A DNA stretch of 64,000 nucleotides, taken from contig JACQDL010000031.1 in assembly GCA_016201065.1 (NCBI GenBank), positions 62,001 to 126,000 of the forward strand, written 5' to 3'. Below are positions 1 through 64,000 of the stretch, piece after piece. The stretch is from Actinomycetota bacterium (lineage in GTDB: Bacteria > Actinomycetota > Actinomycetes > Mycobacteriales > JACQDL01). The position numbers and the translations under genes are program-made. The notes beneath the pieces are model-generated. The model saw nothing but the letters and a program-made list of their open reading frames with translations, made no database searches and had not been told where the DNA came from. Every line of letters begins with the position of its first letter. The first letter of the stretch is position 1.

Positions 1-1559
1 AGCACCCTGGCCAGCGGCGGGGTGGACATGGTCAACAGCAGCGCGTCTCCGTCGACGGCTGAGGCGGTCGCGTTCATCAGGATCGCGTAGGTCCGCCGGC
101 TCCGGCTCTTCACCGCGTCGAGCACCTCAGGCCATACCCGCCGGACACCGGCGCCGTCGAGAGTGCCACCGGTCGAGGTGGTCGGGGCCGGGGCCGGGGC
201 CGGGGCCGCCACTGAACTCTGCTCCACCGCCGGACTCGGGCTCTCGCGCGAGACCTGCTTCGGTGTTGACGGCGGCTGCTGGGACAGCGGAGCCGGCGAG
301 GACGAACGTTGCCGCAGCGTCTCTCGCACCAGGTCCGCGGTGTCGGCGGACCCATCCCCGGCTGTCGGTGGTCCCGCTGTCGGCGGTACGGCGGCGCTGA
401 TCTCCGCACGCCGCTCGAGCCGTTCCAACCGCTGAAGGAGAGCCGCGCCGTCGGCAGCCACCGACGGCAACAGCATCCGGGCACTGACGAGCTCAAGCAC
501 CAGTCGGGGCGACGTCGTACCCCGCATCTCGACCAGACCACCGTGCACCACGCCGGCCAGCCGCGACAGCGTGGCCATGCCGAGCCGGCGCGCTTGCTCG
601 ACCATCCGGTCGAGCTGGTCGGCCGGGTGTTCGAGCAAGCCCTTGCTCACCGCGTCGGGCACCGCATTGAGCACCATCAGATCGCGCAACCGCTCCAGCA
701 GGTCACCGGCGAACCGTCGTGGATCGTGGCCCGCCTCGACGACGCTGTCCACTGTCTGGAACACCGCCGCGCCGTCGCCGGCGGCGAGCGCGTCGAGCAT
801 CTCGTCCAGCAACGCGGCGTCCGTCACCCCGAGCAACGACACCGCGAGCCGGTAGGTCACCCCATCCGGCCCGCAGCCCGCCAAGAGCTGGTCGAGCACG
901 GACAGCGAGTCCCGGGCGGACCCATTGCCGGCCCGCACCACCAGCGGCAGCACCGACGGCTCGACCGTCACCCCCTCGTCGGCGCAGATCCGTTCAAGGA
1001 GCGGGCGCAGGGTGCCGGGCGGGATCAACCGGAACGGATAGTGATGGGTGCGCGACCTGATCGTCGGCAGTACCTTCTCCGGCTCGGTGGTGGCGAACAC
1101 GAAGACGAGGAACTCCGGCGGTTCCTCGACGAGCTTCAGCAGGGCGTTGAAGCCCTGCGAACTCACCATGTGCGCCTCGTCGATGATGTAGACCTTGTAC
1201 CGAGAGCTGACCGGGGCAAAAAAGGCCCGCTCGCGGAGATCCCGGGCATCATCGACGCCGCCGTGCGAGGCGGCATCGATCTCGATCACGTCGAGGCTGC
1301 CCGGTCCCGCTGGTGCCAGCGCCACACAGGAACCGCAGGCCCCGCAGGGCGTCGCGGTCGGCCCAGCCTCGCAGTTCAGCGACCGAGCCAAGATCCGTGC
1401 CGAGGACGTCTTGCCGCAGCCGCGCGGACCGGAGAAGAGGTATGCGTGATTGATCCGGCCGTTGGACAGCGCGCGCGCCAACGGCTCGGTCACATGCTCC
1501 TGACCGACCACCTCGGCGAACGTCGCCGGCCGGTACTTGCGGTACAGCGCCAACGCCAC
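1..1559 (-). CDS. dnaX: DNA polymerase III subunit gamma/tau (3' end outside the window)
   Basis: This is the clamp-loader ATPase that assembles the sliding clamp and links the replicative polymerases. The reverse strand from a GTG at 1559 reads VALALYRKYRPATF, then Walker A GPRGCGKTSS, a zinc module (C-x8-C-x2-C-x2-C), Walker B YIIDEAHM and the sensor-1 segment TTEPEKVLPTIRSR. These are all canonical dnaX features. About 519 codons are visible and the gene runs off the left edge. The far C-terminal part is a Pro/Ala linker whose DNA carries four GGGGCC hexamers (about 185-208). The start is a GTG because the only ATG upstream is followed at once by a stop. The SRP RNA gene lies just upstream on the same strand. 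Confidence 0.95.
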   Translation of the reverse strand, partial: MALALYRKYRPATFAEVVGQEHVTEPLARALSNGRINHAYLFSGPRGCGKTSSARILARSLNCEAGPTATPCGACGSCVALAPAGPGSLDVIEIDAASHGGVDDARDLRERAFFAPVSSRYKVYIIDEAHMVSSQGFNALLKLVEEPPEFLVFVFATTEPEKVLPTIRSRTHHYPFRLIPPGTLRPLLERICADEGVTVEPSVLPLVVRAGNGSARDSLSVLDQLLAGCGPDGVTYRLAVSLLGVTDAALLDEMLDALAAGDGAAVFQTVDSVVEAGHDPRRFAGDLLERLRDLMVLNAVPDAVSKGLLEHPADQLDRMVEQARRLGMATLSRLAGVVHGGLVEMRGTTSPRLVLELVSARMLLPSVAADGAALLQRLERLERRAEISAAVPPTAGPPTAGDGSADTADLVRETLRQRSSSPAPLSQQPPSTPKQVSRESPSPAVEQSSVAAPAPAPAPTTSTGGTLDGAGVRRVWPEVLDAVKSRSRRTYAILMNATASAVDGDALLLTMSTPPLARV

Positions 1560-1609
1560 GAGACGACCCTAGGCCATGAGGCGGACCATCCGTGGGTCAC
1601 CCGAGGAGT

Positions 1610-1718
1610 CAGCCCCGCCGAGGTGCGAGGACCCCTCGCGCACCCGTCAGAGCCTGGGTACCCTTGCTGCCTTCCGGCCCTGGGGGAGTTGACAGGATGA
1701 ACGCCGCACGAGGGGCTG
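1610..1718 (-). ncRNA. ffs: Signal recognition particle RNA, small bacterial (4.5S) type
   Basis: The reverse strand contains the near-universal SRP apical domain GGCCGGAAGGCAGCAAGG. It is enclosed by complementary ends CAGCCCC and GGGGCTG that close a long hairpin of about 109 nt. It binds Ffh and targets nascent membrane proteins. Its place between dnaX and a tRNA-Ser is common in actinobacteria. The ends are set by the terminal helix and could be off by a few bases. Confidence 0.85.
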
Positions 1719-1817
1719 CCGGCAGTCTAGCCGCAGCCGCGGGTAGCAGCCCAGCGGTCCGGTGTGCCCGACCGGACGGCGGAGCCGACCACGGCGTATC
1801 CTCTGTCCGGCACGTCT

Positions 1818-1902
1818 GGAGGATTCGCCTAGTGGCCTAGGGCGCACGCTTGGAAAGCGTGTTGGGGGCAACCCCTCAAGAGTTCGAATCTCTTATCCTC
1901 CG
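1818..1902 (+). tRNA. tRNA-Ser(GGA)
   Basis: A class II tRNA of 85 nt. The acceptor stem is GGAGGAT/ATCCTCC, the anticodon loop is TTGGAAA (anticodon GGA), there is a long variable arm, and the T loop is GTTCGAATC. The discriminator base is G and CCA is not encoded. Confidence 0.95.
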
Positions 1903-1970
1903 CCCGCCTGAGCAGCACGAACGCCGGTCCGCACCCACCCCGTGGTCCACCCAGCGGGCGGGCGCAGCGG

Positions 1971-2336
1971 TCAATCGTGTTCTGGTGCACCGGTCAGGTG
2001 GTGGTCGGCCGCGTGCAGGGCTTCGATCACCAGCCGTCGTGCGTGTCCACGCCTGGCGGAGTACACCGCGCGTCGTCCGTCGCGCCGCGTGGTCACGAGG
2101 CCCGCGAGCAACAGCTTCGCCAGGTGCTGCGACACGGCGGGCCGCGCGGCATCCACAGCAGCCGCCAGCGAGGTGACGTCGTGCTCACCGGTCGTCAGCA
2201 GCCACATCAATCGGAGCCGGGTCGGGTCGGCGAGCATCCGGAATGCGGTCACGGCGGCGTCGATCTGTGCCGGCTCGGGGAGGTCCTGTCGCACAGTGAC
2301 GGCTGTTGCCAATTGCTTGCGTGCGTACATGAGCAC
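1971..2336 (-). CDS. ArsR/SmtB-family metal-responsive repressor
   Basis: A 121-residue winged-helix protein of the usual ArsR length. The HTH is seen as FRMLADPTRLRLMWLL followed by the recognition helix AARPAVSQHLAKLLLAGLV. The cysteine box of arsenic or cadmium sensors is absent. The C-terminal helix instead carries GHARRLVIEALHAADHH, whose His/Asp spacing fits the alpha-5 Zn/Ni/Co site of SmtB/NmtR-type sensors. It is divergent from the CDF exporter with only 69 bp between them, so it probably represses that gene. The start may be GTG 2336 or ATG 2330; no good Shine-Dalgarno is visible. Confidence 0.85.
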   Translation of the reverse strand: MLMYARKQLATAVTVRQDLPEPAQIDAAVTAFRMLADPTRLRLMWLLTTGEHDVTSLAAAVDAARPAVSQHLAKLLLAGLVTTRRDGRRAVYSARRGHARRLVIEALHAADHHLTGAPEHD

Positions 2337-2405
2337 ATAGAATGCCAGACGATCCCCAGTGTCAACCGCCGTAGTGGCTGGCTACGCGGAGGAGAGAGAC
2401 AGTCC

Positions 2406-3512
<1,107 letters not shown>

Positions 3513-3549
3513 CCGGCCGCGCCGTATGTCCCCCGGCGTGGAGCTGTGG

Positions 3550-3735
3550 CTAGCGGGTGAACGCCTTCGTCCAAGCCTGCATCGTCGGTGCGTTGCGCGC
3601 CTCATCGGCCCACTCGGCCCGCCGTTGCAGATCCCGGACGAAACGCCGCCGGCGCACGTCAAGGATGTACCGCAGAAGGGCCGGCACGAGCGAAGGCCTA
3701 TCGGGATAGGAAGGTGAGATGGGTCTGTTCATCAT
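3550..3735 (-). CDS. Small Arg-rich hypothetical protein
   Basis: A possible 61-residue protein starting MMNRPISPSYPD. It is strongly basic (an RRRR run and further Arg residues in the second half) and I do not recognise it. It lies 175 bp downstream of the truncated XRE gene on the same strand. No strong ribosome-binding site is visible and the ORF is short, so it may not be real. Confidence 0.35.
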   Translation of the reverse strand: MMNRPISPSYPDRPSLVPALLRYILDVRRRRFVRDLQRRAEWADEARNAPTMQAWTKAFTR

Positions 3736-3910
3736 GGGTTGCTCACTTGTGGAGGTCGAGCGGTCAAGACCCTGGAGCAGGGGGCGATGTGCCGCCTCGG
3801 TAGCCGGAGTGGGTGGTCGCCTGACCTTTGACCGCCGCACCGCGAGCAAACTCGGACCGGGGTGGCGGATCACACAGCGGCGAGGCAACACGCCATCGCC
3901 AGTTCGCCTG

Positions 3911-4162
3911 TTATCGGTTTCCTCGTACCAGACTGACGAGCTCCTCCGTCCGCCGCTGGTCCCTGATCGCGTAGTACGCCAGCAATGCCCGAAGATCGGT
4001 GGTCGAGATGCCTACCGAACCGGCCTCGATCCTGAGCATCTTCGACGCCGACCAGTCCATCGCGCGAGCAACTTCTTTCTGCGTGAAACCCGCCTGCTTC
4101 CGCGCGTCGCGTAGCTCGGCCCTCAACCGCTCAAGGTGCGCCTGCGAATCTCGGCCTGCCAT
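3911..4162 (-). CDS. Short XRE-family DNA-binding protein (HTH domain only)
   Basis: An 83-residue protein with a complete helix-turn-helix (LRDARKQAGFTQKEVARAMD, then WSASKMLRIEAG and ISTTDLRALLAYY). It closely resembles the N-terminal domain of the full-length XRE-DUF5753 regulator at 5554-6516. It stops at the position where DUF5753 would begin, so it is either a natural single-domain protein or a truncated paralogue. The reverse-strand sequence GAAAGGA precedes ATG 4162 at a workable distance. The small membrane-protein gene at 4270-4425 is just upstream on the same strand. Confidence 0.75.
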   Translation of the reverse strand: MAGRDSQAHLERLRAELRDARKQAGFTQKEVARAMDWSASKMLRIEAGSVGISTTDLRALLAYYAIRDQRRTEELVSLVRGNR

Positions 4163-4230
4163 CACGCCCAGATCCTTTCGTTCGACAATCGGAACTCGCG
4201 GCCGCAAGGCGGCTCGCGTCGTTGTACGTG

Positions 4231-4259
4231 GAGGCGGGGACTTTTTAGGCCCCCGCCTC
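4231..4259. other. Hairpin between the small membrane protein and the short XRE gene
   Basis: Nine-base complementary arms GAGGCGGGG and CCCCGCCTC flank an 11-nt loop containing five T (plus strand). There is no U-run after the stem on the reverse strand, so it may act as an attenuator or an RNA-stability element rather than a standard terminator. Confidence 0.5.
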
Positions 4260-4269
4260 TGGGCATCCG

Positions 4270-4425
4270 CTACCTCATGAACAGGTACGGTGCAGTACCT
4301 GGTGTCAGGTAGGCAGGAACCACAATCGTGGCGGCTACCACGACAATGATGATGACACACAACCGCAGTGTCAGCGTCCAGCTGCCCATGGCAATCTGAA
4401 CCACACGCCTCGTTTCTCCCGTCAC
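4270..4425 (-). CDS. 51-residue single-pass membrane protein
   Basis: From GTG 4425 the reverse strand reads VTGETRRVVQIAMGSWTLTL, then a hydrophobic helix RLCVIIIVVVAATIVVPAYL, and ends TPGTAPYLFMR. It is preceded by AAGGAGGTGAG, an almost perfect match to the anti-Shine-Dalgarno, with about 9 nt spacing. That is strong evidence for translation. The alternative ATG seven codons closer to the ribosome site is closed by an immediate TGA in its frame. I do not recognise the family. It sits upstream of the short XRE gene on the same strand and could be cotranscribed with it. Confidence 0.65.
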   Translation of the reverse strand: MTGETRRVVQIAMGSWTLTLRLCVIIIVVVAATIVVPAYLTPGTAPYLFMR

Positions 4426-5338
4426 CGCATCTCACCTCCTTCCGCGCGATGTATCCAAGACCGAAGTATCCTTAGCCAACATCACCCCCTCGGAGTCCAA
4501 TCTGCGGTCCAGCCCGGAGGATCAGGGCTGAACCGCCGGAGAAGATGATGCTACCCCCTCTCAGAAAGGAGATCTTGAACTACGCATAGCGCATCGCGCC
4601 GTTACGATCTCCCGCACGGCGGGGAGTGTCAGCACGATCGGCGACGTTTCACAGGAGCTCTTTCCGGCAGCCCGCCGGCTGCCGGCCCGCGATCAGCGTC
4701 ATAGATTCCTGGTCGCTATCCGCATAGGATCTTGCACACTGCTACTTGGCAGTCCGAGCACGATCGTGCATAATATTTGTGGGTATCTGCTGTTGATGTT
4801 CATGGACGGCGCAGGGATCGCGGCGGCTACTGCGGTTCTGCCACCAAGGGGCCCTCGGAGTCCGCTTTGGACTCCGAGGGCCCCTTGCTTGCTCCGGATC
4901 GACACATGTCAGGACTCGGCGAGGATCAACCACCGCCAGCGGGTGTGAACCGGTCGCGGCAGGCGCCGCAGGATCCGCCGGGATATCCACGCACTGTCAG
5001 TCAGCGATGTTCCATACTGCCCGAGTCCGTAAACTAGCATGCAATGCACGAGCCATCGTCCCGCCAGCATCCGCCAGGCAAGGCGCCACGAAGTATGCCG
5101 GCCGAATGACACCTGGCCCGCCAGCACCCCTGCGCTGCCAGATGGCGGACGCCGGCGCCGGACCATCGGCCAAGGTTCCCGCCAGCACTCGACGCGCCGC
5201 TACCCGCTACTCGTTCTCGACCAGTAGTCGTAGTACGCTCGCCGGGCGAAGCGCGGCGAGGCCCACGCACCTTCTCGGCAGCGTTCCTCACCGCGCCCTT
5301 TCGGCAGACCCCGCAATGACGAAATGGGAGTTGGCACC
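4426..5338. other. Gene-free stretch with two hairpins and a dispersed 10-mer
   Basis: No convincing coding sequence is seen here and the DNA is less GC-rich than its surroundings. It contains an imperfect hairpin at 4504-4536 (GCGGTCCAGCCC against GGGCTGAACCGC), the strong hairpin at 4845-4887, and three copies of CCCGCCAGCA at 5060, 5117 and 5178. The right end must hold the promoter of the DUF397 gene. Confidence 0.6.
4845..4887. terminator. Perfect 19-bp inverted repeat, possible bidirectional terminator
   Basis: Arms CAAGGGGCCCTCGGAGTCC and its exact complement are separated by a 5-nt loop (GCTTT). The stem is long and GC-rich but lacks a clear U-tract. No gene is recognised immediately on either side, so it may be a relic of a lost gene or a mobile hairpin. 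Confidence 0.55.
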
Positions 5339-5557
5339 ATGAACGATCAGCCGGGTAGTGCGCTTTCGTGGAAAAAGAGCACGGCAAGCGCAACAAGCAA
5401 CTGCGTGGAGGTCGCGGACACTGGTGACCTAGTGTATGTTCGCGACTCCAAGGCAGCCGGCACCGGACCTTTGCTCACCTTCTCCAGGGCAGAATGGGAC
5501 GCATTTGTGGCGGGCGTTTATGCGGGGGAGTTCAGCTTGGAGTCGCCGCTAGTCTAG
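5339..5557 (+). CDS. DUF397 domain protein
   Basis: A 72-residue protein with the family pattern LSWKKSTASATSNCVEVADT, then VYVRDSKAAG, then LTFSRAEWDAFVAGV. DUF397 proteins of streptomycetes and relatives are small partners encoded next to XRE-DUF5753 regulators (the WhiJ/BldB-like systems linked to development or antibiotic control). GGGAG lies before ATG 5339. The gene converges on the XRE-DUF5753 gene and overlaps its stop by 4 bp, a tail-to-tail layout rather than the usual co-directional one. Confidence 0.9.
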   Translation: MNDQPGSALSWKKSTASATSNCVEVADTGDLVYVRDSKAAGTGPLLTFSRAEWDAFVAGVYAGEFSLESPLV

Positions 5558-6516
5558 TTCGCTGGCTCGCTGGCTCGAATATCGCCCGAGGTTGATGTTT
5601 CCCCCGTCTGGAGAGCCGATCTTTGGACCCACCTCTCCAGACGGGTCAACGCGCCGTCAAGCATCGCGGGCGCAACCTCCCTGTTCGCGATCTGCTCGAG
5701 CTGCCAAAAGATTCCGAGGTAGTTCACCGGATTGATCTTGTCCTTCTCTTCCGGCGAGTTCTCCCTGATGACGAAGTCTCCGAAAGGATTCTCCAGAAAC
5801 AGCACGTCTTCGTCCTCTACTTCTGGAAACTCGAACAACACATATGGCACGCGGAGCCTTGGATACATACCCTGCGTGAAGGGAACGATCCGGATCGTCA
5901 CGTTAGGAATGTCGGCCGCATCCCTGAGGCGTCGAAGCTGCCGGCGCGCAACTCCGTGGCCGCCGACCATGCGATGAATGACGGCCTCGTCGATAATGAA
6001 GTGAAGCAGCGGCGTCGGGTTTCGGACAAAGATCTCCTGGCGCTGCATGCGCAGATCCACCAGTGCGTCGATACGCTGCGGCGGGGTGTGGTCCTCGACG
6101 GTACTGATGACCTCCCGCGCGTACTCCTCGGTCTGCAGGAGCCCTGGGATCAACAACGGCTCGAAGTTACGTATGATCGACGCCGACGACTCGTACCCGA
6201 GAAAAGAGATGTACTCAGGGGTCGCGACGTCCTTGTAGATACTCCAGCGCGGCACGTCCCGTGCCGCCCGTGCAAGCTCGACAAGTGCCTCGACGCGCGC
6301 GTCCTCGACCCCGTAGTGTGCGAGCAGCGCGCGTAGATCATTGGTGCTGATGTTGACCGCGCCCGTCTCGATGCGGATCAACTTCGACTGCGACCACTCC
6401 ATCGCCGCGGCCGCGTCGCGCTGGGTCTTGCCGGCGGTCTCGCGTGCCTTCCGCAGCTCATTCCGCAGCCGACGACGATGGACCGTGGGATCTGGTCCGT
6501 GCGGTCCGACAGACAT
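5554..6516 (-). CDS. XRE-family regulator with C-terminal DUF5753
   Basis: A 320-residue protein. The HTH lies at about residues 15-75 (LRKARETAGKTQRDAAAAME, WSQSKLIRIETG, ISTNDLRALLAHY). DUF5753 follows, with the characteristic LLIPGLLQTEEYAREVI, the MQRQEIF segment, and FTQGMYPRLRVPYVLFEFP. ATG 6516 is chosen because the reverse strand carries GGAGGGGAG just upstream; an ATG 17 codons earlier lacks one. The role is as a DNA-binding partner of the convergent DUF397 protein. The short XRE protein at 3911-4162 looks like a paralogue of its DNA-binding domain. Confidence 0.92.
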   Translation of the reverse strand: MSVGPHGPDPTVHRRRLRNELRKARETAGKTQRDAAAAMEWSQSKLIRIETGAVNISTNDLRALLAHYGVEDARVEALVELARAARDVPRWSIYKDVATPEYISFLGYESSASIIRNFEPLLIPGLLQTEEYAREVISTVEDHTPPQRIDALVDLRMQRQEIFVRNPTPLLHFIIDEAVIHRMVGGHGVARRQLRRLRDAADIPNVTIRIVPFTQGMYPRLRVPYVLFEFPEVEDEDVLFLENPFGDFVIRENSPEEKDKINPVNYLGIFWQLEQIANREVAPAMLDGALTRLERWVQRSALQTGETSTSGDIRASEPAN

Positions 6517-7026
6517 CTGGATCTCCCCTCCGTGGTCCGAGATCCCCGTGGACCAAGGAACCAGCACTCGGCTAGGTAGCGCTCAGCAATAGAGCCGGAA
6601 GCGTAGTATACAAACGCCGCACGATGATTCGCGCCACCCGGAAGTGGCAATCTGGACGGTGATCTCGAACCGACCGGTCCGACCTGCGCGCGGTCCAAAG
6701 CACGTCGCTATTGATCTTGATCTTGAATTTGATCCCAAATGTTTGCCGCGACTGCCGGGCCGCGGAGGCCAGTGATCGGCACCGCACCGATCCTGCGTCC
6801 GAGCTCAAGACACGCGTACCCGAACGGCCTTGCCCTGGCACCGCCGGGAAGAACTGGGCCGGGGCCGATCAGGCCGGCCGCCGGGCCACCGGTCTGGTCG
6901 ACGTGCCCCGGTTCGGCGCAGACCGGACGCATCGGCCCGCAACGACGACGTCGCGAAGGGCTGACGCGGCGGCCGATGCGATGATCGCACCGCCGTCGCC
7001 CTGCGAAACCTCGGGAGAACGACCAC
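6517..7026. other. Intergenic region between divergent XRE-DUF5753 and TMEM175 genes
   Basis: About 510 bp with no gene I can support. It must hold the promoters of both flanking genes. The only structure noted is a short direct repeat at 6711-6734 (TTGATC twice, then TTGA and TTTGATC). Confidence 0.5.
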
Positions 7027-7611
<585 letters not shown>

Positions 7612-7808
7612 CCCGAGTTGGCCACGCCGGCACGGGCGAGCTGCTCGAACAGGGCGTCCGTGCGCTGCCTTCGGGTCGTCGTGTCCGCCGGACAACCATG
7701 ATCGTGCGACCTCACCCACCCAGGATACCTCCGATATTCTCGAAAACAATGGAATAGCGTATGATCTGCTGGTGGCGCAGTCGACCACCCGTTGCAGAGG
7801 AGCCGAGC

Positions 7809-9209
7809 ATGGGTCTGCCGTACGTGATCCCGCTGGTGGACGAGGGGCTGGGGAACTCGACGTACCTGGTCGACCTGGACGACGGCCGTGCCCTGGCCGT
7901 GGATCCGAGCCGTGACCTGCGCGCGGTCCGTCGGGCCGCACACGCGGCGGGGCTGCGGGTGGCTTTCGTTGCCGACACCCACCTGCACGCCGACTTCCTC
8001 ACCGGCGCCGTCCAGCTGGCCGCCACCGAGCACGCCACGGTGCTCGCCTCCGCTGCCGGTGGTCGGGAGTTCCCGCATACCGGGCTGCGGGACGGCGACG
8101 AGGTGGACCTGGGTGGGCTGCGGCTTCGAGCGCTGGCCACGCCGGGACACACCCTGGAGCACGTCGCGTTCCTGCTGCTGGACGGTGACGCACCGGTGGG
8201 TGTGTTCACGGGCGGGTCGTTGCTGGTCGGGGCTGCGGCCCGCACCGACCTGGTCGACGCTGGCCGTACAGTCGAGCTGGCCCGGGCGCAGTACGCCTCG
8301 GTCCAACGGTTGCTGACGCTGCCCGACACGACGCAGGTGTGGCCGACGCACGGGGCGGGGTCGTTCTGCTCGGCCCCGTCCGGAGCGGAGAGGACCACGA
8401 CGATCGGGCGGGAGAAGACCACCAACCCGCTACTCGCTGGGGTCGGTGGGACGTCGGCCGACGAGGCCACGTTCGTGGCCTCCTTGGTGGCCGGGCTGGG
8501 GCGCTATCCGCCGTACTTCGCCCGGCTCGGGGAGGTCAACCGGCGCGGCCCGGCCGTTGTCGCCGACTCGGCGGTCGCGTTGGCGGCGTTGGGCGTCGAG
8601 GCGGTCCTGAGGTTGGTCGCCGCCGGTGGGCAGGTCGTGGACGTGCGCCCGATCACCGACTACGCCGTCGCCCACGTGCCGGGGTCGGTGTCGAACCCGT
8701 TGCGGAACGCGTTCGCGACCTGGCTGGGCTGGCTCAACGACCCGGACCGACCGATCCTGATCGTCCGCGACCCGGGCCAGGACCCGGACGAGATCGCCTG
8801 GCAGGCGTTGAAGATCGGCTACGAGAACCTCGCCGGCGAGCTCACCGGCGGTATCGACGCATGGCGGGCTGCCGGGCTACCGGTCATCAGGACCAGGCTC
8901 GTCGGTCCCGACCAGATCGCGAACCAGGCTCTGCTGGACATTCGCCAGGACGGCGAGTACGCCGCCGGGCACGTGCCCGGCGCCGCGCACATCGAGCTCG
9001 GCGACCTCGCGCACGGCATCGACGAAGCGCTGCAGCACAGGTTGCCGGCGGGGCCAGTGGTCGTGATGTGCGGGCACGGGGAACGCGCGATGGCCGCGGC
9101 CAGCCTGCTCGAACGCGCCGGCCGCCGCGACGTGGCCGTCCTGGCCGGCGGACCGGAGGACTGGGCCGCCGCCACCGGGAAACCGCTGCAGGTCGGGGCC
9201 AGCCGGTGA
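7809..9209 (+). CDS. Metallo-beta-lactamase / double rhodanese protein (persulfide dioxygenase-like)
   Basis: A 466-residue cytoplasmic protein. The MBL domain (about 1-200) has THLHADFLTG, GHTLEHVAF and THGAG, as in ETHE1/CstB-type persulfide dioxygenases. Two rhodanese domains follow. The first (VVDVRPITDYAVAHVPGS) has no cysteine in its active loop (ILIVRDPGQD) and is probably inactive. The second (LLDIRQDGEYAAGHVPGAAH) keeps Cys in MCGHGERA. The likely role is detoxification of persulfide or sulfide. GAGGAG precedes ATG 7809. The stop overlaps the MFS gene start, so the two are translationally coupled. An imperfect inverted repeat (GATATTC / GAATAGC, 7733-7757) upstream may be an operator. 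Confidence 0.85.
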   Translation: MGLPYVIPLVDEGLGNSTYLVDLDDGRALAVDPSRDLRAVRRAAHAAGLRVAFVADTHLHADFLTGAVQLAATEHATVLASAAGGREFPHTGLRDGDEVDLGGLRLRALATPGHTLEHVAFLLLDGDAPVGVFTGGSLLVGAAARTDLVDAGRTVELARAQYASVQRLLTLPDTTQVWPTHGAGSFCSAPSGAERTTTIGREKTTNPLLAGVGGTSADEATFVASLVAGLGRYPPYFARLGEVNRRGPAVVADSAVALAALGVEAVLRLVAAGGQVVDVRPITDYAVAHVPGSVSNPLRNAFATWLGWLNDPDRPILIVRDPGQDPDEIAWQALKIGYENLAGELTGGIDAWRAAGLPVIRTRLVGPDQIANQALLDIRQDGEYAAGHVPGAAHIELGDLAHGIDEALQHRLPAGPVVVMCGHGERAMAAASLLERAGRRDVAVLAGGPEDWAAATGKPLQVGASR

Positions 9210-10501
9210 GCGAGTCCCCGGTGGTCGAAGCCCGCGATATCACCGGCGGTGGTCCGCGGTTGGGTCTGCGGGTCAACGCCGCCCAGTTCTCCCTCCTCGT
9301 GGCCGTCAACGCGCTGGTCGGGGGGATGCTGGGGCAGGAGCGGACGGTGCTGCCCCTGCTGGCCGACCGGGTCTTCCACGTCCCGGCCTACACCTCCGCG
9401 CTGGTGTTCATCGCCGCGTTCGGGGCGGTGAAGGCGGCGACGAACTACTTCGCCGGGACGCTGTCCGACCGCTACGGCCGCAAACCGGTCCTGGTCGCCG
9501 GCTGGCTGGTCGGGCTGCCGGTGCCGCTCTTGCTGATCTGGGCCCCGTCGTGGTGGTGGGTGATCGCGGCGAACGTTCTGCTCGGGATCAACCAGGGCCT
9601 GACCTGGTCCACCACCGTGATCATGAAGATCGACCTCGTCGGGCCGGCCCGCCGTGGCCTGGCGATGGGGTTGAACGAGGCCGCCGGCTACGGCGCGGTC
9701 GCCGTCACCGCTCTGGCCACCGGCTACCTCGCCGCCCGCTACGGGCTGCGCCCCCAGCCGTTCTACCTCGGCATCGCCTACGCCGCGCTCGGCCTGGGAG
9801 TATCCACCCTGTTCGTGCGCGAAACCCGGCACCACGCCCGCACCGAAGCCCGCAGCCACCCCGCCCAGCAGAGCGACCGGGACGATCAGGCGAGGCTGTC
9901 GGACCGGGCGATCTTCACCCGGACCTCGTTCACCGACCCGGCCCTGTCCTCGGCCAGCCAAGCCGGGATGGTCAACAACCTCAACGACGGGCTCGCCTGG
10001 GGCCTCTTCCCGCTGATGTTCGCCGCCGCCGGCCTGTCGGTGGCCCGGATCGGGGTCCTGGCCGCGCTCTACCCCGCGGTCTGGGGCGCCGGGCAGCTGG
10101 TCACCGGCGCCCTGTCCGACCGGGTCGGGCGCAAGCCGCTGATCGTGTCCGGGATGTGGCTGCAGGCCCTCGCCCTGGCAGGGTTCGCGTTGTCGGGGTC
10201 GTTCACGGCCTGGGCCGCCGCCGCCGTCGCCCTGGGTGCCGGGACCGCGATGGTCTACCCGACCCTGCTCGCCGCTATCGGGGACGTCGCCCACCCCACC
10301 TGGCGGGCTCGTTCGGTCGGGGTCTACCGGCTCTGGCGCGACGGCGGGTTCGCCGTCGGCGCCCTGGCGGCCGGGACGATCGCCGACTCATGGGGGATTC
10401 GGCCCGCGATCTGGACCGTCGCCGCCCTCACGGCCGCCTCCGGCGCCCTGGCCGCCGTCAGAATGTACGAAACCCACGACCGGGGCACCCATGCCGGCTG
10501 A
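9206..10501 (+). CDS. MFS transporter
   Basis: A 431-residue, 12-helix major facilitator. The family signatures are SDRYGRKP after helix 2 and the repeat SDRVGRKP in the second half. It starts at GTG 9206 inside the stop of the preceding MBL-rhodanese gene (GTGA overlap), so it should be made together with it. Export of a sulfur compound or other reactive substrate is a reasonable inference from context, but the substrate is not determinable. Confidence 0.9.
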   Translation: MSESPVVEARDITGGGPRLGLRVNAAQFSLLVAVNALVGGMLGQERTVLPLLADRVFHVPAYTSALVFIAAFGAVKAATNYFAGTLSDRYGRKPVLVAGWLVGLPVPLLLIWAPSWWWVIAANVLLGINQGLTWSTTVIMKIDLVGPARRGLAMGLNEAAGYGAVAVTALATGYLAARYGLRPQPFYLGIAYAALGLGVSTLFVRETRHHARTEARSHPAQQSDRDDQARLSDRAIFTRTSFTDPALSSASQAGMVNNLNDGLAWGLFPLMFAAAGLSVARIGVLAALYPAVWGAGQLVTGALSDRVGRKPLIVSGMWLQALALAGFALSGSFTAWAAAAVALGAGTAMVYPTLLAAIGDVAHPTWRARSVGVYRLWRDGGFAVGALAAGTIADSWGIRPAIWTVAALTAASGALAAVRMYETHDRGTHAG

Positions 10502-10543
10502 GAGCTACCCGCTGCTGGCGGGCACGGTCACGCAGTCGGTCGG

Positions 10544-12133
10544 TCAGTATCGGAAGTTGCCGACCAGTGTGGTGAGGGAGGTGACGGCCTGGGACATGTC
10601 GTGAGCGGCGTGCTGGCTGGTCAGTGCGGAGGCTGAGGTTGTCGCGGTGACGTCCGCGACTGCCCCGAACGCTTCGGACACCTTGAAGCTGGCCTGCGCG
10701 GCGCCGCCGACGGCTGTGCTGATCTCCCCGGTGGTGGCTGCCTGTTCCTCCACCGCTGCGGCGATGGTGGAGCTGAACTCGTCGATCTGCGCGATGATCT
10801 CGCGGATCCGCCCCACTCCGTCCGCGGCGGCGGCACTACTGCCTTGCAGCGCGGCAATGCGGCGGGCGATGTCCTCCGCGGCGGTGGTTGTTTCCCGGGC
10901 CAGGTCCTTGACCTCGCTGGCCACCACCGCGAAGCCACGGCCGGCGTCACCGGCCCGGGACGCCTCGATGGTGGCGTTGAGGGCCAGCAGGTTCGTTTGG
11001 GAGGCGATCCGGGTGATCAGGTCGGCCACCACACTGATCTCACCGCTGGCCACACCCAACTCGGTGATCTTGGTGGTGGTTGCCTGCGCGAGGCGCAGCG
11101 ATTCCTGGGAGACTTCGGCGGCTTGACGCGCACTGTTCGCGATCTCGGCGATCGCTGCGGACATCATGTCGGTTCCGCTGCGCACCGCAGCGATGGATTC
11201 GGTGACCTGGTCGGCTGTTGCTGACCCGCTCGCTGCTCGGTCCGAGGCGTCCGAGGCGCCGGTGGTGAGATCGTCGCCGACGCGGGACAGATCGGCGGCG
11301 GAGCCGCTGAGGACCTGCGCGACCTCCGCGCACCGCCCCACCAGCACCTGGATGTTGCCAACGAAGCGGTCGAAACTCGAGGCGAGCTCCCCGAGCTCGT
11401 CGTTGCGGGTGGAGTCGATCCGCTGGGTGAGGTCCGCCTCCCCGCTGGCGATGGCGCGCATCCGGGTACGCAGCTGAGCCAGTGGGCTAAGTACAGAACG
11501 GTAGAACCAGCCGACCAGCAACCCGGCCATCGTCGCGACCACCACCATGGTCACCACCGCGGCGAGCATCACGGTCGCCTGCGCGGACCGCAGCCGGGCC
11601 AGGCTCGCCGCAGCCGCGCCGTCGGCCTGGGTGCCTAGCTCGTCCAGTGCCGGCATCATGTCGTTGGAGGGTTGCAGGTTACCAACCGTCTCCTCATACG
11701 CGGCGCGGGTCACCTGCCCGGCGAGCACGGCGTCGTGCCCCTGCACGAAGAAGGCGTCGTAGCCGGTCTTGTCGCGTTGGATCCGGTCGATCAGGTCACG
11801 TGTCTTCTGGTCGGCGGCCAGGCCCGCAGCGGTGCGGAGATCCGCCTGGAACTTCGCCGACGCCTGGACCGCCTGGTCGTAGGTGTCCTGCCAGAGCTGC
11901 CGCTGCTTCGGCGCGGTCGCCGCGACCAGGACGTACATGTTGTTCTGGTCGTCGTAGTTGTAGAAGCCGCTCTTGAGGTTCGCCACGACCCGCTGCAACG
12001 CCTGGTCCCGCTGGGTGAACGTGTTCAGGACACTGACCGAGTTCCGCGCGGTCAGCACCGTGAACGTGCCGCAGGTGAGGACCGCGCCCGCCAGGGCGGC
12101 ACCAGAACCTGCGATCATCGTTGCGAGCTTCAC
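10544..12133 (-). CDS. Methyl-accepting chemotaxis protein
   Basis: About 529 residues: an N-terminal membrane helix, an extracytoplasmic helical sensor region (roughly 35-190), a second membrane helix, HAMP, then a long coiled-coil signalling domain. The conserved hairpin tip reads [20 protein letters not shown], followed by [13 protein letters not shown], where CheA/CheW bind. GTG 12133 is preferred because GGAG lies 6 nt upstream; GTG 12151 is possible. No other chemotaxis gene is in the window. The gene converges with the MFS gene. Confidence 0.9.
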
Positions 12134-12388
12134 CGCGGTCTCCGATCTCACAGTCGGGTTCAGACAGCGGGGTCATCGGCGGGCCGGCGGCGATCCTGAG
12201 CGAACTCCCACCCAAGCCGGCCCTGCCCCGGGGCCAGCCGCTGACGTTGATCATGGTTCGGGCCAAGGTGTTTTCCGCTCGGCCACCACCTCCAGCGGGG
12301 TGGTCGTGCCAGGCTGGCGTGTCGGTCAATATTGGATGCGGGTCGACGTCGTCGCGGTCCGGAGTCGATCGATGGTCACACGACGAGA

Positions 12389-12422
12389 AAGGCTGTTTCT
12401 CGATCTTCCGAGAAACAGCCTT
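12389..12422. terminator. Perfect 14-bp hairpin downstream of tRNA-Arg
   Basis: Arms AAGGCTGTTTCTCG and CGAGAAACAGCCTT enclose a 6-nt loop. It lies directly after the 3' end of the reverse-strand tRNA-Arg gene, where an intrinsic terminator is expected. Confidence 0.75.
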
Positions 12423-12439
12423 CACCTGCGGTTTTGTTG

Positions 12440-12512
12440 CGCGCTCGGCAGGATTCGAACCTGCAACCTCTTGATCCGTAGTCAAGTGCTCTATCCGTTG
12501 AGCTACGAGCGC
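12440..12512 (-). tRNA. tRNA-Arg(ACG)
   Basis: A 73-nt cloverleaf. The acceptor stem is GCGCTCG/CGAGCGC, the anticodon loop is CTACGGA (anticodon ACG, expected to be deaminated to ICG), and the T loop is GTTCGAATC. CCA is not encoded. Confidence 0.95.
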
Positions 12513-12547
12513 TCGATGCGATCGACAGCATACGCGATCCCACCTTG

Positions 12548-12638
12548 CGGAGGCTCCGGGATTTGAACCCGGGAGGGGGTTTGAGCCCCCAACCGCATTA
12601 GCAGTGCGGCGCCATAGACCGGACTAGGCGAAGCCTCC
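12548..12638 (-). tRNA. tRNA-Ser(GCT)
   Basis: A 91-nt class II tRNA with acceptor GGAGGCT/AGCCTCC, anticodon loop CTGCTAA (anticodon GCT), an extended variable arm and T loop GTTCAAATC. It lies upstream of tRNA-Arg on the same strand, separated by 35 bp, and is probably cotranscribed with it. Confidence 0.95.
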
Positions 12639-12782
12639 CGGAGCCTCACCCGAGGCACCGGGAGCAAGGCTACAAGGCGATCGGCCTCCCGAGCAAAGCG
12701 GACCGCCCCGACACGCGGCCGGCGCCGCCCGCACCTGCGGAGCGCCAACGGCACCGGGCGGCCAGGATACCAAGCTTCCGCG

Positions 12783-14513
12783 CTAGGGGCGGCGCAGCAG
12801 TCGTTGCAGTGGCCGCGGGCGGACCAGGAACGCCTCGGCCTCCATCGCCGCCAGGGCGATGCGAGGCAGGTCACGGGTGGTCGGGTACGAGATGAACCGC
12901 GGCTCCCAGCACGGCCGGAACTTCACGTTGAAGCGGTACAACGACTCGATCTGGAACCACCGGGACGCGAACAGCAGCAACCGCCGCCATCCGCGCAGGA
13001 CCGGCCCAGCGCCGATCCGCTCGCCCCGCTCCAGCGCGGAGCGGAAGACCGCGAAGTTCAGCGACAGGCGCTTGACGCCCAGCCGTGGTGCCGCCTCGAT
13101 CAACTTGACGATCATGAACTCGTTGAGCCCGTTGTCCGAGGTCCGCTCCCGCCGCATCAGGTCCAGCGACAGACCGTCGGTGCCCCATGGCACGAAGTTC
13201 AGGATGCCGTGCAAGACGCCGTCGGCGTGGGCCATGACCATGACACAGTCGCCGTCGGCCGCGTCTCCGATCCGGGACAGCGCCATGGAGAAGCCGCGCT
13301 CCACGTCGGCGCTCCGCCACGCCGCCGCAACCGCGAGCACGTGGTCGAACTCCTCCACCGGGATGTCGCGGGCGCGACTCACGGTCACGACGTAGCCGGC
13401 GCGCTCGACCCGCGCCACCGCCTGCCGCACGCCCCGCATCGGTCGCCCGCTCAGGTTGAAGGTCGAGACATCGATGATCGCCTCATCGCCGAGCTCCAGG
13501 GCGTCGAGGCCCGCCTCCCGTCGCCAGATCGTCGCGCCCCTCTCGCTGCACCCGATGACCGCGGGCACCCACGCATGCTGCCTGGTCAGATCCATGAACG
13601 CGTCGATCGCGCCCGGCCATGCCTCGTTGTCGCCGATCGGGTCACCGCTGGCCAATGCCACCCCGGACACCACCCGGTAGGTGATCGCCGACTTGCCGGT
13701 CGGGGACCAGACCACGTCCTTGTCCCGGCGGAGTGCGAAGTAGCCGAGGGAGTCCTGCTCACCATGCCGGTCCAGCAGCGTCCGCAACCCCTGCTCGTCC
13801 TGCTCGGTGAGGTGTGCCGCCGGCTGAGACGGTCGCAAGATCAGGTACGCCGTCACCAGCAAGGTCAGGAACCCCAGGCCCAGCAGGGTTGCGGTGAAAA
13901 GATCCTGAAACCGGTCGCTGTGGAACCGCACCGGACCACTGACCCCGACCAGGCCAAACACGACCTGCCGAAACTGCGCACCGAGCGACGGATGGTCGGA
14001 CACCCGATGCGGATTCAGCAGCAGCATCGCCATGCCGAGCACGACGTCGAGCACGAGCAGCTCCACCAGCACCCGCACGGTGTACCAGCGCGTCACCGGA
14101 TCACCCAACGCGTAGAACTCCCGACGGGACGTCACCAGCATCGTCAGGATCGCCAGTGAGATGATCACCTCACCCAGGTCGAGCCCCTTGACCAGGTGCG
14201 AGGCCGCGAGTGCGGCGGTAACGGTCACCGCGATCCGCCATGCCCTCCGCTTCCGCCGCCGCAGTCCGCGCGCGACCTGCAGCAACACGACGCCCAGGAC
14301 GAGGGAGACCGCCGTGGCGATGGCAGTCGCCGGCGCCGGGATGATGCGGGTGACCTCGTGAATCCGGTAGCGCTGCTGCGGCATCAGCGCGCTGGTGATG
14401 GTGAGCACCGCGAAGAGCCATGTCACAAAAGCGACGATTCCCGCAGTACGCCGCCTCGAACTGACCCAACGGGTCGCCGGAGACGGCACTGACGGTACGC
14501 CGACCTTGTCCAT
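12783..14513 (-). CDS. MprF-like membrane protein with DUF2156 aminoacyl-phosphatidylglycerol synthase domain
   Basis: A 576-residue protein. About six N-terminal membrane helices are followed, from about residue 265, by the tandem GNAT-like DUF2156 domain (seen in GYFALRRDKDVVWSPTG, ASGDPIGDNEAW, NLSGRPMRGVRQA and RTSDNGLNEFMIVKLIEAA). Family members move an aminoacyl group, usually lysyl, from tRNA to phosphatidylglycerol and so lower membrane charge. The lysyl-tRNA synthetase domain fused in mycobacterial LysX is absent here. GAGGTG precedes ATG 14513. Confidence 0.82.
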   Translation of the reverse strand: MDKVGVPSVPSPATRWVSSRRRTAGIVAFVTWLFAVLTITSALMPQQRYRIHEVTRIIPAPATAIATAVSLVLGVVLLQVARGLRRRKRRAWRIAVTVTAALAASHLVKGLDLGEVIISLAILTMLVTSRREFYALGDPVTRWYTVRVLVELLVLDVVLGMAMLLLNPHRVSDHPSLGAQFRQVVFGLVGVSGPVRFHSDRFQDLFTATLLGLGFLTLLVTAYLILRPSQPAAHLTEQDEQGLRTLLDRHGEQDSLGYFALRRDKDVVWSPTGKSAITYRVVSGVALASGDPIGDNEAWPGAIDAFMDLTRQHAWVPAVIGCSERGATIWRREAGLDALELGDEAIIDVSTFNLSGRPMRGVRQAVARVERAGYVVTVSRARDIPVEEFDHVLAVAAAWRSADVERGFSMALSRIGDAADGDCVMVMAHADGVLHGILNFVPWGTDGLSLDLMRRERTSDNGLNEFMIVKLIEAAPRLGVKRLSLNFAVFRSALERGERIGAGPVLRGWRRLLLFASRWFQIESLYRFNVKFRPCWEPRFISYPTTRDLPRIALAAMEAEAFLVRPRPLQRLLRRP

Positions 14514-14631
14514 CGTCACCTCGGTGCGGCGTCGGACGGGGACGGTCACAGGCACAGTATTGACCTCACTCGAACCTGACAAAAGCAGGCCCATTGTTCG
14601 GACGCGGCCAAGAATCCGGCAGGATACACGA

Positions 14632-15459
14632 TCATATCGGACACACTGCCACGAACAGACCGTCGCCCGGCGCCGGTTGCCCCGGCTGCGCTTGGCGGCA
14701 GCCATCCGCGATGTACCGTCCGGCGCGCCACACCCATTGGATCCAGTAGTCGGTGCCCGTGGCGAAATCCGGCTGGTAGTCGCTGACCATCCCGAGGATC
14801 TCGTCCACGCCGTCACCATCGAGATCCACCGCGCGGATCTGAGGGGTATCAGCGGTGAACACGCCGTTTCGGGACAAATCAGTCATTTTTCCATCAACGG
14901 CCACCGATACCACATTCATCACCCCACGATGGGCGCCGAGGCCGGCCGCGACAAAACAATGCGCGAGCCGATCGCAGACCGGCTCGGCCAGGACGGCGTC
15001 GACGAAGTAGTCCCCGTGCCGAAGCCTCATCGAACCGAGTGGGGTGGCCCGGCCATCCACCGTGAGCAGGTAGGCCACCTGCCTGGCGACCGCGCTGTCC
15101 GGCCCGCGAACGAGGGCCAGGTGAAGGCCCGGGCGCACGTTTCCGGCGACGCTGACCACCCGGCAACCCGATGATCCGCATCCGGGAATGGCGCGCACCG
15201 GGATCCGGGCCACCGGCGGCGGCACCGACAGTGCCGGGATGGACGCTCCCGGCCGCGTCCCGGGGCTGCCCGTCGGTCTCGCCGGGCTCGCGGACGGCGA
15301 ACCGACCGCCGCAGACGTCGTCGGGTGGCTGCCCGTGTGGCCGGTGACCACCACAACCACAACCACTCCAAGCACTACGGCGCCGGCAAGGAACGCTGTC
15401 CGCACGCGACGCACGCGCGGCAGGTTACCGACTGCTGCGCGTGCCCGCGAACCGATCAC
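14632..15459 (-). CDS. Membrane-anchored secreted protein of unknown function
   Basis: A 275-residue protein. A single hydrophobic helix (about 21-39, TAFLAGAVVLGVVVVVVVTG) is followed by a Ser/Pro-rich spacer and an extracytoplasmic domain containing four or more cysteines. Near the C-terminus AVDLDGDGVDEILG resembles the calcium-binding loop of FG-GAP-type repeats. I cannot assign a function. It lies upstream of the MprF-like gene on the same strand. Confidence 0.75.
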   Translation of the reverse strand: MIGSRARAAVGNLPRVRRVRTAFLAGAVVLGVVVVVVVTGHTGSHPTTSAAVGSPSASPARPTGSPGTRPGASIPALSVPPPVARIPVRAIPGCGSSGCRVVSVAGNVRPGLHLALVRGPDSAVARQVAYLLTVDGRATPLGSMRLRHGDYFVDAVLAEPVCDRLAHCFVAAGLGAHRGVMNVVSVAVDGKMTDLSRNGVFTADTPQIRAVDLDGDGVDEILGMVSDYQPDFATGTDYWIQWVWRAGRYIADGCRQAQPGQPAPGDGLFVAVCPI

Positions 15460-15525
15460 CCGACCGGGCCACCATTGCCGCCGTCCCGCCGGCCACGCGT
15501 CCGGCGATCGGTCCGGTCACGGCGG

Positions 15526-17352
15526 TCAGTCACGATCCAGTCGCCGCCTGAGCGTATCCAGCTCGTCGCGGAGCTGACTCGGCAGCCGCTCGCCGATGGT
15601 GGCGAACCAGTCCTCGATCAGCGGCACCTCGGCCAGCCACTCCGCCCGGTCGACGGCGAGCACTGCGGCGAGGTCCTCGGCCGGTACCTCCAGGCCCGCG
15701 ACGTCGAGCTCGCCATCGGCCGGGACGAGCCCGATCGCGGTGTCACGCGCGTGCGCGGTGCCTTCGATCCGTTCGACGACCCACCTCAGCACCCTGCTGT
15801 TCTCCCCGAAGCCCGGCCACAGGAAGTGACCGTCGGCGCCCTTGCGGAACCAGTTGACGTAGAAGATCCGGGGCAGCTTGGCCTCGTCGGCCTGCTTGCC
15901 GAGCTCGATCCAGTGACGGAAGTAGTCGCCCGCGTGGTAGCCCATGAAGGGCAGCATCGCCATCGGGTCACGGCGCACCACGCCCACCGCGCCGACCGCC
16001 GCGGCGGTGGTCTCCGACGACAACGTCGCCCCGAGGAACACACCGTGCCGCCAGTCCCTCGCCTCGGTCACCAGGGGCACCGTGTCCCGGCGCCGGCCAC
16101 CAAAGAGGATTGCCGAGATCGGGACACCCCGCGGGTCCTCCCACTCCGGCGCGATGATCGGGCACTGCCCGGCCGGAGTGCAGAACCGGGAGTTCGGGTG
16201 CGCCGACGGCACCCCCGCAGCTGGTGTCCAGCCGGCGTGCTTCCAGGAGGTCAGGTGCGCCGGCGGCTGCTTGGTCATCCCCTCCCACCACACGTCGCCG
16301 TCGTCGGTGAGCGCCACGTTGGTGAAGATCGAGTTGCCGGCCTCGATGGTACGCATGGCATTGCGGTTGGTGTGGTAGCCGGTGCCGGGCGCCACCCCGA
16401 AGAAGCCGTACTCCGGGTTGGTCGCGTAGAGCCGGCCGTCGGCACCGAACCGCATCCACGCGATGTCATCACCGATGATCTCGGCCCGCCAGCCCGGAAT
16501 CGTCGGTTCCAGCATGGCCAGGTTGGTCTTGCCGCACGCCGACGGGAACGCGGCCGCGATGTAGTGGACCTTCTCCTCCGGGCTGATCAGCTTCAGGATC
16601 AGCATGTGCTCGGCGAGCCAGCCCTCGTCCCGGGCGATGGCGCTGGCGATCCGCAGCGCGTAGCACTTCTTGCCGAGCAGGGCGTTGCCGCCGTAGCCGG
16701 AACCGAAGCTCCAGATCGCCCGCTCCTCGGGGAAGTGGCTGATGTACTTGGTGTCGTTGCACGGCCAGGGCACATCCTGCTGGCCAGGCTCCAGCGGCGC
16801 GCCGACCGAGTGCAGCCCGGCGACGAACTCGTCGACCTCGTCGATCCGCTCCTGGGCCCGACTGCCCATCCGGGTCATGATCCGCATCGACACCACGACG
16901 TACGGCGAGTCGGTGATCTCCACCCCGAGCTTCGGGTGCTCCGAGTCCAGCGGGCCCATGCAGAACGGAACGACGTACAGGGTGCGTCCCCGCATCGAAC
17001 CGCGGAACAGCTCGGTGAGCGTCGCCTTCATCTGGTCCGGCGCCATCCAGTTGTTGGTCGGCCCGGCGTCGATCTCCTCCGTGGAGCAGATGAAGGTGCG
17101 GTCCTCCACCCGGGCCACGTCGCTGGGGTCGGAGGCGCACCAGAACGAGTTCGGCTTCTTCGCCGCGTCCAGGCGAACGAACGTCCCGTTGTCGACAAGC
17201 AGCTGGGTCAGCCGGTCCCACTCGTCCGGCGAACCGTCGCACCACTCGACCCGGTCCGGCTGGGTCAGTTCGGCGATCTCCCGGACCCAGCTCAGCAGCC
17301 GCTCGTTCGCGGTCGGCGGGCTCTCCAGCCCGGGGACTGTCAACGTGGTCAT
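15526..17352 (-). CDS. pckG: Phosphoenolpyruvate carboxykinase (GTP)
   Basis: A 608-residue enzyme, the usual length. It converts oxaloacetate and GTP to PEP, CO2 and GDP and opens gluconeogenesis. Diagnostic segments are [40 protein letters not shown], the GTP P-loop [24 protein letters not shown] and [15 protein letters not shown] 17352 has GGGAGC upstream. It is monocistronic in appearance, with about 170 bp upstream. Confidence 0.97.
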
Positions 17353-17526
17353 CGGTACGCAGCTCCCTTGCGTCCTGATACCTCTGGTCTCGTGCTCCTC
17401 GGTGGCTGGACCTGGGTGCACGGCGAAACGGGATGTCCTCGAAGGGTAGCGGCGCGACGGACAGGTGCCAGCAAATGCACCTGCGAGTTCCCTCACAGGC
17501 CGGAGACACCGCGGCTGCGCGGTGGT

Positions 17527-18948
17527 TCACACCCCCTGGCTCACCGTGGACATGTTGAAATCGGGCACCCGGACCGCGGGCATCGCGGTGCGGTGGAAGT
17601 CGTCCCCCCACTCCCGGGGAAGGGTGATCTCGGTCCGGCTGACCTCGCTGATCCGACCGAGCAACCCAACCGGGCTCTCGTTGAACCGGAAGTTGTTCAC
17701 CGCTCCGACCACCTCGCCGCCCTCGACCAGGTACACCCCGTCACGGGTGAGTCCGGTCAGCAGCAAGGTCCGCGGGTCGACCACGCGGATGTACCACAGG
17801 CAGGTCAGCAACAGTCCTCGGCCGGTCCTGGACACGAGATCCGCCTCGGTAGCCGTGGCGCCCGGCGCGGTGAGGACGAGGTTGCCCACCGGAGCCACCG
17901 GAGCGGTCCCGGTTCGCTGCGCCCACGAACGGGTCCGGATCAGGTTGCTCAGCACTCCGTCGTCGATCCAGTTGACTGGCGAGACGGTGAGCCCGTTGTC
18001 GAACACCGACTGGGCCGAACCCGACGTGGTGGTGCTCAGGAACGGTGCGCAGGCCAGCCCTTCGGCAACCGGATCGCTGGCCAGCCGCAGCGGCAGCTCG
18101 GCCAGCCGGTCCCCGATCCGGGAACCGCCGCCACGCCGGGAGAACACCGTGCGCCCCTCGTCCGCGTCCCGGGCGTTCGCCATCCAGTACATGTAGATCA
18201 TCAGGTCGGCCACCGCCGTCGGCGGCAGGATGGTCTCGTACCGGCCGGCCGGCAGCTCGATCCGGTTCGCCGCCCACCCCAACCTCCGGGCCAGCCGCGC
18301 GTCCAGGCCGGCCACGTCCACATCGGCGAAGTCGCGGGTCGCCGCGCCGGTCCACACCGAACGGCCGAAATCCGGCGACTTGGCGTTCATCTCGACCCGG
18401 CCGGTCGGCTGGTCGTGCCGCAGGCGCAGCCCGGTGGAGGAGCCGAGGTATGTCGACTCCACCACGTGCTCGGCGAAACCGAACAGCAGCCGACCGTCGC
18501 CCCGCGCGGCACCGAAGGCCTCACCCAGCGCGGGCGCGAGCTCGGCGAAAACCCCGACCGAGGTCTCCGCCGGTGGCCCGTCCCACCCGGCGGAGCTGGC
18601 ACGATGGCCGGCCGGGGCGACCAGCGGCATGGCGTCCTCGGCGGGGCTGGCCTGCCGGGCGGCCCGTTCCGAGTTCTCGACCAGGGCGCGCAACGCGTCG
18701 GGTGTCACCGCGCTGCGCTCCAGCACCCCGACCGAGGTGCCGACCGCCCCCTTCACGAGGCTGAGGACCGCGACCCGCCGGGACCGCATCTCCCCGTTGG
18801 TGGTCAGGGTGTTGTTCGCCCAGCGGAGGTTCGTCTCGGTCCGGTCGGTGACGAGCACCACGCACCCGTCGGCGACGGACAGGGACAGCGCCCGCTCGAC
18901 GGTCTCCTGGGGGGAGAGGATGTAGGTGGAAACACCTGGGGTCGTCAC
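17527..18948 (-). CDS. tldE: TldE/PmbA-family partner of TldD protease
   Basis: A 473-residue protein of the TldD/PmbA fold, with late segments LTGLTRDGVYLVEGGEVVGA and NNFRFNESP. Known TldD/TldE pairs form a heterodimeric metalloprotease that processes modified peptides and degrades unfolded ones; the E subunit lacks the zinc motif. The GTG start overlaps the tldD stop by 4 bp, consistent with stoichiometric synthesis. Confidence 0.9.
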   Translation of the reverse strand: MTTPGVSTYILSPQETVERALSLSVADGCVVLVTDRTETNLRWANNTLTTNGEMRSRRVAVLSLVKGAVGTSVGVLERSAVTPDALRALVENSERAARQASPAEDAMPLVAPAGHRASSAGWDGPPAETSVGVFAELAPALGEAFGAARGDGRLLFGFAEHVVESTYLGSSTGLRLRHDQPTGRVEMNAKSPDFGRSVWTGAATRDFADVDVAGLDARLARRLGWAANRIELPAGRYETILPPTAVADLMIYMYWMANARDADEGRTVFSRRGGGSRIGDRLAELPLRLASDPVAEGLACAPFLSTTTSGSAQSVFDNGLTVSPVNWIDDGVLSNLIRTRSWAQRTGTAPVAPVGNLVLTAPGATATEADLVSRTGRGLLLTCLWYIRVVDPRTLLLTGLTRDGVYLVEGGEVVGAVNNFRFNESPVGLLGRISEVSRTEITLPREWGDDFHRTAMPAVRVPDFNMSTVSQGV

Positions 18949-20450
18949 TGGCCGCCCTCCTGGACCGTGTTGAGGATGTTGATCCCCCGGAACAACGCCG
19001 CGGGTGCGCCGTGGCTGACCGCGGCGATCTGGCCCGGCTGCGCCTTGCCGCAGTTGAACGCCCCACCGAGCCGCCAGGTCTGTGGGCCGCCGACCGCCTC
19101 CATCGCCCCCCAGAACTCGGTCGTCGTCGCCTGGTAGGCGACGTCCCGAAGCTGTCCGGCGAGCTCGCCGTTGCGGATCTCGAAGAATCGCTGACCAGTG
19201 AACTGGAAGTTGTACCGCTGCATGTCAATGGACCACGAGTTGTCGCCGACGATGTAGATCCCCCGCTCCACACCCGCGATCAGACCGCGGGTGTCCGGTC
19301 CGTCGGGGGCTGGTTGGAGGGACACGTTCGCCATCCGCTGCAGCGGGATGTGCCCTGGTGAGTCCGCGAACGCGCAGCCGTTGGACCGGCCGAGCCCCTT
19401 GAGCCGGGCCATCCGCCGGTCGAGCTGGTAGCCGGCGAGCACACCACCGGCGACGATGTCCCAGGCCTGGGTCTGCACGCCCTCGTCGTCGTACCCGATG
19501 GTCGCCAGGCCGTGCTCGACGGTCCGGTCACCGGTCACGTTCATCACCGGCGAGCCGTATCTCAACGTGCCGAGCTGGTCGAACGTCGCGAAGGAGGTGC
19601 CGGCGTACGCGGCCTCGTAGCCGAGCGCGCGGTCGAGCTCGGTGGCGTGCCCGATCGACTCGTGGATGGTGAGCCAGAGGTTCGACGGATCGATGACCAC
19701 GTCGTAGCAGCCCGGTTCGACCGAGCGGGCCTTCATCTTCTGCGCCAGCCACTCGGGGATCTCGCTCAGCTCCGCGGCCCAGTCCCAGGTCGGCCCGGTC
19801 AGGTACTCCCAACCCCGGCCGACCGGCGGTGCGCAGGTGCGCATCGTCTCGAACTGTCCCTGCGCCGCGTCCACCGCGGTCGCCTCCAGCACCGGGTGGA
19901 CGCGTACCCGCTGCTGGGTCGTGCGGGTGCCGGCGGTGTCGGCGTAGAACTTGTTCTCGATGACCTGGAGCACCGCGGCGTCGACATGGTCCACCCCGTC
20001 GGCGGCGAGCAGCCGCTCCGACCAGTCGGCCAGCAGCCCGACCTTGTCCCCGTCCGGCACGGCGAACGGGTCGACCTCATAGGACGACACCCAGGTCACA
20101 TCCGGGTACGCCGGCTCGTCGGCGAGCTCGACCCGCTCGGCCCGCAGCGCGGCGCTGACCTTGGCGACGGCGATGGCCCGTTCCGCCACCCGGACCGCCT
20201 CGGCGGTGGTCAGGACGACGCCAGCAGCGAACCCCCAGGTACCGTCGTGGACGACCCGCACTGCGAACCCGAGATCCTCGCCATCGTGCAGGTTCTCCAG
20301 CACCGCGTCGCGCAGCGTGATGCTCTGGCTTCGAATCCGCTCCAGCCGGAAGTCGGCGTGCTCCGCGCCCAGCTCGCGGGCGCGGGTGAGGGCCGCCTCC
20401 GCGAGCACCCGGGCGGGCAGCGCCAAGAAGGCCTGGTCGATCTCGGGCAC
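18945..20450 (-). CDS. tldD: TldD metalloprotease catalytic subunit
   Basis: A 501-residue protein with the HExxxH zinc site in WLTIHESIGHATELDRALGY at about residue 260, and the downstream GYDDEGV and GVERGIYIVGDNSWSID segments. It is the active half of the TldD/E protease. GTG 20450 has GAGGAGG just upstream. The region immediately 5' contains three degenerate 15-bp direct repeats. Confidence 0.93.
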   Translation of the reverse strand: MPEIDQAFLALPARVLAEAALTRARELGAEHADFRLERIRSQSITLRDAVLENLHDGEDLGFAVRVVHDGTWGFAAGVVLTTAEAVRVAERAIAVAKVSAALRAERVELADEPAYPDVTWVSSYEVDPFAVPDGDKVGLLADWSERLLAADGVDHVDAAVLQVIENKFYADTAGTRTTQQRVRVHPVLEATAVDAAQGQFETMRTCAPPVGRGWEYLTGPTWDWAAELSEIPEWLAQKMKARSVEPGCYDVVIDPSNLWLTIHESIGHATELDRALGYEAAYAGTSFATFDQLGTLRYGSPVMNVTGDRTVEHGLATIGYDDEGVQTQAWDIVAGGVLAGYQLDRRMARLKGLGRSNGCAFADSPGHIPLQRMANVSLQPAPDGPDTRGLIAGVERGIYIVGDNSWSIDMQRYNFQFTGQRFFEIRNGELAGQLRDVAYQATTTEFWGAMEAVGGPQTWRLGGAFNCGKAQPGQIAAVSHGAPAALFRGINILNTVQEGGQ

Positions 20451-20464
20451 GGCTACCTCCTCGT

Positions 20465-20517
20465 TGGCACGTCCGTGTCTGGCACGTCCGCGTCTGGGAC
20501 GTCAGTGTCTGGGACGA
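20465..20517. repeat. Three imperfect 15-bp direct repeats upstream of tldD
   Basis: Reverse-strand units GTCCCAGACACTGAC, GTCCCAGACGCGGAC and GTGCCAGACACGGAC follow one another directly, then a partial fourth unit, ending only a few bases before the tldD ribosome-binding site. Their position would allow a regulatory role or simple slippage origin. Confidence 0.6.
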
Positions 20518-20660
20518 CCCGGCTGACCCTAACCCGGAGGGTTGCCATCCGGAGCGGTGAGCCGTCGCCGTTATGGCAGAGCGCTATCTCAGAACGATCT
20601 TGATCCCCGAGGAGCGGTGCCGGTGCCGCCGGCCCACCTGGTGCCGGTACCGTCCCTCCG

Positions 20661-21473
20661 GTGCCTCGGATCACCAGTACCCACAACCCGCGGGTCCGCG
20701 CGGCACTCGACCTGACCAAGGCGCGCGAGCGGGACCGGCGCGGCGCCTTCGGGGTCGAGGGCGTCCGGGAGATCGCCCGTGCGCTGGCGGCCGGGCTGGT
20801 CCCGACCGAGGCGTTCTGGCTTCCCCCGGAACGGCGGTCGCCCGACGCCGACCGCGTGGTGGACGAGCTGGCCGGCCGACCGGCCGTGACCGGCCACGAG
20901 GTCAGCCCGGCCGTCTTCGACCGGCTCGTCGTCCGGTCCGGCTCGGACGGCGTGTACGTGGTCTTCGCCCGACCTTCGGCACCCAGCCTCGACGACCTCG
21001 GGTTGCCCCCGACGCCATTGCTCGTCGCGGTGGAAGGAGTCGAGAAGCCCGGCAACCTCGGGGCCCTGCTGCGGGTCTGCGACGGAGCCGGCGTGCACGC
21101 GGCCGTGGTCCTGGATGACGCGGTCGACCCGTTCAACCCGAACGTCATTCGGGCCAGCCTCGGGACGGTGTTCGCCGTGCCAGTGGTCACGGTGACCTCG
21201 GATCGGTTCCGGTCCTGGTGCCACCGGCACGGCGTGGCGGTCCATGCCGCGGCGCTCGCCGACCGGGCCGTGTCCTACTGCGACGTCGACTACACCGGGC
21301 CGACGGTGCTGCTGCTCGGCAGCGAGGCGCGCGGACTCTCCCGGGCCTGGCTGGAGCACGCCGACACCCTGGTCCGGATCCCCATGCGGGGGGTCGCCGA
21401 CTCGCTCAACGTCGCCACCGCCGGCGCAGTGCTGGTGTACGAGGCGGTCCGGCAACGCGGTGGGGCTGGCTGA
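20661..21473 (+). CDS. TrmH/SpoU-family RNA 2'-O-ribose methyltransferase
   Basis: A 270-residue SPOUT enzyme that uses SAM to methylate rRNA or tRNA ribose. The three motifs are VAVEGVEKPGNLGALLRVCD, then NPNVIRASLGTVFAVP with LLLGSEARGLS, and IPMRGVADSLNVATAGAVLV, which forms the knot. An N-terminal substrate-binding domain precedes them. The GTG start is preceded by TACCGT with 7 nt between, and no Shine-Dalgarno, suggesting a leaderless mRNA. The exact RNA target cannot be told. Confidence 0.92.
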   Translation: MPRITSTHNPRVRAALDLTKARERDRRGAFGVEGVREIARALAAGLVPTEAFWLPPERRSPDADRVVDELAGRPAVTGHEVSPAVFDRLVVRSGSDGVYVVFARPSAPSLDDLGLPPTPLLVAVEGVEKPGNLGALLRVCDGAGVHAAVVLDDAVDPFNPNVIRASLGTVFAVPVVTVTSDRFRSWCHRHGVAVHAAALADRAVSYCDVDYTGPTVLLLGSEARGLSRAWLEHADTLVRIPMRGVADSLNVATAGAVLVYEAVRQRGGAG

Positions 21474-21492
21474 CGGACCGGCCGTCGCGCGA

Positions 21493-21909
21493 TCACCTGG
21501 CCGGGTGGGACCCGGGTCGCTCGCGGGCGCCGATCGCATCGGCCGCCGCAGAGACGATCGACGCGATCGACGCGCTTCCCGGTGTGGCGGCCCGGAGCCT
21601 CGGCAGTACCGCGTCGATCTCCGCAACCACACGGTTCACGGCGGCGATCCGCCGGTCCAGACGACGGCGGCCCCGGTCACGCTCCGCGGCGTCGCTGCGG
21701 AGCGCGAGGTCGAGCTCCGCGATCTTCTGGTCCAGGGCCTCGACCCGGCGGTCGACCGCGTCGTTCAGGGCAAGGGTGAGCGCCTGCTCGGCGTCCAGGA
21801 ACTGGGCGGCGACCTCCGCCTCCACGGTGGCCCGGACCTCCCCGAGAGTCTCGACCAGCCACTGCCGGTAGTGCTGCTTGTCCGCGGCACGCCGACGCGA
21901 CCGGATCAT
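21493..21909 (-). pseudogene. Split C-terminal part of the dynamin-like GTPase
   Basis: A 138-codon continuation (MIRSRRRAADKQHYRQWLVE and a long charged coiled coil) lies in the same frame as the preceding GTPase ORF and follows its TAG stop directly. The coiled coil is what the end of a bacterial dynamin-like protein should look like. It is either a separately initiated fragment (TAGATG) or the remnant of one 644-codon gene after a sense-to-TAG change. No Shine-Dalgarno is obvious before this ATG, although re-initiation at TAGATG is possible. Confidence 0.7.
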
Positions 21910-23427
21910 CTAGGTCGAGGCGGCGAGCCCGAGCCCGACCGAGACGGGCAAGGTGACCGCTGCCGCGAGCCCCGCGCCCGCCATCGCCGGTACCAGCGCG
22001 ACCAGCCGCCCGGCGCCGAACCCAGCCATCACGCCGCCGAGGGCGACCACCCGGTCCTCGGGGCTCCGTGCTCGCCGTTCGGGCGTGGCCAGGCTCGCCG
22101 ACCAGCCAGGAGACCGGGCGAACCCCGCGTAGACCTCGGCCACCGCCTCCGGTACGAAGAGCTCGCCGAGCACCGCGTCGGTGACGCCGCACAGCCGGGC
22201 CAGCATCCGCTCGATGTGATGCCGGCTGAGGACCCGGATGACGGCGTCCAGCTCGGCCGGCAGCCGGTCCAGCGCAGGTTGGTCGGCCCGATCGATCCGG
22301 ACCCGCCAGTGCTGGGCCTGGTCGCGGATCTCCTGTTGGACCTCCGTCATGGTCTCCAGCCGGGCCCGCTGGATCTCGGCGCGGAGCCGGACCTGCCAGC
22401 TCCTACCGCCGGCGCGTCGCGCGCCGGCCAGCGCCTGCCGTTCGGCGTGCCACCCTTCGATCCCGCCCCGCTCGACGGCCAGCACCTCCCGTTCGGCCAG
22501 CAGGCGGTGGTCGAGAGTGGTGAGCAGGGTGCGCGCCGTCCGGAGCGTGTTGGCCCCGCGGAGCTGTTCGGCCTGGGCGGCGACCGACGTCCGGAGCAGA
22601 CGCCGCAACTCGGCCACCCTCGCCTCGGTGTGGAGCAGTGCGGTGAGCTCGGGTGCGGTGGCGGCCACCGCACGCTCGGCGAGACGCGCGGAGACCGGGA
22701 GGATGTCGGCGGTCGCGAGCCGCGGCGCCAGCCCGGCGAGCAACGCGCGGTCCTCGGCGAGGACCTCCCGCCAGCCCCGAAAGACGTCGATCTTCGTGAG
22801 GGCGACCACCACCAGCTCCACCGCCTCGCTGGCGACACGGAGGAACGTCAGCTCCGGATCGCCGAGCGGACCCGACGCGTCAGCCACGAACAGCAGCGCC
22901 GCCGCGTCCCGGACGGCCGCGAGCGCGAGCTCGCCGGGCGCGTCGACCAAGCCACCGAAGCCGGGCGCGTCGACCAGACTGAGCCCAGCCAGCATTGGCG
23001 AGGGGTGGGCGACCTCGATCAGCCTGGGTTGCGCCGGCTGATCCTGCTGCTCGCCTGGGGTGAACACCACATCCGCCAGACCAGCCACCGGCACCGGCAC
23101 CGGCAGCGCTGCGGCACCGCCGACCGGCAGGGCGCGCGCCTCGACCAACGGTCCGTGCCGGAACCGCACGGCGCAACCACTCACCAGCTCAGCGTTCACC
23201 GGCGACAGACCGGGCGCCGCCAGCAGAGCGTTGACCAGCGAGCTCTTGCCCCGCTTCACCTCACCGGCCACGACCACGGTCGGCGTGGACCAGGATCGAG
23301 CGGCGACTCGCCGTAGCTCCCCCGCCTCGCCGGGCGCCTGCTCGGCGAGGACGTCCAGCGCCGCCGCCGTGGCCGCGGTGACCTGACGCATCAGCTCCAG
23401 CGGGAGCCCACCGGACCCGGGTGTCAT
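21910..23427 (-). CDS. Dynamin-like GTPase B, interrupted by in-frame TAG
   Basis: A 505-residue protein with the G1 P-loop GEVKRGKSSLVNALL (about residue 55), a G3 site DAPGFGG and G4 TKID. A long helical stalk follows and it ends in a hydrophobic, Gly/Ala-rich pair of helices (VMAGFGAGRLVALVPAMAGA, LPVSVGLGLAAST). The stop falls right after this membrane-insertion segment and the frame continues for 138 codons. The start overlaps the stop of GTPase A by 4 bp. Streptomyces DynA/DynB, which support sporulation septation with FtsZ, are the nearest functional model. Confidence 0.85.
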   Translation of the reverse strand: MTPGSGGLPLELMRQVTAATAAALDVLAEQAPGEAGELRRVAARSWSTPTVVVAGEVKRGKSSLVNALLAAPGLSPVNAELVSGCAVRFRHGPLVEARALPVGGAAALPVPVPVAGLADVVFTPGEQQDQPAQPRLIEVAHPSPMLAGLSLVDAPGFGGLVDAPGELALAAVRDAAALLFVADASGPLGDPELTFLRVASEAVELVVVALTKIDVFRGWREVLAEDRALLAGLAPRLATADILPVSARLAERAVAATAPELTALLHTEARVAELRRLLRTSVAAQAEQLRGANTLRTARTLLTTLDHRLLAEREVLAVERGGIEGWHAERQALAGARRAGGRSWQVRLRAEIQRARLETMTEVQQEIRDQAQHWRVRIDRADQPALDRLPAELDAVIRVLSRHHIERMLARLCGVTDAVLGELFVPEAVAEVYAGFARSPGWSASLATPERRARSPEDRVVALGGVMAGFGAGRLVALVPAMAGAGLAAAVTLPVSVGLGLAAST

Positions 23428-24926
23428 GGGGCGGGGTCCTGGTCTGGATCGCCGGTGCCGACAGCCTCGGCTGCGTCACCCAACCGCTGCCAGAGCAGCA
23501 CGTAGCCGCGGTGCACGACATGCGCGATGCGACCCTGCGCGGGCGACGACCCAGCCGTGGCGAACGCCCGCCACGCACGTGCCCGACGCAGGGCCAGTTC
23601 CGCCAGCCCGCGTCGGTCAAGATGCGGCGCGCCGAGTTGGTCCACCGGATCACCGCCGTGCGCCAGCCGGTCCAGCTCGACGGCGAGTTGCTCCGGAACC
23701 CGCACCGCGCCGGAGGAGACCAGGGCAGCCGCCGCGACGACCCGCAACTGGTGCGCCAGCGGCTGCTGGGCCAACTCCTCCACGGCGTCGGCGATGACCG
23801 CCCGATCCCGCGCCGTCGCTGCCTGACGCCCGATGTGACGCAGTGCGGTCAGCGCCACGTTCGCCTTGATGCCGTCGGCGTGGCACCCGAACGCGTCCCC
23901 GACAAGGTCACGGAGTGGGGCGAGCCCGGACCGCTCGGCGAGCCGCCGGCGCAGCTCCCCGGTGGTCAGCGCGGCATCAACGGCCAGCAGGTCCGTGGCG
24001 TGCCGGATGCCGAAGAGGTCGAGGCGCTCCAGCAGCCGGAGCCGGCCCGCAACCGCAACCGCGATCGCAGGGTCCGGCCGGACGAACAGGTCGGCAGATC
24101 CGAGCAACAGCTCGCGCCGTCCCGGAGCCAATGCGGCCAGCTGCCGGAGCACCTCCCCGTCGGCCTCCGTGAGGCAGCCGGTCGCCGTCGTCTCCGCGAG
24201 CAGACCAGCCAGCGGCAGCACGGTGCGGAGTTGCTGCCGGAGCGCCCGCGCCTGGCTGGCAGCCAGCGAACGCGCCGCGGAGATCGGTTCCGGAGCGTCG
24301 AGCAGGTCAGCCTTGTTGAGCACGCCGATCGCGTTGATCGGGCTCGCCAGGCCGGGGACGGTCCGCGCCCGGAAGCCGGTCAGAGCCCGCGCGTCGTCGA
24401 CCCGTGCGGTCTGGGTGAACACGTAGAGGACGGCCTCGGCCCGGTCGAGGGCGGTTCGCGACCGGTGACCCCGGGCAGCGCCGGCTGGGCCGGGACCGGG
24501 CGTGTCGATGATGGTCACCGACCTCAGCGCGGCGCTCGTGCAGAACGCGTCGAGGTAGGCGATGCGGTCGATCGGCAGACCCAGCTCGGTGGGGACCACG
24601 CCATCGCCGTCGAACGGTACGGCGTACCGACCGCCGTCGGTGCCCACGACCTCGACCCGGTCGACCGGACCGTAGCGGAACCGGGTGACGAGCCGGGTGC
24701 ACTCCCGGACGTCGGTGGCCGCGACCCGCCGGCCGATCAGCGCGTTGACCACGGTCGACTTGCCCGCCTTGAGCCGGCCGGCCACCGCGAGCTGGAGCGG
24801 ATCGGACAGCCGCTCCAGCACCCGGTCCAGCCGCGCCGACGAGAGCCCGGACAGCCTCGGCCGCAGCTCGCGGCAGGTCTGCCCCACGGTCCGGCACAGC
24901 GGCCCGCCCGCTGTGTCCTGCCCCAC
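23424..24926 (-). CDS. Dynamin-like GTPase A
   Basis: A 500-residue protein from GTG 24926, chosen because GGGGGAGGAC lies just upstream; an in-frame extension further 5' looks non-coding. Motifs: G1 AGRLKAGKSTVVNALIG, G3 IIDTPGPGP and G4 LNKADLLD. The rest is helical. It is the first gene of a two-gene operon with GTPase B. Paired bacterial dynamins remodel or stabilise membranes, and in streptomycetes act at sporulation septa; that role here is inferred. Confidence 0.88.
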   Translation of the reverse strand: MGQDTAGGPLCRTVGQTCRELRPRLSGLSSARLDRVLERLSDPLQLAVAGRLKAGKSTVVNALIGRRVAATDVRECTRLVTRFRYGPVDRVEVVGTDGGRYAVPFDGDGVVPTELGLPIDRIAYLDAFCTSAALRSVTIIDTPGPGPAGAARGHRSRTALDRAEAVLYVFTQTARVDDARALTGFRARTVPGLASPINAIGVLNKADLLDAPEPISAARSLAASQARALRQQLRTVLPLAGLLAETTATGCLTEADGEVLRQLAALAPGRRELLLGSADLFVRPDPAIAVAVAGRLRLLERLDLFGIRHATDLLAVDAALTTGELRRRLAERSGLAPLRDLVGDAFGCHADGIKANVALTALRHIGRQAATARDRAVIADAVEELAQQPLAHQLRVVAAAALVSSGAVRVPEQLAVELDRLAHGGDPVDQLGAPHLDRRGLAELALRRARAWRAFATAGSSPAQGRIAHVVHRGYVLLWQRLGDAAEAVGTGDPDQDPAP

Positions 24927-25067
24927 GTGCGTCCTCCCCCGGTCACCAGCCGATGACGGCGTGACCCGCCGTGCACCACCCGACTGCATATCGTGCCAAT
25001 CGGCGCGGCCGGCCGCGAGTAGCGCGATAACGCGATCATTCAGACGCGACGGATATTCTTGGTCGAT

Positions 25068-25601
25068 GTGCGGGGGAACAGTCACGAAGACCACGGCGAT
25101 CAGCAGGTGAATGCGCCGCACCGGGTGCTCGGCGCCGACGGCGACCTCACCGTGGCGGTCGCTGAGCTCCGCCGTGCCGGTTGGCGGCCCCGACCCGGCT
25201 TCGCGCTGCCCGACCAGCCCTGGGATGTGTCCGCCGAACGGGTCGCCCTCGTCGGCGACCTGACCTGCGAGGAGGACGCCCGCGCCGCCGCCCGCGCCGC
25301 CATGCGGGGCGCTGCGCTCGTCGTCCGGCTCGACCACACGGCGGCGTGGGTCGGGAGGTTCCTGGCTGAGCTACGGCGGCTCGGTGCCAATCCCGAGTTC
25401 ACCGTGTCGCTGCTGAGCACCCAGCACCGCGCGCTGCTCGATCTGCTCGCCGAGGGCGCGTCGATCGCCCGAGCCGCAGGCCAGCTCTACATCTCGCTGC
25501 GTACGGCGAACCGCCGCGTCGCCGAGGCCCGTGCGGTGCTGGGAACGCGCTCGACCCGCGAAGCCGTTCTGGTCTACCTCAGCCTGACTGGCGGCAGGTG
25601 A
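25068..25601 (+). CDS. LuxR-type HTH regulator with degenerate N-terminal domain
   Basis: About 177 residues. The last 60 form a LuxR/NarL-like helix-turn-helix (LLSTQHRALLDLLAEGASIA, LYISLRTANRRVAEARAVLG). The N-terminal half resembles no receiver domain I can name and lacks phospho-acceptor features. The start is uncertain: GTG 25068 follows TATTCT by 8 nt with no ribosome site, so the mRNA may be leaderless; a GTG further in is possible. The gene is divergent from the dynamin operon, which makes it a candidate regulator of it. Confidence 0.65.
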   Translation: MRGNSHEDHGDQQVNAPHRVLGADGDLTVAVAELRRAGWRPRPGFALPDQPWDVSAERVALVGDLTCEEDARAAARAAMRGAALVVRLDHTAAWVGRFLAELRRLGANPEFTVSLLSTQHRALLDLLAEGASIARAAGQLYISLRTANRRVAEARAVLGTRSTREAVLVYLSLTGGR

Positions 25602-25605
25602 CGGG

Positions 25606-27408
25606 TCACCGGGCCCCGAAGTTCCGCTGCCACCACGCACTCAGCTCGGCGACCGTCAGGTGACCGCTGCCAGCCAGGGCAAGAGCGAAGACGCCGGAAC
25701 GCCCATCGTCCCAGTACACCGCCCCGACCTCCGGACCGCCGTAGACCTCCAACCGCCCACCTGACCAGTGGCCCCTGGTCCCCGCCGTCCTCAGGATCGG
25801 TGGCAGCACCGTCTCCATGGTGTCCCGGAACACGCTGAGCTCGCGCGAGTCCCGCGCCCTGCCGAAGGACACCGTCATCCCACCGCGGTACTTGCATGTC
25901 GTGCTCCGGGGCACGGTGGTGGCCGACTGCCCGGCACCGAACCCGGGCCGGCAGGACTCGATCAGCGGAAATGTTGGACGGACATAGTCCAGCACCACGG
26001 CGTCGTCGAAGTGCCGGGCCAAGGCGGCGGTCGGATCCGGCGTCGAGGCCGAGCTCGCCGGACGGTCGACCTGGCCGCCGCCGGAGCCGCCGGTCGCACC
26101 GCGGCCGACCAACCCGAACACGGCGCCCACCAGGAGAGCGCCGCCGATGGCCGAGCCGGCGAGCAGGCCCGGGCCGATCCGGCGACGAGCCCGGCGGGGA
26201 CCGGGTGGCGGCGGTGCCGGATCGGTAGGCAGCGGTGCGCGGACCCGCAGCAGCCCAGGCGCGGGTAGCTGCGCAGGCGGGTCCACGTGCGCAGGCGCAC
26301 GCGCCGGCGGCCGGCCGAGCCAGACCTGCAACGCCCCGGCCACCACGCTCGTCTCCGGCTGGTCCAGCGTGCTGGGCAGTATCCCCAGATCCTGCTGCAT
26401 CAACCTGGCCACGAGCGGGATCCGGGACGACCCGCCAACCAGGAACACCCCGGCAAGCTCGCCGGGAGTGAGGCCGGCGTCGTCGATGGTCCGAGCCATC
26501 AGGTCGATGCTGCGGGCGAGGTCGGAGCGGATGAGGTCCTCGAACTCGGCGCGGGTCAGGTGGATCTCCGGCAGCGGATCGGGCAGGGCGAGATCCACGT
26601 GCGGGTACCGCGACAGCGCCTCCTTACCGTCACGTACGTCGACCGCGAACGCCCGGGCCCGCCAGCGGCTTGCCGCGTCGACCGGCGAACGCAACCGCCC
26701 CCAGGCCTCACCGGCCACCGGCCCGTCCAGCCGGCGGCCCAGATGCTCGACGATCGCGTGGTCGAAGTCCACGCCACCGAGATCCGGCAGGCCCGCCTCC
26801 GCCAGCACCCGGAACTGCGGCCCGTCCCGCCGCACCACCGCGGCGTCGAACGTGCCGCCACCAAGGTCATAGACGGCGACGGCGCGCCCGTCCGGCAGCC
26901 CCTCGGGCGCCCCGCCGGTGCCGGGACCGGCACCGGCGGTGAGCGCGAAGTAGGTGGCAGCCGCCACCGGCTCGGGGATCAGGACGAGGTCCCGCCGCAG
27001 CCCGGCCAGGGCCGCGGCCGAGGCCAACACCTCTCGACGCCGGGTGCCCCAACCCGCCGGGTGGGTCATCCTGACCTGATCCGGCTCGCCGCCGAGCTGC
27101 CGGCGCACCTCGCCGCCGATCCGCTTGAGCACCTCGGCGATCGCCACGGTCACCGGGAACGGCGTCGCGCCGAGCACGATGGTGCCGTCGTCGATCCGGC
27201 GCTTGGGGTTCGGCTCGTACCGGCTCGGGTCGGCCTGTGCCTGCCGTTCCGCGTCCCGGCCGACCGCCAGGGTGCCCTCATCGGTGAGGAAGACCGCCGA
27301 GGGCATCAGCGGTGACCCCTCCACCGCGATCAGGCGCACGGCGCCCGCACCGGTACCCACCGCCGCCACGGTGTTCGACGTGCCGAAATCGACGGCAAGC
27401 GTACGCAT
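25606..27408 (-). CDS. Membrane-anchored Hsp70-like protein
   Basis: A 600-residue protein. The first about 375 residues are an actin/Hsp70 ATPase domain: phosphate loop 1 LAVDFGTSNTV, phosphate loop 2 YDLGGGTFDAAV, and the adenosine motif FLVGGSSRIPL. No Hsp70 substrate-binding domain follows. Instead there is a Pro-rich linker, one membrane helix (GLLAGSAIGGALLVGAVFGL, about residues 415-435) and an extracytoplasmic domain of about 150 residues. Such architectures occur widely in actinomycetes and are thought to sense or organise the envelope; the precise role is unknown. GGGGGA precedes ATG 27408. Confidence 0.85.
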   Translation of the reverse strand: MRTLAVDFGTSNTVAAVGTGAGAVRLIAVEGSPLMPSAVFLTDEGTLAVGRDAERQAQADPSRYEPNPKRRIDDGTIVLGATPFPVTVAIAEVLKRIGGEVRRQLGGEPDQVRMTHPAGWGTRRREVLASAAALAGLRRDLVLIPEPVAAATYFALTAGAGPGTGGAPEGLPDGRAVAVYDLGGGTFDAAVVRRDGPQFRVLAEAGLPDLGGVDFDHAIVEHLGRRLDGPVAGEAWGRLRSPVDAASRWRARAFAVDVRDGKEALSRYPHVDLALPDPLPEIHLTRAEFEDLIRSDLARSIDLMARTIDDAGLTPGELAGVFLVGGSSRIPLVARLMQQDLGILPSTLDQPETSVVAGALQVWLGRPPARAPAHVDPPAQLPAPGLLRVRAPLPTDPAPPPPGPRRARRRIGPGLLAGSAIGGALLVGAVFGLVGRGATGGSGGGQVDRPASSASTPDPTAALARHFDDAVVLDYVRPTFPLIESCRPGFGAGQSATTVPRSTTCKYRGGMTVSFGRARDSRELSVFRDTMETVLPPILRTAGTRGHWSGGRLEVYGGPEVGAVYWDDGRSGVFALALAGSGHLTVAELSAWWQRNFGAR

Positions 27409-27572
27409 CGGTCCCCCTGCCAGCGCAGATCCTCCAGCGAATCCGGACCCGATCTCAAATCCTGCCATATCGGGACCTGCTGGCCGGTCGACGAGGCGGG
27501 TGCCACCCGGCCGCCGGCCCGGCATGCCGGCAACCGTGCCCGCTCCACCGCTCCCGCTGCGACAATGGCCCG

Positions 27573-28094
27573 ATGTCGCTTCCCGCGCCGTTTCGGGTGT
27601 GTTTTGTCTGCTCGGGCAACATCTGCCGCTCGCCGATGGCAGCGGCGGTACTACGTCGCCTGGTCGCCGATGCCGACCTGGCGGAGCGGGTCGTCGTGGA
27701 CAGCGCGGGCACCGGTGGATGGCACCTGGGCGCTCCGGCCGACCCGCGCACACACGCCACACTGCACCGGCACGGGTACGCCGCGGACACCGATCCGGCA
27801 CGGCAGTGGTCGGCCACCGACTTCGCCGAACGGGACCTCGTGGTCGCTCTCGACCGCAGCCACCTGCGTGAGCTGACCCGGCTCGCCCCGGACGAACCCG
27901 CCCGAGCCAAGATCCGGTTGCTCCGCCCCTACGGCGTCGCCCCGGGGTCCCCGCCGCTGACCGGCCGAGACCTCGACGTCCCTGACCCGTACTACGGCGG
28001 TCCGGCGGGATTCGGCGAGGTGTTCGATCTCGTGGAGAACGGCTGTCGCGGCATCCTCACCGCGATCAACGACCGGCTGGGCGTGACCCGGTGA
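27573..28094 (+). CDS. Low-molecular-weight protein tyrosine phosphatase
   Basis: A 173-residue enzyme with the catalytic P-loop VCSGNICRSPMA (Cys13, Arg19) and the general-acid loop DVPDPYYGG near the C-terminus. It removes phosphate from tyrosine residues in cytoplasmic proteins. Its stop overlaps the GTG of the downstream acyl-CoA synthetase, so the two genes are coupled. Confidence 0.92.
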   Translation: MSLPAPFRVCFVCSGNICRSPMAAAVLRRLVADADLAERVVVDSAGTGGWHLGAPADPRTHATLHRHGYAADTDPARQWSATDFAERDLVVALDRSHLRELTRLAPDEPARAKIRLLRPYGVAPGSPPLTGRDLDVPDPYYGGPAGFGEVFDLVENGCRGILTAINDRLGVTR

Positions 28095-28126
28095 CGCTCC
28101 CGGTGACGCTCCCGGTGACGCTCCCG
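28091..28126 (+). repeat. Triple 12-bp repeat at the start of the acyl-CoA synthetase gene
   Basis: GTGACGCTCCCG is present three times in direct tandem. Each copy begins with an in-frame GTG, so the gene offers three equivalent start codons and an N-terminus of repeated VTLP. Confidence 0.95.
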
Positions 28127-29539
28127 GCCGCACTCGTCGCGTCCTGGACGGCCGCCCCGGACCGGCCGGTGCTGTGGACCACCGGGACCGGCTGGCTGAC
28201 CGGGGCCCAGCTTGAGGAACGGTCGCGGCAGGTCGCCCGCCGGCTCGCCGTCGCTGGGGTGCGGGCCGGCGACCGGGTGCTGCTGTCCGGCGCCCCCTGC
28301 GCCGACCTGGTGGTGAGCTACCTGGCCCTGCTCCGGCTCGGCAGTCCGGTCGTCCCGGCCAACACCGCCTACACGGAGCGCGAGCTGGCGCACATCGTCG
28401 CCGAAGTGCGACCAGTCGCCGCCTTGCTCGGCGAGGCGCGCGCCCTGCCTGGCGTTCCCGTCGTGAGCCCGATCGACGCCAGCGGCCTGCCGCCCGGGAC
28501 GGCGGCGGACGGCGCCGACGCGGTGCTGGACCGCGCCGGGCCCGAGGACCCGGCGCTGATCGGCTTCACCTCCGGCACGACCGGTGCGCCGAAGGGGGCG
28601 GTGCTCTCCCAGCGCAACCTGCACGCGGGTGCGGCCGCCGTGGTCGAGGCGTGGCGGTGGACCCCCGATGACCGGCTGGCCTGCGCCCTGCCGCTGTTCC
28701 ACATGCACGGTCTCGGGGTCGCGCTGGGTGGCACCCTGCTGTCCGGCGCGTCGATCGTGGTACTGCCGAGGTTCACCGTCGACGGCGTGCTCGACGCGAT
28801 CAGCGAGCACCGGGCCAGCCTCTTCTTCGGCGTACCCACGATGTACTCCCGGCTCGCCGGCTCGGCACGGCTGGGCGAGCTGGCGGCGTTGCGGCTGGCG
28901 GTGTCCGGCTCGGCGCCGCTGCCGGCAACGCTGTGGTCGGCGCTCCAGGACGGCAGCGGGCAGCGGGTCCTGGAGCGGTACGGCATGACCGAGACGGTGA
29001 TGCTCACCTCGAACCCGTACGACGGGGAGCGTCGGCCCGGCACGGTCGGCCTGCCGCTACCCGGCGTGTCACTGCGGCTCGCACCGGACAGCGGCGTCGT
29101 CGAGGTCCGCGGACCGAGCGTCTTCTCCGCGTACTGGCAGCGGCCGGCGGACACCAAGGGTGCGTTCACCGGCGACGGGTGGTTCCGCACCGGTGACATC
29201 GGTGCGGTGTCCGAGGACGGCTACCTGACCCTGGTCGGCCGGGCCTCGGAGCTGATCATCAGCGGTGGCTTCAACATCTACCCGCGCGAGGTGGAGGACG
29301 TGCTGCGTGGCCACCCGGCCATCGGCGACGTCGCGGTGATCGGTCTACCCGACCCGGAGTGGGGGGAGATCGTCACGGCGTACTGCGTCGGCGATCCGGT
29401 ATCGGAGGAGGAGCTGATGGCGTACTGCGGTCCGCTGCTGGCCAGCTTCAAGCGACCCCGCCGGTGGCGGTGGGTCGAGGCGCTTCCCCGCAACGCGATG
29501 GGCAAGGTCGTCCGCGACCAGGTACGCGAGCTGGGCTGA
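28091..29539 (+). CDS. Acyl-CoA synthetase / AMP-dependent ligase
   Basis: A 482-residue ANL-superfamily enzyme that activates a carboxylic acid as acyl-AMP and then thioesterifies it with CoA. Signatures: IGFTSGTTGAPKGAVLSQRN, ERYGMTETVMLTSNP, GWFRTGDIGAVSEDGYL, GRASELIISGGFNIYPREVE and the C-terminal lysine in LPRNAMGKVVRDQ. Substrate is unassigned; malonyl-CoA synthetase-like members share this layout. Coupled to the upstream phosphatase gene. Confidence 0.9.
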   Translation: MTLPVTLPVTLPAALVASWTAAPDRPVLWTTGTGWLTGAQLEERSRQVARRLAVAGVRAGDRVLLSGAPCADLVVSYLALLRLGSPVVPANTAYTERELAHIVAEVRPVAALLGEARALPGVPVVSPIDASGLPPGTAADGADAVLDRAGPEDPALIGFTSGTTGAPKGAVLSQRNLHAGAAAVVEAWRWTPDDRLACALPLFHMHGLGVALGGTLLSGASIVVLPRFTVDGVLDAISEHRASLFFGVPTMYSRLAGSARLGELAALRLAVSGSAPLPATLWSALQDGSGQRVLERYGMTETVMLTSNPYDGERRPGTVGLPLPGVSLRLAPDSGVVEVRGPSVFSAYWQRPADTKGAFTGDGWFRTGDIGAVSEDGYLTLVGRASELIISGGFNIYPREVEDVLRGHPAIGDVAVIGLPDPEWGEIVTAYCVGDPVSEEELMAYCGPLLASFKRPRRWRWVEALPRNAMGKVVRDQVRELG

Positions 29540-29603
29540 GCGGGGGCCGCCACCACGTGGGCCAGACCTGGATATCTTTCGGGTTTATTTGCCGGATGCG
29601 GAC

Positions 29604-29633
29604 TGCCGACAACACTGTTGTCGTATTTATACT
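29604..29633 (+). promoter_or_regulatory. lacI-type promoter with a 17-bp palindromic operator
   Basis: The palindrome CGACAACACTGTTGTCG (29607-29623) is perfect, with 8-bp arms and a central C. It lies directly before the -10 element TATACT (29628-29633), with a weak -35 overlapping its left edge. A LacI-family dimer bound here would block RNA polymerase, so autorepression is likely. Confidence 0.75.
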
Positions 29634-29661
29634 TCGGGCCACCGATCGAAGGGGCCGCATC

Positions 29662-30702
29662 GTGCTGGATAGTGAGCAGCTGCCACGTCCGCGCCGACGT
29701 CCCTCGCGGCCAACCATGGTGGACGTCGCCCGGCAGGCCGGCGTCAGCCTCAAGACGGTCTCCCGGGTGATCAACAATGAGGCCGGCGTTCACGAGGGCA
29801 CCGCGGCCCGGGTGCATGAGGCAGTGAGCCGGCTTGGGTTCCGCCGCAACGATGTGGCCCGCAACCTCCGCCGCGGGCTGTCCACGGCGAGCATCGGGGT
29901 GCTCGTCGAGGACATCGCCCATACCGCATGCTCGGCCCTGACCTGGGCGGTCGAGCAGGCCGCCCGCGAGCACGGCCACCTCGTGCTGGTGGGCAGCTCG
30001 GACCAGGACCCGGTCCGCGAGCGTGAGCTGTTCTCCGCGTTCGTCTCCCGGAGGGTGGACGGTTTGATCATCGTCCCGGCCGGTGACGACCACCGGTATG
30101 TCGCCCGGGAGATGCTGCTGGGCACCGCCGCGGTCTTCGTGGATCGCCCGTCGGGTCGCATCGCCGCCGACGCAGTGCTCAGCGACAACGCTGGCGGTGC
30201 CCGCGCGGCCGTGGATCATCTGTTGGCGCACGGGCACCGCCGGATCGCGGTGGTCGGTGAGCGACCCGGGATCTACCCCATCCGGGAGCGCGTCGCGGGT
30301 TACCGTGCCGCGCTGACCAAGGCCGGGATCGCGGTGGACGAGCGGCTGATCCGGGTGGACCGCGCCCGGGAGGGCTTCACCGACCGGATCGCGCTGGATC
30401 TGCTGGAGGGCGACGATCCGGCGACCGCCGTGGTCACCCTGAGCAACCTGATGACAGTGGCGATGCTCCGCACGATCCGGCGGGAAGGACGGCGGGTCGC
30501 GCTGGTTGGGTTCGATGACTTCGAGTCCTCCGACCTGATCGAACCCGCGGTCACCGTGGTCGCCCAGGACCCGATGGCGCTGGGGCGGACGGCCGCAAGC
30601 CTGCTGTTCGCCCGGCTGGCCGCGGAGTCCCGGTCCATCGAGCGCATCGTCCTGCCCACCCGCCTGATCACCCGCGGTTCCGGGGAGATCCCACCCCCTT
30701 GA
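29662..30702 (+). CDS. LacI-family transcriptional regulator
   Basis: A 346-residue repressor. The N-terminal HTH and hinge read TMVDVARQAGVSLKTVSRVI, then RVHEAVSRLGFRRNDVARNL. A periplasmic-binding-like domain follows (GLIIVPAGDD, VFVDRPSG, HGHRRIAVVGERPG, VALVGFDDFE). GTG 29662 is preferred because GAAGGGG lies upstream. The last codon and TGA stop are inside the end of the IS200/IS605-type element, but the protein is full length for the family (LPTRLITRGSGEIPPP). No sugar transporter is adjacent, so the effector is unknown. Confidence 0.9.
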   Translation: MLDSEQLPRPRRRPSRPTMVDVARQAGVSLKTVSRVINNEAGVHEGTAARVHEAVSRLGFRRNDVARNLRRGLSTASIGVLVEDIAHTACSALTWAVEQAAREHGHLVLVGSSDQDPVRERELFSAFVSRRVDGLIIVPAGDDHRYVAREMLLGTAAVFVDRPSGRIAADAVLSDNAGGARAAVDHLLAHGHRRIAVVGERPGIYPIRERVAGYRAALTKAGIAVDERLIRVDRAREGFTDRIALDLLEGDDPATAVVTLSNLMTVAMLRTIRREGRRVALVGFDDFESSDLIEPAVTVVAQDPMALGRTAASLLFARLAAESRSIERIVLPTRLITRGSGEIPPP

Positions 30703-30710
30703 CGTTCTCG

Positions 30711-30726
30711 CCGTCCTAAGGGACGG
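30711..30726. repeat. Subterminal hairpin at the tnpB-side end of the IS
   Basis: CCGTCC-TAAG-GGACGG, a 6-bp stem with a 4-nt loop spanning the tnpB stop codon. It has the form of the hairpin bound by TnpA in this family and would also form part of the 3' guide RNA (omega RNA/reRNA) of TnpB. Confidence 0.75.
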
Positions 30727-31951
30727 AGATTCCCTCCACGCTGCGCGTGGAACACGCGGCGTCCGGGTGGATTACCGCTTCGCCGCGCGGTGCCAGCATC
30801 GCTGCTGGTCTTACCTGCGCTCCACGGTCGTTTGACTTGTCCGCCCGTCCGGCGGCCAACACGTTCTTCGCGGCGTTGACGTCCCGGTCGTGGGCCGACC
30901 CGCAGGAGCAGGTCCACGACCGGACGTTCAGCGCCATCTTGTCGTTGACGCGTCCACAGTCGGAGCACATCCGGGTGGATGGGAAGAACCGGTCCACCCG
31001 GGCGAACGTGCGCCCATGCCGGGCGGCCTTGTACTCCAGCATGGCGGTGAAGCTGGCCCAGCCGGCGTCGTGGACGCTCTTGGCGAGCCGGGTCCGGCCG
31101 AGACCGACCACGCACAGGTCCTCGACGTACACCGCTTGGTTGTCGCGGATGATCCGTGTTGAGAGCTTGTGCTGCCAGTCCCGCCGGGTGTCGGCCACCC
31201 GCGCATGGGCGCGGGCGACCTTCACGACGGCTTTCCTGCGCCTGTTCGATCCCTTGGTCTTGCGGGACAGGTCTTGCTGCAGCCGGCGTAGCTTGCGGGC
31301 CGCGCGACGCAGGAACTTGGGTGCCGTCACCTTCGTGCCGTCGGAGAGGACCGCGAAGTGGGTCAGGCACAGGTCGATGCCGACTTGCGAGTCCGTGACC
31401 GGAAGCGGCTCGTGGGGCGTCTGCACGACGAACGAGGCGAAGTACCTCCCGGCCGCATCCTTGATCACCGTGACCGAGCTGGGCTCGACGGCCAGGTTGC
31501 GCGACCAGCGGACCGGCACGTCGCCGATCTTCGGCAGCCGCAGCCGCCCGTTGGGCAGCACCTTGAACCGGCTGTTCCTGGTGAACCGGACGGCTTGGCG
31601 GTTGTCCTTGCGCGACCGGAACCGCGGCGGGGCCAGCGTGCGGCCCTTGCGCCGGCCGGTGGTCGAGTCGAAGAAGTTGCGGTATGCCACGTTCAGATCC
31701 GCGAGGGCCTGCTGCAACACGACCGAGGACACCTCGCCCAGCCATGCCCGTTCCGGGGTGCGCTTCGCCGCGGTGACCCGCTTGGACAGCTCCGCATCCG
31801 AGGGGTACACCTCGCCGTTGTCCCGCGCCGTCTGGCGTGCGCGCAGAGCGTCGTTGAACACCACCCGCGCGCACCCGAACGACCGGGCAAGCGAATCCCG
31901 CTGGCGCGCGTCCGGGTAGAGCCGGAAGTTGTACCGAAGCTGCACCACCAC
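30716..31951 (-). CDS. tnpB: TnpB, RNA-guided endonuclease of the IS200/IS605 element
   Basis: About 411 residues. The N-terminus is typical (LRYNFRLYPDARQRDSLARS). The RuvC residues are all present: Asp in VGIDLCLTHFAVL, Glu in VYVEDLCVVGLG and Asp in HDRDVNAAKNVL. The zinc ribbon CSDCG...CSCG lies before the last motif. It should therefore be nuclease-competent and guided by RNA made from its own 3' end. The start is one of three consecutive GTGs (31951, 31948, 31945) or an ATG at 31987 that overlaps tnpA. It is divergent from tnpA. Confidence 0.9.
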   Translation of the reverse strand: MVVQLRYNFRLYPDARQRDSLARSFGCARVVFNDALRARQTARDNGEVYPSDAELSKRVTAAKRTPERAWLGEVSSVVLQQALADLNVAYRNFFDSTTGRRKGRTLAPPRFRSRKDNRQAVRFTRNSRFKVLPNGRLRLPKIGDVPVRWSRNLAVEPSSVTVIKDAAGRYFASFVVQTPHEPLPVTDSQVGIDLCLTHFAVLSDGTKVTAPKFLRRAARKLRRLQQDLSRKTKGSNRRRKAVVKVARAHARVADTRRDWQHKLSTRIIRDNQAVYVEDLCVVGLGRTRLAKSVHDAGWASFTAMLEYKAARHGRTFARVDRFFPSTRMCSDCGRVNDKMALNVRSWTCSCGSAHDRDVNAAKNVLAAGRADKSNDRGAQVRPAAMLAPRGEAVIHPDAACSTRSVEGISVP

Positions 31952-31967
31952 AACATGCCATTGGTCT

Positions 31968-32384
31968 ATGGCTGTATTCAACGACATCCGCACTGGTAGA
32001 CACTGCATGTTCGTCCTACACGCTCATTTGGCCTTCGTGACGAAGTCCCGACACGAGGTGTTCGACGACCGGCACACCGCCCGCATGGAGGAGATCATGC
32101 GGGCGGTGTGCGTCAACTTCGAGACCGAGCTGGTCGAGTTCAACGGCGAGAACAACCACGTACACCTGCTGGTGAACTTCCCACCCAAGGTCGCCCTGTC
32201 CAGGCTCGTCAACTCCCTCAAGGGCGTGTCCAGCCGGCGGATGCGACAGGAGTTCCCCGACCTGGTACGCCACTACTACCGGGCCAACCGGCTCTGGTCG
32301 GGCTCCTACTTCGCAGGCTCGGTGGGCGGGGCGCCGCTGAGTGTCCTACGTCAGTACATCGAGCAGCAGAACCGCCCAGTCTAA
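31968..32384 (+). CDS. tnpA: TnpA, Y1 HUH transposase
   Basis: A 138-residue single-strand transposase. It has the HUH pair in ENNHVHLLVNF and the catalytic tyrosine in VLRQYIEQQ near the C-terminus; the length matches intact IS200/IS605 TnpA. It cuts and rejoins the element ends at subterminal hairpins. Both catalytic motifs are intact, so the element may still be mobile. Confidence 0.9.
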   Translation: MAVFNDIRTGRHCMFVLHAHLAFVTKSRHEVFDDRHTARMEEIMRAVCVNFETELVEFNGENNHVHLLVNFPPKVALSRLVNSLKGVSSRRMRQEFPDLVRHYYRANRLWSGSYFAGSVGGAPLSVLRQYIEQQNRPV

Positions 32385-32416
32385 GACACTGACCGGGCCT
32401 TGGCGGCCCTCCCAGC

Positions 32417-32459
32417 GCGGGCCTTCACCCCCGCCCTGAAGGGCGGAGCACAGGCCCGC
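32417..32459. repeat. Stem-loop at the tnpA-side end of the IS
   Basis: An inner hairpin CCGCCC-TGAA-GGGCGG (32431-32446) mirrors the 6-bp/4-nt hairpin at the other end. It is enclosed by GCGGGCCT/AGGCCCGC arms. It probably marks the left-end hairpin for TnpA. Confidence 0.65.
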
Positions 32460-32593
32460 ATCTTGGTAGTGGCCAGACCCGGGTACGAGCGGCACCGGAC
32501 TCCCTCACTCCGGCCGCCGAGTGCCGATAGGACCTCACCACCGCTCCTCACCCGTCCGGGAGCGGCGCGGGTCGTCGGATAGGTCGGCGGCCC

Positions 32594-32639
32594 GACCAGG
32601 GAGGCCCGACCAGCACCGGGCCGGGCCTCCCGCCTGGTC
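32594..32639. terminator. GC-rich hairpin downstream of dnaB
   Basis: Arms GGGAGGCCCG (32599-32608) and CGGGCCTCCC (32622-32631), extended by flanking ACCAG/CTGGT pairing. It lies about 45 bp after the dnaB stop and is the likely terminator of the reverse-strand transcript. Confidence 0.65.
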
Positions 32640-32681
32640 AGACCGCGCCTCGACGCGGTACGCCGTCCGCCCCCACCCGGC

Positions 32682-34718
32682 TCAGCCCTGCTGCATGTCG
32701 ACAAACCTGCTGTAGTGGCCCTGGAACGCGACGGTGACCGTGCCGGTCGGGCCATTCCGGTTCTTGGCCAGGATCAGGTCGGCCTCGCCGGCCCGCGGTG
32801 ACTCCTTCTCGTACGCGTCCTCGCGGTGCAGCAGGATCACCATGTCGGCGTCCTGCTCCAGGCTGTTGTGGGCGATGATCCCGTCGGCGATGAAGTTGTG
32901 GGTGCCCTTCACCGTGGCGTCATAGACCGGCTGGGGGCCGAGCGGCTCGATCGCCGCGACCCGATCCCAGAAGACGTCCGTGGTCGTCGCCACGCGTCGC
33001 CGCTCGGCCTTCACCAGGTCCCACACCTCGATCGGCAAGGTGTCCACGTTGGTGTCGCTGCCGGTGTCGGCGGATGCGGCTACGAACGTCAGGTTCTCCT
33101 GGTCATGGGAGGTGAAGTGCACGGGCTGCTTCCTGAGCACACAGCCGTTGCCGAGAAGGCGCGCGAGCAAGCCGATGCGGTTCTCGCTCCAGCCGAGGCC
33201 GGACCCTACCGGTGCCGGTATCCGGCGCGGCGCAGCGAGTCGTGAGCCGACGGCAAGTTCGTCGAGGCGAACCCATCCCGTGAAGGTCAGAAAGCGGTGG
33301 TTCGCGGACGCCTTGACGGTGCGCCCGGACGCCAGCGCAAGCCGATAGACCTCCTTGACCCCGGACAAGAACACATTGGTGACCGGGGCGGGGACGAGCC
33401 TGTTGTTCTCGTCTACGGACCACACCATGACGCCGTCGTGGCCCTGCTCCAGCAGTTCGTGGAAGGTGACCGGCGCACCGGTGTCGGCGCGCAGAAGCGT
33501 CGTGTCTCCGGTCAGGCAACCCGACTCGCGGAGGTCGGAGAGCATCGGCTTCTTATCGGTGCGCTGCTCCGGCCCGCGGTTGAGCTGGGACAGCGCGACG
33601 ACCGGCACCTCCAGCTCCTTGGCCAGCAACTTCAGCGCCCGGGAGAACTCGCTGACCTCCTGCTGCCGGGACTCCGCCCGACGTGGGCTCGCCATCAGCT
33701 GGAGGTAGTCGACAATGACCATCTTGAGGTTCTGCCGCTGCTTGAGCCGGCGGGCCTTGGCCCGGATCTCCATCAGGGTCAGGTTCGGTGAGTCGTCGAT
33801 GTACAGCGGGGCCTCGGCGACCTCACCCATCCGCCGCGCCAGCTTCGCCCAGTCGTCGTCGCTCATCCGGCCGGAGCGCATGTGGTGCAGCGGCACCTTC
33901 GACTCCGCCGACAGCAACCGCATGGTGATCTCGGTGCGCCCCATCTCCAGGGAGAAGATCACCGCCGACTGGCCGTGCTTGATCGCACAGGACCGGGCGA
34001 GATCCAGCGCGAGGGTCGACTTTCCCAGCGCCGGCCGCGCCGCGACGATGATCATCTGCCCTGGGTGCAGGCCGTTGGTGAGCTGGTCGAGGTCGGCGAA
34101 CCCGGTCGGCACGCCGTTGCTCACCCCGCCGCGGGAGGAGATCAGGTCGATCTCGTCCATCGTCTCGGTGAGCAGCTGCTCCAGTCGGACGTAGTCCTCG
34201 CTGAGCCGCTTCTCGGTGACCTCGTACACCGCCGCCTGAGCCCTGTCGACGACCTCGTCGACATCGCCGCCCGCACCGCTGGCCGCACCGTAGCCGAGCT
34301 GCACGATCCGGGTGCCCGCCTCGATCAGCCGGCGCAGCACCGCCCGCTCGGCGACGATCTGCGCGTAGTAGCCCGCGTTCGCCGCGGTGGGCACCGACGA
34401 CATGAGGGTGTGCAGGTACGGCGCCCCGCCGATCCTCATCAACGCACCGGAGCGGGTCAGCTCCGCGGAGACCGTGACCGGGTCGGCCGGCTCGCCGCGA
34501 CCATACAGATCGAGCACGGTGTCGTAGATCGTCTGGTGCGCGGGCCGGTAGAAGTCGCCGGCCCGGAGCACCTCGACGACGTCCGCGATCGCGTCCTTGC
34601 TCAGCAACATGCCGCCGAGCACTGCCTGTTCGGCGGCGACATCCTGCGGTGGCTGCCGGTCGAAGCCGGTCGACGGCGCGTGCTCCGCCGCTACGCCGAG
34701 GTCGTTCGCGACCGCCAC
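32682..34718 (-). CDS. dnaB: Replicative DNA helicase DnaB, intein-containing precursor
   Basis: A 678-residue precursor. The first exteins part has the N-terminal domain (PPQDVAAEQAVLGGMLLSKD) and the RecA-like motor with Walker A ARPALGKSTLALD and Walker B MVIVDYLQLM. After SDLRESG the frame enters an intein (residues 401-618), then resumes with SLEQDADMVILLHREDAYEK to the end. The spliced helicase is 460 residues, the usual length. GTG 34718 is preferred, with GGAGGGAACGAC upstream; earlier in-frame sequence looks non-coding. It unwinds the fork as a hexamer on the lagging strand. Confidence 0.95.
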   Translation of the reverse strand: MAVANDLGVAAEHAPSTGFDRQPPQDVAAEQAVLGGMLLSKDAIADVVEVLRAGDFYRPAHQTIYDTVLDLYGRGEPADPVTVSAELTRSGALMRIGGAPYLHTLMSSVPTAANAGYYAQIVAERAVLRRLIEAGTRIVQLGYGAASGAGGDVDEVVDRAQAAVYEVTEKRLSEDYVRLEQLLTETMDEIDLISSRGGVSNGVPTGFADLDQLTNGLHPGQMIIVAARPALGKSTLALDLARSCAIKHGQSAVIFSLEMGRTEITMRLLSAESKVPLHHMRSGRMSDDDWAKLARRMGEVAEAPLYIDDSPNLTLMEIRAKARRLKQRQNLKMVIVDYLQLMASPRRAESRQQEVSEFSRALKLLAKELEVPVVALSQLNRGPEQRTDKKPMLSDLRESGCLTGDTTLLRADTGAPVTFHELLEQGHDGVMVWSVDENNRLVPAPVTNVFLSGVKEVYRLALASGRTVKASANHRFLTFTGWVRLDELAVGSRLAAPRRIPAPVGSGLGWSENRIGLLARLLGNGCVLRKQPVHFTSHDQENLTFVAASADTGSDTNVDTLPIEVWDLVKAERRRVATTTDVFWDRVAAIEPLGPQPVYDATVKGTHNFIADGIIAHNSLEQDADMVILLHREDAYEKESPRAGEADLILAKNRNGPTGTVTVAFQGHYSRFVDMQQG
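32865..33518 (-). other. DnaB mini-intein with decayed homing endonuclease
   Basis: A 218-residue protein intron. It begins with Cys (block A CLTGDTTLLRAD), has block B with SANHRFLT, block F VYDATVKGTHNFIADG and ends IIAHN before the extein Ser. All splicing residues (Cys1, block B His, penultimate His, terminal Asn, Ser+1) are present, so splicing should work. The middle retains only IGLLARLLGNGCVL, a relic of the first LAGLIDADG motif with Asn where catalytic Asp is expected. The second motif is absent. Confidence 0.92.
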
Positions 34719-34909
34719 CGTCGTTCCCTCCCCGTCCAGCCGAGCGAGTCCGCGCCACCTCAACTCACGGTGACCACCGCCGGCCGGCCATACCGTCGCC
34801 GACACACGACTGTGGTACGCCGGCGGTCTGACGAAAACGGGAACTGGGGGCGGTGGGGCAAGGCTAGGCCGCCACGTACCCGGCGCCCAAGCCCGGCTGT
34901 GGGCCCACC

Positions 34910-35141
34910 TGTGGACAAGCTGTTGATAAGCCGGTGGACGGCCATGCACAGCATGTGGACCGAGGTGTGGATTTCCGCTCGCGGCGGCTCGGACTACCGT
35001 GCTGACCTGCGGATTCGTGATTGGACCGCTGTGGACAAAAAAAAGTGCCCGGACCGAACTGTTCGATCTTTCGCAGTCAGCCGGCGCAGAATTGTATCGA
35101 TAAGTCGACTTACGAAGGGTGTTCGCACGAGGTTATCCACA
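34910..35141. promoter_or_regulatory. DnaA-box cluster in the rplI-dnaB intergenic region
   Basis: Within a roughly 540-bp gene-free region (34719-35261) there are consensus or near-consensus DnaA boxes: TGTGGACAA at 34910 and 35030, TTATCCACA at 35133, and weaker TGTTGATAA at 34921, TGTGGACCG at 34954 and TGTGGATTT at 34966. An A8 run (35037-35044) and the palindrome TAAGTCGACTTA (35101-35112) lie among them, and the segment is AT-richer than its surroundings. DnaA probably binds here, regulating dnaB or titrating initiator. Confidence 0.7.
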
Positions 35142-35261
35142 AGTCGACATCGCCGAGCGTCCCGCGCCGCGCCAGCCGGCAGCCAGCCGAGAACCGCCCT
35201 CGTCGCCGAGCCGGACCCGAATCCACCAGATCCGGGTCCGGCTACAGAGCGTAGCAGTCGA

Positions 35262-35708
35262 TCAGGCTGGAGTAACCTGCAGGCTGATCGTTGCGGTGAC
35301 GTCAGGGTGCAGCCGCACCGTCGCGGTGTGCGCCCCGACCGCCTTGATGTGCTTGGGCATCTCGACCCGGCGCCGATCCAGCTCCGGCCCACCGGCCCGC
35401 TTCACGGCCGCCACGACGTCCGCCGCCGTGATCGACCCGAACAGCCGGCCGCCCTCACCGGCCCGCGCCGACAGGGTGACCGCACGGGACTCGACCGCGG
35501 CCTTGATCTCCCGGGCGTGGCCGAGGTCGCGAACACCCCGGGCATCGCGGGCCCGGCGGATCTGGCTGACCTGCTTCTCGCCACCGCGGGTCCAGCCGAT
35601 GGCCAGCCGTCTGGGCAGCAGGTAGTTACGGCCGTAGCCGTCCTTCACCTCGACGATGTCCCCCGGCGAACCCAGCCCGGTGACCTCCTGGGTGAGGATG
35701 AGCTTCAC
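35262..35708 (-). CDS. rplI: Ribosomal protein bL9
   Basis: A 148-residue protein with the signature [20 protein letters not shown], then [17 protein letters not shown], and a C-terminal domain of normal length. GTG 35708 has GGGGAGGAA upstream. It is the last gene of the rpsF-ssb-rpsR-rplI operon. Confidence 0.97.
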
Positions 35709-35718
35709 GTTCCTCCCC

Positions 35719-35955
35719 CTATCGCGCGGTGCTGGTGTAGGGCAGCAGCGCCATCTCACGGCTGTTCTTCACCGCGGTGGCGATGTCACGCTGGTGCTGC
35801 GAGCAGTTGCCGGTCACCCGCCGGGCACGGATCTTGCCTCGGTCGGAGATGTACTTGCGCAGCAGCGCGGTGTCCTTGTAGTCGACGAAGGTCACCTTCT
35901 CCTTGCAGAAGGTGCACACCTTCTTCTTGGGCTTGCGAATCGGTGGTTTTGCCAT
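35719..35955 (-). CDS. rpsR: Ribosomal protein bS18
   Basis: A 78-residue protein with the [20 protein letters not shown] core. It keeps Cys residues (VCTFCKEK and TGNCS), i.e. the zinc-type (C+) form of S18. It is 10 bp upstream of rplI and 27 bp downstream of ssb. Confidence 0.97.
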
Positions 35956-35982
35956 GAGATGCGCTCCGTGAAATCTGTTGAT

Positions 35983-36480
35983 CTAGAAAGGGGGCTCGTC
36001 GGAGAAGTCGCCGCCGCCGGCCGGTGGTGCGGACCCCCATGGGTCCTCCGCGCCACCACCGGGACCGGCCGGCTGGCCGCCGAAGCCGCCGCCACCGCCA
36101 CCGCCACCACTGCCACGCGAGGTCTTGTTCACCTTCGCTGTGGCGTACCGCAGTGAGGGGCCGACCTCGTCGACCTCACACTCGATGACGGTGCGCTTCT
36201 CGCCCTCCCGGGTCTCGTACGAGCGCTGCTTCAGCCGGCCGCTGACGATCACCCGCGAACCGCGGGTGAGCGACTCCGCGACGTTCTCCGCCGCCTGCCG
36301 CCAGATGTTGCAGCGCAGGAACAGCGCCTCCCCGTCCTTCCACTCGTTCGACTGCTTGTCGAACATGCGGGGCGTGGAGGCCACGGTGAACGACGCGACG
36401 GCCGCACCGCTGGGGGTGAAACGCAGCTCGGGGTCGGCAGTCAGGTTGCCGACCACGGTGATGATCGTGTCGCCTGCCAT
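35983..36480 (-). CDS. ssb: Single-stranded DNA-binding protein
   Basis: A 165-residue SSB. The OB-fold is [20 protein letters not shown] through [17 protein letters not shown] and [21 protein letters not shown] Gly-rich linker follows, then the acidic tail DFSDEPPF, which recruits partner proteins. ATG 36480 has GGAGGAG upstream; an ATG seven codons earlier does not. Confidence 0.97.
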
Positions 36481-36524
36481 CAGGTGATCTCCTCCCGCCA
36501 CCCGGCCTGGGCGGCGTCGGTGGT

Positions 36525-36815
36525 TCAGCGCTTGTCGGGTCGGATGACCTTAGTGCGCAGCACCGACTCGTTGAGGTTGAGCTGACGGTCCAGCTCAGCG
36601 ACCGTCACCGGTTCGGCCTGCACGTCGACGACGGCGTAGATGCCCTCGACATGCTTGTCGATCTCGTATGCGAGACGGCGGCGCCCCCATACGTCGACCT
36701 TCTCCACGCTGCCGCCGCCGGAACGGACGACGTTGAGGAACTGGTCGAGGGACGGAGCGACGGTGCGTTCCTCAAGGTCAGGTGCGAGGATCACCATCAG
36801 TTCGTAGTGACGCAA
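36525..36815 (-). CDS. rpsF: Ribosomal protein bS6
   Basis: A 96-residue protein: [20 protein letters not shown] and [20 protein letters not shown]. The start codon is TTG 36815, confirmed by GAGGAGG on the reverse strand just before it. It heads the rpsF-ssb-rpsR-rplI operon. Confidence 0.97.
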
Positions 36816-36978
36816 AGCTCACCCACCTCCTCTGGACTCGGGCGGCCACGGGCTCTCCGTGGCAGGAGGGTCGTGCGTCAGCCTCGCGCGAGCGGCGAGG
36901 ACGCATCAGGGTACCTGACGGTGGACCGGGTCCGGGACGGCCGGGTCCGGGTCACCGGGCGCGCGTAGGCTGCCGGCC

Positions 36979-37746
36979 ATGGTGCTCATCGGTGCCCACG
37001 TCGACCCCGTCGACCCGCTCGCCGAGGCCGCAGCCCGCGGCGCCGAGGCGGTCCAGTTCTTCCTCGCCGATCCGCAGGGCTGGCGCAAGCCGGAGCCAAG
37101 ACCGGACACCGCGGCGTTCCGGGAGTCCCCGATCGCGGTCTACATTCACGCGCCGTACGTCATCAACGTGGCGACCATGAACAACCGGGTCCGCATTCCC
37201 AGCCGCAAGCTGCTCGACCAGCACGCCGAGGCAGCCGCCACCGTGGGGGCCAGCGGGCTCATCGTCCACGGCGGCCATGTCAGCGCCGGCGACGATCCCG
37301 CTGACGGGGTGGCGAACTGGCGCAAGGCCTTTGAGCGGGCGAGCTATCCGGTTCCGGTGCTCGTCGAGAACACTGCCGGCGGCGAGCACGCCATGGCCCG
37401 CCGGCTCGACCAGCTGGCCAGGTTGTGGGACGCGATCGGCGAGTTCGGCCCGGGCTTCTGTCTGGACACCTGCCACGCCCACGCCGCCGGCGAGCAGCTC
37501 ATCGACGTGGTGGACCGGGTCAAGGCCATCACCGGGCGGATCGACCTCGTGCACCTCAACGACTCCAAGGACGCCTTCGGCTCCGGCCGGGACCGGCACG
37601 AGAACGTGGGCGCCGGCCGGATCGACCCCGAGCTGCTGGTCGCCGTGGTGGTTGCCGCGGGGGCGCCGGTGATCTGCGAGACGCCCGGCGGCACCAGCGG
37701 GCAGGCCAGCGACATCGCGTTCCTCCGCGACCGGCTGCCGCGCTGA
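36979..37746 (+). CDS. nfo: Deoxyribonuclease IV / AP endonuclease (Nfo family)
   Basis: A 255-residue TIM-barrel enzyme of base-excision repair. Metal-binding signatures: [63 protein letters not shown] and VICETPGG. It is divergent from rpsF. TAGGCT ends 7 nt before ATG 36979 with no Shine-Dalgarno, pointing to a leaderless mRNA. Confidence 0.92.
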
Positions 37747-37747
37747 C

Positions 37748-39127
37748 ATGGACGCCGGCCTGCTGACCTCGCCCGGTGCGCGGTCGAGACCGACAACGCC
37801 CGCCGGGACACTGCCCCGGGCGCTGGCGGCCACGGTGCTCGGCGGCTGCGCGGTCGCGTTGCTCTTCGGCTACCTGCTGAAGCAACGGTGCGCCGGGCCG
37901 CCGTACGACGTCTTCGGGGTCTCGCAGCGGTTCCACGAGCTGAAGAACACCGACCTCTGCTACTCCGACATCCAGTACCTGTGGCCGTTCCGCGGCATCA
38001 GCCAGCATGAGGTGCCCTACCTCAGCGGTGGCATGGTGGACCGCCAGCTGGTCGGTGGCGCCGTGGAGTACCCGGTGCTCACGGGGGTGTTCATCTGGCT
38101 GACCGGGCTGCCGGCAGGGACCGATGCGGAGTTCCTGACCTGGTCGGCGCTCGTCCTCGCGCCGTTCGGGCTGCTCACCGCGTGGCTGCTGGCGAGGATG
38201 ACCGGTCGCCGGGCGCTGATCTGGGCCGCCGCCCCGGCGATGGTCTGGTACGCCTTCCTGAACTGGGATCTGCTGGTGACCGCGGCGATGGTCGGTGCGG
38301 TGTACGCCTGGTGGCGGGGGCGCCCGGTGGCCGCCGCCGGCCTGCTCGGTGTGGGTGCGGCCCTGAAGCTCTACCCGGGCCTGTTCGTGCTGCCGCTGGT
38401 CGCCGAGCGGCTGGCCCGCCGGGACCTGCGGGGTGCCGCGCGGGTGGCCGGCACCGCGGCGGGGGTGTTCGCGGCCGTCAACGCGCCGTTCCTCGCCGCG
38501 AACCCGGATGGCTGGTGGGCGACGTACGAGTTCCAGCGCCTGCGCGCCGCGGACATCACCACGAACTCGATCTGGTTCTGGGGTTTCCCGCAGCTGTCCG
38601 GGGCACGGCTGAACGCGCTGACGTCCGCGCTGATCCTCGCCGCCTGGCTGGTCGCCCTGCTGGTCGGGTGGCGCCGCGCCCGGCAGGAGGGCGGTCACTA
38701 CCCGTGGGTGCAGGTGTCCGCGGCGATGCTGGCCGCCTTCCTCGTCCTGAACAAGGTGCACTCACCGCAGTACGTGCTGTGGCTGCTGCCGTTCTTCGCC
38801 CTGATCGAGGTGCGGTGGGGGTGGTGGGCCACCTACTGGGTGTTCGACACGTTGCTCTTCGTCGGCCTGTTCCGGTGGTATGCCGACATCATCGCGGGGG
38901 GCGACTTCGGCCTGGCCAAGCAGGCGGTCGTGCTCGGAGTGTGGGGTCGGGCGGCGATGCTGGTGCTGCTCTACGTGCGGTTCCTCCGCTCGCCACTGGC
39001 CGTCAGGTCGCTCGACGGCGCCTCGGGCGGCACCGGCTCGGTGAGGTCGGGATCGGGATCGGGATCGGGGACCACGAGGTCGGCGGAGCGGGCACCCACC
39101 TCGGCAGGCGCCGATCCGTCCCGGTAG
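37748..39127 (+). CDS. GT87-type integral membrane glycosyltransferase
   Basis: A 459-residue multi-helix protein. The family pattern is visible: CYSDIQYLW, AVEYPVLTGVFIWLTG, FLNWDLLVTAAM, LKLYPGLFVLPLVAERL and LNKVHSPQYVLWLLPFFALI. GT87 proteins use polyprenyl-phosphate mannose as donor on the outer membrane face. The start lies 1 bp after the upstream stop. The last about 50 codons are Ser/Gly-rich, include GGGATC repeats and lie antisense to the convergent homologue; this tail may be dispensable. Confidence 0.87.
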   Translation: MDAGLLTSPGARSRPTTPAGTLPRALAATVLGGCAVALLFGYLLKQRCAGPPYDVFGVSQRFHELKNTDLCYSDIQYLWPFRGISQHEVPYLSGGMVDRQLVGGAVEYPVLTGVFIWLTGLPAGTDAEFLTWSALVLAPFGLLTAWLLARMTGRRALIWAAAPAMVWYAFLNWDLLVTAAMVGAVYAWWRGRPVAAAGLLGVGAALKLYPGLFVLPLVAERLARRDLRGAARVAGTAAGVFAAVNAPFLAANPDGWWATYEFQRLRAADITTNSIWFWGFPQLSGARLNALTSALILAAWLVALLVGWRRARQEGGHYPWVQVSAAMLAAFLVLNKVHSPQYVLWLLPFFALIEVRWGWWATYWVFDTLLFVGLFRWYADIIAGGDFGLAKQAVVLGVWGRAAMLVLLYVRFLRSPLAVRSLDGASGGTGSVRSGSGSGSGTTRSAERAPTSAGADPSR

Positions 39128-40581
39128 TTCGGATCGTGCTCCGGCGGCTTGTCGTCGGCCCAGTCGTCGGCCCAGTCAGTGGCCCAGTCTGCGGCACCGT
39201 CCAGCGGGCCGCCGGCTGGGTCGTCGACCCCGTCATACCGCACCACATCCCGCTCCGGGCGAAGGATGTCGCGCACGACCAGCACGGCCAGCCAGACCAC
39301 GGCGATGTCGCGCACCCCGACGGCGAGGAGGAACCACCGCTCGTCGAGCCCCTTGTTGGCGGTGCCGAGGTACCAGTACATCCGGGGAAACCACAACAGG
39401 GCCTCGGTGGCCTGCCAGGCCAGCAGCGCACGCCACGAGGGCCGGGCCAGCACGGCCAGCGGTACCAGCCACAACGAATACTGCGGGCTCCACACCTTGT
39501 TGGTCAGCAAGAACCCGGCGACGACGAGAAACAGCAGCTGGGGCAGGCGGGGCCGGCGCCGGGCGGTCAGCGCGAGCCACCCGATCGCCAGGCACACCGC
39601 ACCGAAGCTCACGACCACGGCGAGGTTGAGCACCGTCGGGGTGCCGCCGTCCGGCAGCCCCACGTCCAGTGCGGTCCGGCGCAGGTACTGCAGCACGTTC
39701 CAGAGCGTGTCCGGATCGGCGGACCTGGTCTGGTTGAGGGTGAAGAACTGCCGCCACGTCTCGGGCCAGAGGTACCAGACCGGCAGGTTCACGACCGCCC
39801 AGCCGGCCACCGCGAACCCGAGCGTCGCCCCGAACTCGCGCATCCGGCGTCCACGCAGGCACACCAGCAGCAGCGGCCACAGGAACAGCACCGGGTAGAA
39901 CTTCGCCGCCGCCCCGAGGCCGATCAACGTTCCGGCCAGCCACGGCACCCGGCGCTGCCAGGCCAGCAACGCACCGGTGGCCAGCGCCACCACGAACAGA
40001 TCCCAGTTGGTGAAGGCGTGCACGAACAGCACCGGTGAGAGCGCCACCATCGCGGTGTCCCAGCTCCGGCGGCCGGTGAGGTGGTAGAGGGCCCAGGTGA
40101 GCGCCAGCCCGCAGAGGACGAGCAGCAGCACGGTCGCCTCGTAGTACGACTGCACCGGGTTGACGTTCGGCAGGTACCCGGCTCGGGCCAGGCTGTCGTA
40201 GCCGCGGGAGATGGTCGCCGCGCCGTACATGAACCATCCGGTCAGCACCGGGTACTCCACCGCGTGGTCGGCGTATGGGACCTTGCCCTGGTCGAGTCCC
40301 TCGGAGTAGTAGAGCGGGATGATGTCCGAGTAGCACAGGTGGGTGTACTGGACGTTGTCCGCCCACTCCCCGCTCTGGCAGGGCGACTTCTCCACCCACG
40401 ACAACGCGAGCACGGCGAGGGCCAGCGCGAGGCACACCCGCAGCGGCGTCCAGAAGTAGGCCCGCCCCACGATGCCGTGCCGACCCCAGGGCCCGCCGAT
40501 CGCCGTGCTGGCCGCGCGCACCACGGGGTCGGTCCAGGTGGGCACCACTCGATCGGCGTCCTCGACGCGGACACGGCTCAT
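38971..40581 (-). CDS. GT87-type integral membrane glycosyltransferase (second copy)
   Basis: A 536-residue multi-helix protein. It shows CYSDIIPLYYSEGLDQGKVP, AVEYPVLTGWFMYGA, FTNWDLFVVALATG, AKFYPVLFLWPLLLVCL and LTNKVWSPQYSLWLVPLAVL, homologous to the gene it faces. The C-terminal 90 residues are acidic and repetitive (WATDWADDWADD, PDPDPDPD). It converges on, and overlaps by 157 bp, the upstream GT87 gene. ATG 40581 is preferred over one 15 codons earlier. Confidence 0.87.
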   Translation of the reverse strand: MSRVRVEDADRVVPTWTDPVVRAASTAIGGPWGRHGIVGRAYFWTPLRVCLALALAVLALSWVEKSPCQSGEWADNVQYTHLCYSDIIPLYYSEGLDQGKVPYADHAVEYPVLTGWFMYGAATISRGYDSLARAGYLPNVNPVQSYYEATVLLLVLCGLALTWALYHLTGRRSWDTAMVALSPVLFVHAFTNWDLFVVALATGALLAWQRRVPWLAGTLIGLGAAAKFYPVLFLWPLLLVCLRGRRMREFGATLGFAVAGWAVVNLPVWYLWPETWRQFFTLNQTRSADPDTLWNVLQYLRRTALDVGLPDGGTPTVLNLAVVVSFGAVCLAIGWLALTARRRPRLPQLLFLVVAGFLLTNKVWSPQYSLWLVPLAVLARPSWRALLAWQATEALLWFPRMYWYLGTANKGLDERWFLLAVGVRDIAVVWLAVLVVRDILRPERDVVRYDGVDDPAGGPLDGAADWATDWADDWADDKPPEHDPNYRDGSAPAEVGARSADLVVPDPDPDPDLTEPVPPEAPSSDLTASGERRNRT

Positions 40582-40657
40582 GGCCGCCGAGCCTAGCGGC
40601 CGCTCGGCAGCCGGCTGGTCCAGCATCGGCGGCCGGCCGGACCAGCGTCCCGATCGG

Positions 40658-42994
40658 CTAGCCGATCCAGGTTCGCCGCGCGGTCGGCAATGGCGGACCG
40701 GTGGGCGAGGGCAGGCCGGTGGTGGCCGGTGGTGTCCCCGTCGGTGTCGGGGTGCCGGTCGGTGACGGGGTCACCGTCGGTGTCGGCAGACCGGTGGGGG
40801 TCGGCGACGGGGTGGGGGTCGGCGACGTCGCCGGCGGTGTGGTGGGCACCGCGGTCGGTAGCGGCGGCGCGCCCTGCACCTGGGTCTGGTCCGGCAGCGG
40901 CTGCACCGGTTGGCCGGACAGGTAGGCGTCCAGAAACAGCTTCCAGGTCTGCCCGGGCAGGCCACGCCCGTACAGGGGCCGGCCGGCAGCGTTCCGCAAC
41001 GGTGACGGCGTGTCGGAGCCGACCCACACCGCCGCGGAGATCTGCGGCGTGAACCCCACCATCCACACGTCGGAGTTGTAGTTGGTCTCGCCGTACTGCT
41101 GGGTGCCCGTCTTGGACGCCGAGGGGCGCCCACCGGCGAGCGGGTCGAGCGAGGCCGCCGCGACCGGCTCCATCGAGTACGCGACGTCGTTGGCCACCCG
41201 CGGGTCGATCACCCGGCGACCGGTGTCGCTGTGCCGGTACAGCACGTGCCCCGCCGAGTCGATGACGGACTGCACGAAGTACGACGGGCGGGCGGTCCCG
41301 CCGTTGGCGAGCGTGGCGAAGCCCACCGCCTGGTCGATCGGGCGCACCTCGTAGCGGCCGATCCCGATGCTGCCGTCGGTGGTGCCCTTGTACTGCAACG
41401 AGGGCTGACCGTTGGGCTGCTTGTCCGCGACACCGAGCCGGTGCGCCATGGCTGCGACGTTGCCCGGCCCCACCTGGATCGCCATGTCGTAGAAGACCGT
41501 GTTGATCGAGCGCTTCATCGCCTGCAGCACCGTGCAGTTCGGGCACTGGGTGCCCTCGGAGTTGTGGACGACGACACCGTCGAAGGTGCGTGGCGAGGTG
41601 CCGTCGTAGGTGGAGTAGACGCTGACCCCGGTGTCCTGCCGGAGCGACTGCTCCAGCGCGGTGGCCAGGACATACGGCTTGAACGAGGAGCCCGGCGGGC
41701 GCCATGCTTGCGCGTAGTCGAAGCCGCCGCCCGATGCTCCGCCGTAGTAGGCGCGGACCGCGCCGGTCTGCGGGTCCACGGCGACCAGCGCCTGCCGGAG
41801 GTTCGTGGGCTGCCCGGCGAAGACCTCCTTGACGGCATTGCTCGCGGCGTCCTCGGCCCGCCGGTCGATGGTGGTCTGCACCCGCAGCCCCTCCCGGTTG
41901 AGCAGGGACTCGTCGAACCCGAGCCGGGCCAGCTCGTCCTTGACCTGGTCCACGACGTGCCCGGCCGGTCCGGCTACCTGGTTGAGCTGGACCGTGGTCT
42001 TCGGCGCGACCCTGGGGTAGCGGAGCTTGGCCGCGATGGCCGGCTGCAGCCACCCCTGCTTGACCATTCCGTCGATGACGAACTGCCAGCGCGCCTTCGC
42101 CGTGCTGGTGTGCGTCTGCGGGTCGTAGAGGGCGGGCGAGCGGATGCTGGAGGCGAGCACCGCGCCCTCGGCGACCGAGAGCTTGCTCACCGGCTTCTTG
42201 AAGTACGTCTCCGCGGCGGCCTCGACCCCGTAGGCGCCCCGCCCGTAGTAGATCGTGTTCAGGTACCACTCCAGGATCTGCTCCTTGGAGTACTGGCGGT
42301 CCAGCTTGACCGCGATCGCGATCTCCTTGAACTTGCGGCTGAACGTCCGCTCCTGGGTGAGGTAGGCGTTCTTCACGTACTGCTGGGTGATCGTCGAGCC
42401 GCCCTGCACGTCGCGGCCGCGGAGGTTGTTGTAGACGGCCCGCAGGACACCGCGGTAGGAGATGCCCGGTTCGGTCCAGTAGCCGCGGTCCTCGGCGGCG
42501 AGCACCGCGTCCTGGACGTGCTTGGGCACCTTGGATAGGGGCACGTCGGTGCGGTTCTCCGCGCCGATCTTGGTCATGGTCGAGCCGTCGGCGTAGGTGA
42601 TGACCGAGACCTGGCTGGTCACGATCTGCTGTGGCAGCGGAATGCGGGTCGCCACGTACATCACGCCGGCCGCACCGACCATCATCAGGAGGAGACCGGT
42701 GAGGACGATCGCGACAATCCTGCGGCGCCGCCTTCTCCTGCGCGTTCCCCTGGCGCCAGACGGAGGGTCGTCCAAATCCGACTCCGACGCCAGCTCCGCC
42801 CCACCGGCCGCCAGCTGGCCGATCGGCGTGCCCAGGCCGTGTCCCGGCTGGTCACGTTGGTCACGCCAGCCGGCGCCGCCCCATCCGTCGGCACCGCTCC
42901 ATCCGTCGGAACCGCCCCATCCGGGAGTGGGCCGCATCGGCGGCGGAACAGGGCGGTACGGACCGCCACCGCGACCGGTCGAGTCCGTTGTCAC
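40658..42994 (-). CDS. ponA: Bifunctional penicillin-binding protein (class A)
   Basis: A 778-residue cell-wall synthase. The N-terminus is a Gly/Trp-rich cytoplasmic tail and an Arg9-like basic stretch, then one membrane helix (about 92-114). The transglycosylase domain has AAEDRGYWTEPGISY and QGGSTITQQYVKNAYL, the transpeptidase domain PPGSSFKPYV (SxxK), RSINTVFYD (SxN) and ASKTGTQQY (KTGT). The tail after about residue 705 is a Pro/Thr repeat. The first glycosyltransferase motif lacks the His found in proteobacterial enzymes, as is common in actinobacteria. Confidence 0.95.
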   Translation of the reverse strand: MTTDSTGRGGGPYRPVPPPMRPTPGWGGSDGWSGADGWGGAGWRDQRDQPGHGLGTPIGQLAAGGAELASESDLDDPPSGARGTRRRRRRRRIVAIVLTGLLLMMVGAAGVMYVATRIPLPQQIVTSQVSVITYADGSTMTKIGAENRTDVPLSKVPKHVQDAVLAAEDRGYWTEPGISYRGVLRAVYNNLRGRDVQGGSTITQQYVKNAYLTQERTFSRKFKEIAIAVKLDRQYSKEQILEWYLNTIYYGRGAYGVEAAAETYFKKPVSKLSVAEGAVLASSIRSPALYDPQTHTSTAKARWQFVIDGMVKQGWLQPAIAAKLRYPRVAPKTTVQLNQVAGPAGHVVDQVKDELARLGFDESLLNREGLRVQTTIDRRAEDAASNAVKEVFAGQPTNLRQALVAVDPQTGAVRAYYGGASGGGFDYAQAWRPPGSSFKPYVLATALEQSLRQDTGVSVYSTYDGTSPRTFDGVVVHNSEGTQCPNCTVLQAMKRSINTVFYDMAIQVGPGNVAAMAHRLGVADKQPNGQPSLQYKGTTDGSIGIGRYEVRPIDQAVGFATLANGGTARPSYFVQSVIDSAGHVLYRHSDTGRRVIDPRVANDVAYSMEPVAAASLDPLAGGRPSASKTGTQQYGETNYNSDVWMVGFTPQISAAVWVGSDTPSPLRNAAGRPLYGRGLPGQTWKLFLDAYLSGQPVQPLPDQTQVQGAPPLPTAVPTTPPATSPTPTPSPTPTGLPTPTVTPSPTGTPTPTGTPPATTGLPSPTGPPLPTARRTWIG

Positions 42995-43126
42995 AGGGGT
43001 ACACCTCTCCGATCCACGGCCTACTCAGTAGCCCTTCATCTGGGGTTGACGCGCCGCCGCGCCGCGCCGTTCCTCGGGGTCGACACCGGCTGGCCGCGGG
43101 ACAGGCGGCCCGCTCGTCGCGGCGGA

Positions 43127-43531
43127 CTAGTCCCGCGCCGCCTCACGGCGCCCATCCCCGCCGGCCAGCCCGTTGCGGCCGAGCAGGAAGGACAACGCCA
43201 GATGGTTCCACCCACAGGTCCGGCACACCTCGACGACGTAGACGGCGAACTCGCCGTAGTCCATTGCCATCCGCGGCAACTCCGCGGTGGACCGGGCCTG
43301 CCCGCTGGAGGTCTTCAACTCCTCGCCGTACACGTAGTTGACGTGGGTCAGGCGCTCCTTGCGGCAGACCGGGCAGACCACTTCGGATTGCTCGCCATGG
43401 TACTTCGCGGCCCGCTGGAGGTACGGATGGGCATCGCAGACGTCCACCACGCTCACCCGGCTCGCGTAGAGGTCCGCGAGCAGCGCGCGGCGCTGCAGCG
43501 CGTAGTCAACGACCGCACGGCGGGTTCTCAC
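43127..43531 (-). CDS. DUF5318 zinc-ribbon protein
   Basis: A 134-residue protein with two Cys pairs (VVCPVCRKE and EVCRTCGWN) that should bind one zinc ion. DUF5318 proteins occur only in actinobacteria and lie beside ponA/PadR/ino1, as here; their function is unknown. GTG 43531 is chosen from family length. It is divergent from padR across 223 bp. Confidence 0.8.
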   Translation of the reverse strand: MRTRRAVVDYALQRRALLADLYASRVSVVDVCDAHPYLQRAAKYHGEQSEVVCPVCRKERLTHVNYVYGEELKTSSGQARSTAELPRMAMDYGEFAVYVVEVCRTCGWNHLALSFLLGRNGLAGGDGRREAARD

Positions 43532-43695
43532 GACAGCCAGCGTAGCCGGCCCTGTCGAGCCGCGAACGGGGCGGACGAGTCGGATCAGTCGGTCACATCG
43601 CTCCGCGCCACGCCGCACTCCGCCCCCCGGAGGCCACCGCGACGCCACCTCGTGGCCCGCCCCAGTTGCGCGACATGCCGGTTCTTTCGTATCGT

Positions 43696-43722
43696 CGCGA
43701 TGTATCGGGTCGATACATCGCG
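43696..43722. promoter_or_regulatory. PadR-type operator palindrome
   Basis: Perfect 12-bp arms CGCGATGTATCG and CGATACATCGCG around GGT, 32 bp upstream of the padR start. PadR-family operators typically contain ATGT/ACAT half-sites, as here. Autoregulation of padR and possibly control of the divergent DUF5318/ponA genes would follow. Confidence 0.75.
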
Positions 43723-43754
43723 CCGCTACATACGGGATTGGAGGTGGCCAGCAC

Positions 43755-44336
43755 ATGCTCGACTTCGCCGTGCTCGGCTTGCTCCACGAGTCCCCAATGC
43801 ACGGGTATGAGCTTCGCAAGCGGCTCAACGCCCTGCTCGGCACGTTCCGGGCGTTCTCCTACGGCTCGCTGTACCCCACCCTCCGCCGGATGAAGCTGGC
43901 CGGCTGGATCAGCGAGACCGACAGCGACGCCTCCGGCGCTCCAGTGCTCACCGGCCGTCGGGGCAGGGTCGTCTACCGGCTCACCGCCGACGGCAAGGAG
44001 CGGTTCGCCGAGATGCTCGCCGACGTCGAGCCAGCGACCACCGGCGACGAGCAGTTCGGCGTGCGCTTCGCGTTCTTCGCCAAGACCGACGCCGAGGTTC
44101 GGCTGCGGATCCTGGAAGGGCGCCGGCGGCGGGTGGAGGAGAAACGCGACGGCCTGCGGGCCGCGCTGGCCCGGACGAGGCAACGACTTGATCGCTACAC
44201 CCTTGAGCTCCAGGAGCACGGCCTGGAAGCCGTGGACCGCGAGGTTCGGTGGCTCTCCGAGCTGATCGACACCGAACGCCGCGAGCTGCAGGCCCGACCG
44301 GTCTCCCGGGACGAGCACCCTGATCAACCCAGCTGA
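43755..44336 (+). CDS. PadR-family transcriptional regulator
   Basis: A 193-residue protein with the winged-helix DNA-binding domain ([40 protein letters not shown]) and a long C-terminal coiled-coil dimerisation domain rich in Arg and Glu. A near-perfect operator lies 32 bp upstream. ino1 follows by 68 bp on the same strand, so padR may control inositol phosphate synthesis. Confidence 0.92.
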
Positions 44337-44404
44337 GCGCGACCCGGTCAGCACCCGTCCCGTACCCGCATGCCGGGTATCCCCTCGATGAAGGAGGCCC
44401 CCAC

Positions 44405-45484
44405 ATGGCAGCCGTTCGTGTGGCAGTCGTCGGCGTAGGCAACTGCGCCGCGTCGCTCGTACAAGGCGTTCACTACTACCACGACGCCGACCCGTCCGAG
44501 CGGGTGCCCGGACTGATGCATGTGCGGTTCGGTGACTACCACGTCCGCGACGTGGAGTTCGTGGCCGCGTTCGACGTGGACGCCAAGAAGGTCAGTCGCG
44601 ATCTGGCCGAGGCGATCGTGGCCAGCGAGAACAACACGATCAAGATCTGTGATGTGCCGCCGATGGACGTGGTCGTCCAGCGCGGGCACACCCTGGACGG
44701 GCTCGGCGAGTTCTACCGGCAGACCATCGAGGAGTCCGACGACGAGCCGGTGGATGTCGTCAAGGTGCTCCGGGACAGCCAGGCCGACGTGCTGGTCTCA
44801 TACCTACCGGTCGGCTCGGAGGAGGCCGACCGCTTCTACGCCCAGTGCGCGCTGGACGCCAAGGTGGCCTTCGTCAACGCGCTGCCCGTCTTCATCGCCA
44901 GCGACCCGGTGTGGGCCGCCAAGTTCACCGAGGCGGGCGTGCCGATCGTCGGCGACGACATCAAGTCACAGGTCGGCGCGACGATCACGCACCGGGTCAT
45001 GGCGAAGCTGTTCGAGGACCGTGGCGTGCATCTGGAGCGGACCTACCAGCTCAACTTCGGCGGCAACATGGACTTCATGAACATGCTGGAGCGCAGCCGG
45101 CTGCAGTCGAAGAAGATCTCCAAGACCCAGTCGGTCACCTCCCAGATCGGCCACGACCTCGGCAAGGGCAACGTGCACATCGGCCCGAGCGACCACGTGC
45201 CGTGGCTGGACGACCGCAAGTGGGCCTACGTCCGGCTGGAGGGTCGCGCCTTCGGTGACGTCCCGCTCAACCTGGAGTACAAGCTGGAGGTGTGGGACTC
45301 GCCCAACTCGGCAGGCATCATCATCGACGCCGTGCGCGCCGCGAAGATCGCCATGGATCGTGGCATCGGCGGACCGATCTTGTCGGCCTCCAGCTACTTC
45401 ATGAAGTCGCCACCCGAGCAGTACCGCGACGACGAGGCGCGCGAGGCCGTGGAGAAGTTCATCCGCGGCGAGGTGGACCGCTAG
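44405..45484 (+). CDS. ino1: Inositol-3-phosphate synthase
   Basis: A 359-residue actinobacterial/archaeal-type enzyme that converts glucose 6-phosphate to myo-inositol 3-phosphate using NAD+. It supplies phosphatidylinositol, mycothiol and glycolipids. Motifs: [19 protein letters not shown] (dinucleotide-binding), [48 protein letters not shown] and [12 protein letters not shown]-like [20 protein letters not shown] precedes ATG 44405. A strong terminator follows. Confidence 0.97.
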
Positions 45485-45514
45485 CTGACGATGGTCATCA
45501 GGGTCGGCTGCCCT

Positions 45515-45548
45515 GGGGGTCGGACGGTGCGCGCATCGTCCGACCCCC
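45515..45548. terminator. Intrinsic terminator after ino1
   Basis: Perfect 12-bp arms GGGGGTCGGACG and CGTCCGACCCCC with a 10-nt loop, followed by TT, 31 bp after the ino1 stop. Confidence 0.85.
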
Positions 45549-45609
45549 TTCGTCGTACCTACTGCTCTGGTTTGCGTTCGAGCGCGCTCCAGCACCTACC
45601 GTCAATCTC

Positions 45610-45995
45610 GTGACGGAGTACACCATCCGGCAGGTCGCGGACAAGACCGGTCTGTCGATGCACACCATCCGCTGGTACGAGCGGATCGGGCTGCTCGACG
45701 AGATCGAGCGGAGCACCGACGGCCGGCGCCGTTTCGGTGATCGCGACCTGGACTGGCTCGACCTGCTGGTCAAGTTGCGGGCCACCGGCATGCCGGTGGC
45801 GCAGATGCAGCGGTACACCGAGCTTGTCCGGGCCGGCGCAGCGACCGAGCCGGAGCGGCTCCGCCTGCTCGCCGCGCACCGCGAGCGGGTCCTGGCGGAC
45901 CTGGCAACGCAGCGGGAGTGCCTCGCCCTGTTGGACTACAAGATCATGACCTACGGCGGCACGCCGCGCGAGCGGCACCGCCCCAAGGAGGATCA

Positions 45996-45999
<4 letters not shown>
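45610..45999 (+). CDS. MerR-family transcriptional regulator
   Basis: A 129-residue regulator. The HTH reads [20 protein letters not shown], then the wing and [20 protein letters not shown], and a coiled coil. No metal-binding cysteines are placed as in MerR or CueR, so a small organic effector is more likely. TACCGT ends 7 nt before GTG 45610 with no ribosome site, a leaderless arrangement. Its stop overlaps the aldo-keto reductase start, which it presumably controls. Confidence 0.92.
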
Positions 46000-46976
<977 letters not shown>

Positions 46977-47018
46977 CCCGATGGCCGGGGGTTGGCTCGG
47001 GCAGTACGGGTAGCTCGG

Positions 47019-47553
47019 TCAGTTCTGGGTCGGGTCCTGGGGGCAGGAGGCCAGCAACGCCAACCTTCCGCCCTGCCTGCACAGGACCCGCCGCCACAGA
47101 TCTACCTCGGGATCGGTGAACACGTCAGCCGGGCGCCCCGCGACGACCAGCCAAGCCCCGCCACCGATCTCCGCGGCGAGTTGACCGGCGCATGGTCAGC
47201 GCCACATGCTCGGGATCGGTCGCCAGATCGGTCAACCCGACGGGACCGGACACCGCCGTCCACCCCTCGGGCCGCTGCCCTGGCCGAACCTGCGCCAGGC
47301 ACAGCGCCCCGCCGGTCTCCACCGGACCACCCACGAAGAGCCGGCCTGGATCGCTGGCGATGTCCCGCCACCTCGGCAGCACGTCGTGGAGCGGGACCTC
47401 GCTGGGCCGGTTGAGCACCACGCCGACCGACCCGTCGCCCCGGTGATCGAGCATGTAGATCACGGTCCGGGCGAAGTTCGGGTCAACGAGCGTCGGGGCG
47501 GCCACCAGCAGGGCTCCCGGCTCGACACCAGCGTCCGGACGCAGCGAAGACAT
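47019..47553 (-). pseudogene. Broken algH/yqgE (DUF179) gene
   Basis: The N-terminal two-thirds is intact (GALLVAAPTLVDPNFARTVI, GVVLNRPSEVPLHDVLPRW, LFVGGPVETGGALCLAQV). After DPEHVALTMR the frame is lost. The rest of the protein is still present but in another frame: GQLAAEIGGGAWLVVAGRPA, DVFTDPEVDLWRRVL and LLASCPQDPTQN before its own stop at 47019. The conserved segment (F/Y)AGYAGW that should join the two is missing, so a deletion of about 30 nt (not a multiple of 3) near 47187 seems to have happened. The product, if made, is a 142-residue truncated form. Confidence 0.85.
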
Positions 47554-47681
47554 AGTGCCCTCGATCTTGCCTCAACACCGAGGATCTCCGCACGGCCGGG
47601 CGCTCGGCCGGCAGGATCGCTGGCTGCCACCCGCGTGCCGAGGCAGGCCGCCCCGGACCGCCGGCCGCTAGCCTCGGCACC

Positions 47682-49019
47682 GTGCCAGATCGCTGGATCA
47701 TGCGCGCCGTGCTCGCCCGCCCCGACTTCCGCCGGTTGCTGGCCACCCGGCTGGCCGCGCAGTGCGCGGACGGCGTGTTCCAGGCCAGCCTGGCCGGGGT
47801 GGTGCTCTTCAACCCGCAGCGGCAGGCCGACCCGGCGAGCGTCGCCGCTGGGTTTGCGGTGCTGCTGCTGCCGTATTCCGTCGTCGGGCCGTTCGCCGGC
47901 GTGCTGCTGGATCGCTGGATCCGCCGGCGCGTGCTGACCTGGGCGAACGTGTTGCGGTGCGGGCTGGTCGGCCTCGTCGCGGCGCTGACGGTGGCCGGGG
48001 TGTCCGGTCCTGCCTTCTTCGGCAGCGCGCTCGCGGTGATCAGCGTGAACCGGTTCTTCCTGGCCGCGCTGGGGGCCGCCCTGCCGCACGTCGCCAACCC
48101 GACCCAGCTCGTCACCGCGAACGCCACCGCCACCACGGGCGGCAGTGTCGCCACCGCGTTGGGCGCGGTCATTGCGCTCGGTCTGCTCGCCACCACCGGC
48201 CCGACCGACACCGGCTACGGGATGGTGGCGCTGTCCGCGACGGTCGGCTACGCGGCCTCGGCGCTGGCGGCCCGCGGGTTCCGTCTCGACCAGCTCGGAC
48301 CGGACGAGACCGAGCGGGCCCGTCGCGAGACCCCGGCCGAGGTGATCCGGGGCCTGCTCGCCGGCCTGCGTCACGTCCACCACCGACGTCGGGTCGGCCA
48401 CGCGCTGGCCGCGATCGGCGGGCTCCGGTTCTGGTACGGCATGACGTTCGTGTCCGCCATGTTGCTGTACCGCAACTACTTCCACGACGACGGCTTCTTT
48501 CGGGCCGGGCCGGCCGGGCTCGGCCAGGCCGTGCTCGCCACGGCGCTCGGTAGCCTGCTGGCGGCGGTCGCGACGCCGCCAGCAGTCCGGCGGATCGGGT
48601 CGGAGCGCTGGATCACCGCCACCCTCGGCACGGCCGCGGTCACGGAGATCGCGTTGGGTTCGCTCTACACCGCCCGGACGCTGCTTCCGGCCGCGCTGCT
48701 GCTCGGCTTCGTCGCGCAGGGCACGAAGATCTGCGTCGACACGATCGTGCAGGAAACCGTCGACGACGCGTTCCGCGGCCGAGTCTTCTCGCTGTACGAC
48801 ACCCTGTTCAACGCGATGTTCGTGGCAGCCGCGGTGGTCAGCGCGGTCACATTGCCGACATCGGGGAAGTCCTACCCGATGCTGTACCTCTCGGCTGGCG
48901 GTTACGCCGTCACCGCGCTGGCCTACCGGGTCGGTGCCCGGTACCGAGGCGCGGCCCCCGTCGACTCGACGTCCGTCACGTCGACGGGCCGTCCTCCTCC
49001 ACCGGCCCGGACACCGTGA
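47682..49019 (+). CDS. MFS transporter
   Basis: A 445-residue membrane protein with 12 hydrophobic segments and MFS-like features (FAGVLLDRWIRRRVLTWANV after helix 2). It resembles the actinobacterial efflux-type MFS protein next to pcnA. TAGCCT ends 7 nt before GTG 47682, suggesting a leaderless transcript. The 3' end overlaps pcnA on the opposite strand by 44 bp. Confidence 0.88.
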   Translation: MPDRWIMRAVLARPDFRRLLATRLAAQCADGVFQASLAGVVLFNPQRQADPASVAAGFAVLLLPYSVVGPFAGVLLDRWIRRRVLTWANVLRCGLVGLVAALTVAGVSGPAFFGSALAVISVNRFFLAALGAALPHVANPTQLVTANATATTGGSVATALGAVIALGLLATTGPTDTGYGMVALSATVGYAASALAARGFRLDQLGPDETERARRETPAEVIRGLLAGLRHVHHRRRVGHALAAIGGLRFWYGMTFVSAMLLYRNYFHDDGFFRAGPAGLGQAVLATALGSLLAAVATPPAVRRIGSERWITATLGTAAVTEIALGSLYTARTLLPAALLLGFVAQGTKICVDTIVQETVDDAFRGRVFSLYDTLFNAMFVAAAVVSAVTLPTSGKSYPMLYLSAGGYAVTALAYRVGARYRGAAPVDSTSVTSTGRPPPPARTP

Positions 49020-50493
49020 TGCCCCTGTCCCGGGCCCAGGAGCGGAGCTCGGCAACCACCTCGTCCCGTGGCAACGGGCCGCGCTCCATCCGAATCGCCA
49101 GGAGATGCCGGTATGCCTGCCCCACCAGCGGGCCTGGCGGCAGCCCGGTCAACGCCATGATCTCGTTGCCGTCGAGGTCCGGCCGGATCCGATCCAGCTC
49201 CTCCTTCTCGGCGAGCTGGTCGATCCGCTCCTCCAGGCGGTCGTAGGAACGGGCCAACGTGGCCGCCCGCCGTTTGTCCCGGGTCGTGCAGTCGGACCGC
49301 ACCAGCAGGTGCAACCGGCCGAGCAGCGACCCCGCGTCGGTGACGTAGCGACGCACGGCGGAGTCGGTCCACTCGCCTCGCCCGTACCCGTGGAAACGCA
49401 GGTGCAGGAACACCAGCTGCGCGACGTCGGAGACGAAGTCCTTGGGGAATCCCAGCGCGCGCAGGCGGCGCCGGACGAGCTTGGCCCCGACGACCTCGTG
49501 ATGATGGAACGACACCCGCCCCCCGGGCTCGTTGCGCCGGGTCGCCGGCTTGCCGATGTCGTGCAGCAGCGCGGCCATCCGTAGGACCAGGTCCGGCTCG
49601 CCGTCCGGCTCGGCGGCGATCGCCTGCTCCAGCACGGTGAGGGTGTGCGCATAGACATCCTTGTGCTGGTGATGCTCGTCGATCTCCATCCGCAGCGCCG
49701 GAAGCTCCGGCAGCAGCTGGCTGGCGAGACCAGTGCCTACGAACAACTCCAGCGCCTGCCGGGGGTAGCCGCCGAGCAGCACCTTGGACAGCTCCACCTG
49801 GACCCGCTCGACGGCGATCCGGGTGATCTCAGCGGCCATCGCGGTCATGGCGGCGACCATCGCGGCATCGGGAGTCAGCCCGAGCTGGGCGACGAACCGG
49901 CATGCCCGCAGCATCCGCAGCGGATCGTCGGCGAAGGACTCCTCTGCTGCGGCCGGTGTCCGCAGCCGCCCCTCGGCGAGGTCCCGAAGACCGCCGTACG
50001 GGTCGCGAAACTCATGCCCCGGCACCGACAGCGCCATCGCGTTGACCGCGAAGTCGCGCCGGCCGAGATCGGCCTCGAGCGACTCGCCGTACTCCACCTC
50101 CGGATGCCGGGTCAGTCGGTCGTACCGGTCCGCACGGTAGGTCGTGATCTCCAGCCGTCGGCCCGCCTTCTGGACACCGACCGTGCCGAACCTGATCCCG
50201 GTGGTCCAGGTCGCCTCGGCCCATCCACCGACCAGCTCGAGCACCCGTTCCGGCCGCGCGTCGGTGGCGAAGTCGAAATCGCCGGCGGGGTCCGGTCCGG
50301 AACGGCGCGTCGTCGCCGGGAACCCGGGACGACCGGCGGCGGGCAGCCTGGCCAGCAGGGCATCCCGCACCGAACCCCCGACAAGGTGCAGTTCGTGTCC
50401 GGCCGCGGCGAACCTTCGCCCGAGGTCGTCGGCGACTGCGGGCACCGTGACCAGCTTCGCGGCCAGGGCGTTCGGAGTGTCGGGCAGGGGCAC
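48976..50493 (-). CDS. pcnA: CCA tRNA nucleotidyltransferase / poly(A) polymerase family
   Basis: A 505-residue protein. The nucleotidyltransferase head has LVGGSVRDALL and GDFDFATDARPE (metal-binding Asp residues), then RRDFAVNAMALSVPG and DDPLRMLRACRFVAQ. The HD domain follows (MAALLHDIGKPATR, HHHEVVG), as in bacterial CCA-adding enzymes with an HD domain. It matures or repairs tRNA 3' ends, consistent with the tRNA genes here that lack encoded CCA. GTG 50493 is the likely start, with TAGGCT 8 nt upstream. Confidence 0.93.
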   Translation of the reverse strand: MPLPDTPNALAAKLVTVPAVADDLGRRFAAAGHELHLVGGSVRDALLARLPAAGRPGFPATTRRSGPDPAGDFDFATDARPERVLELVGGWAEATWTTGIRFGTVGVQKAGRRLEITTYRADRYDRLTRHPEVEYGESLEADLGRRDFAVNAMALSVPGHEFRDPYGGLRDLAEGRLRTPAAAEESFADDPLRMLRACRFVAQLGLTPDAAMVAAMTAMAAEITRIAVERVQVELSKVLLGGYPRQALELFVGTGLASQLLPELPALRMEIDEHHQHKDVYAHTLTVLEQAIAAEPDGEPDLVLRMAALLHDIGKPATRRNEPGGRVSFHHHEVVGAKLVRRRLRALGFPKDFVSDVAQLVFLHLRFHGYGRGEWTDSAVRRYVTDAGSLLGRLHLLVRSDCTTRDKRRAATLARSYDRLEERIDQLAEKEELDRIRPDLDGNEIMALTGLPPGPLVGQAYRHLLAIRMERGPLPRDEVVAELRSWARDRGITVSGPVEEDGPST

Positions 50494-50538
50494 GGCTGGC
50501 CAGCCTAATCCTGGACGTCCGAGCACTACCATCGGGTC

Positions 50539-51003
50539 ATGCCCAGATCCTCCTCGGCCCGGCCGAGACTGCCGAGGGTCAACGAGACCTCGGCGGGAGG
50601 CATCGTCGTCGACCACTCCGGAGACCGCCCGCTGGTCGCCGTGATCGGTCGCCGCGGCCGGCAGGCGCGGATGGCGTGGTCCCTCCCGAAGGGACATCTG
50701 GAGCCCGGTGAGACGCCCGAGGACGCCGCCGTGCGAGAGGTCGCCGAGGAGACCGGCATCACCGGGCAGATCGTGGACAGCCTCGGCGAGATCAGCTACT
50801 GGTTCGTTGCCAATGGCCGTCGGGTGCACAAGACCGTGCACCATTACCTGATGATCGCGCAGCATGGCGAGCTCTCCGACGACGACATCGAGGTCGAGGC
50901 GGTGGCCTGGGTCCCGCTCGACGAGCTGCCGGGGCGCCTGGCGTACGCCGACGAACGGGCGCTGGCCGCCCGGGCCCGCACGCTTCTCGCGGACCGGGTG
51001 TGA
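50539..51003 (+). CDS. NUDIX hydrolase
   Basis: A 154-residue protein with the complete NUDIX box, starting [20 protein letters not shown] (general pattern G-x5-E-x7-REUXEEXGU). It hydrolyses nucleoside diphosphate derivatives; the related Mycobacterium protein next to mviN has this place. TACCAT ends 6 nt before ATG 50539 with no ribosome site. It is divergent from pcnA and its stop overlaps the next start. Confidence 0.93.
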
Positions 51004-53198
51004 GTCCGTCCCGCTGGCGGCGTCCGGCGCCTCGGCCCACCGGCGCATCCTTCCTCGCACCGACCGGACTCGCAGCGGCCGGACTCGTAGCGGCCGGACT
51101 CGTGCTGGCTCCCGCCACCGCGGTCGCCTCGCCGGTCGCCTCGCCGGTTGTCGCCGTGTCCGCACCGGCCGAGCTGATGCAGGTCACCATCGACCAGCTC
51201 GAACCCCGCTCGATCCGGCCGGGCGACACCATCACCGTGGTCGCGTCGCTGGCCAACCTCGACACCACGCCCGTCGAGGAGCTGACCGTCCAGCTCCGCA
51301 GCGGCCGCCGCCTCGTCACCCGCACCGACCTCGCCAACGCCGACACGAGCCCCCCACCGGTCGGACACGGCGCTGGAGCGCGGACCCCGGTGCCACGACT
51401 GGTCGGTCGGCATTCGACCCGGGTCACCTACCGCACCACCGCCGCCGCGCTGGGCCTGACCCAGATCGGTGTCTATCCGGTGGAACTCACGGTGGAAGGT
51501 CGGCGCGGGGCACGCACCACGCCGACGACGACCATGGGAGCGGTCCGCACCTTCCTGCCGTACTTCCCCGACGGGGTGTCGCGGCCCACCCGGATCGCCT
51601 GGCTCATCCCGCTCGTCGACCGACCGCACCGGCTGACCGACGGTGAGGACCGGACATTCCTCGATGACACGCTCGCCACGGCGCTTGCGCCACGGGGCCG
51701 ACTGGCCGACCTGCTGCTCACGATGCAGCACGCCGACGCCGCGAGCGTGCCGTTCACCGTCGCCGTAGACCCAGACCTGGTCGACTCGGTCGAGGCGATG
51801 TCCCACGGCTACACGGTCCTCACGGCGCACGGCAGAGTGCCCGGCACCGGAGGTGACGCGGCGGCCGCCTGGCTGCGGGGCCTCCGGACACTGGTCGGCC
51901 GGCACGTCGTAGTCGCGCTGCCGTTCGCGGACATGGACACCGTCGCGCTGGCCCGGGCCGGCCTCAGCCAGCTCGCGGAGACCGATCAAACGGCGATCGA
52001 CAAGCTCAACACCCAGCTCGGCGCGCTGGTCAACACGAGGATCTACTGGCCGCCGGACGGTGCCGTGACCGAAGATGCGCTGGACTCGGTGGTCCGGCAG
52101 GGCGCGCAGGCGATCGTGCTGAGCTCGGCGAGCCTGCCCGGCCGTGCCACTGGCGGGCTCACCCGCAGCGCCGCCTCACCCCTGCCGTCCGGTGGTGGCA
52201 GCGCGGTCGCGCTGGTCACCGACGCGAGCCTGGACGGCCTGATCGGAGCGGCGGGCAGAGCGCCCAACGGGCCGCGGCTGGCCGAGCAGCGCTACCTCGC
52301 CGAGCTGGCGATGATCACCGCCGAGTCGCCGTCGGTGTCCAGGACGCTACTCCTCGCGCCGGACCGCCGGTGGAATCCGGATCCTCGCTCGGCCGCTCCG
52401 ATGCTGACCGTCGCCCGCACGGTTCCCTGGCTCGCCGCGGGCACCGTCGCCGAGCTGACCAACACGTCAGATCTCGTCGACCGGGGACGGTTGGTGTACC
52501 CACCGCATGTCACCGAGCTGCGCGGCAGCTACCTGCAGTCCCTCCGCAACGTCCAGGGACTGATCGCGGACTTCCGCACCTCGCTGGACAATGCCGGAGC
52601 GCAACTGCTGGTGGCACCGCTCAATCACGCCATCCTGCGTGCCGCGTCGTCGGCCTGGCGGGCCGACCCGGTCGCTGGCGACGCCTTCCTCACGAGAGTC
52701 GGGGCACGGATCGTCAGCCTCCGCAGCAAGGTCTACATCGTCGCTCCAGCCAATGGCCGGTACACCCTGGGTGGCCAGGACAGCGTGCTTCCCCTGACGA
52801 TGGTCAACGAGCTCGAGGTCCCGGTGACGGTGCGGGTGCGGCTGTCCACCCGCGGCACGGTTGGGCTCACCGCCCACGACCTCGGTCCTCAGCTGCTCGA
52901 ACCGGCCACCGGCGGAGCCAAACGCACGCTGCTGCGGATACCGGTGACCCTGACCCAGGCGGGCCGGTTCCAGGTCAGTGCCGAGGTGCTCACTCCCGGC
53001 GGCTGGCGGCCACTGAACAACAAGCCGGTCGTCCTGCAGGTGCAGAGCACGGCGTACGGCGCCGTCGCCCTGGGGATCACCGGGGCTGCCTTGGGTCTGA
53101 TGCTGTTGTTGGTCGCCCGCAGGGTGTACCGGCGAGTGCGCTCCGGGCCCGAGTTCGAGGTGCACCCGGCGGGCAGCCCCGCGGAGCGTGGCCGGTGA
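51000..53198 (+). CDS. DUF6049 secreted, membrane-anchored protein
   Basis: A 732-residue protein with an N-terminal signal segment ([20 protein letters not shown]), a long extracytoplasmic region and a C-terminal helix ([20 protein letters not shown]) with a short basic tail. It corresponds in place and architecture to the DUF6049 protein that precedes murJ in most actinobacteria. The function is unknown but it is probably linked to cell-wall assembly. The start overlaps the NUDIX stop and its end overlaps murJ. Confidence 0.85.
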
Positions 53199-55306
53199 CG
53201 ACTCCACCCCGAGGGCCGCGCCCGCCCGGCGGGGACGATCCCGGGGACGAGGAGCGCGCGCGCCGTCGGCGGACGCCGCCACCACCACCGCTACCACCAC
53301 TGCCACCGCCGTACCCGCCTCGACGGACCCCGCCGCAGGGGCAGCAGCCACCACCACGGCGGTACCAACCACCGCGGCAGCAACCGCCACCTGGCTGGCC
53401 GGCGTACCCGCCCCCGCCCCCGCCCCCACGCCAGCAGCCGCCCAGGCAGCCGCCACCCTGGCGCACCGAGGGACCACCGCCGGGCGCCCGCCGATCTGGT
53501 CCGGGACCCACCCCACCACCCGGTCCACCACGCCGGGTGCCATCACGCGGTCCGGTCTGGCCCGGTCCGCCACCCACCACACCGGTCGGCCCACGACCGG
53601 GCCATCACCACGGGCCAGAGCCTGACTGGACCGACGCGACGGTGGCCTACCGAGGACTAGTCGCGCCGATCGGTGAGGTTCCTCGATCCAGTTCGGCCGA
53701 CGCGCGGAACCTGGTCAGGTCGAGCCGGACGATGGCGATCGCCTCACTGATCAGCCGGCTCACGGGCTTTGTCCGGACCGCGATGATCGCCGCCGCGATC
53801 GGCGCGGCCGGTCGGGTGGCCGACGCCTACAACACGGCCAACACGCTGCCGAACATCGTCTACGAGCTGTTGCTCGGCGGCGTGCTCACCTCGGTGATCG
53901 TGCCGCTGCTGGTGCATGCCCAGGAGCGCGACGGAGACGGCGGTCAGGCCTACGCCCAACGGCTGTTGTCGTTGATGACGACGGTACTGATCGCCGCGAC
54001 CGCGCTGGCGGTGCTCGGTGCGCCGGTACTCACCTGGCTCTACGACATCCGCGGCGACACCGGGCAGGTCGCCCTGGCGAACACCTGGGCCAGGCTGCTG
54101 CTGCCCGAGATCGTCTTCTACGGGATCGGGGCGATGCTGGGTGCGGTGCTCACCGCACGGGGCGTGTTCGCCCCGCCCGCATGGGCGCCCGTACTCAACA
54201 ACATCGTCGTGATCGGCACCGCGGTGGTCTTCATCCTGCTGCCCGGGCCGGCCGCCCTCACGACCCAGACAATCACCCACGACCAGGTCTACACCCTCGG
54301 CATCGGTACCACCGCCGGGATCGTGGTGCAGGCGCTGGTGCTGCTCCCGGCGCTGCGCAGGGCCCGGTTCCGGTGGCGCTGGCGGTGGGACTGGAAGGGC
54401 ACCGGTCTCGGTGAGGCGGGCCGGCTCGGTGGCTGGGTCATGGGATATGTGTTGGTCAGCCAGGTCGGCTATGCCCTGATCACCGCGGTGGCCAACCACG
54501 CGGGCCGGGAGGCGGGCGTCGGGTCGAACGTCTACGCGTTGGCGAGCCTGCTGTTCCAGATGCCCTACGGGGTGCTCGGCGTCGCGCTCCTCACCGCGCT
54601 GATGCCTCGACTGTCCCGTTCGGCGGCCCGGCGGGACCTGCGGTCGCTCGTCGCCGACCTGTCGCTGGGCACCCGGCTCACGGTCGTGGCGCTGGTCCCG
54701 GTGTCCGGGCTGATGTACATGCTCGCCTTCCCGCTGGCCCGGGTGTTCTTCGCGCACGGCGCGACGTCCGTGTCAGACGCCGCGGAGGTCGGCAAGGCGC
54801 TCGCCGCCTCGATGATCGGCCTGGTGCCGTTCGCGGTGACGATGCTCCAGATCCGGGTGTTCTACGCGGTGAAGGACGCCAAGACCCCCACGATCGTCAA
54901 CATCGCGATGCTGGCGGCGAAGCTGCCGCTGGCGCTGGCGTTCGCGGTCGCCGCCCCGGCCCGGGACGTCGTCGCGCTGCTGGCCCTGGCCAACGGCCTG
55001 TCGTTCGTCGTCGGCGGTTTCCTCGGTACCGGCCTGCTGCGCCGGCAGTTCGGTCCGCTCGGCCTCGCCGCACAATTCAGGGTCCTGGTCCGGATCACCG
55101 TGGCGACGCTGTTCGGCATGTTCGTGGCCGGGCTTGTGCACGCCGCCGTGACCAACGCGCTGGGGCTCGGCCAGCTCGGCTCGTTCGCCTCGATCGCGCT
55201 CGGTGCCGGGCTCGGCGGGGCGACCATCGTCGCCGTCGCCAAGGCGATGCACATCCGCGAGCTCGACGAATTCCTCGGGACGGTCCGGGGCCGGCTGGCG
55301 AAGTAG
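53195..55306 (+). CDS. murJ: Lipid II flippase MurJ with proline-rich N-terminal extension
   Basis: A 703-residue protein. The first 150 residues are Pro/Gln/Arg-rich and disordered, including PPPPPPPR runs. The rest is a MOP/MviN fold of about 14 helices, with NLVRSSRTMAIASLISRLTGFVRT, YELLLGGVLTSVIVPLL, SLLFQMPYGVLGVALLTALMPRLS and IRVFYAVKDAKTPT. It flips lipid II for peptidoglycan assembly. GTG 53195 is inside the upstream stop. The disordered arm may bind cytoplasmic partners such as FhaA-like proteins. The gene lacks the fused pseudokinase of mycobacterial MviN, which here is a separate gene. Confidence 0.93.
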   Translation: MTTPPRGPRPPGGDDPGDEERARRRRTPPPPPLPPLPPPYPPRRTPPQGQQPPPRRYQPPRQQPPPGWPAYPPPPPPPRQQPPRQPPPWRTEGPPPGARRSGPGPTPPPGPPRRVPSRGPVWPGPPPTTPVGPRPGHHHGPEPDWTDATVAYRGLVAPIGEVPRSSSADARNLVRSSRTMAIASLISRLTGFVRTAMIAAAIGAAGRVADAYNTANTLPNIVYELLLGGVLTSVIVPLLVHAQERDGDGGQAYAQRLLSLMTTVLIAATALAVLGAPVLTWLYDIRGDTGQVALANTWARLLLPEIVFYGIGAMLGAVLTARGVFAPPAWAPVLNNIVVIGTAVVFILLPGPAALTTQTITHDQVYTLGIGTTAGIVVQALVLLPALRRARFRWRWRWDWKGTGLGEAGRLGGWVMGYVLVSQVGYALITAVANHAGREAGVGSNVYALASLLFQMPYGVLGVALLTALMPRLSRSAARRDLRSLVADLSLGTRLTVVALVPVSGLMYMLAFPLARVFFAHGATSVSDAAEVGKALAASMIGLVPFAVTMLQIRVFYAVKDAKTPTIVNIAMLAAKLPLALAFAVAAPARDVVALLALANGLSFVVGGFLGTGLLRRQFGPLGLAAQFRVLVRITVATLFGMFVAGLVHAAVTNALGLGQLGSFASIALGAGLGGATIVAVAKAMHIRELDEFLGTVRGRLAK

Positions 55307-55432
55307 TCAGTCAAGTGGGACCGTTGCCGACACAGACGGAGTAGGGGGGCGGAGCAAACGAATACGGCCGGTCGGGCGTCATCAGGAGGAAGTGGTGTCC
55401 GCTCTGATGGTAGGGACCGGGGAGATGAGGTT

Positions 55433-56830
55433 GTGAGCGTGGATACCGCACCACCTGCCGAGGTGAGCATGGTGGGCGCGCGCTACCAGTTGCTGGAGCG
55501 CTTGGCGCCTGCGAGCGCGGTCGTCCTCGGGGTCTGGCGCGGCCAGGACACGGTGCTGAACCGGCCGGTGACGATCACTGTCGCCGAACCGGGCGGCGGC
55601 GCAGCGGCTGCGCTGCTCGGCCACGCCCACGCGCTGAGCCTCATCGAGCATCCCTCGCTGCCGCGCGTCTTCGATGCCGCCGACGAGGGCCGGCGGGCGT
55701 GGGTCGTCACCGAGTGGGTCGATGGCGGCACGCTCGGGTCGATGCTCGTCGATGGACCGTTCGACCCGCGGGCCACCGCGGCGGCGGTCGCCCGGCTGGC
55801 CGAGGGCGTGGCGCTCGCGCATCGCGCCGGCCTGACCGTCGGGCTGCTCGACCCGGACCATGTGGCGATCACACCCCGCGGCTCCGTGACGGTCACCAGG
55901 TTGGCCGTCGGGTCCCAGCCTCGGCTGGAGGACGTGCGGCTGCTCGGTGCGTTGATCTACGTCATGCTCACCGGTCACTGGCCGGCGGTCCACCAGCAGG
56001 ATCCGGCCTCCCCCGGATGGATTCCGCACCCCCGCCAGGTCCGAGCCGGTGTGCCGACGGAGCTCTCCGAGATCGCGATGCGGGCACTGGAGGCCGGTCA
56101 ACCGAGCGGGTTGGCCAGCGCCGCCGACGTCGCCGAGGCCCTCAACCGGTGGCATCACGACGCCGAACCGGAACCGATGGCCGGTCTCCTGCCCGTCGAG
56201 GAGCGGTACCCCGACTCCGGTCGCGGCCGGCGCCGGCGGCTCGCGCCGATCGCCGCCTTCGTGGCGGGCTTCTGCGCGATCGGGCTGACGGCACTGCTGG
56301 TCAACGCGATGCTCGGCGGCAAACCGGACACGCCGCCGAAGTCCACCGCCCACTCCGACACTCCCACCACGACGGCCGCGCCGTCACTCACCCCTCTCTC
56401 CGTCAGGTCGGTCGCGATGTACGACCCACTCGGTGACGGGCAGGAGAACGCGTCGGCCGCTCCGCTGACCATCGACCACAACCCGCAGACCGTGTGGCCA
56501 ACGCTGCAGTACAAGCGCGACGCGCGGTTCGGCAACCTGAAGGCCGGGGTCGGGCTGATCTTCGACCTGGGGCAGCCCACCCAGCTCCGGCAGGTCGATC
56601 TGGTGACCACCGAACCAGGCACCGACATCGAGATCCGCGTCGGCGACGTCCCCGGCGGCCCGGTGGACTCGTACCAGGTGATCGGCCAGCAGAGCGGGTT
56701 GACGGCCCATACGGTGATCACGCTGCGGCCGAACCTCACCGGACGCTATGTCGTGGTGTGGTTCACCAGGCTCGCTCCGGCGGGCAGCCTGTTCCAGGGC
56801 AACCTCGCCGAGGTGGGGTTCCTGACCTGA
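55433..56830 (+). CDS. Membrane pseudokinase with discoidin-like extracellular domain
   Basis: A 465-residue protein. Residues 15-250 have a serine/threonine kinase fold, but the VAIK lysine is gone (VTITVAEP), the HRD catalytic loop is HRAGLTVGLLDPDHVAI, and DFG is replaced by TRLAVG, so it is a pseudokinase. One membrane helix (about 275-295) is followed by a Thr/Pro linker and a domain resembling a carbohydrate-binding discoidin fold. In mycobacteria this same architecture is fused to MurJ and binds FhaA. Here it lies 126 bp downstream of murJ. GTG 55433 follows GGGGAG. Confidence 0.88.
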   Translation: MSVDTAPPAEVSMVGARYQLLERLAPASAVVLGVWRGQDTVLNRPVTITVAEPGGGAAAALLGHAHALSLIEHPSLPRVFDAADEGRRAWVVTEWVDGGTLGSMLVDGPFDPRATAAAVARLAEGVALAHRAGLTVGLLDPDHVAITPRGSVTVTRLAVGSQPRLEDVRLLGALIYVMLTGHWPAVHQQDPASPGWIPHPRQVRAGVPTELSEIAMRALEAGQPSGLASAADVAEALNRWHHDAEPEPMAGLLPVEERYPDSGRGRRRRLAPIAAFVAGFCAIGLTALLVNAMLGGKPDTPPKSTAHSDTPTTTAAPSLTPLSVRSVAMYDPLGDGQENASAAPLTIDHNPQTVWPTLQYKRDARFGNLKAGVGLIFDLGQPTQLRQVDLVTTEPGTDIEIRVGDVPGGPVDSYQVIGQQSGLTAHTVITLRPNLTGRYVVVWFTRLAPAGSLFQGNLAEVGFLT

Positions 56831-56904
56831 TCCGGCCCACGCCGGGGTCGCCGCGCCCGGTCATCTGAGTGCGGGTCAAGCGGGATGGCCGATATCCTCG
56901 GCCG

Positions 56905-57525
56905 ATGACCGGGACGCCCAGGACCGGAGCCGAGCGCAGCGACATTGATCTGCTGCGGGCTCACGTCGCCGGTGACCCATGGGCGTTCGACGCGTTGGTG
57001 CGCCGGCACAAGGACCGGTTGTGGGCGGTGGCGTTGCGCACGGTGCGGGACCCGGAGGAGGCCGCCGACGCGGTACAGGATGCCCTGATCTCGGCGTACC
57101 GGGCCGCGGGGTCGTTCCGCGCCGAGTCGGCGGTCACGACCTGGCTGCACCGGATCGTCGTCAACGCGTGCCTGGACCGAGTTCGCCGGCATGCCTCCCA
57201 CCCCACGGTGGCGCTCCCGGAGACCGGGCCCGGCGAGCCGGCCGAGCGGCGCGACCGGCTGGCCGAGCAGGACGTCGCCATCGTCGTGGCCGAGGCGATG
57301 GCACAGCTGCCCGTCGAACAACGCGCCGCGCTGACGCTCGTCGACATCCAGGGGTTCTCGGTCGCCGAGACCGCCAGCATGCTTGGTGTCGCCGCGGGCA
57401 CCGTCAAGAGTCGATGCGCCCGCGGCCGGGCTCGGCTCGCCGTGCTGCTCGGACCGCTCCGGAACCTGGACGCCCCAGCTCCCGTCGGAACGGCATCCCC
57501 CGCCGCCCGAGAGGAGGCGCCATGA
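56905..57525 (+). CDS. sigM: ECF sigma factor SigM
   Basis: A 206-residue ECF sigma factor. Region 2 is WAFDALVRRHKDRLWAVALR with VRDPEEAADAVQDAL, and region 4 VAEAMAQLPVEQRAALTLVD with VAETASMLGVAAGTVKSR. In actinobacteria it activates envelope and redox genes. TATCCT ends 6 nt before ATG 56905 with no ribosome site. Its stop overlaps the anti-sigma gene by 4 bp. Confidence 0.93.
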   Translation: MTGTPRTGAERSDIDLLRAHVAGDPWAFDALVRRHKDRLWAVALRTVRDPEEAADAVQDALISAYRAAGSFRAESAVTTWLHRIVVNACLDRVRRHASHPTVALPETGPGEPAERRDRLAEQDVAIVVAEAMAQLPVEQRAALTLVDIQGFSVAETASMLGVAAGTVKSRCARGRARLAVLLGPLRNLDAPAPVGTASPAAREEAP

Positions 57526-58358
57526 CCAGCGCCCCGCCCGGCCCCTCCGCCGCGCAGACGGAGCATCCGGATCTCGACACGCTGGCTGATTTCGACGCTG
57601 GCGTGCTCGGCCCGGACGAGGCCGGGGCGGTGCGTGGGCATCTCGCTGGCTGCGCCCGCTGCCGGCAGGAGCTGACCGGACTCGACGCCGTGCGGTCGAT
57701 GTTGCGCGATCTTCCGCCGGTGCCGATGCCGCCGGTGGTCGAAGACCGGATCTTCGCCGCGATCGCGGCGCAACGGCCGGTCGAGGCGGGCGGTGATCCC
57801 GGCCGGAGCGACGCGGTCGCCGACCTGGCATCCGCACGGCGGAGCCGGCGGCGCGCCCGCCGGTATGGCCTGGCCGCGGCCGGGACCGCGGTTCTGGTCG
57901 GCGCCGCTGTCACGCTGGTCAACCTCGACCGAACCACGCAGAGGTACAGCGCCACCCAACAGGCCAACGAGCCCGCCACCGGGGCCTCGGCCCCCTCGGC
58001 CGCCACCGAGTCCCGGGCCGAGCTGCCGTCGTTCACCCGGCAGACCATCAAGCGGGTGCCGATCCTGGCCGGAGTCATGAACGGAGCAAGCGAGCCGAAC
58101 CGGCCGGAGGGCGGGGGTGGCTCGATCCTCGGTCCGATGGCTGACCAGACCCGGCGGCTGGCCTGTGAGGGAGAGATCTCGCGGACGGTCCCGTTCGCGG
58201 ACGGTCCAGCGCTGGGCGTGCAGTACATCCGGTTCGAGGGCGAGCCCGCGCTGGTGTTCCTGTACCGGACCAGCGACACGCACCGTGAGCTGGTGGTGGT
58301 CGGCGCTGACTGTTCCGCGGGCGCGGCCCGGCTGCTGTACCGGGTGGCGGTGTCGTAA
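57522..58358 (+). CDS. rsmA: Anti-sigma factor for SigM
   Basis: A 278-residue protein. The N-terminal zinc-binding anti-sigma domain contains the motif VRGHLAGCARCRQE (HxxxCxxC) and an upstream His. One membrane helix (GLAAAGTAVLVGAAVTLVNL, about 115-135) and an extracytoplasmic domain of about 130 residues follow. It should hold SigM inactive at the membrane until released by stress. The ATGA overlap gives matched synthesis with sigM. Confidence 0.9.
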   Translation: MTSAPPGPSAAQTEHPDLDTLADFDAGVLGPDEAGAVRGHLAGCARCRQELTGLDAVRSMLRDLPPVPMPPVVEDRIFAAIAAQRPVEAGGDPGRSDAVADLASARRSRRRARRYGLAAAGTAVLVGAAVTLVNLDRTTQRYSATQQANEPATGASAPSAATESRAELPSFTRQTIKRVPILAGVMNGASEPNRPEGGGGSILGPMADQTRRLACEGEISRTVPFADGPALGVQYIRFEGEPALVFLYRTSDTHRELVVVGADCSAGAARLLYRVAVS

Positions 58359-58385
58359 GGCACACCGCGACGCCGGTCGCACGGC

Positions 58386-58411
58386 GGAATCTGCGGCTCC
58401 TAGGATCGGTT
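58386..58411 (+). promoter_or_regulatory. SigR/SigH-type promoter for trxB
   Basis: GGAAT (58386-58390), exactly 18 nt, then GTT (58409-58411). This is the known consensus of thiol-oxidative-stress ECF promoters (Streptomyces SigR, mycobacterial SigH). Confidence 0.85.
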
Positions 58412-58476
58412 TCGGCCGGTGATAGGGCGTCGTCCGCCTATCGCCACCGCACAGCCGATCCGTCGAAAGGCCTCCT

Positions 58477-59430
58477 GTGACCGTCGATTCCGCCACTCGC
58501 GACATCATCATCATCGGCTCGGGTCCCGCCGGCTACACCGCCGCCCTGTACGCGGCCCGGGCCGAGCTGGCGCCGCTGGTCTTCGAGGGCAGCCAGTACG
58601 GCGGCGCCCTGATGACCACCACCGAGGTCGAGAACTTCCCCGGCTTCCCCGAAGCCGTGCTCGGCCCCGACCTCATGGAGAAGATGCGCCAGCAGGCCGA
58701 GCGGTTCGGCGCGGAGCTCGTGCCGGAGGACGTGGTGGCCGTCGAGCTCGCCGGCGACATCAAGGTGGTGCGCACCAGCACCGCCGAGTACCGGGCACAC
58801 GCGGTGATCCTCGCCTCCGGCTCCGGCTACCGGTACCTGGACCTACCGAACGAGCAGCGGCTGCTCGGCCACGGGGTCTCCGCCTGCGCCACGTGCGATG
58901 GCTTCTTCTTCCGGGGCCAGGACATCGCGGTCGTCGGCGGCGGTGACACAGCGCTGGAGGAGGCGCTGTTCCTCACCCGGTTCGCCAGCAGCGTGACCGT
59001 GATCCACCGCCGGAGCACGCTGCGGGCCAGCAAGATCATGCGGGATCGTGCGTTCGCGCACAGCAAGATCCGATTCGTCTGGGACTCGGTCGTCGTCGAC
59101 GTCCTCGGTGAGAGCAGCGTCTCCGGGGTCCGGCTGCGCGACGTCAGCACCGGTGCGGAATCGGTGCTCCCGATCACCGGCTTGTTCGTCGCGATCGGGC
59201 ACGAGCCGCGTAGCGATCTGGTCCGGGGGCAACTCGACCTGGACGGCGCCGGGTACGTCCTGGTGGAGCACCCGACCAGCCAGACGAAGCTGCCAGGCGT
59301 CTTCGCCTGCGGCGACGTCGTGGACCACCGGTACCGGCAGGCCATCACGGCGGCGGGCACCGGCTGCACCGCGGCACTGGACGCCGAGCGCTACCTGGCC
59401 GTGCGCGAGCAGGCAGCGGTGACCGGCTGA
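58477..59430 (+). CDS. trxB: Thioredoxin reductase
   Basis: A 317-residue flavoprotein. FAD-binding [18 protein letters not shown] at the N-terminus, the redox-active disulfide in [18 protein letters not shown]-binding [15 protein letters not shown], and [20 protein letters not shown] at the C-terminus. It reduces thioredoxin with NADPH. The start is GTG 58477, and a SigR/SigH-type promoter lies about 65 bp upstream. trxA follows. Confidence 0.97.
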
Positions 59431-59463
59431 GGGCGCTGGACTCCGCCGCGCGCCAGGGCCGGC

Positions 59464-59489
59464 GGAATCCGTTGCGCCGCCGGCACGTT
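59464..59489 (+). promoter_or_regulatory. SigR/SigH-type promoter for trxA
   Basis: A second GGAAT-N18-GTT, with GGAAT at 59464-59468 and GTT at 59487-59489. trxA thus seems to have its own stress promoter in addition to readthrough from trxB. Confidence 0.85.
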
Positions 59490-59542
59490 GACAGCGGTAC
59501 CCGTCGCCGCGCGCCGGCGGCGACACCTCAAGGAGGACAACC

Positions 59543-59872
59543 GTGGGACAGAACACCATCAAGGTCACTGACTCGACCTTCGCCGACCAGGTGCTGGGCA
59601 GCAGCAAGCCGGTGCTGGTCGACTTCTGGGCCGAGTGGTGTCGGCCGTGCAAGGTCGTGGCACCCGTGCTCGAAGAGATTGCGGCCGAGCACGCCGGTAA
59701 GATCACGATCGCGAAGCTGAACGTGGACGAGAACCCCGAGGCCGCCCGGCGGTACCAGATCATGTCGATTCCGACGCTGGCGGTCTTCGTGGATGGAACG
59801 ATCAAGAAGGCGATCATCGGCGCCAAGCCGAAGTCTGCGCTCCTGTCCGATCTGGCGGAGTTTCTCGACTGA
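59543..59872 (+). CDS. trxA: Thioredoxin
   Basis: A 109-residue protein with the active site WAEWCRPCKVVAP (the middle residues are RP in place of the common GP). MSIPTLAVFVDG carries the cis-proline. It reduces disulfides in cytoplasmic proteins. AAGGAGG precedes GTG 59543. It lies 112 bp after trxB with its own SigR/SigH-type promoter. Confidence 0.97.
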   Translation: MGQNTIKVTDSTFADQVLGSSKPVLVDFWAEWCRPCKVVAPVLEEIAAEHAGKITIAKLNVDENPEAARRYQIMSIPTLAVFVDGTIKKAIIGAKPKSALLSDLAEFLD

Positions 59873-59962
59873 CGGGGGACTTGACGCCCCGAGCAGTTCG
59901 ATCAACCAGGCAGGGCACAATGACGGGCGGCCTGATTCCCGCCCGAACAGCCTGGGGACGAC

Positions 59963-61096
59963 ATGCAGCTCATCCGCCGTGGTGACACGGGACCGGCTGT
60001 CGCTGAGGTGCGTGGCGCGCTGAACGCGCTCGGCATGCTTGCCGACGCCGGTTCGGCCGACCCCGCGGATGCCCTCTTCGACGGTCGGTGCGAGCTGGCG
60101 GTCCGGCAGTTCCAGCAGTGCCGGGGGTTGTCCGTGGACGGCATCGTCGGACCCGACACCTACCGCGCGATCACCGAGGCCCGCTGGCACCTCGGTGATC
60201 GACTGCTCCACTACTCGGCCGGCCGGCCGATCATCGGCGACGACATCGCCAGCCTCCAGGAACGGCTGCTGGAACTCGGCTACGACGCGGGCTTCGCTGA
60301 CGGGGTCTTCGGCCAGCGCACCGAGGCCGCGCTGCGCCAGTTCCAGCGGGACTACGGGCTGGTGGTCGACGGCCAGTGCGGGCCGACCACCTTCCGTGCC
60401 CTGCAGCGGCTCGGTCGCAAGGTCGTGGGTGGTCGGCCACAGATCTTGCGCGAGGCGATGGCGATGGCGGCGGCCGGACCGCACCTGATGGACAAGCGGG
60501 TGGTAATCGACCCCGGCCATGGTGGCGATGACCCGGGGGTGCGGGCCGGCGGCCTGACCGAGGCAGCGGTGGTGTGGGACCTCGCCGCCCGGCTGGAGGG
60601 TCGGCTGGCGGCGCACGGTGTCACGCCGTACCTGAGTCGTGGTCCCGACGTGGCCCGCACCAACGCCGAGCGCGCCGAGATGGGCAACGCCACCGGCGCT
60701 GACATGTTCCTCTCCCTGCACGTCGACGGCCATCCAAACCCGCTGGCCTCCGGCATCGCCACCTACCACTACGGCACCGGGTCCGCGGTGACCTCCACAA
60801 TCGGGGAGAAGCTCGCGGGGCTGGTACACCGCGAGCTGGTGGCCCGGACCGGGATGCGAGATTGCCGGATACACGGCAAGACCTGGCAGCTGCTCCGGTG
60901 GACCAGGATGCCGACAGTCTGGGTGGACCTTGGATATCTCACCAACCCTGAGGACCGCTCCCGACTCGCCGACCCCGCGTTCCGGGACATCGTGGCCGAT
61001 GGTGTCCTCGTCGCGATCCAACGGATGTACTTCCCGGAGGAGCTCGACCCCCCGACCGGCAGCTACCGGATGCCGGCCGGGCTGGACGGGCAGTGA
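59963..61096 (+). CDS. cwlM: CwlM-type amidase-fold regulator of peptidoglycan synthesis
   Basis: A 377-residue protein with two peptidoglycan-binding domains (VRQFQQCRGLSVDGIVGPDT, LRQFQRDYGLVVDGQCGPTT) and an N-acetylmuramoyl-L-alanine amidase fold (VIDPGHGGDDPG, SLHVDGH, WVDLGYLTNPEDR). It lacks a signal peptide. The catalytic Glu expected in ELGFLSNPE is Asp. Both points match mycobacterial CwlM, which is cytoplasmic, phosphorylated by PknB and activates MurA rather than cutting peptidoglycan. Confidence 0.9.
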   Translation: MQLIRRGDTGPAVAEVRGALNALGMLADAGSADPADALFDGRCELAVRQFQQCRGLSVDGIVGPDTYRAITEARWHLGDRLLHYSAGRPIIGDDIASLQERLLELGYDAGFADGVFGQRTEAALRQFQRDYGLVVDGQCGPTTFRALQRLGRKVVGGRPQILREAMAMAAAGPHLMDKRVVIDPGHGGDDPGVRAGGLTEAAVVWDLAARLEGRLAAHGVTPYLSRGPDVARTNAERAEMGNATGADMFLSLHVDGHPNPLASGIATYHYGTGSAVTSTIGEKLAGLVHRELVARTGMRDCRIHGKTWQLLRWTRMPTVWVDLGYLTNPEDRSRLADPAFRDIVADGVLVAIQRMYFPEELDPPTGSYRMPAGLDGQ

Positions 61097-61332
61097 CGAC
61101 CCGCGATGGCACCTGTCGCGGCCGCGGCGCAGCCCGCGCAGCCGCCCGGGGGGGCGCAGCCTGACCGCAGCTCCGTGACGACGATCGCGCCGACCCGGAC
61201 CCAGTGGTCGACCATCGCGTTGACGACGTCGCTGGGCAGTTGCAGCGTCTCGGCGATCTCGGCCGGGGTCGCCCCCTCCCCGAGCCGGGCCAGGACCCTG
61301 CGCAGCGGGCTGGTCTGGACACCGTCAGCCAC
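61063..61332 (-). CDS. feoC: FeoC-like small iron-sulfur regulator
   Basis: An 89-residue protein with an N-terminal winged helix (RVLARLGEGATPAEIAETLQ, LPSDVVNAMVDHWV) and a C-terminal cysteine cluster GCAPPGGCAGCA that could ligate an Fe-S cluster. It starts at GTG 61332, with GAGGAG directly after the feoB stop. Its 3' end overlaps cwlM by 34 bp on the opposite strand. It is expected to regulate FeoB. Confidence 0.8.
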   Translation of the reverse strand: MADGVQTSPLRRVLARLGEGATPAEIAETLQLPSDVVNAMVDHWVRVGAIVVTELRSGCAPPGGCAGCAAAATGAIAGRHCPSSPAGIR

Positions 61333-61344
61333 GGCGCCCACTCC

Positions 61345-63309
61345 TCACAGCAGCCGACCGATCTGGAACGCCGCGACGGCAAGAAGCCAGGCAAGAGCGA
61401 GCTGCAAGCCCATGGCTGCGACGGTCGGTCGCCAGCCGAACAGCCGGCGCTGCTCAGCGAGGGTTGCGAGGCACGGCGTGTAGGCCAATACGAAAACAAG
61501 GAACGCCAGTGCAGCAGCGGGCCCGTGACCCCCGGAGGAGACGTCGAAGGACTCCCTCAACCGGCTGGCGAGGCTGGCGCTCTCCGGCCGCCCCGGCGTC
61601 CCGGCGGCGGCATAGGACTGGCCCAGGGAGCCCACCACGACCTCCTTCGCGACGAAACCGCTCGCCAGCGCCGCCACCGCCGGCCAGTCGCCGAACCCGG
61701 CCGGCGCGAACACCCCGGACGCGGTCCGGGCCGCCTCGCCGAACACGCTCTCGGCCAGCGGAACCCGACCGAAGGAGTGCCCGGAACTCGCCGGGATCGC
61801 CGTCAACAACCACATCACGGTGAGCGTGCCGACGATGATCGTGCCCACGTCCCGGACGAAACCCCGCACCCGGAACCAGGCCGCGGCGAACAGAGCGCGC
61901 GGCGCCGGCACCCGGTACGGCGGAAGCTCCAGCACCAGCGGCTCCCGCTGAACGTCCCGGAAGGCGGTGCGACGCATCAGGAGGCCAGCCAGCACGACGA
62001 GGGCTCCGCTGGTGAGGTACATCGCGAACACCACCGTGCCCGCGCGCTGCTGGAAGAAGACGCTGGCCAGCAGCACGTAGACGGTCAGGCGGGCGCTGCA
62101 TGAGGTGAGCGGCACGAGCAGGCCGGCGAGCATTCGCTGCCGGGCGTTGGGTAGCGTCCGCGTGGCGGACAGCGCCGGAACGTTGCAGCCGAATCCGACG
62201 ATCAGCGGGAGCACGGCTCGGCCGTCCAGCCCGACCATCCGCATCGCGCGGTCTCCGACGAGCGCCGCCCTCGCCAGATACCCGGAGTCCTCCAGCACCC
62301 CGAGCACGAGGAACATGATCCCCATCAGCGGGACGAATGTGAGGACCGTCCCGACCCCCGCCAGCAGCCCGTCGACCAGCAACCCTTCCACCGGGGTCCC
62401 GGCCGCCCCCACCCAGCTCAGTGCGGCCCGGGCCGCGCTGCTGAGCGGACCGGTGACCAGCGCCTCGAAGTGCGCCTGCAGCGGAGCTGCGACCCTGGTG
62501 GTCAGCGTGAAGACGCCCCACATGCAGGCCAGAAACAACGGCACCCCGAGCCACGGGTTGAGGACGACCCGGTCGATCCGGTCCGACCTGCTGAGGCGGT
62601 ACGGCGCCGACCGCACCGTGGCCGCGAGGACCGACTCCACCCAGACGAAGCGGAGCTCGGCCCGCTCCGTCTCGTCCTCCGGCGTCACACCCCCGGGCGT
62701 CACACCGGCCGGGTCGGTCGCGGACGTGGGGGCAGCGAGCGCCTCCTCGACCGTCGTGACGAGCTGCGACAGCCCGGAGCCGGTACGCGGGTTCACCACC
62801 ACAACCGGAACACCGAGCGCGGCACGCAGCGCCGGGACGTCGATCCGCACCCCCCGGTGGGCCGCGACGTCGGCCATGCTCAGCACCATGACCACCGGGC
62901 TGCCGGTCTGGGCGACCTGGGCCAGCAGGTACAACGACCGGCCCACCGCGCTGGCGTCGGCGACGAGCAGGACGAGATCCGGCGGCGACCCGGTCGATGT
63001 CGGCTCGGTGCCGGATCTGCCGGTCAGCAGATCGACGGTGACCTGCTCGTCCGGCGAGCGGGCCAGCAGGCTGTAGGTGCCCGGCAGATCGATCAGCTCG
63101 ACCGCCGGGCTCCACGCCGACCAGATCCCGGTGCTGAGCTGGACCGTGGTGCCGGGCGCGTTGACGGTCCGCTGCCGGGACCCGGTCAGCGCGTTGAACA
63201 GCGTCGACTTACCCACATTCGGATTGCCCACCAGGGCGATCCGGGTAGGTCGGGTGGCCACCGATCCGGCCCGGTCCGGTTCCGCCGTTCCGTCGTGGCA
63301 CGACGCCAT
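61345..63309 (-). CDS. feoB: Ferrous iron transporter FeoB
   Basis: A 654-residue protein. The N-terminal GTPase has ALVGNPNVGKSTLFNALTG (G1) and IDLPGTYSLLARSP (G3); G4 reads VLSMADVAA, lacking the Asn of NxxD. The membrane part has the paired Gate motifs (VLPLIVGFGCNVPALSATRT and AYTPCLATLAEQRR). It imports Fe2+. ATG 63309 shares its A with the feoA stop. Confidence 0.95.
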   Translation of the reverse strand: MASCHDGTAEPDRAGSVATRPTRIALVGNPNVGKSTLFNALTGSRQRTVNAPGTTVQLSTGIWSAWSPAVELIDLPGTYSLLARSPDEQVTVDLLTGRSGTEPTSTGSPPDLVLLVADASAVGRSLYLLAQVAQTGSPVVMVLSMADVAAHRGVRIDVPALRAALGVPVVVVNPRTGSGLSQLVTTVEEALAAPTSATDPAGVTPGGVTPEDETERAELRFVWVESVLAATVRSAPYRLSRSDRIDRVVLNPWLGVPLFLACMWGVFTLTTRVAAPLQAHFEALVTGPLSSAARAALSWVGAAGTPVEGLLVDGLLAGVGTVLTFVPLMGIMFLVLGVLEDSGYLARAALVGDRAMRMVGLDGRAVLPLIVGFGCNVPALSATRTLPNARQRMLAGLLVPLTSCSARLTVYVLLASVFFQQRAGTVVFAMYLTSGALVVLAGLLMRRTAFRDVQREPLVLELPPYRVPAPRALFAAAWFRVRGFVRDVGTIIVGTLTVMWLLTAIPASSGHSFGRVPLAESVFGEAARTASGVFAPAGFGDWPAVAALASGFVAKEVVVGSLGQSYAAAGTPGRPESASLASRLRESFDVSSGGHGPAAALAFLVFVLAYTPCLATLAEQRRLFGWRPTVAAMGLQLALAWLLAVAAFQIGRLL

Positions 63310-63530
63310 CAGACCACCTCGACCCGCAGCGACCGCGCCGTGCCGGCGTCCACCGCGAAGCGGGCTGGCCCCACCGCGACCACCCGACCGCCGAACGCGG
63401 CGCGATGGGTGACCCGAACGACTGTCCCGAGGGCGAGCCCGAGCTCGCGCAGGCGCAGGACCCGGCCCGGGTCGAGCTCCACACCCACGAGGCGGGCTGC
63501 CATACCCACCGGGCAGTCTCGCAACGTCAT
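63309..63530 (-). CDS. feoA: FeoA SH3-like protein
   Basis: A 73-residue protein (CPVGMAARLVGVELDP, LRLRELGLALGTVVRVTHRA) that supports FeoB. It is first in the feoA-feoB-feoC operon, which reads leftwards. An iron-box-like palindrome is 25 bp upstream. Confidence 0.92.
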   Translation of the reverse strand: MTLRDCPVGMAARLVGVELDPGRVLRLRELGLALGTVVRVTHRAAFGGRVVAVGPARFAVDAGTARSLRVEVV

Positions 63531-63554
63531 GGGACAACGGTATCCGAATGCTGG

Positions 63555-63568
63555 TTAGGTAAACCTAA
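63555..63568 (-). promoter_or_regulatory. Iron-box-like palindrome upstream of feoA
   Basis: TTAGGTAAACCTAA is a perfect palindrome with the half-site TTAGGT. DtxR/IdeR boxes are 19 bp and share these half-sites, with longer spacing. Here 12 of the first 14 positions fit the box, so IdeR/DtxR-type control is likely but the spacing is atypical. Confidence 0.65.
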
Positions 63569-63596
63569 GTGAGCCCTTCGTCACCGCGGGCGGGAA

Positions 63597-64000
63597 TCAG
63601 ACCGGACGCAGTGCGGCGTCAGTTCCGGAGACCGACCCGAGCAACCGCTCCAGTGCGTACTCCACGTCCTCCCGCCAGGACACGATCCCCTTGAGCTCCA
63701 ACCGCAGTCGGGGGAAGCGGGGGTGCGGACGCACCGTCTTGAAGCCGACCGCCAGCAGGTACTCCGCGGGCATCACACAGCTCGGGCCCGACCACTGCAG
63801 GTCACCGAACGCCTCCAGGGCGCGCACTCCGCGACGCGTGAGGTCCTTCGCCACGCCCTGGATCAGCATCCGGCCGAGCCCGCCCCCGAGGAACTCCGGC
63901 AGCACGTACGCCGTCATCAGCAGTACCGCGTCCGCGCTGACCGGACTGGTCGGGAACGCCACGGCCCGCGGCACATAGGCCGCCGGCGCGTAGCTCGCGT
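63597..64000 (-). CDS. GNAT-family acetyltransferase (5' end outside the window)
   Basis: The visible 134 codons read from the right edge into YVLPEFLGGGLGRMLIQGVA (acetyl-CoA-binding loop) and end FKTVRPHPRFPRLRLELKGI with a short tail. In actinobacteria a GNAT gene occupies this place between cwlM and parB, which makes ParB/ParA the likely next genes. The substrate is unknown. Confidence 0.85.
   Translation of the reverse strand, partial: ASYAPAAYVPRAVAFPTSPVSADAVLLMTAYVLPEFLGGGLGRMLIQGVAKDLTRRGVRALEAFGDLQWSGPSCVMPAEYLLAVGFKTVRPHPRFPRLRLELKGIVSWREDVEYALERLLGSVSGTDAALRPV

Follow-up and report, generated by a model that had tools for sequence, protein, structure and literature searches.

The dynamin locus and its reading frame

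The window, a 64,000-nucleotide stretch of the draft genome of an Actinomycetota bacterium, contains two dynamin-like genes on the minus strand, dyn1 and dyn2, with an Hsp70-like gene upstream of the pair (Table 1). In the ORF analysis of the window, the minus-strand frame from 23427 to 21493 was open except for one TAG at 21912-21910, which divides it into 505 and 138 codons. The codon directly 3' of the TAG is an ATG (21909-21907) in the same frame. The original prediction had described this arrangement, a 505-codon GTPase ORF ending in TAG and a 138-codon ORF opened by the adjoining ATG, and the coordinates were confirmed. A search of the source genome, 3.65 Mb in 65 contigs, returned a single full-length dyn2 match with exactly one internal stop, the TAG, and no insertion or repeat scar was seen at the TAG junction. 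The two dynamin genes overlap by ATGA, and the dyn1 ORF is open up to 25337 on the minus strand.

Table 1 Features of the dynamin locus (window coordinates).
Feature	Coordinates	Strand	Description
dyn1	23424..24989	-	Partner dynamin, about 521 codons if the start is ATG 24989
dyn2, first part	21910..23427	-	505 codons: Dynamin_N GTPase domain, trunk helices, hydrophobic hairpin; ends in TAG
In-frame TAG	21910..21912	-	118 homologous loci carry TGG (108), TTC (7), TAC/TAT (3)
dyn2, second part	21493..21909	-	138 codons from ATG: remainder of the long return helix, neck helix, tail
Hsp70-like gene	25606..27801	-	Upstream of dyn1; likely start ATG 27408
tldD-like gene	18945..20450	-

Dynamin_N was detected in both dyn1 and dyn2, and the match of dyn2 to PF00350 exceeds the cut-off. 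Three GTPase motifs of dyn2 are intact: GEVKRGKS (P-loop GxxxxGKS), DAPG (DxPG) and TKID (TKxD). Judged by its sequence, dyn2 is an IniA-like bacterial dynamin, the intact form of which would be expected to hydrolyse GTP and remodel membranes.

The length of the second ORF is not evidence by itself: at 70% GC, chance yields an open frame of 138 codons after a stop in about 13% of Markov sequences, and such a frame also follows the stop in 55 of 238 long ORFs. The second ORF gains its significance from homology: it matches the C-terminal part of uninterrupted dynamins at 39-50% identity and carries on directly from the first ORF.

In the eight neighbourhoods examined, a dyn1 homologue always precedes dyn2 (8/8), an Hsp70-like gene lies near the pair in six, and an HTH gene and tldD/tldE recur nearby. 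The tldD/tldE genes are also 3' of dyn2 in an antarctic Pseudonocardiales MAG (G010) and in genome G003. Separately, in another genome of the order that is 74% complete (L047; G032:C80:9000-22000), the dyn1 and dyn2 homologues each appear to be in two pieces with frameshift-like breaks, at about 4010-4016 and 6486-6791, which may be draft errors or parallel loss.

Homologues and evolution of the two halves

We compared dyn2 with homologues from two sources. An order-wide search recovered full-length homologues in many families, the best of which was G010 at 47% identity, with none nearer. A collection scan with a single protein as the query gave no match; with the alignment as the query, 80 named loci were kept, mostly from Pseudonocardiaceae and including Amycolatopsis, Lentzea, Saccharopolyspora and Saccharothrix. 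The two sets overlap in some genomes, and the 118 loci represent 113 distinct aligned sequences. Micromonosporaceae had been named beforehand as the family to align; the closest homologues recovered belong instead to Pseudonocardiales/Pseudonocardiaceae.

Position 506 is a sense codon in 118 of the 118 loci (TGG in 108, TTC in 7, TAC in 2 and TAT in 1), and none of them has a split dyn2 gene. In-alignment stops occur in only five loci, all at positions 611-631, and these are natural ends. In G010 the site reads TGG-ATG, and dyn2 is one 634-aa ORF in the syntenic place. The Pseudonocardiales orthologues (QHCD01000043.1, Amycolatopsis, Lentzea, Saccharopolyspora) are the same gene in the same dyn1-dyn2 order at 37-47% identity, and they carry TGG, TTC, TAC or TAT where dyn2 in the window carries TAG. 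These results bear out the proposal of one 644-codon gene cut by a change of TGG to TAG or similar, and dispose of the possibility that the homologues all stop at the same point. A stop at a site that is read as an amino acid in every orthologue is one mark of a unitary pseudogene made by nonsense mutation, and dyn2 shows it.

The codon after position 506 is ATG in 91 of the 118 loci and ATC in 17, the remainder having CTG, CTT or GTC. Since this ATG is common in relatives that lack the stop, the TAG-ATG is, on the evidence of the alignment, the family's ordinary Trp-Met pair after a single-base change, with no designed restart site.

The two halves of dyn2 were similar in composition, with codon usage and GC by codon position equal on both sides of the TAG. 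Of 12 columns that 90% of relatives conserve, the C-part retains 10, and it shows no acceleration against G010; its terminal branch was 0.31 versus 0.51 for G010, in a 106-column tree that does not pair dyn2 with G010. The terminal branch of the N-part was 0.86 versus 0.28 for G010. Several GTPase-domain residues that are conserved in G010 are altered in dyn2, for example the switch-I Thr83, which is Ser. Relaxed selection after the stop, a further mark of a pseudogene, was not found, the C-part rate and codon usage being normal. Since the C-part is undecayed, the break, if real, is recent. Such preservation would be compatible with a mutation of recent date, with an error in the consensus or with a C-part that is still being made.

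dyn1 was mildly accelerated with most outgroups, and tldD and tldE were not. Over 21910-24989 (minus strand), evolution of dyn1 and of the dyn2 GTPase part is about 1.5-2x faster than in G010 with most outgroups; the adjacent tldD and tldE show no such increase. It seems, then, that the dynamin pair has been evolving faster in this lineage for some time, with the region 3' of the stop undecayed.

TAG as a stop and its effect on the protein

TAG is a normal stop in this organism. RF1 (prfA) is intact, and no CUA anticodon, which would read UAG, was present among the 45 tRNA genes found. A simple codon-usage method predicted about 190 genes on the 206-kb contig, and they end in TGA (150), TAG (34, about 18%) or TAA (6); the SSB gene (ssb), directly before the ribosomal protein S18 gene, ends in TAG. 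The idea that TAG is reassigned to an amino acid, which has in its favour only that the TAG sits within a conserved gene, is largely refuted by these three results and can practically be dismissed; they indicate one interrupted gene and no code change.

No further in-frame breaks were seen among the roughly 190 predicted genes of the same contig, which gives no sign of a poor consensus. Other close-set same-frame pairs were considered as broken genes, and those checked were distinct genes: YbaB/RecR, prohead protease/capsid, and DNA polymerase III beta-like/EamA transporter.

Three regions outside the window, on contig C51, were also recorded. At about 16394-18397 (L049), a prohead protease gene is directly followed by an in-frame phage capsid gene, a prophage or remnant. 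An in-frame pair at 136815-138953 (L055:16815-18953) consists of a DNA polymerase III beta-clamp family gene and, directly 3' of it, an EamA transporter gene. At 185086-185320 (L099), matches to tRNA-Leu(gag), tRNA-Leu(cag) and tRNA-Tyr(gta) are tightly clustered; they are weak and their anticodons are duplicated elsewhere in the genome, and carriage by a mobile element is possible.

The effect of the stop was considered on an AlphaFold model of read-through dyn2 (mean pLDDT 77, pTM 0.57), in which the hairpin at about 465-490 was poorly predicted. The model has a helix-bundle stalk (neck and trunk). Residue 506 is within one long predicted helix (487-577), followed by a helix at 580-613, and the return helices lie 3' of the TAG and are missing from the 505-aa product. 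The nearest solved structure by sequence, profile and fold is IniA of Mycobacterium smegmatis (PDB 6j72, 6j73; iniBAC operon), which matches dyn2 almost from end to end. IniA and dyn2, as modelled with read-through, share a GTPase domain and two helix bundles closed by C-terminal helices, and each has a second dynamin in the same operon. They differ in that identity is only about 20%, in the dyn2 family a hydrophobic, hairpin-like stretch at about 455-505 takes the place of the IniA lipid loop, and dyn2 in the window, unlike IniA, is interrupted by TAG. The trunk and neck of IniA are completed by its C-terminal helices 11a and 11b, which follow the lipid loop, and IniA without HB2 loses tethering and fission and still binds lipid (PMC6715688). 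By analogy, the 505-residue product would keep the GTPase domain and perhaps bind membrane, and would be unable to form a normal stalk.

Origin of the stop and fate of the gene

We consider it probable that the TAG arose recently, by a nonsense change of one base in dyn2, the second member of the IniA-like dynamin pair dyn1-dyn2, of which dyn1 is unbroken. An ancestral TGG (Trp) at codon 506, as in nearly all relatives, would have changed to TAG. Ribosomes would then stop after residue 505, within the long helix 3' of the hydrophobic hairpin, and the product would have the GTPase domain and lack the helices that return to close trunk and neck. With such a product, dyn2 has most likely lost all or almost all function in the sequenced organism. 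We infer that the base is genuine and no consensus error, and that the change is recent.

Next in rank, and unlikely, is an intact dyn2 for which the TAG is either a single-base assembly error of the draft or a variant carried by the minority of a mixed population. A one-base difference in a 65-contig draft, as a single isolated event with no decay 3' of it, is what such an error would leave; the clean reading frames of the other predicted genes on the contig argue against it, as does the faster evolution of dyn1 and the dyn2 first part relative to G010, which fits a module under weakened constraint.

Re-initiation at the adjoining ATG, giving chains of 505 and 138 residues that assemble into one dynamin, had been put forward as the alternative to a cut gene and found no positive support; we regard it as improbable. 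Adjacent stop and start codons are an arrangement able to permit re-initiation in bacteria (PMC5972666), and the C-part shows the conservation that a coding region should have, in contrast to the accelerated N-part. Against this, the ATG is the relatives' usual Met and, being present in loci free of the stop, did not arise for restarting; there is no clear Shine-Dalgarno sequence 5' of it, the AlphaFold model puts the cut in the middle of a helix rather than between domains, and no relative has a split gene. Slightly less probable again is a specific form of this, a two-chain dynamin in which a fast-evolving GTPase/hairpin chain and a re-initiated, constant return-helix chain would reassemble into one stalk.

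More doubtful still is down-regulation by partial read-through, in which some ribosomes would pass the TAG and make small amounts of full-length protein. Belinky et al. 2021 (PMC7918605) report that bacterial genes commonly contain in-frame stops under purifying selection; here, no suppressor tRNA was found among the 45 tRNA genes, TAG occurs at the site in no relative, and the RNA structure 3' of the stop is unremarkable (z -1.8) and was rejected as a recoding signal. The cases of Belinky et al. 2021 resemble dyn2 in that one nonsense codon interrupts a gene that is conserved in other respects, and differ in that dN/dS was measured there among close relatives, whereas the nearest relative of dyn2 is that at 47% identity. 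As in-frame stops in bacterial genes are known and common, the novelty of the dyn2 stop is low.

For annotation, a single interrupted gene is the appropriate record for the two ORFs. A genuine stop would mean that one member of a dynamin pair kept together in related organisms is being lost in this lineage, which would then provide a natural test of whether the remaining partner can act alone.
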